From: Sphingobacterium puteale
GTDB lineage: Bacteria > Bacteroidota > Bacteroidia > Sphingobacteriales > Sphingobacteriaceae
Direction of reading: 5' to 3'
DNA length: 64,000 nt
NCBI RefSeq assembly: GCF_003627955.1
Contig: NZ_RBWS01000004.1
Coordinates: forward strand, 248,001 to 312,000
Both the position numbers and the translations under genes were made by a program. The notes beneath the pieces are model-generated. The model ran no database searches. It was not told the DNA's origin and worked only from the letters and a program-made list of their open reading frames with translations. Positions within the stretch are counted from its first letter, which is position 1; the number at the start of each line of letters is the position of its first letter. Below, in pieces: positions 1 through 64,000 of this stretch.

Positions 1-566
1 AATGGATGAAATAATATTTGGTGTCTGGGTGATCAGTCCTGATACCGCTACACCATAAACCCCTGTTTCTGTTAAACGTTGGATATCTTCGAGGCTGCTG
101 ATCCCACCGATGGCGTAGATCGGAACAGGAGTAAGCCCCTGCCGACGGATTTCCCGGATGATATGTTCATATCCGGCAATGCCCAATAGTGGACTGAGCT
201 TTTGTTTTGTATAAGTATGTTTATAGGGGCCGAGTCCGATGTAATCACATTTTTCAGCTATCCGCTGTTGCACATCTTCCAGACTATTTGCTGTCCCGCC
301 AATAATCTTTGCTGCTCCCAACAACTGGCGAGCTTCAGCTATACCGCAATCAGTTAAGCCCAGGTGTACACCATCGACATCCAACTCCTTTGCTAGCTGC
401 ACATGATCGTTGATGATACATTTGGCTCCAAAGTGCTGGCAAACCTGTAGCATTTGCTGCGCGAGCAGCGAGAATGCAGATTCATCTGCTTGTTTCCATC
501 GGATCTGAATCCATGTGGCACCTGCATCCAAAGCTTTTAAGATGTTATTCTTTTGGTCTGCCAAAG

Positions 567-3001
<2,435 letters not shown>

Positions 3002-3034
3002 TTAGGTATATTGAATTGAGTATGTTCAATGGGG

Positions 3035-3241
3035 TTAACCACCTTGTGTAGCAGTAATAAGCAAGATCTGGTCGCTGGATTGCAGATGGGTTTTGGACCA
3101 GTCGTCTTTGGGAATAACCCGGTTGTTGAGCGCTACAGCGACACCTTGTGTTTTATCAGAAAGCTCAATCTGTAAAAGATCGGCTAAAGAGTTGGGCGCG
3201 GGGTCGAAAAATCGGATTTGATGATTGATTGTAAGTTCCAT
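3035..3241 (-). CDS. thiS: Sulfur carrier protein ThiS
   Basis: A 68-residue ubiquitin-fold protein ending in the diagnostic Gly-Gly (ATQGG). The terminal glycine is adenylated and converted to a thiocarboxylate that gives sulfur to the thiazole ring of thiamine. Typical features are the hydrophobic N-terminal strand MELTINHQIRFF, the central GVAVALNNRVIPKDDW, and ILLITATQGG at the end. It is the first gene behind the TPP riboswitch, with about 76 bases of leader between riboswitch and start. The activating and thiazole-forming enzymes (ThiF, ThiG, ThiH) are not seen here and may lie beyond the left edge. Confidence 0.95.
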   Translation of the reverse strand: MELTINHQIRFFDPAPNSLADLLQIELSDKTQGVAVALNNRVIPKDDWSKTHLQSSDQILLITATQGG

Positions 3242-3317
3242 TCCTTTTTATTTTTTTGGTAAAACTTTAGGAATGGCCACAACAAGATACAAAAATGTAT
3301 CCGGAAGACAGCTTACT

Positions 3318-3392
3318 TTTCCCTACGCCAGTATGATCTGGATCAGGTTATAAGGGTAAAATCTCAGCCTGCAAATGCAGACACCCCTAAAG
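3318..3392 (-). promoter_or_regulatory. TPP riboswitch (THI element) upstream of thiS
   Basis: On the minus strand I see the conserved core elements in order: AGGGGTGTCTGC, GGCTGAGAT, ACCCTTATAACCTGATC, and CAGATCATACTGGCGTAGGGAA. The CTGAGA and ACCTGATC boxes and the terminal GCGTAGGGAA, which pairs back to AGGGGT, are the hallmarks of the thiamine-pyrophosphate aptamer. It lies in the leader of thiS-thiC, so TPP binding should turn the operon down. I see no strong terminator between aptamer and thiS, so control of translation initiation is more likely than attenuation; that is inference. Confidence 0.95.
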
Positions 3393-3398
3393 TCGGAA

Positions 3399-3432
3399 CT
3401 AATATAGGACTATTTTGATGAAAAATCCAAAA
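3399..3432 (-). promoter_or_regulatory. Probable promoter of the thi operon
   Basis: On the minus strand a TTTG box (3428-3431) is followed after 21 bases by TATATTAG (3399-3406). This is one mismatch from the Bacteroidota -7 box TAnnTTTG. The predicted transcription start falls just before the riboswitch. Confidence 0.55.
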
Positions 3433-3614
3433 CATCGTCACTAATTTTAAATACTTCCCCGCAGGACAGTACAGTTTACTATGTTGAAAATAATTAATAT
3501 ATTCGTTTTTGGATCAACTAAAACAATTTAACAACTCTTGTTGTTCCGCTGAATTCATTCATGATCGTTCAGGATTTAAATTCAATTCTATTGTGGGAAA
3601 AGCAAGAAACCAAC
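3433..3614. other. Intergenic region between thi operon and rhamnosidase
   Basis: AT-rich divergent intergenic DNA. It should hold the rhamnosidase promoter, but I could not place a convincing TTTG/TAnnTTTG pair. A small AACAAC-loop-GTTGTT hairpin at about 3530-3545 is the only local structure I noticed. Confidence 0.4.
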
Positions 3615-6269
3615 ATGTATAAACCAACTATGCGGAAGAGTTTACTGATAATGACGCTGAGCATGAGCTCAGTCCTATATGCACAGCAGCGAAAAGAATG
3701 TGTACCCATTGGGCTCAGCTGTGAACATCTCCAAAATCCATTGGGTGTAGATAGGCCCAGTCCTCGTTTGAGTTGGCAGCTGGCTGATAAACGGCAGGGA
3801 GCAAAACAATCGGCTTATCAAATTATGGTAGATACAGATTCAATGGCATTGGTGAAAAATAAACCCGGTATATGGAATAGTGGCAAGCAGTTAAATTCTG
3901 ACATGTTGATCCATTACAAGGGGAGGGCATTGAAACCGCAGACAAAGTATTTTTGGAAAGTCCTGGTCTGGGATAAAAATGGACGGCCAGGCACGTCTTC
4001 CATTGCTTCATTCGAAACCGGTATGATGGGGGTGGAGCACTGGAAAGGAAAATGGATCAGCGATAACCACAGTATCCATGAACAGCCTGCACCTTATTTC
4101 AGAAGAGCATTTAAAGCTGCCAAACCGATCAAATCGGCTCGTGCTTACATTGCTGTGGCGGGACTTTATGAGCTTTCCGTAAATGGCGAGAAAATCGGCG
4201 ATCACAGGCTGGATCCGATGTATACCCGATTTGATAAACGTACTTTATATGTGGTGGAAGACGTCACCCGGCAACTTCAGCAGGGAGACAATGTCCTCGC
4301 CGTCGTCTTGGGAAATGGTTGGTATAATCATCAGCCTCTGGCGGTATGGGATTTTGACAAAGCCCCTTGGCGCGACCGCCCGACATTTTGTTTGGACCTG
4401 CGTATTGTCTATCAGGACGGCAGTGAGGAAACAATAAGCTCGGATCAAAGCTGGAAAACTGCTGCAGGACCTATCCGCTACAATAATATTTATACGGGCG
4501 AGCATTATGATGCGCGTCTGGAGATGCCGGGATGGGATATGCCGACCTTTGACGACAGCCAGTGGCATACTGTTCGGTATCGGAAGCCGCCCTCCACAAA
4601 CATTACCTCACAACAGACGGTACCCATACGCCTTGTTAGATCGTATGAACCGAAATCAATGAAAAAGATCAATGACAGTACCTATGTCTTTGATATGGGG
4701 CAGAATATGGCTGGTCTGACAAAGATCAAGATGCGAGGGAAGGCCGGAACTGTGGTCAAGATCAAACATGGCGAACGATTGCATGCAAATGGACGCCTGG
4801 ACCAGTCCAATATTGATGTTTATTATCGTGGAAATAAAGAATTGGAACCCTTTCAAACCGATATTCTGACGCTAAGCGGTAAGAAGGAAGATGAATTTAT
4901 GGCGAAATTTGGCTATAAAGGTTTCCGCTATGTCGAAGTGAGCTGCAGTGAACCGGTAGTGTTGGAGAAGTCGGCTGTTATGGCTTATTTTATGCATAGC
5001 GACGTGCGTCCAATTGGCCAGCTGAAAACCTCCTCTGCCCTGATCAATGGATTATGGGAAGCAACCAATAACGCCTACTTATCCAATTTGATGGGCTATC
5101 CCACGGACTGTCCGCAGCGGGAGAAAAATGGCTGGACAGGGGATGGTCACCTCGCCATTGAAACAGCTTATTATAATTTTGATGGCATCACGGTTTACGA
5201 GAAATGGATGGCAGATCATCGGGACGAGCAACAGGAAAATGGTGTGTTGCCGGATATCATTCCCACGGGGGGCTGGGGGTACGGTACGGCAAATGGCTTA
5301 GACTGGACAAGCACCATTGCTATTATTCCATGGCAGACCTATCTGTTTTACGGCGATGCAAGCCTATTGGCAGAATGTTATGACAATATAAAACGTTATG
5401 TGGATTACGTAGACGGAATCAGTCCAAGTGGACTGACCACCTTTGGTCGGGGGGATTGGGTACCGGTCAAATCGCAGTCCAATCTTGAACTTACCTCATC
5501 AGTGTACTTTTACGTGGATGCAAGGATACTGGCTTCCGCTGCAAAGATGTTTGGAAAAACAGCCGACCAGCAGAAATATGAACAATTAAGCCAAAAGATC
5601 AAAGATGCCATCAACGCCAAATTTTTGGATACTGAAAAGGGGATTTACAGCACGGGAACTCAGACCGAGCTAAGTGTACCTTTATATTGGGGGGTGGTAC
5701 CAGAAGCGATGAAAGCCAAAGTCGCTGCCAATCTAAATAGCAAGGTAGAAGAGACCAATTTTCATCTGGATGTAGGGGTGCTGGGGGCGAAAGCACTCCT
5801 GAATGCACTGAAGGAAAATGGTTATGACGAAACGGCCTATAAAGTCGCGGTACAGGATACCTATCCCTCCTGGGGATGGTGGATTGTCAATGGGGCGACT
5901 ACCTTGCTCGAAAACTGGGATCTGAATGCCACGCGGGATATCTCTGACAATCACATGATGTTTGGTGAAATCGGAGGCTGGTTTTTCAAGTCCATCGGCG
6001 GCATTCTGCCGGATCCGGCGCAGGCTGGTTTTAAACATGTGCTATTAAAACCCATTTTTCCGAAGGAACTTAAGGAGTCTTCCATTACTTATAACTCGCC
6101 CTACGGAAAGATTGTGTCCAGCTGGAAATCGAACGGAAATAAGGTCGAATATCGGGTGGAGATACCGGCAAATGCCAGGGCAACCTTTTATCCGCCAGCA
6201 AATATCCGCAATGGTAAAGTAATCCAATTGGAGGCAGGGAGACATGACTTAAATTTGGAATTGAAATAA
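3615..6269 (+). CDS. Exported alpha-L-rhamnosidase, GH78 type
   Basis: Predicted to remove terminal alpha-L-rhamnose from glycans or plant glycosides, probably in the periplasm. From the ATG at 3615 the protein has 884 residues and starts with a signal peptide (basic MYKPTMRK, hydrophobic stretch, cleavage near VLYAQ). The frame is open to a TTG-free ATG at 3561, but that would spoil the signal peptide. Order of parts: N-terminal Ig-like region, lectin-like domains, then the (alpha/alpha)6 catalytic domain. The GH78 signature DCPQREKNGWTGD places the likely general acid at Glu503, and GATTLLENWD places the likely base at Glu766. A C-terminal beta domain follows. No SusC/SusD pair or regulator is adjacent, so it stands alone. 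Confidence 0.92.
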   Translation: MYKPTMRKSLLIMTLSMSSVLYAQQRKECVPIGLSCEHLQNPLGVDRPSPRLSWQLADKRQGAKQSAYQIMVDTDSMALVKNKPGIWNSGKQLNSDMLIHYKGRALKPQTKYFWKVLVWDKNGRPGTSSIASFETGMMGVEHWKGKWISDNHSIHEQPAPYFRRAFKAAKPIKSARAYIAVAGLYELSVNGEKIGDHRLDPMYTRFDKRTLYVVEDVTRQLQQGDNVLAVVLGNGWYNHQPLAVWDFDKAPWRDRPTFCLDLRIVYQDGSEETISSDQSWKTAAGPIRYNNIYTGEHYDARLEMPGWDMPTFDDSQWHTVRYRKPPSTNITSQQTVPIRLVRSYEPKSMKKINDSTYVFDMGQNMAGLTKIKMRGKAGTVVKIKHGERLHANGRLDQSNIDVYYRGNKELEPFQTDILTLSGKKEDEFMAKFGYKGFRYVEVSCSEPVVLEKSAVMAYFMHSDVRPIGQLKTSSALINGLWEATNNAYLSNLMGYPTDCPQREKNGWTGDGHLAIETAYYNFDGITVYEKWMADHRDEQQENGVLPDIIPTGGWGYGTANGLDWTSTIAIIPWQTYLFYGDASLLAECYDNIKRYVDYVDGISPSGLTTFGRGDWVPVKSQSNLELTSSVYFYVDARILASAAKMFGKTADQQKYEQLSQKIKDAINAKFLDTEKGIYSTGTQTELSVPLYWGVVPEAMKAKVAANLNSKVEETNFHLDVGVLGAKALLNALKENGYDETAYKVAVQDTYPSWGWWIVNGATTLLENWDLNATRDISDNHMMFGEIGGWFFKSIGGILPDPAQAGFKHVLLKPIFPKELKESSITYNSPYGKIVSSWKSNGNKVEYRVEIPANARATFYPPANIRNGKVIQLEAGRHDLNLELK

Positions 6270-6498
6270 GTGGTCTGGTAAACAGATTTTTGAATAATTT
6301 AAGAAATCAATAAATTATCGTTGTTGGTAGATCGTTCCTTCGTCTTATTTTCGGATCTTATTCGGACAGTCTGCGTTATTGACCAAGGTTGAGGTATTGA
6401 CCAGATGTTGACCAGTGATTTCCTGACCAACATCTAGCCGGAATCTGACTATACTCCGAATTTGGTGCGAAGAAAAGTGTGACTTAAATATGGAATAG
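6245..6498. repeat. Imperfect 19-bp direct repeat bracketing an intergenic segment
   Basis: The last codons of the rhamnosidase gene contain TGACTTAAATTTGGAATTG (6245-6263). A copy with two mismatches, TGACTTAAATATGGAATAG, lies at 6480-6498. The 216 bases between hold the degenerate 11-bp-phased segment. This could reflect insertion of the segment with duplication of the gene tail, or recombination. Confidence 0.5.
6351..6449. repeat. Degenerate 11-bp-phased repeat segment
   Basis: Adjacent 11-base units TCGGATCTTAT and TCGGACAGTCT (6351-6372) are followed by TATTGACCAGA and TGTTGACCAGT (6395-6416, also 11 bases apart). The word TTGACCA or CTGACCA recurs four times, and CGGAATCTGAC closes the segment. 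No coding potential or terminator is visible inside. The wording resembles the clearer array at 24200-24337. Confidence 0.5.
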
Positions 6499-6507
6499 CA
6501 TATAAAA

Positions 6508-6539
6508 CAATAAAGCCCATCATCTGATGGGCTTTATTG
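6508..6539. terminator. Bidirectional hairpin terminator
   Basis: A 15-bp perfect stem (CAATAAAGCCCATCA and its complement) closes on a two-base loop. It lies between the rhamnosidase gene and the convergent tRNA operon, whose 3' end it directly touches. A-rich and T-rich flanks fit termination in both directions. Confidence 0.8.
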
Positions 6540-6624
6540 TACCTAGGGCGGGAATCGAACCCGCACTCCCTTAACGGGAACAGGATTTTAAGTCCTGCGT
6601 GTCTACCAGTTCCACCACCTAGGC
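6540..6624 (-). tRNA. tRNA-Leu (anticodon TAA)
   Basis: The minus strand folds into a class II tRNA. The acceptor GCCTAGG pairs with CCTAGGT (a G-T pair at the end), the D-arm region is GGTGGAACTGGTAGAC, the anticodon stem CAGGA/TCCTG carries the loop CTTAAAA, there is a long variable arm, and the T arm has GGTTCGATTCC. The discriminator is A and the CCA end is not encoded. Confidence 0.95.
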
Positions 6625-6629
6625 AGGTG

Positions 6630-6702
6630 AGCGAAAAACGAGATTCGAACTCGCGACCCCAACCTTGGCAAGGTTGTGCTCTACCAACTGAGCTATTTTC
6701 GC
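6630..6702 (-). tRNA. tRNA-Gly (anticodon GCC)
   Basis: A 73-base cloverleaf on the minus strand. The acceptor GCGAAAA pairs with TTTTCGC, the D arm is AGCTCAGTTGGTAGAGC, the anticodon loop is TTGCCAA, and the T arm has GTTCGAATC. CCA is not encoded. It lies 5 bases upstream of tRNA-Leu in the same operon. Confidence 0.96.
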
Positions 6703-6751
6703 ATGGAATTTATTTTTTCAAGTATTTCAGAACGTCGCGTTCTGTTTCTTT

Positions 6752-6827
6752 TGGTGGTGCCAGCTGGATTCGAACCAGCGACACAAGGATTTTCAGTCCT
6801 TTGCTCTACCAACTGAGCTATGGCACC
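6752..6827 (-). tRNA. tRNA-Phe (anticodon GAA)
   Basis: A 76-base tRNA on the minus strand including an encoded CCA. The acceptor GGTGCCA pairs with TGGCACC, the D arm is AGCTCAGTTGGTAGAGC, the anticodon loop is CTGAAAA, and the T arm has GGTTCGAATCC. It is the first of three co-oriented tRNA genes. Confidence 0.96.
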
Positions 6828-6944
6828 TTTTCAATGCTAGACGTTTGTCTTATTGATGCTGCAAATATAGAGGGATTATTTGAAATACAAAAAGCAAAAG
6901 TGCTTTTTTTTGCGTTTAAACGCCAACCTGTTGATTCCTAAGCG

Positions 6945-6979
6945 GAAAAAATAAAGGGCTATTCGATCTGAATAGCCCT
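6945..6979 (-). terminator. Rho-independent terminator of the pfkA-gapA operon
   Basis: On the minus strand a 10-bp stem AGGGCTATTC/GAATAGCCCT with a 5-base loop is followed by TTATTTTTT. It sits 24 bases after the gapA stop. Confidence 0.85.
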
Positions 6980-7003
6980 CTAATACTGTCTAGGTGGATC
7001 TGA

Positions 7004-8858
<1,855 letters not shown>

Positions 8859-8876
8859 AGTCTGCTTTGCTTTATG

Positions 8877-9857
8877 TTATAAAATCTCAGCCATTTCCAA
8901 TAGATCAGGACTAAGTTTAATTTCCTTGTTGCTGATAGCCTCTTCAATCGGTGTGGTTTTGATTTCATTACCACGAAGCCCCACGGTGATGCGTGTATTG
9001 CCCGCTAAAATTTCATTCACGGCAGCAAACCCCAATCGACTGGCTAATACGCGGTCGAAACTCGTCGGAGATCCACCACGTTGTAAATGCCCTAATATAC
9101 TAACTTTCGTATCGTAATGATCAAATTTTTCCTTTACTTTTTTTGCGACATAGTATGCACCACCATTTTGGTCACCTTCAGCAACAATAACAATGGACGA
9201 GGATTTCTTTTTAATCGCACCATCTTCCAAGTGACGGATTAAGTCATCAATAGCTGTCTCTTTCTCCGGAAGTAGGATGGCCTCTGCACCACCGGCAATT
9301 CCAGCGTTTAATGCGATACATCCCGAGTCTCTGCCCATGACTTCAACAAAGAAAAGGCGCTCATGGGAGGCAGCCGTATCTCTGATTTTATCAATGGCCT
9401 CGATAACGGTGTTATTGGCTGTATCATAACCAATGGTATAGTCAGACCCGTAAAGGTCGTTGTCAATCGTTCCGGGGATACCTACAATGGGAATCTCAAA
9501 TTCTTTGGAGAAGAAATTCGCACCGGTAAAAGTTCCGTCACCACCGATCACCACCAAAGCATCAATTTCTGCTGCCTTCAAATTATCGTAAGCGATTTTT
9601 CGTCCTTCAGTTGTTTTAAACTCAAGACAACGCGCTGTTTTTAATATCGTACCACCACGCTGTATGATGTTGCTCACTGAGCGGGTATCCATTTCTTTAA
9701 AATTTCCGTCAATCAGACCTTGATAACCCTGATAAATCCCAGTTACCTGGAGGCCCTTATGTAGCGCTGTACGGACAACAGCACGAATGCAAGCATTCAT
9801 GCCGGGTGCGTCACCGCCAGATGTTAATACGCCTATTTTTTTAATTTCTTTTATCAC
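8877..9857 (-). CDS. pfkA: ATP-dependent 6-phosphofructokinase
   Basis: Phosphorylates fructose 6-phosphate to the 1,6-bisphosphate, the committing step of glycolysis. The 326-residue protein has the ATP-site glycine motif TSGGDAPGMN, GGDGTFTGA, the catalytic PGTIDNDL with the likely base at Asp132, VEVMGRDSGC, and LGHLQRGGSPTSFDR. These are of the bacterial ATP-PFK type rather than the PPi type. The start is GTG at 9857; no in-frame ATG lies upstream, and the next methionine is already inside the glycine motif. It is the first gene of the pfkA-kinase-gapA operon, transcribed divergently from a Nudix-type regulator. A palindrome shared with another operon lies 39 bases upstream. Confidence 0.97.
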   Translation of the reverse strand: MIKEIKKIGVLTSGGDAPGMNACIRAVVRTALHKGLQVTGIYQGYQGLIDGNFKEMDTRSVSNIIQRGGTILKTARCLEFKTTEGRKIAYDNLKAAEIDALVVIGGDGTFTGANFFSKEFEIPIVGIPGTIDNDLYGSDYTIGYDTANNTVIEAIDKIRDTAASHERLFFVEVMGRDSGCIALNAGIAGGAEAILLPEKETAIDDLIRHLEDGAIKKKSSSIVIVAEGDQNGGAYYVAKKVKEKFDHYDTKVSILGHLQRGGSPTSFDRVLASRLGFAAVNEILAGNTRITVGLRGNEIKTTPIEEAISNKEIKLSPDLLEMAEIL

Positions 9858-9896
9858 ACTCTATATTTTAGGTTTTACGAATATAAGATTTTTATA

Positions 9897-9915
9897 GTGT
9901 ATATTCTACACTTTG
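9897..9915. promoter_or_regulatory. Putative operator upstream of pfkA, shared with the GMC operon
   Basis: On the minus strand CAAAGTGTAGAATATACAC contains the inverted repeat AGTGTA, 5 bases, TACACT. A 17-of-19 match lies at 33419-33437. The pfkA copy ends 39 bases before the GTG start. An approximate -7 box (TATATTCG, minus strand, 9878-9885) follows 11 bases later, so a bound regulator would cover the -33 region. Confidence 0.6.
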
Positions 9916-10039
9916 AATAAATTTTTCATTATTTTTTTGCGCATCACGTTTAGGAAGCGTATAATTGTTACAGATAACCCGATGATTAGTAGCCGATAAA
10001 TTTAGCTCAGTATAATGCACATAAATAAATTTAGAAGTT

Positions 10040-10711
10040 TTGTATAGTAATTTTACCGTAGACTGTGTCATATTAGGCTTTCATGAAGGAGAATTAAAAG
10101 TTCTTTTGGCTGAAAGAAATGAATATCCTTTTAAGGATTGGTGGGCATTGCCAGGCTTTTTCGTGGATAATGACGAAGAGATGGAAGATGCCGTAAAAAG
10201 AATTTTGTATGAAAATACAGGTTTGAAAGATGTATTTATGGATCAGTTACATTCTTTTGCGGGTCTCAAACGGCACCCAAAAGGACGTATTCTGACCGTA
10301 GCTTATTATGCCCTTGTCCAACTTGACAATACAAAATTAAAAACAAAGCCTGTTACAAATTACATGAAACAGGCAAAATGGTTTCCGGTGAGAAATGTTC
10401 CCGAACTGGCATTTGACCATAAGCAGATTTTGGACCTATGTCTGGAAAGATTGCAGCGTCGTCTGGCCTATAAACCGATCGCTTTTGAATTGTTACCTGA
10501 AAAATTCACCCTCACCCAGTTGCAATTGGTGTATGAGGGAATATTAAATAAAACATTGGATAAACGCAATTTTAGAAAGAAAATGCAGAATTACGGTTTT
10601 CTAAAGGAACTGGATGAAGTTCAGACCGGAGTTGCTTATCGGGCGGCCCGTCTGTATAAACTGGATAAAAGAAAATTCCTCAAACATTTTCAGAATACTG
10701 TAGCGTTTTAA
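10040..10711 (+). CDS. Nudix-domain transcriptional regulator (NrtR/AraR-like) with a degenerate Nudix box
   Basis: A 223-residue protein with an N-terminal Nudix-fold domain (residues about 1-130) and a C-terminal winged-helix region of the NrtR type (about 150-220, with FRKKMQNYGFLKEL). The Nudix box GX5EX7REUXEEXGU reads GFFVDNDEEM...RILYENTGL: the key glutamates after Arg are Ile and Asn. Hydrolysis is thus unlikely and ligand sensing is expected. In Bacteroidota, relatives control sugar use (AraR) or NAD metabolism (NrtR). The only plausible start is TTG at 10040, since an in-frame stop lies 18 bases upstream. It diverges from pfkA with a palindrome between, so it may regulate the glycolytic operon and itself. 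Confidence 0.82.
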   Translation: MYSNFTVDCVILGFHEGELKVLLAERNEYPFKDWWALPGFFVDNDEEMEDAVKRILYENTGLKDVFMDQLHSFAGLKRHPKGRILTVAYYALVQLDNTKLKTKPVTNYMKQAKWFPVRNVPELAFDHKQILDLCLERLQRRLAYKPIAFELLPEKFTLTQLQLVYEGILNKTLDKRNFRKKMQNYGFLKELDEVQTGVAYRAARLYKLDKRKFLKHFQNTVAF

Positions 10712-10733
10712 TCAAATCTGAGTTATTATGGGC

Positions 10734-10762
10734 AAGGCAAACTTCTAAAGTTTGCCTTTTTT
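10734..10762 (+). terminator. Rho-independent terminator after the Nudix regulator
   Basis: An 11-bp stem AAGGCAAACTT/AAGTTTGCCTT with a 3-base loop runs into a T tract. It lies 23 bases after the stop. Confidence 0.9.
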
Positions 10763-10805
10763 GTTGTCAATTAAGTATCAAATTATTATCGATTTCAAAA
10801 TATAT

Positions 10806-10836
10806 TTTGTGCGAGATGTTACTTTTTATATTTTTG
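10806..10836 (+). promoter_or_regulatory. Promoter of the tetR-efflux operon
   Basis: TTTG (10806-10809), exactly 19 bases, then TATTTTTG (10829-10836): a perfect match to the Bacteroidota -33/-7 consensus, about 47 bases before the tetR start. Confidence 0.8.
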
Positions 10837-10841
10837 AACAA

Positions 10842-10861
10842 TTTCTGATAAAAGTCAGAAA
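10842..10861. promoter_or_regulatory. Putative TetR operator
   Basis: Perfect inverted repeat TTTCTGA, 6 bases, TCAGAAA, directly downstream of the -7 box and over the expected transcription start. The position is ideal for autorepression by the TetR protein encoded 22 bases later. Confidence 0.6.
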
Positions 10862-10883
10862 GTAGAAAGGAGTTTTTTGAAGA

Positions 10884-11483
10884 ATGGAAGATAGAAAAGA
10901 CCAGATCATTGATGCTGCCATAAGACGCTTTATGCATTATGGATTTAGTAAGACAACAATGAATGAAATTGCGGAGGATATAAAAATCACCAAGGCGAAT
11001 TTATATTATTATTACTCGGAAAAGAATGCGCTTATACGTGACGTCATTATACGTTTGACCGATACGTACCGGGAGGAGGAGGAGAAGTTGGTTGCCATAC
11101 ATAAAGGTACAACCTACGAACTGATTATGAAGATCCTGGAATTAAGAGATGCATTTGTACGTAAGTATTATATGTTGCACATGAACGAGAACCTAGAGTG
11201 GATTAAAGGGCTTTCGATGCAGGATTTCTTTCAGTGTCTCCATAATCGTGATGTAAAGGCGCTCTATGAAATATTTAAGGTAGGCGCGGAGAAGGGGGAA
11301 CTCAACGAAGAACATTTGTATGAAACAGCGGAAATCTATGTTGAACTGATGAAGAGTCTATCCTTGATGTGTAATATTTCAGATATCATTTCTGGGATAC
11401 CAAATCAGGATCGTTTTGATGAAGTATTACAGAAACAGAAGTTGGCTACGAAGCTGTTTTTTAATGGTATAAATAAAAAGTAG
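10884..11483 (+). CDS. TetR/AcrR-family transcriptional regulator
   Basis: A 199-residue repressor-type protein. The N-terminal helix-turn-helix is clear (residues about 8-50: IIDAAIRRFMHYGFSKTTMNEIA, then ITKANLYYYYSEKNAL), followed by an all-helical ligand-binding region of unknown specificity. AAAGGAG lies 11 bases before the ATG. It is the first gene of an operon with outer-membrane, adaptor and RND pump genes, and a perfect inverted repeat sits at its promoter. I infer that it represses the pump and is released by a pump substrate or membrane stress. Confidence 0.9.
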   Translation: MEDRKDQIIDAAIRRFMHYGFSKTTMNEIAEDIKITKANLYYYYSEKNALIRDVIIRLTDTYREEEEKLVAIHKGTTYELIMKILELRDAFVRKYYMLHMNENLEWIKGLSMQDFFQCLHNRDVKALYEIFKVGAEKGELNEEHLYETAEIYVELMKSLSLMCNISDIISGIPNQDRFDEVLQKQKLATKLFFNGINKK

Positions 11484-11511
11484 ATATAAAATTAGGACAA
11501 ATAAATTAGGA

Positions 11512-12855
11512 ATGAAAACAATCAGAATACTAGCCAGCCTTTTATTAGGTACGATGGTTTTCCAAAGTCATGCACAGCAGCAATTAAGCCTAAGTGATGC
11601 GATCAAATTTGCTCTGCAGAATAAAGCTGATGCAAAAAAAGCAACACTCGATGTGCAGAATGCGGAGCATAAGATCGCTGAGGTTAAATCGGGCGCATTA
11701 CCACAGATCAATTTTACGGGGGGAATAACGTATAATCCCATGATTCAAAAAGTTGCATTGCCCGGTGAGCTTGTCGGTCAGCCTGGAACAACAGTAATGG
11801 CCGCTTTCGGACAAAAATGGCAATCAACAAATTCGATAAGTTTGAATCAACAATTGTTTAATCAAACAGTATTTACCGGATTAAAGGCCGCGAAAACCAC
11901 ACGCGAATTTTACCTGATTAATAAAACGTTGACGGATGAACAGTTAATTGAAAAAGTAGCCAATAGCTATTATGATGTTTATCAATCCAAATTACAATTA
12001 AAAACAGTTGATAATAACTTAGAAAGCACGACCAAAACAAGAGACGTGATCGAAGGTCTATATAATAATGGATTAGCCAAGAAAATTGATCTGGATCGTA
12101 CAAATGTAGCGGTTACAAATCTAAAAGCATCTAGACAGCAGTTGATTAATGCAGTTGAACTTAAAGAAAATGCACTTAAATTTGTTATTGGTATGTCCAT
12201 GGATGAACAGATCGTCATGCCAAGCTCAACCTTTGAAACCGTTGCGTTAAATGCCGTTTATAATCCAATTGATGTTTCCAATAGAACAGAGATTCAGGTG
12301 CTTACGAAGCAAAATGACTTATTGGAGCTCAATAAAAAAGCCGAGATTTCAAAATATTATCCAACATTGTCACTGACTGCTAATTATGGACGTCAAGGTC
12401 TGGGGCCAGTATTTCCTATATTTTCAAAGGCTGAAGGTGTAAACTGGTCTAGTTTCTCGGGAATCGGCTTGAATTTATCCGTTCCTATTTTTAATGGTTT
12501 CTTGACAAAATCCAAGGTCCGTCAAGCTCAGATCGATATTGATAAGCTTCAGGTTGATATCGCTGATACAAAATTAGCGCTGAGTATGGCTGCGGAAAAT
12601 TCCAAAGTGCAAATCAAGAATACACTTTTGACGATTGAGTCGAATCGCAAAAATGTGGATTTGGCTAAGTCCGTCCTGGAGGATACAAACAATAACTACA
12701 AGAACGGTTTGGCGACGTTGACAGATCTACTGGACGCAGAGAAAGCTTATGCTGATGCACAAAATAATTTAAATACGTCTTTGCTTGATTATAAGGTGGC
12801 TGAAGTTCAACTGATTAAAGCAAACGGCAATCTCAAATCACTAATTAACGAATAA
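11512..12855 (+). CDS. TolC-family outer-membrane efflux protein
   Basis: A 447-residue protein with a Sec signal peptide (MKTIRILASLLLGTMVFQSHAQ). It contains the duplicated coiled-coil and beta pattern of TolC: LSLSDAIKFALQNKADAKKA near the start, the second-half YYPTLSLTANYG, VPIFNGFLTKSKVRQAQ, and the closing YKNGLATLTDLLDAEKAYADAQNN. It forms the outer-membrane channel for the RND pump. Its gene follows tetR by 28 bases and precedes the adaptor by 14. The order tetR-tolC-adaptor-pump suggests one transcript. Confidence 0.93.
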   Translation: MKTIRILASLLLGTMVFQSHAQQQLSLSDAIKFALQNKADAKKATLDVQNAEHKIAEVKSGALPQINFTGGITYNPMIQKVALPGELVGQPGTTVMAAFGQKWQSTNSISLNQQLFNQTVFTGLKAAKTTREFYLINKTLTDEQLIEKVANSYYDVYQSKLQLKTVDNNLESTTKTRDVIEGLYNNGLAKKIDLDRTNVAVTNLKASRQQLINAVELKENALKFVIGMSMDEQIVMPSSTFETVALNAVYNPIDVSNRTEIQVLTKQNDLLELNKKAEISKYYPTLSLTANYGRQGLGPVFPIFSKAEGVNWSSFSGIGLNLSVPIFNGFLTKSKVRQAQIDIDKLQVDIADTKLALSMAAENSKVQIKNTLLTIESNRKNVDLAKSVLEDTNNNYKNGLATLTDLLDAEKAYADAQNNLNTSLLDYKVAEVQLIKANGNLKSLINE

Positions 12856-12869
12856 TTGACTAATACGAT

Positions 12870-13925
12870 ATGAAACGCGGAATTATTACCCTACTTATTA
12901 TTGCTGCTGGTCTTGCAGGAATATTTTTTGTGTTAAATAAAAATAAAAAGAAGAACGAAGCTGAGACTGCTGAAGTCGCCAAAACCAATGCGTCTATTGC
13001 CGTTCGTATTGATACCGCAAAGGTCGCTTCGATGGATTTGCGTTATACTGCGAATGGAACCTTTGCACCGAAGCAAGAAGTAACGGTCTCTGCAGAAACT
13101 GCCGGTAGAGTAGTTAAGGTATTGGTCGATGAAGGATCACGTGTGAGTGCCGGACAAACATTGGCGATCATTGAAGGAGATAAGCTGAATGTCAATGTAG
13201 CGAATGCTCAGGCAGCCTTTACCAATGCCCAGGCTGACCTGCATCGTTTTGAAAGCGCTTATTCTACGGGAGGCGTTACCAAACAGCAATTGGATCAGGT
13301 GAAATTACAATATGAAAATGCCAAAAATAATTTAAAGGCTTCAAAATTGAACGCAGGCGATGTAACCATCAAAACATCTGTTTCAGGAGTGGTCAATGCA
13401 CGTAAAATAGAACCCGGAACTTATTTAAATATTGGAGCTGCAGCATTCGATATCGTGAATGTAGGCACGTTAAAATTACGTGTGAATGTGGATGAGAAAA
13501 ATGTGGCAACGTTAAAAATCGGTCAATCTGTGGATGTGTCTGCAAGTGTTTATGCTGACCAAAGATTCACTGGTAAAGTGACATTTATCGCGCCCAAATC
13601 GGACGGAAGCTTAAATTTCCCAGTGGAAATTGAAGTCAATAACTCATCCAATCAATTGCGTGCCGGTATGTATGGCACAGCGATTTTTGGCGAGGGTGTT
13701 GCCGGCAATACCTTGATCGTGCCCCGTAATGCATTTGTCGGTAGTGTGAGCGACAATAAAATATTCGTGCTTAAAAATGGTAAAGCAATCGAAACCAATG
13801 TGAAATCCGGAAGGAACTTCGGCGATTATATTGAAATTTTGGGCGGCCTGCAAAATGGTGATCAAGTGATTGTTTCTGGTCAAATCAATTTGTTTGATCA
13901 GAGCCCTGTTGAAATTATTAAATAA
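12870..13925 (+). CDS. RND efflux periplasmic adaptor (AcrA/HlyD type)
   Basis: A 351-residue membrane-fusion protein with a single N-terminal membrane segment (MKRGIITLLIIAAGLAGIFFVL) and no lipobox. It has the lipoyl-like half-motifs ETAGRVVKVLVDEGSRVSAGQ and KTSVSGVVNARKIEPGTYL, a helical hairpin between them (residues about 105-165), and beta-barrel and membrane-proximal domains toward the end (RAGMYGTAIFG, PRNAFVGS, GDQVIVSGQ). It bridges the inner-membrane pump and the TolC-like channel. Confidence 0.93.
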   Translation: MKRGIITLLIIAAGLAGIFFVLNKNKKKNEAETAEVAKTNASIAVRIDTAKVASMDLRYTANGTFAPKQEVTVSAETAGRVVKVLVDEGSRVSAGQTLAIIEGDKLNVNVANAQAAFTNAQADLHRFESAYSTGGVTKQQLDQVKLQYENAKNNLKASKLNAGDVTIKTSVSGVVNARKIEPGTYLNIGAAAFDIVNVGTLKLRVNVDEKNVATLKIGQSVDVSASVYADQRFTGKVTFIAPKSDGSLNFPVEIEVNNSSNQLRAGMYGTAIFGEGVAGNTLIVPRNAFVGSVSDNKIFVLKNGKAIETNVKSGRNFGDYIEILGGLQNGDQVIVSGQINLFDQSPVEIIK

Positions 13926-13990
13926 TGTTTACTGAAAACCAGTAGCAAATGAAGTCGTGGTTTCATTACCATTAAAAACAAATAATTCTA

Positions 13991-16900
13991 ATGAAAATTA
14001 CCGAAATATCGATAAAACGTCCCAGTATAATTATCGTATTATTTATAATACTCACATTAGGCGGGTTGTTTTCCTATACTCAATTAGGGTACGAGTTAGT
14101 CCCTAAATTTGAGATCAACGTCATCACAGTGCAGACGGTTTATCCGGGGGCATCCCCCGCGGAGGTGGAGAGCTCTGTCACCAAGAAAATTGAGGATGCT
14201 ATTTCATCCTTGGAAAGTATCAAAAAAGTAGAATCGACCTCGCTTGAAGGGGTGTCGATCGTTATGATTACCCTTAACAATGGCGCTGACGTCAACTTTC
14301 TGCTTACTGATGCCCAGCGGAAGATAAATGCCGTCATAAACGACTTGCCTGATGATGTGGAGACACCCTCCCTGTCCAAGTTCTCGTTGGACGATGTCGC
14401 GATCATGAGTTTGGCTGTTACCTCAAACTTGTCCGAGAAAGAGTTATACGACCTCCTGGACAATAAAATCCAGCCTGTGTTTGCACGTATTAATGGGGTT
14501 GCAAAAGTAGACATGATTGGTGGTGAAGAACGTGAGATCCAAATTTCTGTGGATCCTAAGAAAATCGAAGGTTATGGATTGACAATCTCACAGGTGCAAC
14601 AAACTGTAGCAGCATCTAATTTGGATTTTCCTACAGGTAACGTAAGCACGCGTGATAATAGAACCACAATCCGGTTAGCGGGAAAGGTTACCTCAATTGA
14701 GGAGCTACGTAACTTGCCGATTACAACTCCGGCAGGTATTCAGATCTATTTACGTGATATTGCAGACGTTCAGGATGGTATCAAAGAAATTGAAAAAGTA
14801 GCTCGTTTGGACCGCCAGAATACTATTTTGTTGCAGGTCTTTAAACAATCGGATGCCAATGCAGTAGCTGTATCCGAAGCGGTAAAGAAAACCATCGCGG
14901 TACATGATAAAAATGGAAAGGTAATTAGCGGGGTTGAGAAGGATTATGCTGCGCAAAATATTAAAATTTTGGTGGCCAATGACTCTTCAGATTTTACCTT
15001 GAATGCGGCTGACAACGTAATCCATGATTTGATGATCGCAATTGCATTAGTAGGTTTTATTATGTTGTTTTTCTTACAGAGTTTGCGAAATGCTGCAATT
15101 ACAATGGTGGCGATTCCGCTGTCGTTGATTGCAACCTTCATTGGCTTACTTTTGATGGGCTATACGTTAAACTTGATGTCACTGTTGGGTTTATCCCTTG
15201 TGGTGGGTATCCTGGTGGATGATGCGATCGTTGTTATCGAGAATATTCACCGCCATATGGAGATGGGTAAAAATAAGGTGCGTGCGGCATTTGATGGTGC
15301 TTCCGAAATTGGATTTACCGTTACGGCGATTACTTTGGTTATCGTGGTGGTGTTCTTGCCAATCGCGATGTCTACAGGACTGGTTGCAAATATCCTGGCA
15401 CAATTCTGTGTGACCGTGATTATCTCTACCATGTTATCTTTACTTGTTTCATTCACGGTAGTTCCTTGGTTGTACTCACGTTTCGGAAAACTTGAACACT
15501 TGAGCAAAACATCTTTCTTTGGACGCATAATACATGGATTCGAGAGTGGTTTGACCGCGTTTACGCATTGGGTATCGGGATTGTTGGTGTGGTCTTTAAA
15601 AACACGATTGACTAAACTGGCTACGCTAGGTCTTGCGATAGGACTTTTGATTGCTTCATTTTCATTGGTAGTGAAGGGCTATATCGGTTCGGATTTTTTT
15701 CCGGGTATCGACCGTAAGGAATTTTTTATCCAATTGGAACTCGATAAAGACGCTTCCTTAGAAAAAACTAACTTATTGACACAGAAAGCTGAGGCTTATC
15801 TTAAATCCAAGCCAGACGTTAAAGAAATAATCACTACGGTCGGACAATCTTCGGATGGTATGGCTTCCACTACAGGATCTCGTTATAAATCCGAAATACA
15901 TGTTATTCTGGACAAGGAGAATTTTGAAGGAAATTCTCAGGTGTATTCCGCAACCTTAAAACGTGAATTGGAAAATAAACTGATTGGTGCCAAGGTTAAA
16001 ACTGTGAACGTTGGTATTATGGGAGCTGAGCAGGCGCCATTGAAGCTGACCATCATTGGTGCCTCGGTCGAAGACGCGCAAGAATTTGCGGAGAAAGCTG
16101 CGGACCAATTGCGCAAAATTCCGGGAGCTGCGGGAGTAAAACTGACCTCTGAAGCGGGTAACCCAGAGATCAATGTGAAAATTGACCGTAATAAAATGAC
16201 ATCCCTGGGCTTGAATGTATCGACCGTTGGTATGACTATGCAAACTGCATTTTCGGGAAATACCGATAATAAATATAGGGCAGGGGATAACGAGTATGAT
16301 ATTAATATCCGTTACACCGAAAGTGGTCGTGCAAATATCGACAATGTGCGTGATTTAAAGTTTATTAACAATAAGGGTGCTTCGATTTCATTGGAGCAAT
16401 TTGCCAACGTCACTTATGGTTCTGGCCCCACTTTGTTGGAACGTCGCGACAAGTCGCCGGCAGTATCCATTCAAGGACAGGCCATCGGTAGACCAATGGG
16501 TACCGTAGCGCAAGAGTGGCAGGCACAGTTTGAAAAATTGCCGCGTAAACCGGGAATCGTATTTATTTGGGGTGGTAACATGGAGAACCAAACCGAAGGT
16601 TTTGGAACTTTAGGAATTGCCTTATTGGCATCTATTATCCTGGTATATTTGGTAATGGTTGCTTTGTATGATAGTTTTATCACTCCATTTGTTGTCTTGT
16701 TCTCTATTCCATTGTCATTTATCGGGGCATTATTGTTCTTGGCTTTGGGAAATCAAACGTTGAATATATTCACGATTTTGGGTATCATTATGCTGATCGG
16801 ACTGGTAGCCAAGAATGCGATTATGCTGGTGGACTTTGCTAACCATCGTAAAGAAGCAGGAGATACCACCCACGATGCATTAGTTGCAGCAAACCATGCT

Positions 16901-17173
16901 CGTCTTCGTCCGATTTTGATGACGACAATCGCAATGGTATTCGGTATGATTCCAATAGCTATCGCCACAGGTGATGGTGCCGATATGAATAGAGGTTTGG
17001 CAATCGTAATTATTGGTGGTCTGTTGTCCTCTTTGTTCTTGACGCTAGTTGTCGTCCCAGTTGTCTATTCAATCTTCGATAGCTTGCAACGTCGTTTCGG
17101 AAAAAAGGAAAAGACTGATTATGAGGCGCTCATGGTAGAAGATTACGACCATGTTGATGTCGCAGAACATTAA
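13991..17173 (+). CDS. RND efflux pump, HAE1/AcrB family
   Basis: A 1060-residue inner-membrane antiporter that expels hydrophobic or amphiphilic compounds using the proton gradient. It starts with the family pattern ISIKRPSIIIVLFIILTLGG and shows two repeats of one plus five membrane helices. Visible landmarks are YPGASPAEVESSVTKKIE, the TM4 proton-relay region VGILVDDAIVVIENIHRH, FFPGIDRKEFFI, and the second-half IMLIGLVAKNAIMLVDFAN and ARLRPILMTTIAMVFGMIP. The Asp pair in TM4 needed for proton transport is present (VDDAIV). It lies 65 bases after the adaptor, and a strong terminator follows. Confidence 0.95.
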   Translation: MKITEISIKRPSIIIVLFIILTLGGLFSYTQLGYELVPKFEINVITVQTVYPGASPAEVESSVTKKIEDAISSLESIKKVESTSLEGVSIVMITLNNGADVNFLLTDAQRKINAVINDLPDDVETPSLSKFSLDDVAIMSLAVTSNLSEKELYDLLDNKIQPVFARINGVAKVDMIGGEEREIQISVDPKKIEGYGLTISQVQQTVAASNLDFPTGNVSTRDNRTTIRLAGKVTSIEELRNLPITTPAGIQIYLRDIADVQDGIKEIEKVARLDRQNTILLQVFKQSDANAVAVSEAVKKTIAVHDKNGKVISGVEKDYAAQNIKILVANDSSDFTLNAADNVIHDLMIAIALVGFIMLFFLQSLRNAAITMVAIPLSLIATFIGLLLMGYTLNLMSLLGLSLVVGILVDDAIVVIENIHRHMEMGKNKVRAAFDGASEIGFTVTAITLVIVVVFLPIAMSTGLVANILAQFCVTVIISTMLSLLVSFTVVPWLYSRFGKLEHLSKTSFFGRIIHGFESGLTAFTHWVSGLLVWSLKTRLTKLATLGLAIGLLIASFSLVVKGYIGSDFFPGIDRKEFFIQLELDKDASLEKTNLLTQKAEAYLKSKPDVKEIITTVGQSSDGMASTTGSRYKSEIHVILDKENFEGNSQVYSATLKRELENKLIGAKVKTVNVGIMGAEQAPLKLTIIGASVEDAQEFAEKAADQLRKIPGAAGVKLTSEAGNPEINVKIDRNKMTSLGLNVSTVGMTMQTAFSGNTDNKYRAGDNEYDINIRYTESGRANIDNVRDLKFINNKGASISLEQFANVTYGSGPTLLERRDKSPAVSIQGQAIGRPMGTVAQEWQAQFEKLPRKPGIVFIWGGNMENQTEGFGTLGIALLASIILVYLVMVALYDSFITPFVVLFSIPLSFIGALLFLALGNQTLNIFTILGIIMLIGLVAKNAIMLVDFANHRKEAGDTTHDALVAANHARLRPILMTTIAMVFGMIPIAIATGDGADMNRGLAIVIIGGLLSSLFLTLVVVPVVYSIFDSLQRRFGKKEKTDYEALMVEDYDHVDVAEH

Positions 17174-17195
17174 ACATATATCAATTTTACAAAAG

Positions 17196-17229
17196 AAAGG
17201 AGGCTAAGTTATTGGCCTCCTTTTTTTTG
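17196..17229 (+). terminator. Rho-independent terminator of the tetR-efflux operon
   Basis: A 9-bp stem AAAGGAGGC/GCCTCCTTT with a 10-base loop, followed by a run of T. It lies 23 bases after the pump stop. Confidence 0.9.
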
Positions 17230-17325
17230 TATTAAATTTAGGTTAATCAATCGATTGCATAGATATTTTTTATTACATTGCGACCGCATTAACAAAATAT
17301 ATATATACTTAAAATTGAGACAAGC

Positions 17326-19167
17326 ATGTGTGGAATTGTAGGATACACAGGTTACCGTCAGGCGTATGGTATCGTCATTGACGGATTGAAAAAATTAGAA
17401 TACCGCGGTTATGACAGTGCAGGAGTCGCACTACACAAAGGTGAACATGTTGATGTTTACAAAAAGACGGGAAAAGTCGTAAATTTGGAAGAATTCGTTT
17501 ACGGTCAGGACCTTCAGTCAACAACAGGAATGGGGCATACCCGATGGGCCACTCATGGTGAGCCTTCGGACCGAAATGCGCATCCACATTACTCAAACAG
17601 TGGACGCATCGCAATGATTCATAACGGTATCATTGAAAATTATGCATCTTTAAAATCAGAATTAATTAATAAAGGTTATCATTTTAAAAGTGATACGGAT
17701 ACAGAAGTACTCGTTAACTTTATCGAAGAAATCCAATTACAGAATGAGTGTCCTCTGGAAGAGGCCATTCGCATTGCTTTAAAAAGAGTCGTCGGTGCAT
17801 ATGTGATTCTCGTCTTAGAAGCTGGTCACCCAGATCGGATTATTGCAGCCAGAAAGGGGAGCCCGCTGGTCATCGGAATAGGTAAAAACGAACACTTTCT
17901 AGGGTCAGACGCTTCGCCAATGTTGGCCTATACCAAAGAGGTTGTTTATATCAATGACTACGAACTGGCGATTATAACGCCAGAAGAGCTGATTCTAAAA
18001 AATTTGGGGAATGAACGTATCACCCCGTATATCCAAAAGCTGGATCTGGAGTTATCGGCTATTGAAAAGGGTGGCTACGACCATTTTATGCTCAAAGAAA
18101 TTTTTGAACAGCCGGATACCATCTACGATTCGATGCGTGGTCGTCTGGATCTGCAGGCGAAACAGATTATTCTTAGTGGAATCGAGAAGTATGCGAATGA
18201 GATCAGCAACACCAATCGGATTGTGATTGTGGCATGTGGTACAAGCTGGCATGCCGGATTAATTGCAGAATATGTCATAGAAGAATTATGCCGCATCAAC
18301 GTTGAAGTGGAATATGCGTCTGAATTCCGTTACCGTAATCCAGTGATCCATCCCGGAGATGTTATTTTGGCCATTTCACAAAGCGGGGAGACTGCGGATA
18401 CCTTGGTTGCGTTGGAGAATGCAAAAAAACAGGGCGCTATAATTTTGGGCGTAGTGAATGTGGTAGGCTCATCCATTGCACGTCTTTCAGATGCAGGCGC
18501 TTATACGCATGCGGGGCCTGAAATCGGCGTGGCAAGTACAAAAGCATTTACGGCGCAGCTGACTGTCCTCAACCTGATCGCATTAAAAATTGCGGCGTTA
18601 AAAGGAACGATTTCCGACGAGCGTTTTCTGAAACTGTCGGAAGAATTGCATGAGGTTCCCGGGAAAGTACAGTGGATTTTGGATACGCAAATCGAAAAGA
18701 TTCAACAAATAGCAAAAAAATATAAAGACGCGAGGGATTTCTTGTTTCTTGGCAGAGGGTATAATTTCCCGGTTGCCCTGGAAGGTGCGCTAAAGCTAAA
18801 AGAGATCTCTTATATTCATGCCGAAGGTTATCCGGCGGCGGAGATGAAACATGGCCCTATTGCTTTGGTCGATGAAAACTTGCCCGTTGTTTTCGTCGCC
18901 ACCAAAGATGCTTATCATGAAAAAATTGTTTCCAATATCCAGGAGATAAAGGCCAGGAAAGGGAAGATTATTTCCGTAGTTACCAGAGGTGATGCCGTTT
19001 CCGAAAATCTGTCGGATGATTTTATGGAAATTCCAGAGGCAGATGAGGTTATTGCTCCTTTAATCTCCGTTGTTCCTTTGCAGTTATTGTCTTATTATAT
19101 TGGTGTGGAGTTAGGCTTAGACGTTGACAAACCTCGTAATCTCGCCAAATCTGTCACAGTAGAATAG
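17326..19167 (+). CDS. glmS: Glutamine:fructose-6-phosphate aminotransferase (isomerising)
   Basis: Makes glucosamine 6-phosphate from fructose 6-phosphate and glutamine, the entry to UDP-GlcNAc, peptidoglycan and LPS. The 613 residues begin MCGIVGYTG with the N-terminal nucleophile Cys2. The glutaminase half contains GYDSAGVAL, HTRWATHG and HNGIIENY. Two SIS sugar-isomerase domains follow (ACGTSWHAG, ISQSGETADT, LGRGYNFPVALEGALKLKEISYIHAEGYPAAEMKHGPIAL split over the usual positions), and the end DKPRNLAKSVTVE is typical. I see no glmS ribozyme upstream. The DUF4954 gene follows after 7 bases. Confidence 0.98.
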   Translation: MCGIVGYTGYRQAYGIVIDGLKKLEYRGYDSAGVALHKGEHVDVYKKTGKVVNLEEFVYGQDLQSTTGMGHTRWATHGEPSDRNAHPHYSNSGRIAMIHNGIIENYASLKSELINKGYHFKSDTDTEVLVNFIEEIQLQNECPLEEAIRIALKRVVGAYVILVLEAGHPDRIIAARKGSPLVIGIGKNEHFLGSDASPMLAYTKEVVYINDYELAIITPEELILKNLGNERITPYIQKLDLELSAIEKGGYDHFMLKEIFEQPDTIYDSMRGRLDLQAKQIILSGIEKYANEISNTNRIVIVACGTSWHAGLIAEYVIEELCRINVEVEYASEFRYRNPVIHPGDVILAISQSGETADTLVALENAKKQGAIILGVVNVVGSSIARLSDAGAYTHAGPEIGVASTKAFTAQLTVLNLIALKIAALKGTISDERFLKLSEELHEVPGKVQWILDTQIEKIQQIAKKYKDARDFLFLGRGYNFPVALEGALKLKEISYIHAEGYPAAEMKHGPIALVDENLPVVFVATKDAYHEKIVSNIQEIKARKGKIISVVTRGDAVSENLSDDFMEIPEADEVIAPLISVVPLQLLSYYIGVELGLDVDKPRNLAKSVTVE

Positions 19168-19174
19168 GAGGCGC

Positions 19175-21355
19175 ATGAGTGTATTGAAGAAAATACCTTT
19201 GGAGCATTTGGGATATGATTTTATCCCAAATGAATTTCTCCATGAAGGGCAGGATGAGTACACCCTGCGTTTTCAGCAGAATCCACGTAATGATTACCGT
19301 GATCTCACGTCAATTGAGGTTCAGGAACTTATTGCTAATGGTAATTGGTCGAGTGATTGGTCCAAGGTGAAGGTTTCGGCGATCTTTGATCCCAAGCAGG
19401 TTCAGGGATGCAAATTTTACGGCTTGGTACGTATCGGAAATTTAAGCCCTAGTTACCTCGAATATCGAAATCTGCAGCTTCCCATCGGTTTATATCATTC
19501 GACCATTATCAGCTCGGATTTTGGCGATGATGTAGCTGTACATCATATAGGTTATTTATCCTATTTTATTGTGGGGAATGAAGTGCTGTTAAGTCAGATC
19601 AAGGAGATGGAAACTGGTAGCACGGCTAAATTCGGAAATGGTATTCTGCGGGATGGTGAAGAATCCGATAAACGCATCCAATTGGAGCTTTGCAATGAAA
19701 ATGGAGCACGCTCCGTTTATCCTTTCGACGGCATGCAGGCCGCTGATGTTTACCTGTGGACGCGAAATCGCCATGATCGTATGCTACAGCACCGTTTTGA
19801 AGAGCTGACGGACCAGAAATTTGGTACTCAACGTGGTTATTATAGTCAGATAGGGGATCGTTGTGTCATTAAAAATACATTCACAATCAAAAATGTGAAG
19901 ATTGGTACCGATGCTTATATTAAAGGAGTAAGCAAGCTGAAAAATGTGACCGTCAATTCTTCCCGGGAATCCTATACGCAAATTGGTGAGGGCTGTGAGC
20001 TGGTCAATGGTATCATTGGTTACGGTTGCCGTATATTCTACGGGGTAAAGGCAGTACGTTTTATTTTGGCCTCTTACTCCCAGCTGAAATATGGTGCACG
20101 GTTGATCAATTCTTATCTCGGCGATAATTCGACGATATCCTGTTGTGAAGTACTTAATTCTCTGATTTTTCCGGCGCATGAGCAACATCATAATAATTCT
20201 TTTCTGTGTGCAGCATTGGTCATGGGGCAAAGCAACATGGCTGCCGGAGCGACAGTGGGGTCAAACCACAATTCCAGAGCTGCTGACGGTGAGATTATTG
20301 CAGGACGTGGCTTTTGGCCGGGACTCTGTGTCAGTTTAAAACACAACTCTAGGTTTGCATCCTATTGTCTCATTGTCAAAGGAGATTTTCTACACGAATT
20401 GGACATTAGATTGCCTTTCACGCTGGTGAGCAATGATGTGCAGCGTGATCAGCTCGTATTGATTCCTGGCTATTGGTTTATGTACAATATGTACGCATTG
20501 GTGCGTAACGCCAATAAATATGAAGCCAGGGATAACAGACATTTCAAAAACCAATATTTTGAATACGATATGTTGGCACCGGATACGGTGAATGAAATGT
20601 TCGAAGGAATGGATATATTGGCCTTGGCTGTTGCAGATAGCCTTCACACTGGAGCAGGTAAGGATACGCAAGAGCGTATTATTGCCGGTCGGGCGTTGCT
20701 CGCCAACAATATGGATCTGAAAAATCAGACCATCGTGCTGCAAGGAGCTGAGAATTCCCGAAGACCTACTGTCATTCAGAAAGTTGGCGAAGCCTATCAT
20801 TTGTATCGCTCGTTTATTAAGTATTACGGTGTGCTGCATCTGATGGATGCACTTGAAGACGGACTTTCGCTGCAGGATATCATTAAATCTTTAGCGGATA
20901 AGGCGCGTACCAGCTGGCAAAATATAGGTGGACAGCTGATAGAAAGTAACGCGTTGCAAACTTTTCTGGACGATATTAAATCTAAAAAAATAGATTCTTG
21001 GGATGAAGTCCACGAATTCTATCATGATAAGAGTAAAGATTACCCCCTAGATAAACGTGAACATGCACTCTTATCTTTAATCGAAGTCTTAAATTTGGAA
21101 GGTATGGTTTTATCAACAGATAAAATTGTATCTTTGTTGGATCAGGCGCTCGGACACCGGATCTGGATTGGTGAACAGATTTATAAATCACGCGCGAAAG
21201 ACTACAAAAATCCGTTCAAAAACATGGTCTATGCCAATGATGAAGAACGTGATATTGTGGTAGGGAAGCTGGAGGAGAACTCCTTTATCAATCAACAACA
21301 AAAAGAATTAGAGACATTTAAGATAAGGGTTGCAAATTTGAAAGGGCAATTTTAA
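19175..21355 (+). CDS. DUF4954 protein with left-handed beta-helix core
   Basis: A 726-residue cytoplasmic protein of the Bacteroidota DUF4954 family; I assign it from overall resemblance. Residues about 225-400 carry irregular hexapeptide-type repeats (IGDRCVIKN, IGTDAYIKG, IGEGCELVNGIIGYGC, YGARLINSYLGDNSTISCCEV), as in nucleotidyl and acyl-transferases with a left-handed beta helix. The C-terminal 250 residues look mainly helical. No signal peptide is present. It starts 7 bases after glmS behind a full AGGAGG site, which is rare here, so it is tightly co-expressed with glucosamine-6-phosphate synthesis. A role in amino-sugar nucleotide metabolism is inferred; the reaction is unknown. Confidence 0.85.
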   Translation: MSVLKKIPLEHLGYDFIPNEFLHEGQDEYTLRFQQNPRNDYRDLTSIEVQELIANGNWSSDWSKVKVSAIFDPKQVQGCKFYGLVRIGNLSPSYLEYRNLQLPIGLYHSTIISSDFGDDVAVHHIGYLSYFIVGNEVLLSQIKEMETGSTAKFGNGILRDGEESDKRIQLELCNENGARSVYPFDGMQAADVYLWTRNRHDRMLQHRFEELTDQKFGTQRGYYSQIGDRCVIKNTFTIKNVKIGTDAYIKGVSKLKNVTVNSSRESYTQIGEGCELVNGIIGYGCRIFYGVKAVRFILASYSQLKYGARLINSYLGDNSTISCCEVLNSLIFPAHEQHHNNSFLCAALVMGQSNMAAGATVGSNHNSRAADGEIIAGRGFWPGLCVSLKHNSRFASYCLIVKGDFLHELDIRLPFTLVSNDVQRDQLVLIPGYWFMYNMYALVRNANKYEARDNRHFKNQYFEYDMLAPDTVNEMFEGMDILALAVADSLHTGAGKDTQERIIAGRALLANNMDLKNQTIVLQGAENSRRPTVIQKVGEAYHLYRSFIKYYGVLHLMDALEDGLSLQDIIKSLADKARTSWQNIGGQLIESNALQTFLDDIKSKKIDSWDEVHEFYHDKSKDYPLDKREHALLSLIEVLNLEGMVLSTDKIVSLLDQALGHRIWIGEQIYKSRAKDYKNPFKNMVYANDEERDIVVGKLEENSFINQQQKELETFKIRVANLKGQF

Positions 21356-21385
21356 AAGAAAGGCTTCCGCTCGGAGGCCTTTTCT
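21356..21385 (+). terminator. Terminator of glmS-DUF4954
   Basis: Hairpin AAAGGCTTCC, loop, GGAGGCCTTTT starting at the DUF4954 stop, with T-rich 3' flank. Confidence 0.8.
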
Positions 21386-21464
21386 GTAATCTTTAATATC
21401 TGTTTTTTTAATCGGGCGTCAAATAATGAATTGACCTGTCAAAAACTGCTGGAGCTGAATAAAT

Positions 21465-22037
21465 TTATCCTGCATCATGTATTTTATCCAATGGTTTACG
21501 TTTATTCTCTTTGATATGCTTAAAATGACTAGGAGTCAGTCCGGTAACCTTTTTGAATTGATTGCTTAAATAAGCAACGCTGGAATAGTTCAACTGATAG
21601 GCGATTTCGCTTAGTGTCAATTCATCATAGACCAAAAGTTCCTTCACGTATTCAATCTTTTGGCTAATGAAATATTTTTCGATTGTCATGCCTTCAACAT
21701 CCGAGAATAAATTCGAAATATAATTATAATCATGGTAAATCTGATTACTTATTATTTCCGATAAATTAAGATTGGTATTGTTATGTTGGTTGCGGATTAA
21801 GTCCAGGACCAAATGCTTGACCTGCTCAATCAATACCGTTCTTTTGTCATCGATGAGTTCAAAACCAAGGGCGGAGAAGCTTTCGGCTAGCTGAGCCGAT
21901 TGTTCCCGGTCTAATGTCTCTTCAATTTCGACCTGTCCTAAAGAAATATGTTTAATATGAAGATTAAGCTTGGCCAATTCGTTTTCGACGACCATGATGC
22001 ATCTATTGCATACCATATTCTTTATTGCGAGTTTCAT
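21465..22037 (-). CDS. AraC-family regulator with N-terminal HMA-like metal-binding domain
   Basis: A 190-residue protein with two parts. Residues 1-65 resemble a heavy-metal-associated ferredoxin-like domain: NMVCNRCIMVVENEL has the CxxC metal pair (Cys10, Cys13), then ISLGQVEIEE and FSALGFELIDD. Residues about 85-180 form a double helix-turn-helix of the AraC type (LTLSEIAYQLNYSSVAYLS, FKKVTGLTPSHFK). It could sense a thiophilic metal through the CxxC pair and act on DNA directly. No metal transporter or chaperone lies next to it. Upstream is a short run of CAAATC hexamers (22061-22084). The fusion is visible; metal binding is inferred. Confidence 0.85.
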   Translation of the reverse strand: MKLAIKNMVCNRCIMVVENELAKLNLHIKHISLGQVEIEETLDREQSAQLAESFSALGFELIDDKRTVLIEQVKHLVLDLIRNQHNNTNLNLSEIISNQIYHDYNYISNLFSDVEGMTIEKYFISQKIEYVKELLVYDELTLSEIAYQLNYSSVAYLSNQFKKVTGLTPSHFKHIKENKRKPLDKIHDAG

Positions 22038-22205
22038 TCGATTATTTTTAATACAAGTTACAAATCCAAATCCAAACCCAAAAATCGCAAATTAATCGGA
22101 CATTTCTGTTGTAAGATTTAGGTGATATGTTGTAGCATTTTGGTGCTTTCTGCGGAGCTATCCATACAGTTTGTCTAGCCGTTGGAACTGACGTGCTGAT
22201 CAACG

Positions 22206-22748
22206 CTAGGGATTAATCACAATAGGGGTACCAATGGGGACGGCCTGGTAAAGTTCATCGATTTCTGTGTTGGTTAACGCCATGCAGCCGAGTGTCCAGT
22301 CTGTCCAACGTTGTAATTTCCCGATAAAGCCCATTCCATTTCTTAAGCCATGGATTTTGATGTCACCACCCGCAGTTTTGCCCAAAGATCTGGCATAGAC
22401 GATATTTTGATCATTCGGATAGGAAATCCCTAGGTTCTTGTGGTATCCACTGTACTGATTTTTATCGTTGATATAATATAATCCTTCCGGTGTCTTTAAG
22501 TCACCTTCAATTTTTTTAGCACCAATCGGTTCTCCGCCCAGCGATATTTGGTAGGATTTGAGCAATTTGCCTTGCGCATAAACTGATAGGGTTCGTTTGG
22601 ATTTATAGACCACAAGTTTGTCGACCACCGCATTTTTTGGTAAGCGGGGTTCAGGATAAAGGTTATAGGCGGTAACCCCAAGAATCAATAGGAGGAATAC
22701 GACAGCAACGATTTTTAGCCAGTTGCGGCAATTTCTATTTCGTTTCAT
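22206..22748 (-). CDS. L,D-transpeptidase (YkuD domain)
   Basis: A 180-residue, membrane-anchored or exported enzyme that forms 3-3 crosslinks in peptidoglycan or attaches proteins to it. A basic start (MKRNRNCRNWLK) and one hydrophobic segment (residues 11-29) precede the catalytic YkuD domain (about 45-180). The active-site region is IHGLRNGMGF (His133) and WTDWTLGCMALTN with the nucleophile Cys155. The usual SxGC is TLGC here, a tolerated change. Length is near minimal, so there is no extra peptidoglycan-binding domain. Confidence 0.9.
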   Translation of the reverse strand: MKRNRNCRNWLKIVAVVFLLLILGVTAYNLYPEPRLPKNAVVDKLVVYKSKRTLSVYAQGKLLKSYQISLGGEPIGAKKIEGDLKTPEGLYYINDKNQYSGYHKNLGISYPNDQNIVYARSLGKTAGGDIKIHGLRNGMGFIGKLQRWTDWTLGCMALTNTEIDELYQAVPIGTPIVINP

Positions 22749-22807
22749 AAGAATCGCTGATATCTAAATGGGACGGTTAGTATACGTGGAAAACCCAGAT
22801 TTACATC

Positions 22808-22852
22808 AATAGCCCTAGCGAGTTGCTCATAGAGCAACTCGCTAGGGCTATT
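22808..22852. terminator. 21-bp perfect inverted repeat between trpB and the L,D-transpeptidase gene
   Basis: Left arm 22808-22828 and right arm 22832-22852 are perfectly complementary over 21 bases, with a 3-base loop ATA. It lies 16 bases beyond the trpB stop, so termination of trpB is the simplest role. The 3' flank is only weakly T-rich on either strand. An mRNA-stabilising hairpin is an alternative. Confidence 0.75.
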
Positions 22853-22868
22853 TAAATTCAGTGATCTA

Positions 22869-24059
22869 TTAAAATTCACGGTCGACATCCTTGTCTCCAC
22901 GGCCAGATAGGTTAACTATAGCAAGTTTGTTTTTATCTTTCAATAGTTTGACGGCTAGGGCAACAGCATGTGAAGACTCGATTGCCGGGATGATTCCTTC
23001 TAATTTGGAAAGCAATTTATAGGCGGCGATTGCTTCGTCGTCCGTAATAGGATAATAGTTGGCTCGATTGCTGTCCTTTAAAGCGGCATGCTGAGGCGAT
23101 ATGCCCGGATAATCCAGTCCAGCAGATACGGATGTGGATGGGATCGGATTGCCTGTATCGTCAACGAGGCAGTAGGAATAGGTACCTTGAAATACAGTCG
23201 GTTTACCAAACGACAGGGTAGCGGCTGTCTTAGGGTAAGTACCTGATCCACCGCCTTCACCGCCATTGATTTCAACATCTTGATCATCCAGAAAACCTGA
23301 AAATAACCCAATGGCATTTGATCCACCGCCCACACAGGCAAAGATACTGTCCGGAAGACGCCCCTCCTGTTCAAGAATTTGTTGTCGGGCTTCTTTGCCG
23401 ATCACACTCTGAAAATAGCCCACCATTTTAGGATAGGGATGCGGTCCGACATGTGAACCAAGAAGATAATAAGATGTTGGATTTTCGACATAATACATCA
23501 AGGCGGCGTCAACAGCATCTTTAAGTGTTCGGCTTCCTAGATTTGTTGTGACAACCTCAGCCCCCAGCAACTCCATCCGTTTCACATTCAAGGCCTGGCG
23601 GGCGGCATCAATTTCGCCCATAAATACCTTGCATGGAATATTTAAGAGAGCAGCGGCGGTCGCGGTTGCAACTCCATGCTGACCAGCTCCGGTTTCGGCA
23701 ATAATTTCCGTAGCGCCCATTTGTTTTGCCAACAGGATCTGACCGATACAATTGTTGATTTTGTGTGAACCGGTATGATTCAGGTCTTCCCGCTTTAAGT
23801 AGATTCTAGATCCTACATATTCACTCAGGTTCTTTGCAAAATACAAAGGTGAGGGGCGTCCCACATAATGTTTGAGGATGGAGATGAATTCTTTTTGGAA
23901 TTCTTCTTTCTGAACATGGCTATCAAAAAATTCGGCTAATTTATTTAACTGATTTTCCAGAACAGGTGGGATATATGACCCGCCATACTCGCCATATTTA
24001 CCATTGTATTGAAGCATGTTTTCGTTGGCTTCGACAGATGCGCACTTTTCTAGACTCAT
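22869..24059 (-). CDS. trpB: Tryptophan synthase beta chain
   Basis: A PLP enzyme that condenses indole with serine to tryptophan. The 396-residue protein has GEYGGSYIP, the PLP lysine in LNHTGSHKINN (Lys100), ETGAGQHGVATA, the phosphate-binding CVGGGSNAIG, and the TrpB1-type end VNLSGRGDKDV. A second in-frame ATG at 24017 would remove 14 N-terminal residues that are unusual for the family; I keep the longer form with reservation. No trpA or other trp gene is adjacent, so it is an orphan here. The next gene downstream is an unrelated L,D-transpeptidase. Confidence 0.95.
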   Translation of the reverse strand: MSLEKCASVEANENMLQYNGKYGEYGGSYIPPVLENQLNKLAEFFDSHVQKEEFQKEFISILKHYVGRPSPLYFAKNLSEYVGSRIYLKREDLNHTGSHKINNCIGQILLAKQMGATEIIAETGAGQHGVATATAAALLNIPCKVFMGEIDAARQALNVKRMELLGAEVVTTNLGSRTLKDAVDAALMYYVENPTSYYLLGSHVGPHPYPKMVGYFQSVIGKEARQQILEQEGRLPDSIFACVGGGSNAIGLFSGFLDDQDVEINGGEGGGSGTYPKTAATLSFGKPTVFQGTYSYCLVDDTGNPIPSTSVSAGLDYPGISPQHAALKDSNRANYYPITDDEAIAAYKLLSKLEGIIPAIESSHAVALAVKLLKDKNKLAIVNLSGRGDKDVDREF

Positions 24060-24106
24060 TTTAGGCTTAAGTTTCTTGTTGTAAAATTTTGCTTATTAAA
24101 GAAGGC

Positions 24107-24137
24107 TAAATATAATAATCTTTGGAGTCTTTGGAAA
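24107..24137 (-). promoter_or_regulatory. Possible trpB promoter
   Basis: On the minus strand TTTC (24134-24137), 19 bases, then TATATTTA (24107-24114). Each box has one mismatch to TTTG/TAnnTTTG. It lies about 50 bases before trpB. Confidence 0.4.
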
Positions 24138-24199
24138 AAAACAAGCTAATTTTGTTTATGGAGTCCGTGTTTTAGGTCCGAGTCGATGATTATTTGGGT

Positions 24200-24337
24200 C
24201 ATATTCGAGGCTGATTCGGGCCTGAATCGCGTCTGAAAGCAGGTCTGACTAATATTATAGTGTGGTGAATTCGTGCTGAATCCGGGTTTTACTCGGACTC
24301 ACCACGGACTCACCGCGGACTCATGTCGGATTCATGG
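24200..24337. repeat. Degenerate 11-bp-phased repeat array
   Basis: Units of exactly 11 bases follow one another. First come CATATTCGAGG, CTGATTCGGGC, CTGAATCGCGT and CTGAAAGCAGG (24200-24243). Then come GTGAATTCGTG and CTGAATCCGGG (24265-24286). Last come CGGACTCACCA, CGGACTCACCG, CGGACTCATGT and CGGATTCATGG (24294-24337). The shared core is about CNGANTC. The segment is clearly richer in G+C than neighbouring intergenic DNA, and a convincing gene is absent. It lies upstream of trpB and beyond the lgt terminator. Confidence 0.7.
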
Positions 24338-24404
24338 TGACCCAGATGCGACCCCGTTTCGGAACAGGCGGCTACCGCGGTCGGACCGAAGCCGAAGCAT
24401 AACG

Positions 24405-24437
24405 ATAAAAAAAGGCATCTTTTGTAAGAAAGATGCC
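24405..24437 (-). terminator. Rho-independent terminator of lgt
   Basis: On the minus strand a 9-bp stem GGCATCTTT/AAAGATGCC with a 6-base loop is followed by seven T. It is 45 bases after the lgt stop. Confidence 0.88.
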
Positions 24438-24481
24438 AGCTATATATTGACGTTGCGAACTGTCTCAGATCTCTGTGTATT

Positions 24482-25297
24482 TTAAGCTTTTGGTTTTCGG
24501 AAAATAAAATAGAGACCGACCAAAATAAAAGGTATACTCAAAAGCTGTCCCATATTGAGCAACATGCTTTGTTCAAAGGCTTCTTGATCAATTTTAAAAT
24601 GTTCCAACACCATCCGCGCACCAAATAATAAAACCATAAAAATACCGAACAATTTTCCTTTTTGACGATTCGGGTTCGATTTGAATAAGAAGCCGATAAT
24701 AATAAAGATGATAATATAGGCGATGGCCTCATAGAGCTGGCCCGGATGGCGGGGGATATTGTCATGACGCTCAAAAATTATTGCCCAGGGCATATCCGTA
24801 GGTGTGCCCACCATTTCCGAATTGAAAAAATTACCAATCCGGATCAATGCGCCGGCGATAGGTACCACCACAACCAATCGGTCCGCTAACCATAAAAAGT
24901 CAGTCTTTGTCTTGCGGCAGAAGAGGTAGAGTGCGACAAGGATACCAATGGCTCCACCATGGGAGGCCAATCCTGCAAAACCGGTCACCTGGAATCCGTT
25001 TTTATCCCATTTGAAAGGGAGGAAAATTTCGAGGATATGGTCTTTATAATAGTCAAAATCGTAGAACAGGCAATGACCAAGTCGTGCGCCGATCAGTGTG
25101 CCGAGGAAGATATAGATGGAGAGCTGATCCAGTTGCTCTTGCGTGCGGCCTTCTTTTTTGAAAATGCGCAACATAATAACATAGGACACAAAGAATGCGA
25201 GGAGCCAACATAGGGCGTAATAGCGTAGGGCAAATGCGCCAAAGTTGAACATCTCGGGATCTACGTTCCAATGTATTGCACTTAGTATTGAATTCAT
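24482..25297 (-). CDS. lgt: Prolipoprotein diacylglyceryl transferase
   Basis: An inner-membrane enzyme that moves diacylglycerol from phosphatidylglycerol to the lipobox cysteine of prolipoproteins. The 271-residue protein has seven likely membrane helices, the HGG motif region FAGLASHGGAIG, the family signature IRIGNFFNSEMVG with its essential Arg and Asn, and RHPGQLYEAIAYI. It is needed for the many lipoproteins in this window. It is transcribed alone, divergently from the M42 peptidase gene. Confidence 0.96.
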   Translation of the reverse strand: MNSILSAIHWNVDPEMFNFGAFALRYYALCWLLAFFVSYVIMLRIFKKEGRTQEQLDQLSIYIFLGTLIGARLGHCLFYDFDYYKDHILEIFLPFKWDKNGFQVTGFAGLASHGGAIGILVALYLFCRKTKTDFLWLADRLVVVVPIAGALIRIGNFFNSEMVGTPTDMPWAIIFERHDNIPRHPGQLYEAIAYIIIFIIIGFLFKSNPNRQKGKLFGIFMVLLFGARMVLEHFKIDQEAFEQSMLLNMGQLLSIPFILVGLYFIFRKPKA

Positions 25298-25400
25298 ATT
25301 TTTTATGTCTGTTTAAATTACTAAGGTAAAGATAAGGTTTAATCTTATTTTTCAATAAAATGAAAGTGAAATGTAAAAGGAATATTCCAAAAAACATTTT

Positions 25401-25408
25401 TACTTTTG
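25401..25408 (+). promoter_or_regulatory. -7 box of a likely promoter for the M42 peptidase gene
   Basis: TACTTTTG matches TAnnTTTG fully, 51 bases before the ATG. I see no TTTG at the expected -33 distance, so support is partial. Confidence 0.4.
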
Positions 25409-25459
25409 CATTTCATTGAAATTTTCATATTTTGACGAAAGTAAATAGAAAAGGAAAAG

Positions 25460-26578
25460 ATGGCTGAAAAGAATAAGAAAAAAGAACCGAAAACGACAGC
25501 AGTTGTAACAAAAGATTCGCTTTCATTTTTTGAGAAATATATAAACAATGCATCACCCACAGGTTTTGAATGGGACGGTCAGCGCTTATGGCTGGATTAT
25601 CTGAAACCTTATGTGGACGAAACATTCGTGGATAACTATGGTACCGCAGTTGGTGTTATCAACCCCAAAGCGAGCTATAAAGTAGTGATCGAAGCACATG
25701 CTGATGAAATCTCCTGGTTTGTCAATTACATTACAAAAGATGGATTGATCTATGTGGTGCGGAATGGTGGTTCGGATCATCAGATTGCGCCTTCCAAGCG
25801 GGTAAACATTCATACCGAAAAAGGGATCGTAAAGGCGGTATTTGGCTGGCCTGCCATTCATACTCGTTCGGGCGAGAAAGAAGAAAATCCTTCCCTAAAA
25901 AATATATTTTTGGATTGTGGCTGCAGTTCCAAAGAGGAAGTGGAGGCTTTGGGGGTGCACGTTGGCTGTGTGATTACCTACGAGGATACCTTTTCGATCC
26001 TGAACGACCGTTATTATATCGGACGTGCCCTGGACAACCGTGCCGGTGGCTTTATGATTGCTGAGGTCGCTCGTCTGCTGAAAGAGAATAAAAAGAAATT
26101 GCCGTTTGGATTATATATCGTAAATTCGGTGCAGGAAGAGATCGGTTTGCGCGGTGCTGAAATGATTGCAGATCGCATTAAGCCGAATGTTGCCATTGTG
26201 ACTGATGTGACGCATGATACCCAAACGCCAATGATCAATAAGATCACTCAAGGAGATTTATTCTCCGGAAAAGGACCGGTATTGTCTTATGCTCCGGCGG
26301 TTCAGGTCAACTTGAATAAGCTGTTGGTGAAAGTCGCCGAGGAAAATAATATCCCGTTCCAACGTCAGGCATGTTCACGTTATACAGGAACAGATACTGA
26401 CGCTTTTGCTTATAGCAATGGCGGCGTGCCTTCAGCGTTGATTTCTTTGCCGTTGCGGTATATGCATACAACGGTTGAAATGGTGCACAAAGAGGATGTC
26501 GACAATGTGATCCGGTTGATCTATCATACGTTGTTGAATATCGAGGATGGACAGGACTTTAGAACATTTACAAAATAG
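25460..26578 (+). CDS. M42-family aminopeptidase/endoglucanase-type metallopeptidase
   Basis: A 372-residue cytoplasmic di-metal peptidase of the M42 group (PepA/FrvX-like), which removes N-terminal residues from peptides. Metal-site motifs appear in order: EAHADEISW (first His/Asp), GRALDNRAGG (bridging Asp), VQEEIGLRGA (catalytic Glu pair), VTDVTHD (Asp ligand) and LRYMHTTVE (last His). The start is a lysine-rich MAEKNKKKEPK without signal peptide. The DUF3467 gene follows after 37 bases on the same strand. Confidence 0.92.
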   Translation: MAEKNKKKEPKTTAVVTKDSLSFFEKYINNASPTGFEWDGQRLWLDYLKPYVDETFVDNYGTAVGVINPKASYKVVIEAHADEISWFVNYITKDGLIYVVRNGGSDHQIAPSKRVNIHTEKGIVKAVFGWPAIHTRSGEKEENPSLKNIFLDCGCSSKEEVEALGVHVGCVITYEDTFSILNDRYYIGRALDNRAGGFMIAEVARLLKENKKKLPFGLYIVNSVQEEIGLRGAEMIADRIKPNVAIVTDVTHDTQTPMINKITQGDLFSGKGPVLSYAPAVQVNLNKLLVKVAEENNIPFQRQACSRYTGTDTDAFAYSNGGVPSALISLPLRYMHTTVEMVHKEDVDNVIRLIYHTLLNIEDGQDFRTFTK

Positions 26579-26615
26579 AATTTAGGATTATATTAACTTA
26601 TCATTTAGAATTATT

Positions 26616-26957
26616 ATGGAAAATAACCAAAATCAAAACGAATTGAGCATCGAGTTGACAGAAGAAGTAGCAGAAGGAATCTACTCAAATCTTGCGATTA
26701 TCACTCACTCTAATACAGAATTTGTGGTTGACTTTATCCGTGTGATGCCAGGAGTGCCAAAAGCAAAAGTGAAATCAAGAATCGTTTTGACTCCGGAGCA
26801 CGCAAAACGCTTGTTAGGTGCATTGGTTGATAACGTGAATCGTTTCGAAGCTCTGAACGGTCCGATTAAAATGGATGTAGGTGTTGCCGAACAACCTCAA
26901 CAAGGTGGCGACCCAACTGTAGCATTTCCTTTCGGAACTCCTCAAGGTCAAGCATAG
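26616..26957 (+). CDS. DUF3467 family small protein
   Basis: A 113-residue soluble protein of the DUF3467 family: the core NLAIITHSNTEFVVDFIRVMPG and SRIVLTPEHAKRLLGALVDN is characteristic. Function is unknown; relatives are widespread in Bacteroidota and often lie near housekeeping genes. The tail is rich in Gln and Gly. It is probably co-transcribed with the upstream peptidase gene, and a terminator follows. Confidence 0.88.
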   Translation: MENNQNQNELSIELTEEVAEGIYSNLAIITHSNTEFVVDFIRVMPGVPKAKVKSRIVLTPEHAKRLLGALVDNVNRFEALNGPIKMDVGVAEQPQQGGDPTVAFPFGTPQGQA

Positions 26958-26982
26958 TCAATAGTATAATCTATCGATAATT

Positions 26983-27017
26983 AAGGTGCCAATAAAACAA
27001 TTGGCGCCTTTTTTTGT
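26983..27017 (+). terminator. Rho-independent terminator after DUF3467
   Basis: Stem AAGGTGCCAAT/ATTGGCGCCTT with one T-G pair, then seven T. Confidence 0.88.
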
Positions 27018-27108
27018 CTCCATTTGTGGTTGCTGGGCTACGCTGGTATTTGGGCTTGGGCCCGACTTTTGCTATTTTTAGATAAACTTATTTCAAAAGG
27101 AGATTTAT

Positions 27109-28617
27109 ATGGATATTCAAGTGCGCAACTTGACAAAGAAGGATTATGTTGATTTGAAAAAATCAATGGAACAAGCTTATGATGGTGTAGGGGATACCTG
27201 GTCAAAGGAAAATATTCAGGATCTGATCGAGATATTTCCCGAAGGACAATTGTGCGTGGAGATCGATGGGCATGTGGTTGCCTGTGCGCTATCCATTATC
27301 CTCAATTCCAAAAAGAACAACATCTATGATAGTTATTATGATATTATTGATGACGGTAAATTCAGCAAACATAGCGATGACGGAGATACGTTGTATGGTA
27401 TCGAAGTATTCGTCCATCCAGAACATCGTGCATTGCGATTGGGCCGGCGCCTCTATGATGCACGTAAGGAGCTGTGCGAGCAGATGAACTTAAAATGTAT
27501 CGTTGCCGGCGGACGGATTCCCAATTACCATAATTATGCGGACAAGATGAGTCCGAGAGTCTATATTGAGAAGGTAAAACGCAAAGAGATTTATGATCCG
27601 ACATTGACGTTTCAGCTTTCCAATGACTTTCATGTCAAAAAGGTGCTGAAACATTATCTCCCGGAAGATGCCGAGTCGATGGAATTTGCTACTTTGCTGG
27701 AATGGAATAATATTTATTACGAATCGGAAACCCGGTCGATCTCAACGACCAAACAGACGATCCGTCTGGGATTGGTGCAGTGGCAGATGCGTTTATTCGA
27801 TAATATCGAAGCGTTTTATGACCAGATCGAATTCTTTGTGGATACGGTAAGCGACTACGGAACAGACTTTATTATGTTTCCCGAGTTTTTTAACACACCA
27901 TTAATGAGTCCATATAACGATCTTCCCGAGCGATTGGCAATGGAAAGGCTGGCCCGGCATACTTCCGAAATTATTGATCGGATCCAGCAATTTGCGGTTT
28001 CCTATAATGTGAATATTATTGCTGGCTCTATGCCGCTGATGGAAAATAAGAAACTCTATAATGTTTCTTACCTATGCCATCGTAATGGTAAGCTGGATGA
28101 GTTCAAGAAAATTCATATTACGCCAAATGAATTTAAATACTATGGTATGGTAGGTGGAAGTGAGGTGAAGGTATTTGATACAGATTGTGGTAAGGTCGGC
28201 CTACTGATTTGTTATGATGTGGAGTTTCCGGAATTGAGCCGTATTTTGGCTGACCAGGGCATGCAGATTTTATTTGTGCCTTTTATGACCGATACCCAAA
28301 ATGGTTATATTCGGGTCAGGACCTGTGCACAGGCCCGTGCCATCGAAAACGAATGTTATGTGGCCATAGCAGGGTCTGTTGGCAACTTGCCACGTGTCAA
28401 CAACATGGATATCCAATATTCGCAATCCGCAGTCTTTACGCCGTCGGATTTTGCGTTTCCGAATAATGCCATCAAGGCTGAGGCCACACCCAATGCGGAG
28501 ATGGTGCTGATTGCTGATGTGGATCTCTACGCCCTTCGCGACCTGCATGAATATGGTACGGTAAAAGTCAAAAAAGACCGACGTAAAGACTTATATGAGG
28601 TAAAACTTTTGAAATAA
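27109..28617 (+). CDS. Fused GNAT acetyltransferase and nitrilase-family carbon-nitrogen hydrolase
   Basis: A 502-residue two-domain cytoplasmic protein. Residues about 1-180 form a GNAT N-acetyltransferase: the acetyl-CoA loop region is GIEVFVHPEHRALRLGRRLYDAR. Residues about 220-500 form a nitrilase-superfamily amidohydrolase with the Glu-Lys-Cys triad: Glu259 in MFPEFF, Lys334 in KKIHITP and Cys368 in LLICYDVEFPE. Substrates are unknown. The architecture suggests that one domain acts on an amine or amide that the other domain makes or consumes. AAAGGAG lies 6-7 bases before the ATG. It stands as a single gene after a terminator. Confidence 0.93.
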   Translation: MDIQVRNLTKKDYVDLKKSMEQAYDGVGDTWSKENIQDLIEIFPEGQLCVEIDGHVVACALSIILNSKKNNIYDSYYDIIDDGKFSKHSDDGDTLYGIEVFVHPEHRALRLGRRLYDARKELCEQMNLKCIVAGGRIPNYHNYADKMSPRVYIEKVKRKEIYDPTLTFQLSNDFHVKKVLKHYLPEDAESMEFATLLEWNNIYYESETRSISTTKQTIRLGLVQWQMRLFDNIEAFYDQIEFFVDTVSDYGTDFIMFPEFFNTPLMSPYNDLPERLAMERLARHTSEIIDRIQQFAVSYNVNIIAGSMPLMENKKLYNVSYLCHRNGKLDEFKKIHITPNEFKYYGMVGGSEVKVFDTDCGKVGLLICYDVEFPELSRILADQGMQILFVPFMTDTQNGYIRVRTCAQARAIENECYVAIAGSVGNLPRVNNMDIQYSQSAVFTPSDFAFPNNAIKAEATPNAEMVLIADVDLYALRDLHEYGTVKVKKDRRKDLYEVKLLK

Positions 28618-28628
28618 TTGCGCTGTAT

Positions 28629-28646
28629 TTTTGAAGCGCTTCAAAA
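28629..28646. promoter_or_regulatory. 18-bp perfect palindrome upstream of the M13 peptidase gene
   Basis: TTTTGAAGCGCTTCAAAA is a perfect palindrome without a loop. It overlaps TATTTTTG (28626-28633), a full -7 box match. A regulator site over the promoter and a weak terminator for the preceding gene are both possible; the lack of a T tract favours the site. Confidence 0.5.
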
Positions 28647-28685
28647 TATGCTTAGCTTTAGTTATATTCTTTAATCTAATAAAGT

Positions 28686-30728
28686 ATGATACAAAAAGTC
28701 AAATGGGGGACGCTCTCGATCGTCTTAATGATGCTGTCATGTCAGTCCAATAAAAGTAAGGAGAGTCCACAGGAAGTCAGAACCAATTTTTTTGATGTTT
28801 CTGGCATGGATACCACGGTCAATCCTGGCGACAACTTCTTCCAATATGCGAATGGTGCATGGATGAAAAATACCCAGATACCGGCTTCCGAAACGGGCTG
28901 GGGCTCATTTTATATTCTAGCAGATGAAAACCTGCAGAAATTAAAAACAGTATTGGAAAATGCTGCTCAGTCCAACGCCAAGAAGGGATCGGACCAACAG
29001 AAAGCAGGTGATTTTTACGCGAGCGGTATGGATACTGTGGCGATTGACAAGCTGGGAGCCAAGCCAATAGAAGGGACTATTCAAAAAATCAATGCATTAA
29101 AAAATGTTGATGAATTGATCGCCTATGCGGCTGATGGATTCAAAGAAGGGGATGGAGACCTTTTTAGTTTCTATGTAGCAGCCGATGATCGGATCAGCAC
29201 TAAAAATGCGCTTCAGTTTTTTCAGGGTGGCCTGAACCTACCTGAGGCTAGCTATTATCTGGATCAGGACGATAAAGCCAAAAAGATTCGGGAAGCTTAT
29301 GTAGCCTATTTGGTTAAATTGTTCGGGTTGATTGGTGAGGGAGCAACTGCACAGAAATCTGCGGAAGAGGTACTCAAATTGGAGACGGAAATCGCGAAAT
29401 CCCATTTAACACCCGTTGAATTGCGGGATCCGATCAAAAACTATAATAAGTTTGCCGTTCAGGATTTTCAGAAACAAACCCCAAATTTGAATTGGAAAGA
29501 TATTCTTGGGCGATTGGAGGTGAAAACTGATACAATTTTGGTACAGCAACCTAAGTTCTACCTCGCCTTAAATAATTTGTTGAAATCACAGCCTGTAGAT
29601 ATTTGGAAAACAAAACTAAAGGCTGATTTGGCTAATGCTTCGGCAACTGCGCTAAGCAAGGAATTTCGAGATGCTAAGTTTGAATTATTCGGCAAGACGC
29701 TGAATGGGCAGAAACAACAAAAAGAGCGTTGGAAATTAATGGTGAGCTCAGCAGATGAAAACCTGGGCGAAATCGTGGGTAAGCTTTATGTGGATGACTA
29801 CTTTAAACCGGAAGCAAAGCAACGCATGATGGAACTGGTCGATAATTTACAAAAAGTCTACAAGACCAGAATCGAGAAATTAGACTGGATGACACCGGAA
29901 ACCAAGAAAAAAGCGATCGGAAAATTAGAAGCTTTTGTCAAGAAAATCGGTTATCCAGAAAAATGGAAAGATTATAGCGATGTAGAAGTTGCAAAAGATA
30001 CGTATTACGCCAATTTGCAATCTTCGGCTAAGCATGCCTATAAGGAGATGGTTGCTAAAATAAACAAGCCTGTCGACAAGAAGGAATGGCTGATGACCAC
30101 ACCGACTGTAAACGCTTATTATAATCCTCCGTACAATGAGATTGTATTTCCGGCGGGCATCCTACAGTTTCCATTCTTTGATGCCAATGCGGACGATGCG
30201 ATCAATTATGGCGCGATTGGTGCTGTCATAGGTCATGAGATGACGCATGGTTTTGATGATCAGGGGCGGCAATATGACAAAGACGGTAACTTAAACGACT
30301 GGTGGACAGCAGTGGATGCCAAGCAGTTTACCGAACGAGCCAATCAGGTCGCAAAATTGTATGGAAGCTTCACTTTATTGGATAATCAACATGTCAATGG
30401 AGAACTGACCTTAGGAGAGAATCTGGCCGATATTGGTGGTTTGAACATCGCTTACGATGCGTTTAAATTGACCAAACAAGGACAGGGAAGCGAGAAGATT
30501 GACGGGTTCACACCTGATCAACGTTTCTTTTTAAGTTTTGCGCAGGTCTGGCGGGTGAAGAGCAGCGACGAGCGTATGCGTTTACGTTTGAAGGTTGACC
30601 CACACAGCCCTGAGCAGTTCCGTGTAAATGGTCCCGTCTATAATATGGAGGCATTTTATAAGGCATTTAATGTACAGCCTACGGCTAAAATGTATGTCGC
30701 GCCAGAAAAAAGAGTTTTAGTTTGGTAA
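28686..30728 (+). CDS. M13 family metallopeptidase, lipoprotein
   Basis: A 680-residue zinc endopeptidase of the neprilysin/PepO family, which cuts oligopeptides outside the cytoplasm. The signal ends in a lipobox (LMMLSC, Cys19), so it is a lipoprotein. M13 hallmarks are NPGDNFFQYANGAW near the start, NAYYNPPYNEIVFPAGILQ, the zinc motif GHEMTHGFDDQG (His517, Glu518, His521) and ENLADIGG with the third ligand Glu578. The end has the usual RVNGPVYNMEAFYKAF. It is transcribed alone. Confidence 0.95.
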   Translation: MIQKVKWGTLSIVLMMLSCQSNKSKESPQEVRTNFFDVSGMDTTVNPGDNFFQYANGAWMKNTQIPASETGWGSFYILADENLQKLKTVLENAAQSNAKKGSDQQKAGDFYASGMDTVAIDKLGAKPIEGTIQKINALKNVDELIAYAADGFKEGDGDLFSFYVAADDRISTKNALQFFQGGLNLPEASYYLDQDDKAKKIREAYVAYLVKLFGLIGEGATAQKSAEEVLKLETEIAKSHLTPVELRDPIKNYNKFAVQDFQKQTPNLNWKDILGRLEVKTDTILVQQPKFYLALNNLLKSQPVDIWKTKLKADLANASATALSKEFRDAKFELFGKTLNGQKQQKERWKLMVSSADENLGEIVGKLYVDDYFKPEAKQRMMELVDNLQKVYKTRIEKLDWMTPETKKKAIGKLEAFVKKIGYPEKWKDYSDVEVAKDTYYANLQSSAKHAYKEMVAKINKPVDKKEWLMTTPTVNAYYNPPYNEIVFPAGILQFPFFDANADDAINYGAIGAVIGHEMTHGFDDQGRQYDKDGNLNDWWTAVDAKQFTERANQVAKLYGSFTLLDNQHVNGELTLGENLADIGGLNIAYDAFKLTKQGQGSEKIDGFTPDQRFFLSFAQVWRVKSSDERMRLRLKVDPHSPEQFRVNGPVYNMEAFYKAFNVQPTAKMYVAPEKRVLVW

Positions 30729-30813
30729 GGGCTTAATCCTTGCTATTCTGTTATTTCGATTGCGCGATAGCGCAAAGGCTGAAAATAATTGAAGGGAAAA
30801 AGATAGATTTATC

Positions 30814-30844
30814 TTTGAATTATGAGAAAAACTAATTACTTTTG
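30814..30844 (+). promoter_or_regulatory. Promoter of rplU-rpmA
   Basis: TTTG (30814-30817), exactly 19 bases, then TACTTTTG (30837-30844): both boxes match the Bacteroidota consensus fully. It lies 34 bases before rplU. Confidence 0.85.
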
Positions 30845-30878
30845 CCCTTCATTTAATAACACATTTAATTAATTAACA

Positions 30879-31190
30879 ATGTACGCAATAGTAAATATAG
30901 CAGGACAGCAATTTAAGGTTGCAAAAGACCAGTTCCTTTTTGTACACCGTTTACAAGGAGATGAAGGCGCTAGTATTGAATTTGACAATGTATTGTTAGC
31001 AGAAGACGGTGGTAAATTTACCATTGGTACACCTAGCGTTGCTGGTGCAAAAGTTTCGGCTAAAATTTTGTCTCATTTAAAAGGCGATAAAGTTATCGTT
31101 TTCAAGAAAAAACGTCGTAAAGGCTACAAAAAGAAAAACGGTCACCGTCAACAATTTTCTAAAATCCAGATCACTGGTATTACGTTATAA
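30879..31190 (+). CDS. rplU: 50S ribosomal protein L21
   Basis: A 103-residue ribosomal protein. The start [18 protein letters not shown] and the RNA-binding end [27 protein letters not shown] are typical of L21, which binds 23S rRNA next to L20. It is first of the conserved rplU-rpmA pair and has a perfect promoter upstream. Confidence 0.98.
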
Positions 31191-31233
31191 TTGAATTTTT
31201 AATCAGACATTAGTCTTAAATTAAGATAAAGAA

Positions 31234-31497
31234 ATGGCACACAAAAAAGGTGCGGGTAGTTCTAAGAACGGCCGTGAGTCACATAGCAAGCGTTTAGGTA
31301 TCAAAATCTTCGGTGGTCAACAAGCAATCGCAGGTAACATCATCGTACGCCAACGCGGTACACAACACAATCCTGACACGAATGTTGGTATTGGTAAAGA
31401 CCACACATTGTTCGCTTTAGTAGACGGTAAAGTAGTTTTCCGTAAAAAAGCTAACAATAAATCTTATGTATCTGTAGTTCCTACAGAACAAGCATAA
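31234..31497 (+). CDS. rpmA: 50S ribosomal protein L27
   Basis: An 87-residue protein beginning [16 protein letters not shown], the classical L27 N-terminus, which reaches the peptidyl-transferase centre. [29 protein letters not shown] follows in the usual place, given here in parts: [10 protein letters not shown] and [11 protein letters not shown]. It follows rplU by 43 bases and ends at a strong terminator. There is no Firmicutes-type cleaved N-terminal extension. Confidence 0.98.
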
Positions 31498-31518
31498 GGT
31501 TTGCAACAATATTTGAAG

Positions 31519-31547
31519 AAGGCATCAAGCAATTGATGCCTTTTTTT
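31519..31547 (+). terminator. Rho-independent terminator of rplU-rpmA
   Basis: A 10-bp perfect stem AAGGCATCAA/TTGATGCCTT with a 4-base loop and a T tract. Confidence 0.92.
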
Positions 31548-31583
31548 ATGTATGTCCCTTTTATTGTTTAATTTTTTTAAACA

Positions 31584-31613
31584 GCTGCAAAGATTTTGTT
31601 AAAAATCTGCAGC
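31584..31613. other. Intergenic hairpin of unknown role
   Basis: GCTGC, an AA bulge, AGATTTT, loop GTTA, AAAATCT, GCAGC: a 12-bp stem without a T tract. The rest of the 354-base gap to 31901 holds no gene I can support. The words GAGCTGCTTGCTGAG and CCAGCTG recur just downstream. Confidence 0.45.
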
Positions 31614-31901
31614 GTTTCATCTGCCTGGGTACGAGCTGCTTGCTGAGCCGTGCCAGCTGTAACTATGGTGTTTGTTTATAAATTATCCGCTTAACTCCTG
31701 CGATGAATTGTTATTTTCTGTTAAATGTAACTGCTTTGGTACAATTTTTATAAAGGATATGTGTTTTTTAAGCATGCTTGCCCTCTGGGGTTAAGCGCTG
31801 GTGCATATATAATGAGGATATTCCATATGGCCATTAAAATACAAAATGCGAAGCATTCATGGATACATTGAATGCTCATACAACTGAATAATTACTTATA
31901 T

Positions 31902-32645
31902 ATGAAATACAACAAGTTTGGATATGGCCTGTGCGTTGGATTATTTGCCTGTTCATTATATTCCTGTAGTTCGATCTATATGCCCAATGTGCCTTCGGCA
32001 CCTATGTTTACGGAAGCTGGTGAGGTTTATATTTCCGGCAATATAAACACAAAGGCAAACGTTTCTGCAAATCTGGGAGTAGCCGTGACCGATCATGTCG
32101 CTGTCATTGCCAATGGATCTTATTTGGACAATAAATCCAATACGAAAGACTATGCACAGAAAATGGGGGAAGCAGGGATCGGGTACTATACGCGTTTTGG
32201 CCGAAAAAATAATCGTGTATTTGAAGTGTATGGCGGATATGGGCTAGGAACCACGAGTGTAGTTGATAAAAGATCTTCAACCATGGGGCAGGCTATTGTC
32301 GAGACACAGGATATGGATTTTGACAAAGTGTTTGTGCAAGTGAACTTTTCATCGGAAAAGAAAGACGCTCTGAAATTGTTCGGAAATAAACATGATATTG
32401 ACTATGGGACGATTATCAGACTGAGCAATATGCGTATGAAGAACTTCGCTATTGATGGTTTTGCCGTAGCGAAAGAAGATAACATGCTGATTGAACCCAT
32501 ATTTTATACACGGATGGGGCTTGGGAAAGGGTGGAAGTTGCAGTATACGAATGGAATGGTTTTTGGCTTTAAAAGTAATACATATTTAAAAGCGGGTTAC
32601 CCATTGTTTACACTGGGAGTTTTGTATAAATTTGGAGGAAAATAG
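31902..32645 (+). CDS. Unknown lipoprotein, possibly an outer-membrane beta-barrel-like protein
   Basis: I do not recognise a named family. From the ATG at 31902 it has 247 residues; an in-frame ATG at 31872 would put ten residues before the signal. The start MKYNKFGYGLCVGLFACSLYSCSS is a lipoprotein signal with Cys22 as likely lipidated residue. The rest has alternating short strands rich in Gly and aromatic residues (AGIGYYTRFGRK, FEVYGGYGLG, GLGKGWKLQYTNGMVFGFK) and ends LGVLYKFGGK, like a small porin-type barrel. It is followed 5 bases later by another lipoprotein gene, so the two are surely co-transcribed. Confidence 0.75.
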   Translation: MKYNKFGYGLCVGLFACSLYSCSSIYMPNVPSAPMFTEAGEVYISGNINTKANVSANLGVAVTDHVAVIANGSYLDNKSNTKDYAQKMGEAGIGYYTRFGRKNNRVFEVYGGYGLGTTSVVDKRSSTMGQAIVETQDMDFDKVFVQVNFSSEKKDALKLFGNKHDIDYGTIIRLSNMRMKNFAIDGFAVAKEDNMLIEPIFYTRMGLGKGWKLQYTNGMVFGFKSNTYLKAGYPLFTLGVLYKFGGK

Positions 32646-32650
32646 CGGCT

Positions 32651-33241
32651 ATGAGCAAGAAAATTTTATTTGGATGTTTGGTCTTTTTGGTTTTATTCAT
32701 TTCCGGATGTGGTGTGAACCGACAAAAGGCACAGATCGAGAACTTGGCGAAATGTAAGTTTGATGTAGAATCTGTAGACAGTATTCGATTGGCAGGAACA
32801 TCATTGCAGCGTCTGATAAAAAATAATCAGATTGATCTGGGGGCAGCACCCAGTTTGGCTTTGGCCTATTTACGAAAAGATATTCCATTGGATGCGGTTA
32901 TTCGTCTTAAAATTGATAACCCAACCTTGAAGAAGGCGTCAATCAATAAGTTTCAGTATATCATCCTGTATGGCGGTCAACAGCTTGTCGAAGGAATTGT
33001 CAATCAATCCTTACAAATTGAACCCGGGGGATCAACGATGGCCAATGTGCGTATTGCGACCAATATTTATGATCTGTTAGTAAATTCTGACCTGCAAAAT
33101 TTTTTAATGTCCAGTGATGAGAATAAAAAGGGAATATTTACGTTAAAAATTAAACCTTCAATCAATATTGCTGGCCAATCGGTATTCTATCCTGGATATA
33201 TTACCATAGACAAGGCGGTGAGCCGAAAAATCCTGCTATAA
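32651..33241 (+). CDS. Unknown lipoprotein with LEA14-like features
   Basis: A 196-residue lipoprotein: the signal is MSKKILFGCLVFLVLFISGC with Cys20 at the lipobox. The mature part carries VDSIRLAGTSL and IRLKIDNPTLKKASINKFQYI, which recalls the single beta-sandwich of LEA type 2/WHy proteins (NP at a strand turn). This is a weak resemblance only. Linked by a 5-base gap to the preceding lipoprotein gene, it may act with it at the outer membrane. Confidence 0.75.
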   Translation: MSKKILFGCLVFLVLFISGCGVNRQKAQIENLAKCKFDVESVDSIRLAGTSLQRLIKNNQIDLGAAPSLALAYLRKDIPLDAVIRLKIDNPTLKKASINKFQYIILYGGQQLVEGIVNQSLQIEPGGSTMANVRIATNIYDLLVNSDLQNFLMSSDENKKGIFTLKIKPSINIAGQSVFYPGYITIDKAVSRKILL

Positions 33242-33264
33242 AGGATACGGATCAGTAAAGAGAT

Positions 33265-33299
33265 AAAAAGGTTTTCCATGCGCATGGAAAACCTTTTTT
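33265..33299 (+). terminator. Rho-independent terminator of the lipoprotein pair
   Basis: A palindromic stem of up to 17 bp centred at 33281/33282 (AAAAAGGTTTTCCATGC and complement), ending in six T. It is 24 bases after the stop. Confidence 0.9.
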
Positions 33300-33418
33300 G
33301 TTGAAGATTTTTTAATGCACTGTGCTCGGCATAAAGAGCGACAGGTCAATTTGCTAAACCGTTATTATAAAATGGTTATTCGGTTAATAATTAAACTGTA
33401 ATAAAAAAGTTATAGTGC

Positions 33419-33437
33419 CAAAGTGTAAAGTATACAC
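33419..33437. promoter_or_regulatory. Putative operator of the GMC oxidoreductase operon, shared with pfkA
   Basis: CAAAGTGTAAAGTATACAC contains AGTGTA, 5 bases, TACACC, and matches the site upstream of pfkA (9897-9915, minus strand) at 17 of 19 positions; both differences are A/G. It ends 38 bases before the start of the first gene. A likely -7 box TATTTTAG (33447-33454) follows 9 bases later, so the site covers the -33 region. Confidence 0.6.
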
Positions 33438-33475
33438 CTTATTTTATATTTTAGTCTTTAAATAGAAACCTAAAT

Positions 33476-34444
33476 ATGTTAAAAAGATTCTTAATTCCTG
33501 TTTTACTGTTTGCTGGAGTACATGCCATTGCTCAAAACAAGTTGGATTCTTATGAGCAGACCATTGCGGGAACCAATCTTTCGTTTAAAATGGTAGCTAT
33601 CCCGGGCGGAAGCTTTAAAATGGGATCTATATCTGGCGGTAAGGAAGATGAAAAGCCAGCGCACGAGGTTAAGCTCGACCCTTTTTGGATGGGACAGTAT
33701 GAAGTAACCTGGGACTTGTTTGAACCCTTTTTGTACAAAGATTATGAAATTGCGAAAAGTAAGGATGGTAAGGTTGCTCCGGAAATAGACGCCGTAACCC
33801 GCCCTACGAAGCCCTATCTTGACATGACATTTGGTTTTGGTAAAGAGGGGCATCCCGCACTTGCTATGACCCACTATAATGCGATTCAATTCTGCAAGTG
33901 GTTATATGTTCGTACTGGGGTGTTTTATCGTCTTCCTACGGAGGCAGAGTGGGAATATGCGGCTCGTGGTGGTGCGAAGACGGCTTATTTTTTCGGCGAC
34001 AACGATACGCAATTAGGAGAATATGCCTGGTTTAAGGATAATGCTGACCAAAAAACGCATGTGGTAGGAGAGAAAAAGCCAAATCCTTGGGGCCTTTACG
34101 ATATCTATGGAAATGTGGGGGAATGGACCTACGACCAATATAAGGCTGATAGCTATGCAGAAGGTAAGGATAAGGTATTGATTAATCCTGTTGTTGTTCC
34201 TACGACATTGTATCCCAATGTTGTCCGAGGTGGTGCATTTGACAGTGCCGCTGCTGATCTGCGCTCGGCTGCCCGTGGTGCATCGGATCCTATATGGAAA
34301 CAATTGGACCCGCAGGTCCCCAAAAGTAATTGGTGGTTCCCCGAGGCCCCCTTCGTTGGTATGCGTTTAGTTAGACCGGTAAATCCCCCTAGTCATGAAG
34401 AGATTATGGCTTATTATGATAAAAAACCAATTAAAGATTTTTAA
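33476..34444 (+). CDS. Exported SUMF1/FGE-fold protein lacking the formylglycine-generating cysteines
   Basis: A 322-residue protein with a Sec signal (MLKRFLIPVLLFAGVHAIAQ) and a single FGE-sulfatase (SUMF1) domain. Visible landmarks are IPGGSFKMGS, HEVKLDPFWMGQYEVTW, YRLPTEAEWEYAARGG, NPWGLYDIYGNVGEWT, VVRGGAFDS and FVGMRLVRP. The active-site cysteine pair of true formylglycine-generating enzymes is absent: where CxRxx is expected it reads RSAARGASDP, and the only mature Cys is in FCKWL. No sulfatase gene is nearby. A structural or ligand-binding role in the periplasm is likelier; GldJ/GldK-like gliding proteins share the fold, but the context does not fit them. It is the first gene of the eight-gene operon. 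Confidence 0.85.
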   Translation: MLKRFLIPVLLFAGVHAIAQNKLDSYEQTIAGTNLSFKMVAIPGGSFKMGSISGGKEDEKPAHEVKLDPFWMGQYEVTWDLFEPFLYKDYEIAKSKDGKVAPEIDAVTRPTKPYLDMTFGFGKEGHPALAMTHYNAIQFCKWLYVRTGVFYRLPTEAEWEYAARGGAKTAYFFGDNDTQLGEYAWFKDNADQKTHVVGEKKPNPWGLYDIYGNVGEWTYDQYKADSYAEGKDKVLINPVVVPTTLYPNVVRGGAFDSAAADLRSAARGASDPIWKQLDPQVPKSNWWFPEAPFVGMRLVRPVNPPSHEEIMAYYDKKPIKDF

Positions 34445-34473
34445 AAAAATAAAATAATCAATATAAAACTATT

Positions 34474-35787
34474 ATGGAAAATCTAGAAAGAAGAGATTTT
34501 ATTAAAACTTCTGCCATGGTTGCTGGCGGCGCCATGTTAAGTTCGCTGCCTTTATCTGGAGCCTATGCTGCTGGTTCCGATGTGATCAAAGTAGCTTTAG
34601 TAGGCTGTGGAGGTAGGGGGACAGGGGCTACATTTGATGCGCTAAGTTCGGGAGCGAACATCAAAGTTGTTGCTTTGGCTGATGCATTTAAAGATAATTT
34701 AGATAGTACATATAATACCCTTAAGGAAAAATGGCAAGATAAAATTGACGTCAGCGACAACCATAAATTTGTAGGTTTTGACGCCTATAAAGAGGCAATC
34801 AAATTGGCAGATGTGGTTATTCTGGCTACGCCCCCGGGATTTAGGCCAGCACATTTTGAAGAAGCAATCCGTCAGGGAAAACATGTTTTCATGGAAAAAC
34901 CTGTTGCTGTGGATATTCCCGGAGTGCAACAAGTTATCCGTGCTGCCGCTGAAGCAAAACGCAAAAAATTGAATGTTGTCGTAGGTTTGCAACGTCGTTA
35001 TCAAACGAATTACCGTGAGGCCATTAAACGTATTCACGATGGTGCAATCGGTGATGTAACTTCGGGACAGGTGTATTGGAATTCAGGTGGGGTATGGGTA
35101 CGCCCACGTAAGCCTGAGCAAACAGAAATGGAGTATCAAATGCGCAATTGGTACTATTTCAACTGGTTATGCGGTGACCATATTGTTGAACAGCACGTAC
35201 ACAATATTGATATTGCAAACTGGGTGAAAGGTTCTTATCCGGTATCTATCCAGGGAACTGGAAGCAGGGCGCACCGTACAGGCAAAGAATATGGTGAGAT
35301 CTACGATAATTTTGCGCTGGAATTAACCTATGCGGACAACAGTGTGGTATATAGCCAATGTAGACATTTTGAAGGAATACAAAATCGTGTTGATGAGCAG
35401 TTTCAGGCAACAAAAGGCCGTGTATACCTTTCTGCCGGTGGACAAGCCATATTGTATGATTGGAAAGGTAAAGAAATCTATCGTCATGATGCGAAAGGTA
35501 ACCCTAACCCTTATCAACAGGAACATAAAGAACTTTTCGCAGCAATTGCTAACGGAGAGTATAAGTTTGACAATGCGGAGTACGGTGCCTACAGTACTTT
35601 AACTGGTATCATTGGCCGTATTGCTTGTTATACAGGTAAGGTCATCAAATGGGATGAGGCATTGAAATCAACGATCAAATTAGGTCCGGATGTCTTGGCT
35701 TGGGATGCAAAACCGAAGTTATTGCCGGATACCGAAGGTTTTTATGCTGTAGCTAATCCTGGTCAAAATACCAACCTTTATATTTAA
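34474..35787 (+). CDS. Tat-exported Gfo/Idh/MocA family oxidoreductase 1
   Basis: A 437-residue NAD(P)-dependent sugar-oxidoreductase family protein. The N-terminus LERRDFIKTSAMVAGG is a twin-arginine signal, so it is folded with cofactor before export. The Rossmann loop is VALVGCGGRGTGA, the catalytic EKP motif is VFMEKPVAV, and CGDHIVEQHVHNIDIANW supplies conserved His. Related Bacteroidota proteins include GH109-type glycosidases and enzymes that oxidise or reduce C3 of glycosides; I cannot tell which applies. It follows the SUMF1 gene by 29 bases, and apbE begins 13 bases after it. Confidence 0.9.
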   Translation: MENLERRDFIKTSAMVAGGAMLSSLPLSGAYAAGSDVIKVALVGCGGRGTGATFDALSSGANIKVVALADAFKDNLDSTYNTLKEKWQDKIDVSDNHKFVGFDAYKEAIKLADVVILATPPGFRPAHFEEAIRQGKHVFMEKPVAVDIPGVQQVIRAAAEAKRKKLNVVVGLQRRYQTNYREAIKRIHDGAIGDVTSGQVYWNSGGVWVRPRKPEQTEMEYQMRNWYYFNWLCGDHIVEQHVHNIDIANWVKGSYPVSIQGTGSRAHRTGKEYGEIYDNFALELTYADNSVVYSQCRHFEGIQNRVDEQFQATKGRVYLSAGGQAILYDWKGKEIYRHDAKGNPNPYQQEHKELFAAIANGEYKFDNAEYGAYSTLTGIIGRIACYTGKVIKWDEALKSTIKLGPDVLAWDAKPKLLPDTEGFYAVANPGQNTNLYI

Positions 35788-35800
35788 CAGCTGTGCGGCA

Positions 35801-36823
35801 ATGGGGCTAAAGAGGGAAATCTGCTGTATATTCTTTTTTATGATTGGGTTGCTTGCTGCGCAGGCACAAACTGGTTCAAAAGAGTTAAATAGGATTCGCC
35901 TGGAAGGCCCCGCGCAGGGCACACAATTTCACATCACTTATTTCGCGCCGGATAGTGTTGTCAAGCGGTCGGAAGTTGATAGCATCTTGAGAATCATTGA
36001 TCTATCCATGTCGGTCTATCGCAAGGATTCAAAGATATCGCTGTTCAACCAGGATACGGTACAACATATCGAAATGGATAAGCATATGGTGCATGTCATC
36101 GCCGCTTCATTCCGATACAACAAACTATCTAAAGGCCAATTCGATATTACCATTGCCCCATTGGTCAACCTTTGGGGCTTCGGTGTAAAAAAAAGCCCGG
36201 TTGCACCCGATTCGGCGACCGTCTATCAGGCAAAGCAATTTGTCGGTATGCATAACCTCAAGGTCAGGGGCAATCAGCTGATCAAGAAAAAACCGGGTGT
36301 TAAAATTGACGTCAATGGTATCGCACAGGGCTATACGGTGGATGTGCTGGCAGATTATCTAAAATATAAAGGACTGTCTGATTACATGGTGGAAGTTGGG
36401 GGTGAAATCCGAGTTTCGGGAACAGCTCCCGGGCAACAGGGCTTTTCAATCGGTATTGTACAACCCGATGGAAGTAAACAGGAAGAGACTATGACGGCCG
36501 TTGTGCAGCTCCGGTCCGGGGCGTTAACTACGGCCGGTAGTTTTGAGAAGTTTATTAAATATAAAGATAAAAGACTGGGACACCACATAGACCCCATTTC
36601 AGGGTTTCCCTATACGACCAGCATCTTAAGTGTTACGGTGTACGCCGGAACAGCCATAGATGCCGATGCCCTGGACAATTACTTTATGAGCATGGAACCC
36701 ACTGAAATTATTGCTAAAGCCAAAAAGCTGAAAGATGTGGAAGTTTTTGTTATCTACAAAAATAAAAACCAGTCCATTCAGACGATTTATTCGGATGGAT
36801 TTGGTAAATTATTTAAAAATTAA
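35801..36823 (+). CDS. apbE: FAD:protein FMN transferase, ApbE family
   Basis: A 340-residue exported enzyme that attaches FMN covalently to a Ser or Thr of target proteins using FAD. A hydrophobic signal ending near AQAQT is present, without a lipobox at the usual site. ApbE landmarks are MSVYRKDSKISLFNQ, KGQFDITIAPLVNLWGFG, IDVNGIAQGYTVD, VEVGGEIRVSG, HHIDPISGFP and the metal site AIDADALDNYFMSM. Usual targets are NqrC/RnfG-type FMN-binding domains, but none is encoded in this window. Its place inside an oxidoreductase operon suggests that an exported flavoprotein in this pathway is its target. Confidence 0.93.
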   Translation: MGLKREICCIFFFMIGLLAAQAQTGSKELNRIRLEGPAQGTQFHITYFAPDSVVKRSEVDSILRIIDLSMSVYRKDSKISLFNQDTVQHIEMDKHMVHVIAASFRYNKLSKGQFDITIAPLVNLWGFGVKKSPVAPDSATVYQAKQFVGMHNLKVRGNQLIKKKPGVKIDVNGIAQGYTVDVLADYLKYKGLSDYMVEVGGEIRVSGTAPGQQGFSIGIVQPDGSKQEETMTAVVQLRSGALTTAGSFEKFIKYKDKRLGHHIDPISGFPYTTSILSVTVYAGTAIDADALDNYFMSMEPTEIIAKAKKLKDVEVFVIYKNKNQSIQTIYSDGFGKLFKN

Positions 36824-36838
36824 TCAACTATAAACAAA

Positions 36839-37762
36839 ATGAAAAGATCTGATTTTATTAAAAGTGGCCTTTTGGCTGCTGGAGCCGGATTATCTGGGCA
36901 CACATTTGCCTCAACAAATCAAAATGCAACCAATATGATGGATAAAGGAAAGACATTTAATCTAAATTATGCACCCCATCAAGGGATGTTCAAGAATCAT
37001 GCAGGGGACAATTTTCTTGACGAAATTCGTTACATGTATGATTTGGGATTTCGTGGAATTGAAGACAATGGCTATCTCGGCCGGACATTAGATGAGCAAA
37101 AGAAAATAGGTGAACTACTGGCCAAATTGGGGATGACCATGGGTGTATTTGTGGTTGATGGCGGCCAAAACTGGATGCCTTCCTTGGCGACAGGAAAACA
37201 GGAGTTTTTGGATAAATTTGTCGAAACATGCCATAAGTCTGTCGAAGCAGCCAAACGCTGTAACGCAAAATGGCTTACGGTAGTGCCCGGATTCTACGAA
37301 CGTAGACTTCCTTGGGGAAACCAATTCGCCAATATTCTTACCGCGATGCGTAAAGGAGCGGAGATCTTTGAACCCCATGGACTAGTGATGGTGCTTGAAA
37401 CCTTAAGTGATACCCCGGAGTTATTTTTGCAACAGACACACGAAACCTATGCTTTGTGTAAAGCCGTGAATAGCCCTTCTTGTAAAATCTTGTATGATAT
37501 CTATCACATGCAACGTACCGAGGGCGATTTAATCGCAAACATAAACCGTTGCTGGGATGAAATCGCTTATATACAGATCGGGGATAATCCAGGCCGTAAA
37601 GAGCCAACTACGGGCGAAATTAATTATAAAAATGTATTTAAACACATTCATAGTAAGGGATATAGGGGCGTAATGGGGATGGAGCATGGTAATTCTAAGC
37701 CCGGCAAAGAGGGCGAGGACAGATTGGTGGCCGCATACCGCGAAGTAGATAGCTTTTTGTAA
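36839..37762 (+). CDS. Exported hydroxypyruvate-isomerase-like TIM-barrel protein
   Basis: A 307-residue protein of the xylose-isomerase-like TIM-barrel superfamily (AP endonuclease 2 fold), closest in pattern to hydroxypyruvate isomerase. The start KRSDFIKSGLLAAGAGL resembles a Tat signal with a Lys-Arg pair. Metal-site motifs are MVLETLSD (Glu), KILYDIYHMQ (Asp, His), YIQIGDNPGRKEPTTGEINY (His-Gln region) and GVMGMEHG (Glu). Relatives in glycoside pathways act as isomerases, epimerases or lyases on keto sugars; that would fit here, but the reaction is not shown. It follows apbE by 15 bases. Confidence 0.85.
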   Translation: MKRSDFIKSGLLAAGAGLSGHTFASTNQNATNMMDKGKTFNLNYAPHQGMFKNHAGDNFLDEIRYMYDLGFRGIEDNGYLGRTLDEQKKIGELLAKLGMTMGVFVVDGGQNWMPSLATGKQEFLDKFVETCHKSVEAAKRCNAKWLTVVPGFYERRLPWGNQFANILTAMRKGAEIFEPHGLVMVLETLSDTPELFLQQTHETYALCKAVNSPSCKILYDIYHMQRTEGDLIANINRCWDEIAYIQIGDNPGRKEPTTGEINYKNVFKHIHSKGYRGVMGMEHGNSKPGKEGEDRLVAAYREVDSFL

Positions 37763-37853
37763 TATTTTAATAGTGTACTATTGACAATTAGATTTAATTT
37801 CTTAAATTGAGCAGGTAAAACCAATTAGTAGTATTGTAAAACACCATTTTTTT

Positions 37854-39095
37854 ATGATTTCATCAACAATAAAATTTAAACTATCCTTCATGATGTTCCT
37901 TGAATTTTTTATTTGGGGGGGGTGGTTTGTCACATTAGGCACTTTTTTGAGCAAGAATTTGAATGCGACAGAATTTGAAAAGGCTAATGTTTTCTCGACG
38001 CAGTCATTGGGTGCGATTATCGCCCCCTTTATCGTAGGAATGATTGCCGATCGTTATTTTAATGCGGAGCGTATTTTGGGTGTTTTGCACTTAGTTGGCG
38101 CAGTGCTAATGTATCAGATGTATGGTGCTGCCGATATGTCTACTTTTTATCCCTATGTATTGGCCTATATGATTCTATATATGCCAACGTTGGCTTTAAC
38201 GAGCTCGGTTTCATTTCGCCAATTAACAAATCCAGAAAAGCAGTTCTCGGCTATACGCATCTGGGGAACCATTGGTTGGATCATTGCTGGTTTAGTTATC
38301 AGTTATTTTTGGGATGCAAAGGCCTCTGAAGGAGCATTAAAAAATACCTTCTTACTATCGGGTATCGCTTCTTTAGTATTGGGGATATTTTCCTTTGCTT
38401 TGCCAAAAACACCGCCGGTTAAATTGGATGAAGGCGAAAAGCCATCGTTTGCATCAATTATTGGTCTGGATGCCATCAAATTGTTGAAAGACAAAAACTT
38501 TTTTATATTTTTCATTTCTTCGGTATTGATTTGTATTCCATTGGCATTTTATTATTCCAATGCTAATCCTTTTCTATCAGAGATAGGATTAGAAAATGCC
38601 ACTGGTAAAATGACGATTGGTCAAGCTTCGGAGGTCTTGTTTTTATTGGCACTTCCGATCTTCTTTACAAAATTTGGCTTTAAGAAGACCATTCTTGTGG
38701 GGATGTTAGCTTGGGTGATCCGTTATCTACTGTTTGCTTATGGTAATGCGGGCGAATTATCGTTCATGTTGTTGATCGGTATTGCCCTGCACGGAATCTG
38801 CTATGATTTTTTCTTTGTTTCAGGACAGATTTATACAGACAGTAAAGCAGGTGTTAAGTACAAATCTGCAGCTCAGGGCTTGATCACCTTGGCAACATAT
38901 GGTGTTGGTCAGTTGATCGGTTTCTGGGTGGCAGGCTATGTAGGAGACAAATATAAAGATTTAAAAGCAACAGATTTAGCGGCATTTTGGAACCATACTT
39001 GGGTCGTGCCCGCAATTATTGCCGCGGTAGTATTTATTATCTTTTTAGCTCTTTTTAAAGACGAGAAGGTGGATAATGCGAACGCTGCACACTAA
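37854..39095 (+). CDS. MFS permease of the nucleoside:H+ symporter (NupG-like) type
   Basis: A 413-residue inner-membrane transporter with about 12 hydrophobic segments. FFIWGGWFVTLGTFL at the start, NVFSTQSLGAIIAPFIVGMIADRYF, IRIWGTIGWIIAGL and GICYDFFFVSGQIYTD fit the nucleoside:proton symporter family. In this operon a sugar or oxidised-glycoside substrate is more likely than a nucleoside; that is inference. The coding sequence has a run of eight G (37915-37922) in the first membrane segment, a possible slippage site. The 91-base gap upstream contains AATAGT-GT-ACTATT. Confidence 0.88.
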   Translation: MISSTIKFKLSFMMFLEFFIWGGWFVTLGTFLSKNLNATEFEKANVFSTQSLGAIIAPFIVGMIADRYFNAERILGVLHLVGAVLMYQMYGAADMSTFYPYVLAYMILYMPTLALTSSVSFRQLTNPEKQFSAIRIWGTIGWIIAGLVISYFWDAKASEGALKNTFLLSGIASLVLGIFSFALPKTPPVKLDEGEKPSFASIIGLDAIKLLKDKNFFIFFISSVLICIPLAFYYSNANPFLSEIGLENATGKMTIGQASEVLFLLALPIFFTKFGFKKTILVGMLAWVIRYLLFAYGNAGELSFMLLIGIALHGICYDFFFVSGQIYTDSKAGVKYKSAAQGLITLATYGVGQLIGFWVAGYVGDKYKDLKATDLAAFWNHTWVVPAIIAAVVFIIFLALFKDEKVDNANAAH

Positions 39096-39140
39096 ACAGA
39101 AAAAAATAACTATTTAAAAAAACAAATAATTAGAAGAGAG

Positions 39141-40826
39141 ATGGCAACAAATACTTATGACGCGATTGTAATCGGTTCGGGGATAAGTGGTGGATGGGCT
39201 GCGAAAGAATTGACGGAGAAAGGGCTGAAAACAATTATGCTGGAGCGTGGTCGTAACATCGAACACATCAAAGATTATACTGCGCCAAATAAAAATCCAT
39301 GGGAATGGCCTCATGCTGGTGGTCGTACGCAACAGATGATCGAAGATTATCCGGTTTTGCGTAGAGATTATCCCTTGAATGAAAAGAACCTGGATTTTTG
39401 GGTGAACGAAAAAGAGAGTCCCTATACAGAAGTGAAACGCTTTGACTGGTACCGCGGGTATCACGTGGGTGGTCGTTCTTTAATGTGGGGAAGACAATCT
39501 TATCGTTTGGGGGATTTGGATTTCGAGGCAAATTTAAAAGATGGCCATGGTGTAGATTGGCCAATCCGTTATAAAGATATTGCTCCTTGGTATAGTTATG
39601 CTGAAAAATTTGCCGGTATCTCGGGAAATAGAGATGGTGTGCCATCTTTGCCAGATGGTGATTATATGCCCGCAATGGCGATGAATGTTGTTGAAAAAGA
39701 CTTGGCTGAGCGCCTGAAAAAACAATACGGTGGTCAACGTCATTTCATCATGGGTAGGACAGCAAACATTACTGTTCCGCATCATGACCGTGTCAATTGT
39801 CAATATCAAAATCAATGTTGGTTGGGTTGTAACTTTGGAGCTTATTTCAGCACGCAATCAGCGACTCTCCCTGCAGCAAAAAAGACAAATAACTTAACAT
39901 TACGTCCTTTTTCTATCGTAACAAAGATTATTTACGATAAAAACACCAAAAAGGCAAAAGGTGTTGAAATTGTTGATGCTGAAACCAATCAGACTTATGA
40001 GTTCTTTGCGAAAGTAATTTTTGTTTGTGCGTCGGCATTGAACTCGACTTGGGTGTTGATGAATTCAGCGACCGATGTTTGGGAAGGTGGTCTTGGAAGT
40101 AGCAGCGGTGAGCTTGGACACAATTTGATGGATCACCATTTCCGTTGCGGTGCCGGTGGTAATGTGGAAGGATATTTGGATAGCTATGTTTTTGGCCGTC
40201 GTCCGACAGGTCTTTATGTGCCTCGTTTTGTAAACGTTGAAGGCGATACGAAAAAACGCGACTATGTTCGCGGATTTGGTTATCAGGGGGCTGCAAGCCG
40301 CGGCCGTTGGTCCGGTGCTGTTGCCGAGATGGAAGTTGGTAGTGCATGGAAAGATGCGATCTGTGAACCTGGTACATGGAATGTAGGTTTCACAGCATTT
40401 GGGGAGACTTTGCCGTACCATGAAAATAAAATTACTTTGGATAAGAGCAAAAAAGATAAATGGGGGTTACCTGTGCTATCGTTCGATGCCGAAATCAAAG
40501 ATAATGAATTGAAGATGCGTGGTGACATGCAAAATGAGATGAAGGAAATGCTGGAGAGCATTGGCGTAAAGGATACGTATACCTATGATAATGTATATGG
40601 ATTTGGTCAAGGTATCCACGAGATGGGAACAGCTCGTATGGGACGCGACCCTAAAACATCGGTATTAAATGGGAATAACCAGGTTTGGGATGCATTGAAC
40701 GTATTTGTTACGGACGGTGCGTGTATGACTTCTGCAGGCTGTGTTAACCCATCACTTACATATATGGCGCTTACTGCACGTGCAGTTGATTTTGCAGTTA
40801 GTGAATTGAAAAAAGGTAATATCTAA
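39141..40826 (+). CDS. GMC-family FAD oxidoreductase, probable sugar/glycoside dehydrogenase catalytic subunit
   Basis: A 561-residue flavoprotein. The FAD loop is AIVIGSGISGGWAAKELTE near residue 8, and the C-terminal GMC active-site region has GIHEMGTARMG and SAGCVNPSLTYMA, supplying the His and Asn of the family. Cys220, Cys226 and Cys230 (NCQYQNQCWLGC) are spaced C-x5-C-x3-C, like the 3Fe-4S-binding loop of bacterial FAD-glucose dehydrogenase catalytic subunits. It has no signal of its own; the subunit-3-like protein encoded downstream carries a Tat-type signal and probably co-exports it. Glucoside 3-dehydrogenase of Sphingobacterium and relatives is of this type, so C3 oxidation of glycosides is the best guess. 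No cytochrome c subunit is seen nearby. Confidence 0.88.
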   Translation: MATNTYDAIVIGSGISGGWAAKELTEKGLKTIMLERGRNIEHIKDYTAPNKNPWEWPHAGGRTQQMIEDYPVLRRDYPLNEKNLDFWVNEKESPYTEVKRFDWYRGYHVGGRSLMWGRQSYRLGDLDFEANLKDGHGVDWPIRYKDIAPWYSYAEKFAGISGNRDGVPSLPDGDYMPAMAMNVVEKDLAERLKKQYGGQRHFIMGRTANITVPHHDRVNCQYQNQCWLGCNFGAYFSTQSATLPAAKKTNNLTLRPFSIVTKIIYDKNTKKAKGVEIVDAETNQTYEFFAKVIFVCASALNSTWVLMNSATDVWEGGLGSSSGELGHNLMDHHFRCGAGGNVEGYLDSYVFGRRPTGLYVPRFVNVEGDTKKRDYVRGFGYQGAASRGRWSGAVAEMEVGSAWKDAICEPGTWNVGFTAFGETLPYHENKITLDKSKKDKWGLPVLSFDAEIKDNELKMRGDMQNEMKEMLESIGVKDTYTYDNVYGFGQGIHEMGTARMGRDPKTSVLNGNNQVWDALNVFVTDGACMTSAGCVNPSLTYMALTARAVDFAVSELKKGNI

Positions 40827-40846
40827 TAGCTAAAGATTGATAACAA

Positions 40847-42280
40847 ATGGAAAATAACTCAAATAAGTCGAGTAGAAGAGATTTTTTAAAGACTGCGGCA
40901 ACTGCTGCGGCAGCTTTCATGATCGTTCCTCGTCATGTATTAGGAGGAAATGGTTTCATTGCTCCTAGTGACAAGTTACAAGTGGCTGGTATAGGTGTAG
41001 GTGGTAAAGGGTTCAGCGACATTAACGCATTTCATGATTCAGGCAAAGCAGATCTAGCGTTCTTATGTGATGTGGATGATCGTCGTGCTGCTGGAGCGTT
41101 GAAACGTTACCCAAAAGCAAAATATTATAAAGATTATCGTGAGATGTTGGACAAAGAACACAAGCGCATTGAAGCTGTTTCTGTTTCGACTCCGGATCAT
41201 CAGCACGCAATCCAGGCATTGGCGGCAATGCAACTGGGCAAGCACGTTTATGTTCAGAAACCGTTGACACATGATGTTTGGGAAGCAAGAGCACTGACGC
41301 ATGCTGCGAAGAAATACAAAGTGGTTACCCAAATGGGGAATCAAGGGGCATCTAACGATGGACCGCGTTTTGTTCGTGAATGGTATGAAGCTGGTTTAAT
41401 CGGTGATGTACATACGGTATATTGTTGGACTGACCGTCCGGTGTGGCCTTCAGGAATTGCATGGCCAACAGGTAAAGCGGAAATTCCGAAAGAGCTAGAT
41501 TGGGATCTTTGGTTGGGAACTGCCCCATACAAAGAGTATGTGGATAAATTGGTACCTTTCAACTGGCGCGGCTGGTGGGATTATGGAACCGGCGCTTTGG
41601 GTGATATGGGCTGTCACTTATTGGAAGTTCCTTTCAGTACATTGGGATTGACTTATGTACAAGATGTACAGGCCACTGTAGGTTCTGTTTATGTAGATGA
41701 GTTCAAACGTGGATATTTTCCTGAAAGTTGTCCTCCGTCAAGTCACGCAACGCTGACTTTTCCCAAAACACCGCGCACAAATGGACCGGTAACATTACAC
41801 TGGATGGATGGAGGTATTCAACCTGCACGTCCGGATGAATTAGGTCCGAATGAAATCTTTGGTGACGGTGGTAACGGCATCTTGTTGGTCGGTACCAAAG
41901 GTAAGATCTTGGCTGATACTTATGGTCAGAATGCACGTTTGTTGCCAACATCAAGAAAAGATCAGGTAGCACAGAAATATGCTCGTGTACCCGGACAAGA
42001 GGCTGGTCACTACGCACAATGGGTAGAAGCTTGTCAGGCGGGTTATGGTAAAAAAGAGGTAAGTTCACCTTTTGAAATCGCTGGTCCTTTGACTGAAGCA
42101 CTATTAATGGCTAATTTGGCGATCAGAGGTGCTGATTTACGTATTGATGGAAAATATCCGGGACGCAACTTGAAATTGTTGTGGGATAACAACAATATGC
42201 GTGTGACCAATTTTGATCATGTGAATCAATATGTCAAACGTAACTACAGGCAAGGTTGGGAAATGAAATATAATTTCTAA
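40847..42280 (+). CDS. Tat-exported Gfo/Idh/MocA family oxidoreductase 2
   Basis: A 477-residue NAD(P)-binding sugar-oxidoreductase family protein with a textbook twin-arginine signal (SSRRDFLKTAATAAAAFM). It shows the Rossmann loop VAGIGVGGKGFSDI, the EKP-type position altered to YVQKPLTHD, and GALGDMGCHLLEVPFSTL with conserved Asp and His. The EKP lysine is kept but Glu is Gln, as in many Bacteroidota members. It lies 20 bases after the GMC gene and 19 before the subunit-3 gene, so the three are one unit. It is long for the family because of the C-terminal extension. Confidence 0.9.
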   Translation: MENNSNKSSRRDFLKTAATAAAAFMIVPRHVLGGNGFIAPSDKLQVAGIGVGGKGFSDINAFHDSGKADLAFLCDVDDRRAAGALKRYPKAKYYKDYREMLDKEHKRIEAVSVSTPDHQHAIQALAAMQLGKHVYVQKPLTHDVWEARALTHAAKKYKVVTQMGNQGASNDGPRFVREWYEAGLIGDVHTVYCWTDRPVWPSGIAWPTGKAEIPKELDWDLWLGTAPYKEYVDKLVPFNWRGWWDYGTGALGDMGCHLLEVPFSTLGLTYVQDVQATVGSVYVDEFKRGYFPESCPPSSHATLTFPKTPRTNGPVTLHWMDGGIQPARPDELGPNEIFGDGGNGILLVGTKGKILADTYGQNARLLPTSRKDQVAQKYARVPGQEAGHYAQWVEACQAGYGKKEVSSPFEIAGPLTEALLMANLAIRGADLRIDGKYPGRNLKLLWDNNNMRVTNFDHVNQYVKRNYRQGWEMKYNF

Positions 42281-42299
42281 AATTAAGATATTTAGTAGT

Positions 42300-42929
42300 A
42301 TGAATAGAAGAGAAGCATTACAACGAGTTGCCTTGATTTTAGGAGGAACCGTTATTGGCGCTAATTTATTTTTGGAAGGATGTACACGTTCGGCTACAAA
42401 TGATGTGCAGGCTTTATTTGAGGCAAAAACAACAGATTTGTTAGGTGATTTAGCGGAAGCTATCCTACCAGCAACTGCAACTCCCGGTGCAAAAGAAGCT
42501 GGCGTGGGAAGTTTTATTCCCGTAATGGTCCGTGACTGTTACACGGAAAAGCAGCAAAAAGCATTTTTAGCTGGTTTTGCAAGTTTGGATGATAAAGCGA
42601 AAGAAGTGAAGGGAAAACCTTTCCTTGAACTTTCACCTGAAGATCGGACAGCGGTAGCTGCAGCTTTGGATAAAGAGGCAAACGAGTTTAACAAGAAACA
42701 GGGCGAAGAGCAAAAAGATATTTTGGAGAAAAATAAAGAAAAACAAAATCAATTGTATAATTACGTGGAAAATGATCCACCACACTGGTTCACGATGTTT
42801 AAACAATTGACTTTGACGGGTTTCTTTAATTCGGAATTAGGTTGCACAAAAGCATTGCGTTTTGTTAAAATCCCCGGAAAATATGACGGAAACTTTCCGT
42901 ACAAAAAAGGCGATAAAGCATTCGCATAA
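42300..42929 (+). CDS. Gluconate 2-dehydrogenase subunit 3-like protein with Tat/lipoprotein signal
   Basis: A 209-residue small subunit of a GMC dehydrogenase complex. The start MNRREALQRVALILGG has the twin arginine, and NLFLEGC is a lipobox, so it is probably a Tat lipoprotein (Cys28). The family core is LLGDLAEAILPATATPGAKEAGVGSFI and a C-terminal GFFNSELGCTKAL, here given in parts: EAILPATATPGAKEAG and GFFNSELGCT. In FAD-glucose dehydrogenase the equivalent subunit escorts the flavoprotein through Tat. The same role is inferred for the GMC protein upstream. It is the last gene of the operon. Confidence 0.88.
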   Translation: MNRREALQRVALILGGTVIGANLFLEGCTRSATNDVQALFEAKTTDLLGDLAEAILPATATPGAKEAGVGSFIPVMVRDCYTEKQQKAFLAGFASLDDKAKEVKGKPFLELSPEDRTAVAAALDKEANEFNKKQGEEQKDILEKNKEKQNQLYNYVENDPPHWFTMFKQLTLTGFFNSELGCTKALRFVKIPGKYDGNFPYKKGDKAFA

Positions 42930-42945
42930 TAGCTATGCATTGTAT

Positions 42946-42983
42946 AAAATAAAAGTGGAGGCCCAAGCCTCCACTTTTATTTT
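42946..42983. terminator. Bidirectional terminator between the GMC operon and the thioesterase gene
   Basis: A 17-bp perfect stem (AAAATAAAAGTGGAGGC and complement) with loop CCAA. It serves both convergent genes, and its right arm includes the stop codon of the thioesterase. Confidence 0.9.
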
Positions 42984-43702
42984 ATCTCTACCTCCAGTGC
43001 AAAATGAATACGTTGTTGTTTTGTGACGGACATGAAATAGCCCTTGTCGGTCGAATCCCCATTAATGTCAACAGTGTCATTATAACGAAGTTCTCTGAGG
43101 TAGTTCATCTCCAGCGATTTGATCTGATTTGTCAGAACCAGTTCGATTGGCAGCCTATCCATACACCAGTCCAGGTACCTGACATTATTGGCATGGTTGA
43201 CAATATCAAGATCGGATAACTTGACGCTATATTGATCAATATTTTTGACAGATTGAGAAATATCCAATTTGGAGAAAGGCCGTTGTGTCGCAGGACGATC
43301 CGGATAAGTTGTAAAATCATCTGTAGAAATGGCCAGATCCTCAGAACTTCTTTTAACGGTATTGATCACCGCCCAATAGCTCGTGGCCGTAACATATACT
43401 TGTCCATTTACCCGAATTTCAAAATTACGCGTAGAGCGCGCACCTTCCAGTTCCTGTATCCACGTTCTTACCTGAACAATGTCCATCCATTTGGGCAGTC
43501 TGTTGATTTCAATACGCATTCTGCTGAGCACCCAGGTTTGGTTGTGTTTGGCCATTTCCTTAAAACCGAAACCGATATTAGTCGCATGCTCGCCAGCAGT
43601 AAGCTGAAGAATATTTGATAAGTCGGAGAAACGGATACGACCATTGGAGTAACATTGTGTAAAATAAATTTCCCAGTTTTTCTCAAAGACTGATTTTTCC
43701 AT
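42977..43702 (-). CDS. Acyl-ACP thioesterase family protein
   Basis: A 241-residue double hot-dog protein of the FatA/acyl-ACP thioesterase family, which frees fatty acids from acyl carrier protein. Visible patterns are GRIRFSDLSNILQLTAGEHA in the first half (split here as GRIRFSDLSN and LTAGEHA), RMRIEINRLPKWMDIV, and the catalytic-type DIVNHANNVRYLDWCMD in the second half. I take the ATG at 43702; the open frame also allows a TTG at 43723. It is transcribed alone and convergent to the GMC operon. Confidence 0.88.
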   Translation of the reverse strand: MEKSVFEKNWEIYFTQCYSNGRIRFSDLSNILQLTAGEHATNIGFGFKEMAKHNQTWVLSRMRIEINRLPKWMDIVQVRTWIQELEGARSTRNFEIRVNGQVYVTATSYWAVINTVKRSSEDLAISTDDFTTYPDRPATQRPFSKLDISQSVKNIDQYSVKLSDLDIVNHANNVRYLDWCMDRLPIELVLTNQIKSLEMNYLRELRYNDTVDINGDSTDKGYFMSVTKQQRIHFALEVEIK

Positions 43703-44026
43703 CTGTTGTTTTATTTTTTGCAAAATTAGGCAATATGACTGATTTGGTCTCTTAAATCAAAATGAAATGACATAATTTTAAGATATTCAGATAATATTGT
43801 ATCGCATGATAAATTTCAAGCATTAACAAAACAAAAAAGCGAAAACCGCCAATCGTTTTTTTATTGTAAAATAAATGATAGTTTTCAATTATTTAATTGA
43901 TTATTATCACCAGATTAGGTAGATTTAAATAAGCCAATGGCATAAAATAATAAAATAAGATTGGTTTTATCGCGTTATATCAGGTGTAGCGTGAAACATT
44001 AAATTTACACATTAAATGCTAATATT
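43703..44026. other. AT-rich intergenic region
   Basis: About 320 bases without a supportable gene between divergent genes. It is very AT-rich. I found no confident promoter pair. A weak GCGA/TCGTTTTTTT hairpin sits at about 43838-43864. Confidence 0.4.
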
Positions 44027-44293
44027 ATGGTTGGAGAACTAATAGCTAAAGAGGAAATTCCTCAATTTAAATTTATCCCTGCGAGCGAAGATAAGTCCGC
44101 GACGTTTATGGATAAATTGAAAGGGGCCCTTCGGTTGGGAAATGAATTTAAGTCCAAAACTGAAATAGCCTTTCAAACAGATTCCGGACCAAAGCGTATC
44201 GAAACCACAGTGTGGTCATTAACCGATAGATATATCCAGATTAAAAGTGGGGTATTAATCCCGCTTCGGTCGATTATTGCAATTGACTATTAA
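44027..44293 (+). CDS. Conserved-looking small protein of unknown function
   Basis: I do not recognise a family. The 88-residue product is soluble and has no signal or membrane segment. A run of short strands (SKTEIAFQT, KRIETTVWSLTD, YIQIKSGVLIPLRSIIAIDY) suggests a small beta domain, perhaps PH-like. It is bounded by a long AT-rich region and a strong terminator, so it is a real stand-alone transcript. Confidence 0.7.
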   Translation: MVGELIAKEEIPQFKFIPASEDKSATFMDKLKGALRLGNEFKSKTEIAFQTDSGPKRIETTVWSLTDRYIQIKSGVLIPLRSIIAIDY

Positions 44294-44295
44294 TA

Positions 44296-44328
44296 AGAAA
44301 GGCTCCTACATTCGTAGGAGCCTTTCTC
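44296..44328. terminator. Bidirectional hairpin terminator
   Basis: A 14-15-bp stem around GAAAGGCTCCTAC/GTAGGAGCCTTTC with loop ATTC. It lies 3 bases after the small gene's stop and faces the convergent efflux operon. Confidence 0.88.
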
Positions 44329-44363
44329 TTGGCAATTCATCCTGAAAGGATTGTCTGTTGTAG

Positions 44364-45665
44364 TTAATAGGTTTCGCCAGTGAGTTCCTTCAGACGTATT
44401 TCTGAAACTTTCGCGTCGTACTGGGCTGTATAACTCCTGGTCATTGCATTGATATAATTTAACTGTGCTGTCCTTACTTCCAGGGTCGTAATCGTTCCGA
44501 TACGAAACTTATCCATGGTAATGTTTAGATTTTCTTTGGCGAGTTCTTCGTTCTTTTTTTCTACGTTCGCCAATTCGATATTGGTAATATAGGTCTGAAA
44601 GAGTGTCCGAACTTGTGCCTGTATGTTTTGTTTTTGCTGCTGTATCTGTATTTCTGTGCTTTGCATCTGAAATTTCGCGATTCGTTCATTTCTGTTTTGA
44701 ATAAACCCGTTGAAAATATTCAGTGAAGCAGTCACACCATAGTTAAGCCCTTTATTTTTGTTTTCCGTCGAGAAACCCAATGAGGAGTGGGATTCATTCC
44801 AATTATACCCGGTATTCAGTCCGATTTTGGGATAACGTTCCGCTTTGACGGATTTTAGATTCAGTTCAGCGACTCTTTTGTTGATGAGTGCCAATTGGAT
44901 TTGTGGATTTTGCTGATCAGCTATCTGGATCAGATCGCCCAATTTAAGATCCGTATCCAGTTTCATCTCATCTTCGACCTGGAAATCTATGCCCAGGTCG
45001 CGAGTCATTAGCTGATTCAAGTAAGTCTTGGTATTTTGAAAGCTCTCGCGTTGCCGGAGTAAATTGGTCTGATCTGTATTTAGGTCGACTTTTGCATTCA
45101 ATAGATCCAATTTGGATCCCTTTCCGATTTCCAGACGGTTTTCGGCCAAAGTGACCCGATATTGAGATAGGGTAATTGTCGTGTCTAAGGCATTCAATAA
45201 ACGTTTTTGTTGTACCAGGTTGTAATAAGTGGCAATGACCTCGCTTAACTGACTGATCACTTCAAATTTGATTTCTGCTTCACCTTGGCGCTGTATTTCT
45301 TTGAATCTATCGCGGCGGGCAAACATACCAAATCCGTCAAATACTGTCCAGTTAAGATTGACTCCATAGGACATGTTGTCATTCTTGGCGTTGGAGATTT
45401 GCTGCACTTGTCCGTCATTCCTTACCTGACGGGAATTTTGAATAGAATTGCTCCGGCTAAAGCTTCCGGTGACGGCAGGGAGCATTCCGGCACTACCGAG
45501 ACTTGTATTTTCGATATCTATTTTGTTGTCATTTTTTGCCAACAGGATATTGAAGTTGTTGCTCAGGGTGGTTGTTAAAGCCTCCTCCAGCGTTAATACT
45601 TGTTGCGCACGGGCTTGAAACAGGATGAAGCTAAGCAACATTGCGATGATTATATTTCTCTTCAT
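44364..45665 (-). CDS. TolC-family outer-membrane efflux protein (second system)
   Basis: A 433-residue channel protein with the signal MKRNIIIAMLLSFILFQARAQ. I choose the ATG at 45665 because it opens a clean signal peptide 7 bases after the pump gene; the frame extends upstream to 45698 inside that gene. TolC-type features are LTLEEALTTTLSNNFNILLAK, SLNIFNGFIQNRNERIA and IGTITTLEVRTAQLNYINAM. It is the last gene of the adaptor-pump-channel operon on the minus strand. Confidence 0.92.
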   Translation of the reverse strand: MKRNIIIAMLLSFILFQARAQQVLTLEEALTTTLSNNFNILLAKNDNKIDIENTSLGSAGMLPAVTGSFSRSNSIQNSRQVRNDGQVQQISNAKNDNMSYGVNLNWTVFDGFGMFARRDRFKEIQRQGEAEIKFEVISQLSEVIATYYNLVQQKRLLNALDTTITLSQYRVTLAENRLEIGKGSKLDLLNAKVDLNTDQTNLLRQRESFQNTKTYLNQLMTRDLGIDFQVEDEMKLDTDLKLGDLIQIADQQNPQIQLALINKRVAELNLKSVKAERYPKIGLNTGYNWNESHSSLGFSTENKNKGLNYGVTASLNIFNGFIQNRNERIAKFQMQSTEIQIQQQKQNIQAQVRTLFQTYITNIELANVEKKNEELAKENLNITMDKFRIGTITTLEVRTAQLNYINAMTRSYTAQYDAKVSEIRLKELTGETY

Positions 45666-45672
45666 GTCTGAT

Positions 45673-48600
45673 CTATTCGTAGCTTTTAATGTTATCAAAT
45701 TCAGGTCTGTGTTTTTTGGGCCTTGACCACATATAATAGATTGCAGGGATAATGAACAAGGTCAGTATCAACGAAAATATGGTACCGCCTACAATAACAA
45801 CCCCCATACCAATACGGCTTGTCGAGGCGGCGCCAAGGGACATGGCAATTGGCAAGGCGCCTAGCGCAATGGCTAGACTGGTCATTAAAATAGGTCTTAG
45901 GCGAGACTCGGCCGAATGCATGATGGCCTCAAATTTTTCCATACCCTCTTCTCGCATCTGATTGGCAAATTCAACAATTAAAATACCGTTTTTCGTCACC
46001 AGACCGATCAGCATAATGGTTCCGATCTGGCTGAATATATTCCAGGTCTGATCAAATAGCCATAAACTGATCAGGGCACCGGCTACTGCCATCGGCACGG
46101 TAAGGATGATGATAAATGGATCAAGGAAGCTTTCAAATTGAGCCGCCAATATCAAATAAATCAGCAACAGGGCTAACCCAAACGCAAATAGGGTATTTGA
46201 GCTACTTTCCACAAAATCGCGGGATTCGCCACTAAGGTCAGTTGTAAAACTCTGATCCAGTACTTTCTCCTTGATACGGTCCATCGCAGCGATGCCATCG
46301 CTCATGCTCATACCGGGTGCAAGCCCGGCGGAAACGGTAGCTGACATGTAACGGTTATTGTGGTAAAGTTGTGGCGGACTGCTTTTTTCCTTGACATTGA
46401 CGACATTATCCAATTGTATGAGCTGTCCTATATTATTGCGGACATAAATTGAAGTTAGATCTGTTGGCGTGGCCCGCCTATCGTTTTCCACCTGTCCGAT
46501 TACTTGATATTGCTTTCCGTCACGCATAAAATAAGCGAAACGCTGACCGCTTAACAACAGCTGAAGTGACTGAGAGACATCGAGTACGGACACACCCATA
46601 CTCAAGGCTTTTAAACGATCAATTTCGACATGAAGTTCGGGTTTGTTAAACTTCAGGTTGATATCCGTTGTTGAAAATGTAGGATCATTATTCACTTCAT
46701 TCATAAACTCCGGAATCTTCTCCTGGAGCTTTTCAAAGTTTTGTGCCTGAATAATATACTGTACCGGTAAACCGCCTCTACGGTTCATGGAAATGGTTGG
46801 TGTCTGCGAAACATTGACACGCACGCCATCGTATTTTTTTGTCCATTTGGTCAGCTCTTTTGCAACATCATCCTGCGACCTTGTACGTTCTTCTGGATCG
46901 ATCAGGGTCATGCGAATCCGTCCGGAGTTGACGGAACTGGCACCAAAACCCGGAGAGGTGATATTTAAACTAATCTTATTTTCCGGAATGGAATCGTAAA
47001 CGAGATTGTCCAGTTCTTGCATATAACGGTCCATATATTCATAAGTGGCTCCCTCGGGGCCTGTGACATTGACCATAATGCTACTCCGGTCGTCATAAGG
47101 GGCGGTTTCTTTTTTGATGGAAGAGAAGATCACTCCGATAATGACAAAACAGACCAATAAGATTGGGAAGCTAATCCATTTGAACTTCATGAACTTATCT
47201 AGGCTATTGGCATAACCCTTATTCATTTTCACGAACATGGGTTCGGTCCATTCATAAAAGCGGGTCTTTTTATGGCCTCCACCTTTGATCAGGTAAGCAT
47301 TGAGCATGGGCGTCAAGGTGAGGGAAACAAAGGCCGATACCAGCACGGCCGAGGCGATAACCACTCCGAATTCACGAAACAGGCGACCAACGAAGCCTTC
47401 CAGAAATATCACTGGTAAGAAAACAGAAGCAAGTGTGATGGAAATGGAAATGACCGCAAAGAAAATCTCTTTTGACCCCTTTAAAGCAGCTTCAATAGGA
47501 GACATGCCTTCTTCAACCTTCTTAAAAATATTCTCGGTGACGACAATTCCGTCATCCACGACGAGTCCTGTTGCCAAAACAATCGCCAGTAGGGTAAGCA
47601 CATTGATCGAAAACCCAAAAATGTACATGATGAAAAAAGTTGCGATCAGGGATACGGGGATATCCAATAAGGGCCGTAGAGCTATTCCCCAGTCACGGAA
47701 GAAAAAATAGATGATCAGTGTAACCAATATAATGGAGATCAGTAAGGTCTCTGCTACCTCAACAACGGACTTTTTGATGAATTTGGTATTGTCAGAAGCG
47801 ATATTGATGCTGATATCCTGAGGGATATCCTCTTTCATCTGATCCAGCATCTTGTAAAAATTATCGGCGATTTCCAGGTAATTTGTTCCCGGTTGAGGAA
47901 TAACGGCCACACCGACTAGCTGTTTACCGTTGCTGACCATTTTTGTCTCTAAATTTTCAGCATCAATTTCAGCACGGCCGATGTCAATAAATTTGACCAG
48001 CCGTGTGCTATCTGCTTTTAGGACGATGTTGTTAAACTGCTCGGGTGTGGAAAGGTTGCCAACTGTTTTTACGGTTAATTCAGTGGTGTTACCAACAATT
48101 TTACCGGAGGGGAGTTCAATGTTTTGGTTGTTCAATGCGGTCCGGATATCGGAAGCGGTAATACCGTAAGCGGCCATTCGGTCGGGATTGAGCCAGAGGC
48201 GCATAGCATAACGTTTCTGACCGTAAATTTGCGTGCTACTGACTCCGGGAATGGTCTGTAGCCTTTCGGAAATAACGTTTTCAGCATAATCACTCAGTGA
48301 AAGCTTATCTCTGGTTTCACTCTGTAGGGTAAGCGTAATGATCGGATCGGAGTCAGCATCTGCCTTTGATACAACAGGAGGGGCGTCAATATCTTGAGGC
48401 AGGCTTCTGACAGCCTGCGATACTTTGTCACGCACATCATTGGCAGCTTCTTCCAGATTTTTCTTTAAATCGAATTCAATTGTAATATTACTCGATCCCT
48501 GATTGCTCGAGGAGGATATGTTGCGAATTCCATCGATGGAGTTGATCGCCTTTTCCAGAGGTTCAGTGATCTGGGACTCGATAATATCGGGATTGGCACC

Positions 48601-48756
48601 GGCGTAGTTGGTGCGGACCGATACGATGGCCGGATCAATGGAAGGGTATTCACGAACGCCCAGAAAACTAAAGCCAATGTAGCCAAATAGAATAATTGTA
48701 ATATTGACAACAATGGTAAAAACGGGGCGCTTTATAAAAACGGCAGATAAATTCAT
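45673..48756 (-). CDS. RND efflux pump, HAE1/AcrB family (second system)
   Basis: A 1027-residue proton-driven inner-membrane pump. It starts MNLSAVFIKRPVFTIVVNI and contains YPSIDPAIVSVRTNYAGANP, the TM4 region ATGLVVDDGIVVTENIF with the proton-relay Asp pair, EGFVGRLFREFGVVIA and MLIGLVTKNGILIVEFANQ. It belongs to the same family as the pump at 14-17 kb but is clearly a separate paralogue. The adaptor gene ends 6 bases upstream, and the channel gene starts 7 bases downstream. Confidence 0.95.
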   Translation of the reverse strand: MNLSAVFIKRPVFTIVVNITIILFGYIGFSFLGVREYPSIDPAIVSVRTNYAGANPDIIESQITEPLEKAINSIDGIRNISSSSNQGSSNITIEFDLKKNLEEAANDVRDKVSQAVRSLPQDIDAPPVVSKADADSDPIITLTLQSETRDKLSLSDYAENVISERLQTIPGVSSTQIYGQKRYAMRLWLNPDRMAAYGITASDIRTALNNQNIELPSGKIVGNTTELTVKTVGNLSTPEQFNNIVLKADSTRLVKFIDIGRAEIDAENLETKMVSNGKQLVGVAVIPQPGTNYLEIADNFYKMLDQMKEDIPQDISINIASDNTKFIKKSVVEVAETLLISIILVTLIIYFFFRDWGIALRPLLDIPVSLIATFFIMYIFGFSINVLTLLAIVLATGLVVDDGIVVTENIFKKVEEGMSPIEAALKGSKEIFFAVISISITLASVFLPVIFLEGFVGRLFREFGVVIASAVLVSAFVSLTLTPMLNAYLIKGGGHKKTRFYEWTEPMFVKMNKGYANSLDKFMKFKWISFPILLVCFVIIGVIFSSIKKETAPYDDRSSIMVNVTGPEGATYEYMDRYMQELDNLVYDSIPENKISLNITSPGFGASSVNSGRIRMTLIDPEERTRSQDDVAKELTKWTKKYDGVRVNVSQTPTISMNRRGGLPVQYIIQAQNFEKLQEKIPEFMNEVNNDPTFSTTDINLKFNKPELHVEIDRLKALSMGVSVLDVSQSLQLLLSGQRFAYFMRDGKQYQVIGQVENDRRATPTDLTSIYVRNNIGQLIQLDNVVNVKEKSSPPQLYHNNRYMSATVSAGLAPGMSMSDGIAAMDRIKEKVLDQSFTTDLSGESRDFVESSSNTLFAFGLALLLIYLILAAQFESFLDPFIIILTVPMAVAGALISLWLFDQTWNIFSQIGTIMLIGLVTKNGILIVEFANQMREEGMEKFEAIMHSAESRLRPILMTSLAIALGALPIAMSLGAASTSRIGMGVVIVGGTIFSLILTLFIIPAIYYMWSRPKKHRPEFDNIKSYE

Positions 48757-48762
48757 GTACAG

Positions 48763-49824
48763 TTAGTTAGCTAGTGAAACTTTAACCTTCACTCCATCTT
48801 TTAATGCGAGAACGCCAGTTGTCAGGACCGTGTCCCCGGCACTTATTCCGGATAAGATGACTATCTCTTTATCCGTACGGGACCCGGTTTCAACTTTGGT
48901 TTCTTTTGCCAGCCCATTTTCCAGAATAAATACTTTTTTTCCGTCCTGAACCGGGACGATCGCCTCGGTCGGAATAGCGATTGCATCATTTTCTACTTCA
49001 ATCGGCAGGATAACATTGACAAAAGATCCTACCCGAAGCCGACCCTGTTCGTTCGCTGTCCGTGCCCGAACAGTCAATGTGCGGGTGTCTGGGGATACTT
49101 CAGGTTCGATCGCATAAATGTTTGCTTTGATGACTGTTGGGTCATTGGCAACACTAAATTCGACGGGGGCATTTAACTTGACCATATTACTGTATTTTTC
49201 AGGGATAGCAAATGTAATCTTGACCGAATTGTCTTTGACCAAATTTGCGATCAGGGTATTCGATGAGACGATTGCACCAACTGAAATGTTTCTTAAGCCG
49301 ATCATGCCGCTGAATGGTGCTCGCACGGTTGTCTTGGAAATCTGCGCCTGAATCAACTGGATTTGCGCCTGTGCAGTTTTTAACGCTGCACTGGCGATAT
49401 CAAATTCTTCCTGACTGATTGCGCCTTTCTGAAGTAACAGTTTTGCCCTACGCTCATTTTCTGCATTAAGCTGATTTGTTGTCTGAGCCTGCTTTAGTTG
49501 TGCCTGAAGTTCAATATCATCAATCTTGATCAACGGCTGTCCTTGTTGGATACGTTGGCCCTCTGAAAAGTAAATTTTTGTAATTCGACCACTGACCTCG
49601 CTTCTGATCTCAACCTTTTCTTCGGCATCGATACTTCCGGACAAATTAATGGACCGATCTGCTACAGATGATTTTGCGATAATCGCCTGTGCAGCGACAG
49701 GAGCATCTTTTTTGACGGTAGATTGGCCACTTTCTTTCTTGTCTTTTTTTGAATTTATGAGGAAATATCCACCTCCGATAACAGCACAGGCTAGAAGGAT
49801 GTAGATGGTCGTTTTTTTATTCAT
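48763..49824 (-). CDS. RND efflux periplasmic adaptor (second system)
   Basis: A 353-residue membrane-fusion protein. One N-terminal membrane anchor (YILLACAVIGGGYFLI) is followed by lipoyl halves RSEVSGRITKIYFSEGQRIQQGQ and TVRAPFSGMIGLRNISVGAI, given here around a coiled-coil hairpin (about residues 100-165), then barrel and membrane-proximal domains ending VLTTGVLALKDGVKVKVS. It is the first gene of the operon. No regulator gene is adjacent, unlike the first efflux system. Confidence 0.93.
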   Translation of the reverse strand: MNKKTTIYILLACAVIGGGYFLINSKKDKKESGQSTVKKDAPVAAQAIIAKSSVADRSINLSGSIDAEEKVEIRSEVSGRITKIYFSEGQRIQQGQPLIKIDDIELQAQLKQAQTTNQLNAENERRAKLLLQKGAISQEEFDIASAALKTAQAQIQLIQAQISKTTVRAPFSGMIGLRNISVGAIVSSNTLIANLVKDNSVKITFAIPEKYSNMVKLNAPVEFSVANDPTVIKANIYAIEPEVSPDTRTLTVRARTANEQGRLRVGSFVNVILPIEVENDAIAIPTEAIVPVQDGKKVFILENGLAKETKVETGSRTDKEIVILSGISAGDTVLTTGVLALKDGVKVKVSLAN

Positions 49825-49957
49825 TGTGGTATAGTCCTTATGTGGTTTTTGATTTGACGGATAAAGATAGGTTTATTCTAATGATGAAACCGGTTGTCAA
49901 AAGGATTTTACAATACAGAACAACCATCTATCCGTTGATGGTGCAATATGCTGGCTA

Positions 49958-49987
49958 TAAAAAAAGCTAGAAACTTGTTCTAGCTTT
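49958..49987 (-). terminator. Rho-independent terminator of the THX gene
   Basis: On the minus strand a 10-bp stem AAAGCTAGAA/TTCTAGCTTT with a 5-base loop, then TTTT. It begins 8 bases after the small gene's stop. Confidence 0.85.
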
Positions 49988-49994
49988 ATGCTTA

Positions 49995-50150
49995 TTATTT
50001 TTTCGCTTTGACTGTTTTCTTTTCGACTTTTTTTTCCGTCGAATCATCTACTTTTGGTTTAATGGAAGCTTTCGATAAATGTGGTCTTCTTTTTCCAAAA
50101 GAACCGTTTGATATTTTTCCTCTTCTGGTTTTGATATCACCTTTTCCCAT
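49995..50150 (-). CDS. Small basic protein, 30S ribosomal protein THX family
   Basis: A 51-residue gene found by reading the minus strand directly. The product begins MGKGDIKTRRGKISNGSFGK and continues with RRPHLSK, then a lysine-rich tail (KKVEKKTVKAKK). The MGKGDxKTxRGKI start is typical of the Bacteroidota THX-type protein of the small ribosomal subunit. A terminator follows at once. The tail is longer than in minimal THX proteins (about 26 residues). Confidence 0.85.
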   Translation of the reverse strand: MGKGDIKTRRGKISNGSFGKRRPHLSKASIKPKVDDSTEKKVEKKTVKAKK

Positions 50151-50235
50151 AGTATAAAATATTTTGGTTTTAACAATACATTATTGATAAGTTTAAATAT
50201 ACCATATTCCTTTTGGATTTGCAATTTACTTAATA

Positions 50236-50838
50236 TTAAATGATTGGGAAAATTCTTTTCTGTATGTCTATTTTAAAGTTTTGGCTGATGGTCTCAAAGA
50301 AAAGGTTATTGGCTGGTTTATTTTCTGCTAACAGATAAGGGATCTCCAGGATGTGATCTTTTAATTTGATCCGATAATAACCATAGAGCAGACCTCTGGT
50401 GGTCTGAATGGACTCAACCTGTTGTACGCCCTGAATGTCCCGGAAAATATTGAAAGTATAATTATCCGCACGAAGCTGTTCCACAAAAACCTCATTTGTT
50501 TTGGTGTTAAACCAGATCTGCTGGCTCTTGATCTTGCTGAAGTGATTATTGAAAAGAAAGAGGTACCCAATTAAAAAAAAGGCGATTGGAAGCAAAAACA
50601 ATACAATCTTAATTTTGACAAAGAGCAATACTGTGATGAGAATAAGGACCACGCCCATTAGGGCATTGGAGAGTGTTTTCTTGAGGGTGGATTGAATGAG
50701 TGCAGCGGGCGCTTCGATCAATTGGAAGCCCGATTTTAAATTTTTGGAATTTATGTCTTCTGATCCGGAAAAATTAAATTTTTTCCGGATCAGAAGATAA
50801 GAAGCTAGGAGAATTAGTCCAACAATCAACAATTTCAT
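50236..50838 (-). CDS. Membrane protein of unknown function
   Basis: A 200-residue protein that I do not recognise. One N-terminal hydrophobic segment (residues 2-17) and two adjacent ones (about 58-95, VLILITVLLFV and IVLFLLPIAFFLIGYLFLF) precede a cytoplasmic-looking domain of about 100 residues (IWFNTKTNEVFVEQL, YYRIKLKDHILEIPYLL). This layout resembles bacterial PH-like membrane proteins, weakly. It follows panB by 9 bases on the same strand and is probably co-transcribed. Confidence 0.7.
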   Translation of the reverse strand: MKLLIVGLILLASYLLIRKKFNFSGSEDINSKNLKSGFQLIEAPAALIQSTLKKTLSNALMGVVLILITVLLFVKIKIVLFLLPIAFFLIGYLFLFNNHFSKIKSQQIWFNTKTNEVFVEQLRADNYTFNIFRDIQGVQQVESIQTTRGLLYGYYRIKLKDHILEIPYLLAENKPANNLFFETISQNFKIDIQKRIFPII

Positions 50839-50847
50839 GACGCTTTG

Positions 50848-51663
50848 TTAATATTGTTCTTCTGCATTTGGATATTGGACAGCCTTGACCTCAGCAACGT
50901 AATTGCTCACTGCTGCTGTAATCTGCTCGTGAAGATTGGCAAAATGTCGCATAAACTTTGGCTTAAAATCCGCATTCATCCCCAACATGTCATTAATGAC
51001 CAATACCTGGCCATCGCAATCGGCACCTGCACCTATTCCGATTGTTGGAATATCCAATTTTTCGGTTACCGTTTTGGCTAAAGTTGCAGGAATTTTCTCC
51101 AATACAATGGCAAAACAGCCCACTTCTTGTAGAGCCAGTGCATCTTCAATAAGTTTGGCTGCTTCTTGTTCTTCCTTGGCACGGACACCAAAATTTCCAA
51201 ATTTGTTAATGGACTGTGGTGTTAAACCCAGATGTCCACATACTGGGATTCCGCCGGAAATAATCTTTTTGATATTTTCAATAATTTCAAGACCGCCTTC
51301 CAATTTCAGAGCATGTGCGCCGGATTCTTTCATCATGCGTACAGCGGCCTTGTAGGCTTCGTTTGCAGAACCCTGGTAGCTACCAAAAGGTAAATCTGCC
51401 AAGACCATGGCGCGTTCTGTGCCCCGTGCAACGGCCGCTGCATGGTAGATCATATTGTCAAGCGTGATGGGTAGGGTGGTTTCATAGCCAGCAAATACAT
51501 TGGCAGCAGAATCTCCGATTAGAATAACATCTACACCGGCACCGTCTACCATTTTGGCCATGGAGTAGTCATAGCTGGTCAGCATCGAAATCTTCTCCTG
51601 ACGTTCTTTCATTGCTTGAAGCATTGCTGTGCTTACTCTTTTTATTTCTTTGTTTACAGACAT
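50848..51663 (-). CDS. panB: 3-methyl-2-oxobutanoate hydroxymethyltransferase
   Basis: Makes ketopantoate from alpha-ketoisovalerate and methylene-THF, the first step to pantothenate and CoA. The 271-residue protein has MLTSYDYSMAKMVDGAGVD, LIGDSAANVFAGYETTLPIT, DLPFGSYQGS, GGIPVCGHLGLTPQSI, FAIVLEKIPA and TIGIGAGADCDGQVLVINDMLG, split here as GIGAGADCDGQ and DMLG. It has a -7 box TACTTTTG on the minus strand at 51684-51691. Confidence 0.97.
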   Translation of the reverse strand: MSVNKEIKRVSTAMLQAMKERQEKISMLTSYDYSMAKMVDGAGVDVILIGDSAANVFAGYETTLPITLDNMIYHAAAVARGTERAMVLADLPFGSYQGSANEAYKAAVRMMKESGAHALKLEGGLEIIENIKKIISGGIPVCGHLGLTPQSINKFGNFGVRAKEEQEAAKLIEDALALQEVGCFAIVLEKIPATLAKTVTEKLDIPTIGIGAGADCDGQVLVINDMLGMNADFKPKFMRHFANLHEQITAAVSNYVAEVKAVQYPNAEEQY

Positions 51664-51683
51664 CTTAACTTATATTGTAAACC

Positions 51684-51742
51684 CAAAAGTAAGGTTTTTA
51701 TCATACATTGGCCAATATTCTGCCTTGTGTTTTGTATTTTTG
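51684..51742. promoter_or_regulatory. Divergent promoter region panB / pseudouridine synthase
   Basis: A minus-strand TACTTTTG (51684-51691) faces panB, and a plus-strand TATTTTTG (51735-51742) faces the synthase. The palindrome ATTGGCCAAT (51707-51716) lies between. The plus-strand box ends 4 bases before the ATG, which implies a leaderless or nearly leaderless mRNA. Neither -33 box is canonical. Confidence 0.5.
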
Positions 51743-51746
51743 TCAA

Positions 51747-52490
51747 ATGATACAGAATGAAACCCGTCTATTTAAATTTCCCAAATTTTCAGAATTAATA
51801 ATCTATGAGGATGAAAATTTGATTGTTATAAATAAACCTCCTTTTGTCGCTTCTTTGGACGAAAGGGAGGGGGGAGAGATTAATATTCTCCGTTTGGCAA
51901 AGAAATATCATGCTGACGCTCAAGTCTGCCATCGTTTGGATAAGGAGACTTCAGGTATTTTGTTGATCGCGAAAAATCCGGAAACCTACCGTTCGATTTC
52001 CATCGCTTTTGAAAAGCGCAGAGTCAATAAGGTCTACCATGCTATTATCAGCGGCACGCATACTTTTAACGATCTTGTCGTCGACTTGCCTATTTTAAAC
52101 CTAGGCAATAAAAATGTATCCATTGACCGCGCAAATGGCAAGCCTGCGGAAACCATCTTTAATTCCCTTAAATATTATAAGAATTATACCTTAGTAGCGT
52201 GTAAACCGATTACAGGGCGCATGCACCAAATCCGTATTCATTTGGCTACACAGCATGCTGCAATCGTAGGGGATAGCATGTACCGCGGAAAACCTGTTTA
52301 TCTGTCACAAATTAAGAAAAGAGGCTATACTTTGTCCAAGGATGAAGAAGAACAACCCATTATGAAACGTTTTGCCTTGCATGCCAAGCATGTTGAATTT
52401 GAATTGAATGGTGAACAAATGGTATTTGAGGCACCTTATCCGAAAGATTTTGCAACTTTGCTGAAGCTGTTGGATAAATTTGATTCTTAA
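51747..52490 (+). CDS. RluA-family pseudouridine synthase
   Basis: Isomerises uridine in rRNA or tRNA. From the ATG at 51747 it has 247 residues; a start at 51708 would lie upstream of the -7 box, so I reject it. The catalytic motif is HRLDKETSGILL with Asp65; other family parts are INKPPFVAS, TGRMHQIRIHLA and IVGDSMYRGK. Substrate sites cannot be told from sequence. It is first in a run with the thioredoxin-like gene, pyrF and guaA. Confidence 0.92.
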   Translation: MIQNETRLFKFPKFSELIIYEDENLIVINKPPFVASLDEREGGEINILRLAKKYHADAQVCHRLDKETSGILLIAKNPETYRSISIAFEKRRVNKVYHAIISGTHTFNDLVVDLPILNLGNKNVSIDRANGKPAETIFNSLKYYKNYTLVACKPITGRMHQIRIHLATQHAAIVGDSMYRGKPVYLSQIKKRGYTLSKDEEEQPIMKRFALHAKHVEFELNGEQMVFEAPYPKDFATLLKLLDKFDS

Positions 52491-52509
52491 CCTGCCGTAA
52501 ATCTTATTT

Positions 52510-53103
52510 ATGAATCCAAAAACAAAAAAGATAATTGGCAATGTTGTGTTTGTGCTGTTCATTGGTTTATTGATATGGCCGACAAGCAGAAGTTATTTTC
52601 AACAGCTGTTGATGAAGATCGGTTTATTTAAACCGAAATTGGAAGTACCACAACAGGTTGCAGAGCCTCTCAGTTCGGGGACAGAGAATGTTGGTAAGGG
52701 CGTCACGTTTATGAATCATTTGGGCGAAACGGTATCTGTAGCAGATTTAAAAGGCAAAGTAGTGTTTATCAACTTTTGGGCAACTTGGTGTGGGCCGTGC
52801 CGCGCGGAAATGCCTTCCATCAATGTGCTTTATGATAAATTCAAAGACAATCCCAATGTGGTATTCTTAATTGTAGAGATAGAAGGTGATAAGGAAAAGG
52901 CAGCTGCTTTTGTCAAAAACGAAAAGCTAACTTTACCCATCAGCTATCCGAACAGTGATATCCCGAAAGAGTGGCTTTCGGAGTCTATTCCAAGTACAGT
53001 TATTTTGGGTAAGGACGGCAACTTGGCTACACGACATGAGGGCATGGCCGATTATTCTAAACCGGATGTGGCAACTTTTATTCAAGATTTAATCAATAAA
53101 TAA
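52510..53103 (+). CDS. TlpA-type membrane-anchored thioredoxin-like protein
   Basis: A 197-residue protein with one N-terminal membrane anchor ([16 protein letters not shown]) and a thioredoxin-fold domain from about residue 62. [19 protein letters not shown] has the redox pair Cys94/Cys97, and the cis-proline loop is SIPSTVIL. It likely reduces disulfides in the periplasm. It starts 19 bases after the pseudouridine synthase stop and ends 19 bases before pyrF. Confidence 0.92.
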
Positions 53104-53122
53104 TTACGATCTATATATTAGC

Positions 53123-53959
53123 ATGACCAGAGCAGAACTTATTCATCAAATCAAAGAGAAACGTTCGTTTTTATGTGTCGGATTGGACACAGACCTTACT
53201 AAGATTCCTGAACACCTGTTGGATGATGAGGATCCGATCTATAGTTTTAATAAAGCAATTATAGATGCTACAGCTGATTTATGCGTCGCTTATAAACCAA
53301 ATATTGCTTTCTATGAATGTTATGGACTAAAAGGGTGGCAGTCTCTTCAAAAAACCTGGGCTGCATTGCCGAAAGATTGTTTTAGTATCGCTGATGCCAA
53401 ACGTGGCGATATCGGAAATACCTCAGGCCGTTATGCAATGGCATTTTTTGATGAGTCAAATTCAGGTTTGGGATTCGACAGTATTACCATTGCTCCTTAC
53501 ATGGGGAAAGATTCGGTCACACCGTTTTTGGATTTCAAGGATAAGTGGGCTATTGTACTGGCATTAACATCGAATGAAGGCAGCCTGGACTTTCAAAATT
53601 TTGAAAATAAGGAAGGGCTTCAGTTATTTGAGCAGGTCATTGATAAAGTAAGTACTTGGGGAAATATAGACAATTTAATGTATGTTGTGGGTGCAACAAG
53701 GGGAGAGGGTTTTATTAAGATCCGTCAACATGCACCGGAGCATTTCCTATTGGTGCCGGGGGTAGGTGCACAGGGCGGTTCGTTAGAAGATGTATGCAAA
53801 TATGGGATGAATAAAGACTGTGGTTTGCTGGTGAATAGTACCAGAGGAATTATATATGCTTCAAAAGGACGTGATTTTGCGGAACGCGCGCGTGAGGAAG
53901 CCTTGAAATTACAAAAAGAGATGGAAATTGAACTGCTAAAAGCAGGTATTATTTCCTGA
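53123..53959 (+). CDS. pyrF: Orotidine 5'-phosphate decarboxylase
   Basis: The last step of UMP synthesis. The 278-residue length fits the longer type-2 PyrF. The catalytic array is [13 protein letters not shown] (Lys93 with flanking Asp), with LCVGLDTDL at the start, [10 protein letters not shown] and [13 protein letters not shown] in the phosphate region. It sits beside guaA, so pyrimidine and purine nucleotide genes are neighbours. Confidence 0.96.
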
Positions 53960-53966
53960 TTTGACA

Positions 53967-53997
53967 TTTAATAATTCATTCGTAATACTTACCTTTG
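53967..53997 (+). promoter_or_regulatory. Promoter of guaA, apparently giving a leaderless mRNA
   Basis: TTTA (53967-53970, one mismatch), 19 bases, then TACCTTTG (53990-53997, perfect). The ATG of guaA begins only 4 bases later, so transcription should start at or within a few bases of the start codon. Confidence 0.6.
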
Positions 53998-54001
53998 CAG
54001 C

Positions 54002-55552
54002 ATGCCAGAAAAAATTATCATTCTAGACTTCGGGTCTCAGTACACGCAATTAATTGCAAGACGTGTCAGAGAACTAAATGTGTATTGTGAGATACACCCG
54101 TTTAATAAATTGCCAGATTTTGACGAATCTGTGAAAGGAGTTATATTCTCCGGAAGCCCCTTTTCGGTTCGACAAGAGGATGCGCCTCAAATTGATTTTT
54201 TCGCTATTCAGGAGCGATTTCCTCTTTTAGGAGTGTGTTATGGTGCACAGTATATTGCTCAAAAATCGGGTGGAGATGTACTGCCATCTGAAATCCGTGA
54301 ATATGGTCGTGCAAATCTGCAATTTCTCAATAGTGAAAATGAATTGTTGGCAGGCGTACCCGTACAATCTCAGGTATGGATGTCGCATGGCGACACGATT
54401 AAGGAGGTGCCGGCAAACTTTGATATCATTGCCAGTACAGATAAAGTACGCGTAGCAGCTTACCAGGTAAAAGGCACACGTACTTATGGTATACAGTTTC
54501 ATCCAGAAGTAACACACAGCACGGATGGTGCCATTTTATTGAAAAATTTTGTTGTCGGGATCTGTGGTTGCACGCAGGACTGGACTCCAGATGCATTTGT
54601 GGAGACAACCGTAGCATCATTGAAAGAACAGCTGGGTGATGACCATGTGATCATGGCATTATCCGGTGGTGTAGATTCTACTGTTGCTGCAGTTTTATTA
54701 CACCACGCAATCGGACAGAAATTACATTGTATTTTCGTGGATCATGGCTTGCTTCGTAAAGATGAATACGAGCAAGTATTGGATTCTTACAAAAATATGG
54801 GTTTAAATATTAAGGGAATTAATGCAAAAGACTTATTCTATGGTCGTTTGGCAGGCGTTTCTGAACCTGAGGAGAAGCGTAAGATCATCGGTAATTCCTT
54901 TATTGATGTGTTTGACGAAGCTGCGAAGGAAATTCAAAAAGAATTACCAGAAGGAATTGAAGCCAAGTGGTTGGGGCAAGGTACAATTTATCCTGATATT
55001 ATTGAATCGGTTTCGGTTAAAGGACCTTCAGCAACCATAAAATCACATCATAATGTAGGCGGTTTGCCTGATTTTATGAAGTTGAAAGTTGTTGAACCAT
55101 TGAAGACGTTATTCAAAGATGAGGTTAGAAGAGTTGGTAGGGCATTAGAGGTAGATCAGGCGATTTTGGGCAGACATCCATTCCCGGGACCGGGTTTGGC
55201 CATTCGTATTTTAGGTGATATTACTGCGGAAAGAGTAAGAATTGTTCAGGAAGCAGACGCAATCTTTATCAATAATTTGAAAGAATCCGGTTGGTATGAT
55301 AAAGTATGGCAAGCTGGTACGATCTTTTTACCTGTACGTTCAGTTGGTGTAATGGGTGATGAACGTACTTACGAACATGTCGTGAGTTTAAGAGCTGTAG
55401 GATCGCTTGATGGGATGACTGCAGATTGGATACATCTACCATATGACCTGTTGGCAAAAATTTCAAATGAAATTATCAACCATGTGAAAGGAATTAACAG
55501 AGTTGTATATGATATCAGTTCAAAACCACCCGCTACGATTGAGTGGGAATAA
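54002..55552 (+). CDS. guaA: GMP synthase (glutamine-hydrolysing)
   Basis: Converts XMP to GMP with glutamine. The 516-residue two-part enzyme has a class I amidotransferase domain (nucleophile Cys79 in [23 protein letters not shown]), the PP-loop ATP-pyrophosphatase [12 protein letters not shown], and the dimerisation end [24 protein letters not shown] is the usual C-terminal signature. A perfect -7 box sits 4 bases upstream of the ATG. Its 3' end overlaps the next gene. Confidence 0.98.
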
Positions 55553-56792
55553 AATATGGGTTGCAGCACTCGTGGCATTATGCTTATCGAGTTGTACAAC
55601 CAAAAAAAGCACAGTATTGCGTTCGCCCTCTTCTAGTCGGGGCGAACAGCAAACTGATGCCACTAAACCAAACAGTGAGAAAGATAAGCCTGCCATAAAG
55701 GTAGGTGATGTGCAAAATGTAAATGGCCATTCGGTTAAGAACAATAAAATTGCACTACTTTTGCCGTTTGAATTAAATAGTATTGCTAAAACGGTGACTA
55801 CAGAAGATGTCGAGCGTTCTGCTCTGGCACTGGATTTTTACCAAGGTTTTCAATTAGGACTGGATAAGATCGCTAAAGACGGAATGCTTTTTGATTTGCA
55901 GGTTATCGACTCGCGCGATAATGTTGCCTATAATGCGTCATTGGGAACGGCGGCGGCAGTAAAGGATGCCGCGCTTGTTGTCGGGCCTGTCTATCCAAGG
56001 GAAATTCGAAGTTTTGCGCAGACTTTTGCCAACAAAAATGTTCTTCAGGTTTCTCCATTGGCAGCAACGATGGCTTCAGAATTTAGCCTGCCCAACCTTG
56101 TGTCCATGACACCGTCGATACGGACGCATGCTGAAACCTTGGCAAAATACATTGCCGACCAGTATTATACTGGCGATCAGATTTTGATCTATGATGCCGG
56201 TGATGATGAGAGCAAACAGTTTTTGGTTAATTTTGCCAATGAAGTTACAAAGGCAAATGCGCAGGCAAAGATAAAAACAGTGATGAGCATCAATGAACTC
56301 AATAATAGTCTTGTACTCGCAGGTACGAATCATGTTGTGTCGGGAACTGCGAATAAGAATCTCGTCAAAGGATTGTTGGATGCTATGGATGAGCGTTTCT
56401 TGAACCCCAGTAATCAATTTAAATTGTATGGACATCCAAACTTTTCGAAGCTTTCTTTCGAAAATTTTGAAAATATGGACTTCTATGGCTTGACGATTAC
56501 GTCTTCGAGCCTGGCCGATGAATCGGATGGTGATACGAGAAAGTTTATAGCAAATTATAAATTGCTGTATAAAGTCGATCCTTCAGAGTTTTCCTATAAG
56601 GGCTATGATGCAGCTGTTTATTTTGGGCGTTTGCTCCATAAATATGGTATTGACTATGTAAGTCATATCACGCAGGAAAAATTTTCAGGGCTCAATAGCG
56701 ATTATAAATTTGAGTTTTATCCAAAATGGGGCTATGCCAATAGAGCTTTAGGGATAATGGTCTATCACAACAGGAAATTTGAAAGAAAATAA
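55509..56792 (+). CDS. Lipoprotein with periplasmic-binding-protein type 1 (LivK-like) fold
   Basis: A 427-residue lipoprotein. The signal ends in LCLSSC (lipobox). I take the ATG at 55509, which overlaps guaA by 44 bases in another frame; a TTG two codons earlier is also open, and no later start keeps the signal. The mature part shows [40 protein letters not shown] (split: FQGFQLGL-type helix, then [11 protein letters not shown]), [10 protein letters not shown] and VSPLAATM, the pattern of PBP1 proteins. No ABC permease lies nearby, so a cell-envelope regulator role like LpoA is possible. Confidence 0.82.
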
Positions 56793-56799
56793 TCCTTGA

Positions 56800-57975
56800 A
56801 TGGCTGAATTTACTGAAAAACGTATTTACCAACAAATACGTAATTTTGAGCGTGCAATGGATGGCTTTGAGGGAGATCAGCCATTTTCACGATATTTGAC
56901 GGCTTTTTTTAAGGAAAATAAACAGATGGGATCCTCGGATCGAAAGTCTACTTCCCGTTTGTGCTATAACTATTTTCGTTTGGGAGCAGCGGCCCCACAG
57001 TTGTCACAGCAGCGACGACTGGTCCTTGCTGAGTTTTTATGTGAAAAAGACAGCCCATTGGTTAACTTACTTGAACCTGCATATCTTGAAAAGCTGGGTT
57101 TATCCATAGAGGAAAAGATTGCTTTTCTAGAATCTGAAGGACTACTAAAAAGTGAGGATCTATTTCCATTTACTGCATATTTTTCGCCCCAGATTGATAC
57201 CAAACTTTTTTTGGAGAGCCAACTGGTACAACCACATCTCTATATTCGAATAAAAAGAGGTAAAAATAAAATAGTACATGCGATTTTGGACGAAAACAGG
57301 ATTCCCTATCATGAATTGGGCGATCAGACTGTCGCTTTAGCGAATGGTACCTCATTGCAGCGATTTTCCACGTTGGAAGGACTTGTTGAAGTGCAGGATC
57401 TATCATCGCAGCGTACACTTGCATTTATGAAACCGGGGGAAAGGGAATTCTGGTGGGATGCTTGCGCAGCATCTGGTGGTAAATCTCTTTTGTTAATGGA
57501 TGCCTGTCCCTCGATAAACCTATTGGTATCGGATCTTCGTATGAGCATTCTTCGAAATCTGGATGAGCGATTTGACCTGGCTGGAATTAAGCATTACCGA
57601 AAGAAAATACTGGACCTGACAAAAGACCCATATCCCATATTGGGCAATGAAAAATTTGACGGGGTATTATTGGATGCCCCCTGTACGGGTTCCGGGACCT
57701 GGGGGCGCACACCAGAGATGATCCGGCAGTTCAAAACCGTCAAGATCGAGGAGTTTAGCACATTGCAAAAGAAAATTGCAAGTCACGTCGCCGGTTATGT
57801 GAAAGAGGGGAAGCCACTGATCTATATTACCTGCTCGATATTTAAAGCTGAGAATGAAGAGGTGGTGGATTACATCTTAAATAATTTGGGGTTTGAACTG
57901 GAGAGCATGCGTTGCCTGGATGGCTATAAGGAAAGAGCAGATAGTATGTTTGTCTCCCGGTTGATCAAAAAATAA
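56800..57975 (+). CDS. RsmB/NOP-family RNA cytosine-C5 methyltransferase
   Basis: A 391-residue SAM-dependent rRNA or tRNA m5C methyltransferase. The Rossmann part has WWDACAASGGKSLLLMDA (SAM motif I), FDGVLLDAPCTGSGTWGR with the release Cys, and ITCSIFKAENEEVVDYI with the nucleophile Cys. An N-terminal helical domain of about 150 residues resembles the NusB-like or RNA-binding part of RsmB. It follows the lipoprotein gene by 7 bases. Confidence 0.9.
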   Translation: MAEFTEKRIYQQIRNFERAMDGFEGDQPFSRYLTAFFKENKQMGSSDRKSTSRLCYNYFRLGAAAPQLSQQRRLVLAEFLCEKDSPLVNLLEPAYLEKLGLSIEEKIAFLESEGLLKSEDLFPFTAYFSPQIDTKLFLESQLVQPHLYIRIKRGKNKIVHAILDENRIPYHELGDQTVALANGTSLQRFSTLEGLVEVQDLSSQRTLAFMKPGEREFWWDACAASGGKSLLLMDACPSINLLVSDLRMSILRNLDERFDLAGIKHYRKKILDLTKDPYPILGNEKFDGVLLDAPCTGSGTWGRTPEMIRQFKTVKIEEFSTLQKKIASHVAGYVKEGKPLIYITCSIFKAENEEVVDYILNNLGFELESMRCLDGYKERADSMFVSRLIKK

Positions 57976-57997
57976 GCAGAATGGCCTTGAAATATCG

Positions 57998-58034
57998 AAG
58001 AGCTTATTCTTTTCCTAAGAATAGGCTCTTTATT
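57998..58034. terminator. Bidirectional hairpin terminator
   Basis: A 14-bp stem AAGAGCTTATTCTT/AAGAATAGGCTCTT with one T-G pair and a 5-base loop, T-rich on both sides. It lies between convergent genes. Confidence 0.8.
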
Positions 58035-58066
58035 TTATCTCGATCATTGCAATTCGGACAGATCCG

Positions 58067-58540
58067 TTAATCGCACTTGCTAGGAATGACCAGTACCGGA
58101 CAGGTAGCTTTGCGGATAACGGATTCAGATACAGATCCTGAAATAAAATGGTCGAACCCAGTTCGTCCATTTGAACCCATAATGATCAGATCTGCCGACC
58201 ATTCATGCGAAGCAGCAAGAATTTCTTCTTTGATGGATCCAATTCGATTGAAAAGATATACTTCTTCTGACTCCGTAAACTCGCGGCTTAATTTTTCAAG
58301 ATATTTTTGCGCATTTTCCTGTTCCATTTCGGATACCTCCGGCACAATGATCGGTTGCTGTCCCAATAGGGGATCAGCTCCAAAATTAGTCGGTGAGGTG
58401 GGCGGAATAACCGTGACAAGCGCAACTGAGGCATGAAATACCTGAGCCATTTCCTTCGCATAGAGAATGGCTTTCTCTGAACATGGAGCATCATCGACTG
58501 CAACGAGTATTCTTTTGAATTTTAAATTTGTATTCTCCAT
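58067..58540 (-). CDS. Universal stress protein, UspA family, ATP-binding type
   Basis: A 157-residue single-domain Usp protein. It begins FKRILVAVDDAPCSEKAILYA and ends with the ATP-binding signature IMGSNGRTGFDHFISGSVSE, of the form G-2x-G-9x-G-S/T. HASVALVTVIPP is the usual second strand. It is probably cytoplasmic and involved in stress survival. It is divergent from the NlpC/P60 gene with a 73-base gap. Confidence 0.93.
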   Translation of the reverse strand: MENTNLKFKRILVAVDDAPCSEKAILYAKEMAQVFHASVALVTVIPPTSPTNFGADPLLGQQPIIVPEVSEMEQENAQKYLEKLSREFTESEEVYLFNRIGSIKEEILAASHEWSADLIIMGSNGRTGFDHFISGSVSESVIRKATCPVLVIPSKCD

Positions 58541-58613
58541 ATCTACTATAATTAATTTATCTTCGTTTTATAATATATAATCACATATTCGACAATTTTG
58601 TTTTGTTTGGCCA

Positions 58614-59387
58614 ATGAAATATGGTATTTGTACATTAGCTCTTGTTCCGTTGCGTGCGGAACCGGCACATCGGAGTGAGATGGTTTCCCAGCTGTTGTTT
58701 GCTGAACTATTTGAAATTCTTGAAATACAGGCAGACTGGACATCGATCAGGCTATTAGAGACAGCTTACCCGGGCTGGATTCAGAATGGTCAATTTAGGG
58801 AACTTGATCCTGTGGAAATGGAGAAGTATCTCGCGGCAGGTCTAAGCCTGGTCGGCAGAGAAGGAGGTCTGCTTCGGAATGATACAGAGTGCCTATACCT
58901 CTGTCATGGAACAAAGCTTTATTTGGGTGAGGCAGGCCGGTTTCGGGTAGCGAAGCTGGATATGACTTACCAAGGCAGTATCAACTCCTTTTCCAGGGAT
59001 GATTTTGAAACTAAAGTTGCCGAACTGGCCATGAGCTATAAGGATGCACCTTATTTATGGGGTGGACGTTCTCAGTGGGGAATAGACTGTTCTGGTTTTT
59101 CGCAGTTGATCTACAGCTGTTTTGGCATAGCTTTGCCCAGGGATGCGTATCAGCAAGCAGAACTCGGGGAGACCGTTGATTTTATTTCGGAAATTAAAGT
59201 CGGGGATTTAGCTTATTTTGACAACGCAGACGGACGGATTACCCATGTAGGCATTATGCTGGATCGGGATACCATTATTCATGCCTCCGCGAAAGTACGT
59301 ATTGACCGGATGGACAATGAAGGTATTTTTAATCAGGAACTAAATCGCTATTCCCATAAATTGCGAATTATTAAACGTTATACCTAA
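58614..59387 (+). CDS. NlpC/P60 peptidase with N-terminal SH3-like region, no signal peptide
   Basis: A 257-residue cysteine peptidase. Residues about 1-60 form an SH3b-like domain (VPLRAEPAHRSEMVSQLLFAE), a second such part is likely at about 70-120, and the NlpC/P60 domain spans about 130-257. The triad is Cys159 in GIDCSGFSQ, His211 in THVGIM and His223 in IIHAS. Family members cut gamma-D-Glu-containing muropeptides. There is no signal, so it likely acts on recycled peptides in the cytoplasm, like YkfC. The start is ATG; no other in-frame start is plausible. Confidence 0.9.
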   Translation: MKYGICTLALVPLRAEPAHRSEMVSQLLFAELFEILEIQADWTSIRLLETAYPGWIQNGQFRELDPVEMEKYLAAGLSLVGREGGLLRNDTECLYLCHGTKLYLGEAGRFRVAKLDMTYQGSINSFSRDDFETKVAELAMSYKDAPYLWGGRSQWGIDCSGFSQLIYSCFGIALPRDAYQQAELGETVDFISEIKVGDLAYFDNADGRITHVGIMLDRDTIIHASAKVRIDRMDNEGIFNQELNRYSHKLRIIKRYT

Positions 59388-59392
59388 TGATG

Positions 59393-59430
59393 AAAAAAGG
59401 CTATAAGTATCCGTACCTATAGCCTCTTTC
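59393..59430. terminator. Hairpin terminator between convergent genes
   Basis: An 8-bp stem AGGCTATA/TATAGCCT plus inner GTA/TAC pairs, with A-run before and T-rich flank after. Confidence 0.7.
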
Positions 59431-59448
59431 TTTCTTATCAACTACCGA

Positions 59449-60036
59449 TTAGAAGTGGAATTGTACACCTAAAGTTGGTGCTAAAGAGTTCGCATCTAAC
59501 CCAAATGTGTTGGTTGATCTATCATCAGTTTTATTGTTGTTATAGTTGTAGTATAAACCTCTAACCTTTAATTCGATACCAATTTTGCTCGTTGGGAAAT
59601 ACGCCAAACCCGGAGCCAATTCGACGCCATAGTTTTCGAATTTTGTTTCTGTTTTTGCGTTATTTGTTTCCGCTGTAGTTTTTCCCCAAGACATTGGTAC
59701 GGATAATTGTGCAAAGAATCTTAATGGACCATTAGCAGAGTATTTTCTTACGAATGGAGCTACTTGAAAAGCATCAACTTTAGTACTATTGTTTTTATCA
59801 GTTTCGTTTTTTCTCCAATTGTAACCAACACCAGTACCTACCGCCCAGTTGTCGCTGACAAAATAGCCAACAGTTGGGTTGATCGAAAACGAATTATTTT
59901 TATGATCTGTATCTTTAACTTTTGAAGTTTCGAAGCCAACTTGACCGCCAACCATAATTTTTCCTTTTTCAGTTTGTGCGTTTGCTGCAATTGTTAAACC
60001 TGCAATGGCAGTTAATGTAAGTAAAACTTTTTTCAT
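59449..60036 (-). CDS. Outer-membrane beta-barrel protein (porin-like)
   Basis: A 195-residue protein with signal MKKVLLTLTAIAGLTIAANAQ and about eight amphipathic strands (KIMVGGQVGFETSKV, FSINPTVGYFVSDNWAVGTG, LRFFAQLSVPMSWGK, YGVELAPGLAYFPTSKIGIELKVRG in parts), ending in ...TLGVQFHF with a terminal Phe, the usual barrel end. Ligand unknown. A -7 box lies 75 bases upstream on the minus strand. Confidence 0.88.
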   Translation of the reverse strand: MKKVLLTLTAIAGLTIAANAQTEKGKIMVGGQVGFETSKVKDTDHKNNSFSINPTVGYFVSDNWAVGTGVGYNWRKNETDKNNSTKVDAFQVAPFVRKYSANGPLRFFAQLSVPMSWGKTTAETNNAKTETKFENYGVELAPGLAYFPTSKIGIELKVRGLYYNYNNNKTDDRSTNTFGLDANSLAPTLGVQFHF

Positions 60037-60111
60037 GTCTTTTTATTTTAATAGTTTGTTCTAGAGCCAGTAATTACTTTCTGACTTTTTAAATTCATTA
60101 GTCAAATATCG

Positions 60112-60119
60112 CAAAGTTA
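60112..60119 (-). promoter_or_regulatory. -7 box of the outer-membrane protein gene
   Basis: TAACTTTG on the minus strand matches TAnnTTTG. No clear TTTG at the -33 distance. The rest of 60037-60279 is AT-rich with no gene; GTCAATTTGAC at about 60264 is a short inverted repeat. Confidence 0.4.
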
Positions 60120-60279
60120 TTTTATTTTATTGTCACTATATTGTCTAGATATTTTATTAAAATCGTAAGTTATAGTGGTTCAATTGATTAAATTTTATGT
60201 TTTTTTTATAAATTTCTTATTGTTTTAACAATGTTTGAAAAGTGTTGACTTTTTGTAATTATTTGTCAATTTGACGTAA

Positions 60280-60317
60280 GAAAACAAAAAAAGTCCTATA
60301 TCAATTGATATAGGACT
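60280..60317 (-). terminator. Rho-independent terminator of grpE-dnaJ
   Basis: A perfect 26-base palindrome at 60292-60317 (arms AGTCCTATATCAA and complement), followed on the minus strand by seven T. It lies 27 bases after the dnaJ stop. Confidence 0.9.
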
Positions 60318-60344
60318 CTCCATGTCGTTGTTTAATCCGACTTT

Positions 60345-61499
60345 TTATTCGAAATATTCTTTTATGCGTTCAAAGAATGACTTCTCACTTTTACCAGGTT
60401 GCGGTTTGAAGTTCGGCGATTCTTTGAGTTTATTTAATAGTTCTTTTTCTTCGCTGGATACAGCTTTTGGTGTCCAGATATTCACATAAACAAGTTGATC
60501 CCCTTTGTGGTAGGAATTAACTTCGGGAATACCTTTTCCTTTTAGACGTAATATTTTCCCCCCCTGCGTTCCGGGTTCAATTTTTATTTTGGCTTTTCCG
60601 TCAATTGTAGGCACTTCTACACTAGTACCTAATGTAGCGTCCACAAAATTAATGTATAGATCATAAATGACATTTAGGCCATCACGTTTTAAGCTTTCGT
60701 GAGGTACTTCTTCGATTAATATGATCAGGTCTCCCGGAATACCACCGCGCGGAGCTGCGTTACCCTTACCGCTCATTGAGAGCTGCATTCCTTCGCTCAC
60801 TCCTGCAGGAATATTGATCGCAATTGTTTCTTCACCGCGTTCTAATCCTTCACCTCGACAAGTTGTACATTTTGCGGTAATTTCAACACCTTCGCCATTA
60901 CAGGTAGGGCAGGTGCTGGTGGTTTGCATTTGTCCCAAAATGGTGTTGGTCACTCTGCGTACTGATCCTGAGCCACCACAGGTTTTACAGGTATGGAAAG
61001 ACGATTTATCTTTTGCTCCTGTGCCATCACAGCTATGACAGGAAACTTGTTTGTTTACTTTAACTTTTTTCTCAACACCTTTAGCGATTTCTTCAAGAGT
61101 CAATTTAACTTTAATACGTAAATTGCTTCCACGCGCTACGCGACGTCCTCCACGTTGACCTCCCCCGCCACCTCCAAAGAAGCTTTCGAACGGATGTCCG
61201 CCGCCAAAAATATCACCGAACTGACTGAATATATCGTCCATATTCATGCCACCGCCACCGTAACCACCGCTTGCTGAATTACCGGCGTGACCAAATTGGT
61301 CGTAGCGTTGACGTTTTTGTGGATTGCTCAAGATATCGTATGCCTCAGCAGCTTCCTTAAATTTTTCCTCAGCTTCATGGTCACCGGGATTTTTATCCGG
61401 GTGATATTTTATCGCTAATTTGCGATAGGCTGATTTAATCTCCTTCTCGTCCGCTGAACGCGCGACACCAAGTATATCGTAATAATCTCTTTTTGACAT
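60345..61499 (-). CDS. dnaJ: Chaperone protein DnaJ
   Basis: Type I Hsp40 co-chaperone of DnaK, 384 residues. The J domain has the HPD motif in [11 protein letters not shown] Gly-rich region follows (about 70-125). The four zinc-binding CxxCxGxG repeats are [24 protein letters not shown] and CTTCRGEG. The C-terminal substrate-binding domains end with [10 protein letters not shown] run of seven C lies at 60558-60564. It follows grpE by 10 bases. Confidence 0.98.
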
Positions 61500-61509
61500 C
61501 GTCTTACTA

Positions 61510-62058
61510 TTATTGACCTATAACTACTTTCGCGTGACGGATCACTTTGTCACCTAGGTAGTACCCTTTTTCGATAACGTCCACTACTTTATTTTTTAAA
61601 TCTGCCGTTGGTGCTGGAATAGATGTAATGGCTTCCTGCAATTCAGGGTCAAATGTCTGACCGATCGTTTCCATTTCTTTTAACCCCAATTGAGACAATG
61701 TCTGTCTTAGTTTGTTGTTAACTATATCCATTCCCGTTTTGACAGATACCACATCTGTTGCAGTTTCCATGGCATTTAAGGCACGGTCAAAATCATCCAA
61801 GGTAGGTAATAACTTTCCGATCACATCTTTTCCCGCTGATTGAATCAATTCAACACGTTCTTTGCTCGTACGTTTTCTGTAATTGTCAAATTCAGCAGAT
61901 AGACGAATGTATTTATCCTTTGCCTCTGCCAATTCAGCTGCCAGCTTCTCTTCAGGAGACAATTCTACCTGATTTTCCGAAGGCTGCTCCTGTTGATCAG
62001 AAGAATTAGTTTCTACTTGATCTTGACTCTCATCATAATAATTATCTTGCTCATTCAT
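61510..62058 (-). CDS. grpE: Nucleotide exchange factor GrpE
   Basis: A 182-residue nucleotide-exchange factor for DnaK. The acidic, Gln-rich N-terminus (residues 1-35) is followed by the long coiled coil ([27 protein letters not shown] in parts: [13 protein letters not shown]) and the beta domain [28 protein letters not shown]. It is first in the grpE-dnaJ operon; dnaK is not adjacent. Two inverted motifs lie upstream. Confidence 0.97.
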
Positions 62059-62130
62059 ATCTTCAATGCTAAAATAGATTCAAAAATTTACTATACCTTC
62101 TTTTGTCAAAGTTTTTGCCAAATAATAAAA

Positions 62131-62180
62131 TTCCGACAGCTTGTCAGATTTTACCAAAAAAGCCTAACAATTTGTCGGAA
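62131..62180. promoter_or_regulatory. Paired inverted motifs upstream of grpE
   Basis: CCGACAGCTTGTCAG (62133-62147) is itself an inverted repeat. A related copy, CTAACAATTTGTCGG (62164-62178), matches its reverse complement at 12 of 15 positions. Together they give arms TTCCGACA...TGTCGGAA with 34 bases between. They lie 72-122 bases before grpE, between grpE and the stop-distal end of ftsE's 3' side. A stress-response control site is a plausible role. Confidence 0.5.
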
Positions 62181-62216
62181 TTTGTAAAAATGTCTTTTTA
62201 ACTGTCAGTTTTTCGT

Positions 62217-62897
62217 TTAGATGCTGACATCATCCTGTAGAATACCGTCCCCAGTTTTGATAATCCGGGATGGCATATTGCGAATAATGGTATAATCGTG
62301 AGTAGCCATTAAAATTGCTGTTCCAGAATTGGCAATGTCGCGCAATAATAGGACAATTTCTTCCGACGTCGCCGGATCCAGATTACCCGTAGGCTCATCC
62401 GCCAAAATGATCTCCGGATTATTCAATAGTGCGCGAGCAATAACAATCCGCTGTTGTTCACCACCTGAAAGCTCATGGGGCATTTTTTTTAATTTGGAAC
62501 GGAGCCCTACTTTTTCCAAGACGTCCAAAATACGTGCATCGATCATTTTTTTATCTTTCCAGCCCGTCGCCTTTAAGGCAAACTCCAAGTTCTTCTCGAT
62601 CGTCCGGTCTGAGAGTAAATGAAAATCCTGAAAGACAATTCCCAATTTCCTACGTAAATAGGGGACATCATTTTCATGAAGTTTCTTTAAATCAAAGCCA
62701 GCAATCATTCCTTCGCCATTGCCGATATATAAATCGCCATAGATGATTTTTAATAAACTACTTTTCCCACTGCCAGACTGTCCGATAAGATAGAGAAACT
62801 CTCCCTTGCCGATACTTAAATTGACATTGGATAATACCAGATGTTTCTGTTGAAAGATATCAACGTTCTTTAATGTAATTACTTTATTTTCAATCAT
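62217..62897 (-). CDS. ftsE: Cell-division ATP-binding protein FtsE-like
   Basis: A 226-residue ABC ATPase. Walker A is GQSGSGKSS, the signature is LSGGEQQR, Walker B is ILADEPTGNLD, and the switch His is in ATHDY. The sequence GIVFQDFHLLSDRTIEKNLEFAL is typical of FtsE, here in parts: GIVFQDFHLL. FtsE works with the membrane protein FtsX to control peptidoglycan hydrolysis at the septum; no ftsX gene is adjacent. The preceding small gene ends 5 bases upstream. Confidence 0.88.
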   Translation of the reverse strand: MIENKVITLKNVDIFQQKHLVLSNVNLSIGKGEFLYLIGQSGSGKSSLLKIIYGDLYIGNGEGMIAGFDLKKLHENDVPYLRRKLGIVFQDFHLLSDRTIEKNLEFALKATGWKDKKMIDARILDVLEKVGLRSKLKKMPHELSGGEQQRIVIARALLNNPEIILADEPTGNLDPATSEEIVLLLRDIANSGTAILMATHDYTIIRNMPSRIIKTGDGILQDDVSI

Positions 62898-62902
62898 GGG
62901 CG

Positions 62903-63106
62903 TTAAAACTCTAATTTTTTAATTTGGCCAAAGGGCATTTCTTTGACCAATTGCATGATATATTCTGCCTTTTCTCCTAATCCGATCTTTTCAAGCGATT
63001 TGTCAGGCCGATCTACTCTAAAATATGCCAACAAGGTGAAAGCATCATCTCGCAGCTGCACATAGTCGGGGATTTTGGCGACACCTCTTACTTTAATGAT
63101 ATACAT
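62903..63106 (-). CDS. Conserved small protein of unknown function next to ftsE
   Basis: A 67-residue soluble protein (VRGVAKIPDYVQLRDDAF, LAYFRVDRPDKSLEKIGL). I do not know its function. Similar small proteins beside ftsE in Bacteroidota have sometimes been labelled as aldolase-like without good reason. A perfect -7 box TAACTTTG lies 5 bases before the ATG. Confidence 0.75.
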   Translation of the reverse strand: MYIIKVRGVAKIPDYVQLRDDAFTLLAYFRVDRPDKSLEKIGLGEKAEYIMQLVKEMPFGQIKKLEF

Positions 63107-63111
63107 GATTT

Positions 63112-63119
63112 CAAAGTTA
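63112..63119 (-). promoter_or_regulatory. -7 box giving a nearly leaderless mRNA for the small gene and ftsE
   Basis: TAACTTTG on the minus strand, 5 bases before the start codon at 63106. The -33 box is not canonical. Confidence 0.45.
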
Positions 63120-63161
63120 GTATTTTTAATGCAATTTCCGTACTACGAAATTAACCGAAGC

Positions 63162-64000
63162 TTACTGGTTTGCAAATAAGAAGTCTAAGGTATTAATCCC
63201 ATCTGCATAATCATCCAAAGCAGGAGACTGACTTTCACCAAAATGAAAAACTGGTGACTGAATATTCAATTGCACTTCGGATACCACACATTGGATGTTT
63301 TCAGCCTGTTGATTTAACTCGTTTTCGACGTCTCCAAGACTGTTGTATTCTTCATAATAAACGACAGATAGCGGAGATGCTGTACGCTCATCCTGTTTGA
63401 GCAATAGAAACCCATTATCAAAATGCTTGTCGCCATTGATCAGATAGATGGATTTATTATAGTCGTAATTGTTATTGTATTTATAGTGTTCGGAGACATC
63501 TTTAAAATTTGCTATTCCTTCAAAAAAATGGGAAACATTATAGCCTTTCGGGACAAAAATTTTGGATACGGAACGACAGCCGAGTCCGAAATAATCGAAG
63601 ATGTCGTGTCCCAGAGCTTGTAGTTGTGCAGCGGATTCCGTACCGGTAATAACGCCAACACTATTTCTGTTACGTCGGATAATATGCGGCTTAACTCCAA
63701 AATAATAATCAAAGTAACGGGCCGTATTGTTTGATCCGGTCGCAATGACGAGATCAAAGTCTTTAAGTTTATCTACGATTTCAAAAGCGGTTTCAAAAGC
63801 GGGTTCGATTTGTTTTAAACGATTGAGTACAAAGGTTGTTAAACCGGCGTCATCGGAGGATACTTTAATTTTTGCCTTAAATCCGCTGATTAATACACAA
63901 AGGATGTCATGAAAACCAACCAGCGGAATATTTCCGGCGAGAATCAAGCCTACTGTTTTAGCTGATTCGTTATCCGGATAGTCTTGTAACCAGTAACTGA
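63162..64000 (-). CDS. LuxC-like acyl-CoA reductase, 5' end cut by the window
   Basis: The minus-strand frame is open to the right edge without a stop, so the N-terminus is missing; about 279 codons are visible. Features of the LuxC/acyl-CoA reductase family are LILAGNIPLVGFHDILCVL, LVIATGSNNTARYFDYYFG and RRNRNSVGVITGTES, with the catalytic-Cys region as DYFGLGCRSVSKIFVP. The family reduces fatty acyl groups to aldehydes. In Bacteroidota it commonly lies near housekeeping genes; a luminescence role is not implied. An internal TTG at 63947 is not the true start. Confidence 0.85.
   Translation of the reverse strand, partial: SYWLQDYPDNESAKTVGLILAGNIPLVGFHDILCVLISGFKAKIKVSSDDAGLTTFVLNRLKQIEPAFETAFEIVDKLKDFDLVIATGSNNTARYFDYYFGVKPHIIRRNRNSVGVITGTESAAQLQALGHDIFDYFGLGCRSVSKIFVPKGYNVSHFFEGIANFKDVSEHYKYNNNYDYNKSIYLINGDKHFDNGFLLLKQDERTASPLSVVYYEEYNSLGDVENELNQQAENIQCVVSEVQLNIQSPVFHFGESQSPALDDYADGINTLDFLFANQ

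Follow-up and report, generated by a model that had tools for sequence, protein, structure and literature searches.

Introduction

Arrays of 11-bp units are a feature of the parC centromere of plasmid R1, with ParR. The arrays that we describe here share this unit length but differ in being composed of inverted arms, in lying on the chromosome, and in comprising many unit types, and neither a ribbon-helix-helix partner nor ParM was among the Pfam hits of the scanned neighbor genes. REP elements with their RAYT (TnpA-REP) proteins, as well as REPINs, resemble these arrays in another way, i.e., a gene family has a cognate palindromic repeat beside it and gene-free copies of this repeat are dispersed across intergenic regions, an arrangement that we also found here, though not for the unit type of the array under study itself. 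However, REPs are palindromic repeats of 20-40 bp (as given in part of PMC3733652), while we observed 150-280 bp of 11-bp units (ca. 240 bp for the element under study). Their partner is a Y1 (HUH) transposase, whereas the protein family found here matches only DUF6266 in Pfam, is FN3-like in its C-terminal half, and showed no transposase signature at the sequence level. Finally, the E. coli gyrase motif consists of two phased arms around a center, and both BIME-2 elements and the regions downstream of rRNA operons are enriched in gyrase sites (PMC6379681 and PMC12393610). Strong gyrase sites and BIMEs share two helically phased arms and extragenic positions with our arrays but differ from them in that the units here are sequence-specific and tied to one gene family.

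No described family considered here fits. Searches of Rfam and of the literature gave no match, in line with the initial annotation, which knew of no named element of this kind. The papers that we searched included none combining "11-bp repeats", Bacteroidetes, and intergenic location and none mentioning DUF6266, and the listed matches on Sphingobacterium repeats contained no relevant one. We report that the array is genuine and phased and belongs to a class tied to DUF6266, that this class is large and fast-changing in Sphingobacterium, and that arrays and DUF6266 genes together suggest an undescribed partnership of a protein and a DNA array. Phased extragenic repeats, so far unexplained, are now tied to a protein family of unknown function.

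A phased two-armed array between trpB and lgt

The window is a stretch of 64,000 nucleotides from Sphingobacterium puteale, for which the initial annotation had proposed an array of degenerate 11-bp units at 24200-24337. The autocorrelation that it had called for confirmed this array with self-matches of 0.575 at lag 11 and 0.431 at lag 22, compared to a best match over lags 2-40 that never exceeded 0.42 in 2000 dinucleotide shuffles of the same bases. Tandem Repeats Finder reported the array in pieces only, all with period 11. It is intergenic as described, with both flanking genes on the minus strand. For the core, CGGACTCACCA is a better description than the proposed CNGANTC. The "gaps" correspond to weak periodicity at ca. 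24240-24270, and CG steps share one phase on both sides (24206, 24217, 24228 ... 24294). The annotated interval proved too short for the full element, which we bounded by alignment to six other copies in the same genome and by a gapless phase display of 67 elements. The features are as follows:

22869..24059, minus strand: trpB, left neighbor
24161..24400, plus strand: whole phased element (ca. 240 bp), from the left terminal unit GAGTCCGTGT to the last right-arm unit
24204..24240, plus strand: left arm of TTCG-centered 11-bp units aimed at the center (CG steps at 24206, 24217, and 24228; phase counts)
24241..24270, plus strand: center with weak periodicity, the gap of the initial annotation
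24271..24334, plus strand: core with the arm junction ATCCGGGTTTTACTCGGACTC followed by CGGACTCA units starting at 24294
24335..24400, plus strand: right arm of degenerate CGAA/CGGA-type units (sequence, phase counts)
24405..24437, minus strand: intrinsic terminator of lgt, on whose T-run side the element stops (from occupied versus empty sites)
24482..25297, minus strand: lgt, right neighbor
6340..6470, plus strand: weaker segment with TTCGG, TTGACCAG, and CCGAA units preceding a tRNA-like sequence, a probable relative only

The weaker likeness that had been noted at 6351-6449 is present (lag-11 match of 0.409, attained in 1/2000 shuffles), but this segment stays under the threshold of an unbiased period scan, and we therefore regard it as a probable relative only. 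Another part of the window (60117-60300) is A-T-rich with high self-match at many lags, i.e., of low complexity without a phased array.

Copies across the genus keep one helical phase

A first search revealed six further matching places in the same genome besides the query, and more queries together with a 19-base pattern raised the total to at least nine sites. The genus-wide check suggested by the initial annotation likewise found copies in other Sphingobacterium. Scanning one genome per species for the exact pattern yielded 57 stretches, mostly in Sphingobacterium, and 16/59 related genomes matched the pattern with up to two mismatches, all of them Sphingobacterium, with zero matches to a backward control pattern in these 59 genomes. 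Of 75 distinct pattern loci, we dropped eight as not Sphingobacterium and retained 67 distinct copies. One match in a Bacteroidales MAG (L085:3386-3426, minus strand) consists of ACACGGACTCA units inside what by eye is a valyl-tRNA synthetase frame.

The elements are composed of a left terminal GAGTCCGTGT unit, TTCG-centered units, a weak middle, the CGGACTCACCA core, and CGAA-type units, in this order. Across all 67, self-match peaks at lags 11, 22, 33, and 44 in both arms, with flat flanks. Relative to the core, TTCG falls into one of the 11 possible phases in 137/160 cases in the left arm and CGAA in 98/126 cases in the right arm, so that CG steps are spaced at 11 bp along a single helical face throughout the element. 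This strongly supports the phasing to one helical face that had been proposed at the outset, and for the window array we favor the reading that goes with it, namely proteins putatively bound along this face.

The other suggestion of the initial annotation, DNA bending, was not supported: the amplitude of G+C phasing within units exceeded that of permuted units in some arrays only, and curved DNA was rejected for this inconsistency. The same result bears on a reading in which DNA gyrase or a nucleoid protein wraps DNA at the arrays, as at strong gyrase sites. The two-armed motif of gyrase sites and the locations at which they are over-represented (see above) speak for it, but the known gyrase signal is G+C phasing, while here conservation lies in the letters of the units and the strength of G+C phasing is inconsistent. 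Wrapping would also leave the association with DUF6266 unexplained, and we regard it as very improbable.

Even less probable in our view is that the element acts as a structured or repeat-bearing RNA. One strand of the window copy does fold better than shuffles (z -4.3), but this is expected of any inverted array. Pairing into one hairpin should give a single axis of complementarity, yet the complementarity of the arms outside the core is about equal at neighboring multiples of 11. Covariation at the hairpin axis was absent (pairing excess over column expectation of +0.009, within the noise of other offsets), as was strand asymmetry, with G-T mismatches as frequent as A-C, and Rfam had no match to the element. 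An RNA hairpin with conserved, covarying secondary structure was rejected on these grounds.

Genomic surroundings and turnover of the elements

We scored the genomic context of 57/67 loci including orthologous ones (ten had no scorable neighbor pair). The right neighbor ends toward the element in 47/57 of these, with 28 elements located between convergent genes and five between divergent ones. Four elements (L063, L106, L117, and L131) precede co-oriented 16S rRNA genes by ca. 1.1-1.2 kb. An orientation with replication was considered and rejected, since the pattern in one genome (G016) was due to the copies that precede rRNA operons. L063 and L131 contain a second array after the first, located in the interval from the CGGACTCA element to the 16S gene:

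L063:3000-3120, L131:1686-1800, and L147:789-932: second inverted 11-bp array, unit ACCTAAACAAA

Arrays of this ACCTAAACAAA type match those found upstream of DUF6266 genes in L306 and L308.

The region between trpB and lgt allowed us to compare occupied and empty sites. Among 30 surveyed loci (15 of them without trpB at this place), nine genomes are occupied, with intergenic regions of 425-736 bp, and six are empty, with 156-158 bp and the same flanks; this presence and absence at orthologous sites, as known for MITEs, could reflect either gain in one lineage or loss in the other. Where present, the insert starts after ACAA(G) and stops at the A-run of the lgt terminator, which would hide any target duplication. 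The array types at this site are discordant with the kinship of lgt: arrays of G093 and G008 are 0.91 identical over 281 bp with lgt at 0.878, while those of G021 and G008 are 0.76 identical with lgt at 0.962. The arrays appear to turn over as units.

These clean sites, the discordance, and the right neighbors ending toward the element would all suit a miniature mobile element that inserts next to terminators, with the arrays as its subterminal transposase sites and DUF6266 as a passenger or neighbor. Such an element would also account for the terminal inverted repeat ACCAAATT..AATTTGGT of some arrays, which is long and perfect in L138. However, we found no transposase between the arms and saw no terminal repeats in the CGGACTCA family, and searches for copies on plasmids or phages came back empty (a DUF6266 protein, L292, in both; the element copy L006 in plasmids; one unit pattern in viral contigs). 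We therefore consider this explanation unlikely, though the least so of the alternatives. Terminal inverted repeats as a general feature were rejected because they are clear only in some unit types. In L138:7800-8000, the inverted repeat GCTTATTACCAAATT bounds the array, and further ACCAAATT/AATTTGGT ends are found at L252 and, in poorer form, at L159.

A wider class of period-11 arrays

Beyond what the initial annotation had seen, arrays of this architecture but with other unit sequences occur scattered across the genome, and this wider class accompanies DUF6266 genes. In a scan that contrasted matches at lags p, 2p, and 3p with those of other periods, 1.2 Mb of G016 (60 stretches, two picked beside an array cluster already seen and the rest on a 100-kb grid) contained 17 windows of period 11 at d>=0.15 and ten at d>=0.2, compared to at most five and zero, respectively, for periods 7-10 and 12-20. 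Period 11 was narrowly ahead at d>=0.15 in 464 kb of the S. puteale genome (three windows versus 0-2). The scan found one period-11 window in 361 kb of other Sphingobacterium and none at d>=0.15 in 328 kb of other families. Unit sequences vary widely and include CCCTGTTAAC, CACTGAATAAG, CACCGAACAAG, CCTAAAC, and others. Self-reverse-complementarity above shuffles (<=1/100), a sign of inverted arms, was found in 17/29 arrays. At L164, an IS110-family transposase gene (16019-17281, minus strand) is flanked by arrays (15233-15785 and 17353-17463), with three different ones in series on its 3' side and a single weak array 5' of it.

Arrays lie upstream of DUF6266 genes

Four of 17 sampled arrays are located directly upstream of DUF6266 (PF19781) genes, three of which were called by Pfam and the fourth (L138) by a profile from a DUF6266 alignment that already included L138. 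Pfam-level hits to DUF6266 number 11 each in G000 and G016 and zero in 14 control genomes. All 15 operon-leading DUF6266 genes have an upstream array, with 11 as the best of periods 7-20, and across the two genomes this amounts to 16/16 leading genes including L138; the 16 loci contain five orthologous pairs and hence represent about 11 independent loci. By contrast, none of the seven second genes of DUF6266 tandem pairs (0/7) has an upstream array. The thresholds for calling arrays were fixed after inspection and applied identically to 1048 upstream windows of longer reading frames as controls, of which 13 passed. Four of these 13 belong to DUF6266 genes, leaving a background of 9/1044 (Fisher p 2e-29 against 16/16).

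Most arrays away from DUF6266 resemble in sequence those at this home position: 12/15 match one of the 16 arrays upstream of DUF6266 genes with scores of 25-71 (null maximum 16.6). No clear home match was obtained for L164a, for the 6351 segment (15.8 against a null maximum of 13.8), or for the window array (15.0 against a null maximum of 14.2). Outside the genus, DUF6266 loci L314 and L317 have upstream arrays, but long arrays are absent upstream of 8/10 hits of the family (L309-L313, L316, L318, and L319). Within the genus, the DUF6266 hit L315 has no long upstream array.

These data also weigh on the idea that the arrays lack function and arise from replication slippage and template switching in steps of 11 bp. 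Orthologous copies indeed differ by whole 11-bp units (L055/L062, L083/L037, and L071/L067), as this would predict. However, the phase of the CG steps is kept in copies that otherwise differ widely, and slippage accounts neither for the association with DUF6266 upstream regions nor for the lack of anything comparable in the 328 kb of other families, so that we find it improbable.

The window's own unit type has an indirect link to DUF6266

For the unit type of the window array itself, the link to DUF6266 is indirect. Across 36 genomes, CGGACTCA counts correlate with DUF6266 counts (Spearman 0.83), although each of the two counts also tracks genome size (0.69 and 0.68) and shared ancestry. Each of the 16 genomes with CGGACTCA hits has three or more DUF6266 matches, and the eight DUF6266-free genomes have no CGGACTCA hits. 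The genome of Flavobacterium stagni carries both a CGGACTCA array and DUF6266, while four Bacteroidales MAGs with CGGACTCA hits gave no DUF6266 match. By eye from the coordinates of these 36 genomes, no CGGACTCA site among the matches listed is less than 5 kb from an intact DUF6266 gene; the nearest is a broken gene in G016, 1.7 kb from a weak site.

Three DUF6266 loci from other families (L309, L310, and L311) carry the 11-bp-spaced pairs AAAGCCGTGTTAAGTCCG, AAGTCCGTGTCAAGTCCA, and AAGTCCGTGTCAAGTCCG upstream, each 3-4 mismatches from the window motif GAGTCCGTGTTGAGTCCG and matched by 0/200 shuffles. In the same motif test, L312 was matched by 10/200 shuffles and the other seven loci were no better than shuffles. 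L296 of the S. puteale genome carries AGGTCCGTGTAAAGTCCG (1/60 shuffles).

A possible protein-array partnership and its partner

We give an even chance to the explanation that these arrays are a class of protein-binding DNA sites whose home is upstream of DUF6266 genes and which spread as orphans, with the window array as one such orphan copy. It builds on the observed phasing, the DUF6266 association, the matches of orphans to home arrays for other unit types, and the presence or absence at one site. The 11-bp sites on one helix face, arranged in two inverted arms, would bind a protein at the DNA level, and each DUF6266 lineage would have its own unit sequence. Copies may move or be exchanged as units and settle in other intergenic regions, frequently next to terminators or in front of rRNA operons. 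The binder could be DUF6266 itself, probably through the N-terminal part, or a regulator belonging to its locus. A more specific proposal that we hold only tentatively is that DUF6266 is a new family of array-reading DNA-binding proteins with lineage-specific units and gene-free spread, in which protein and array co-diversify. If DUF6266 proteins bind their own arrays, Sphingobacterium genomes like that of S. puteale would each contain several co-evolving protein-array pairs, a ready-made system in which to study shifts in DNA specificity and the spread of gene-free repeats.

The model of a DUF6266 protein (mean pLDDT 87.8) aligns at residues 112-214 to fibronectin III domains (Z 10.8, rmsd 2.1 over 93 residues). 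No fold match outside this predicted FN3-like part was among the matches listed, which barely probe that part, and the N-terminal strands and helices modeled alone are of low confidence (mean pLDDT 64). The second genes of DUF6266 pairs lack the N-terminal strands. Array similarity tracks the N-terminal part of DUF6266 (rho 0.32, 0/999 permutations) more than the FN3 part (rho 0.16, 45/999 permutations), which may be a weak pointer to the former, confounded by common descent. Some DUF6266 loci also encode a LytTR response regulator, a MerR/HTH_17-like gene, a CHAP peptidase, or DUF5675, so that a regulator could read some arrays, while single-gene loci argue for DUF6266 itself as the reader.

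PHROGs and PADLOC gave no convincing match and NCBIfam none over the cut-off. Among the DUF6266 operons that we examined (L292, L289, L293, L295, L287, and L290), several have a second DUF6266 copy without the N-terminus. These operons continue with either DUF5675 or a small membrane-like protein plus a CHAP peptidase, resembling a lysis or export cassette.
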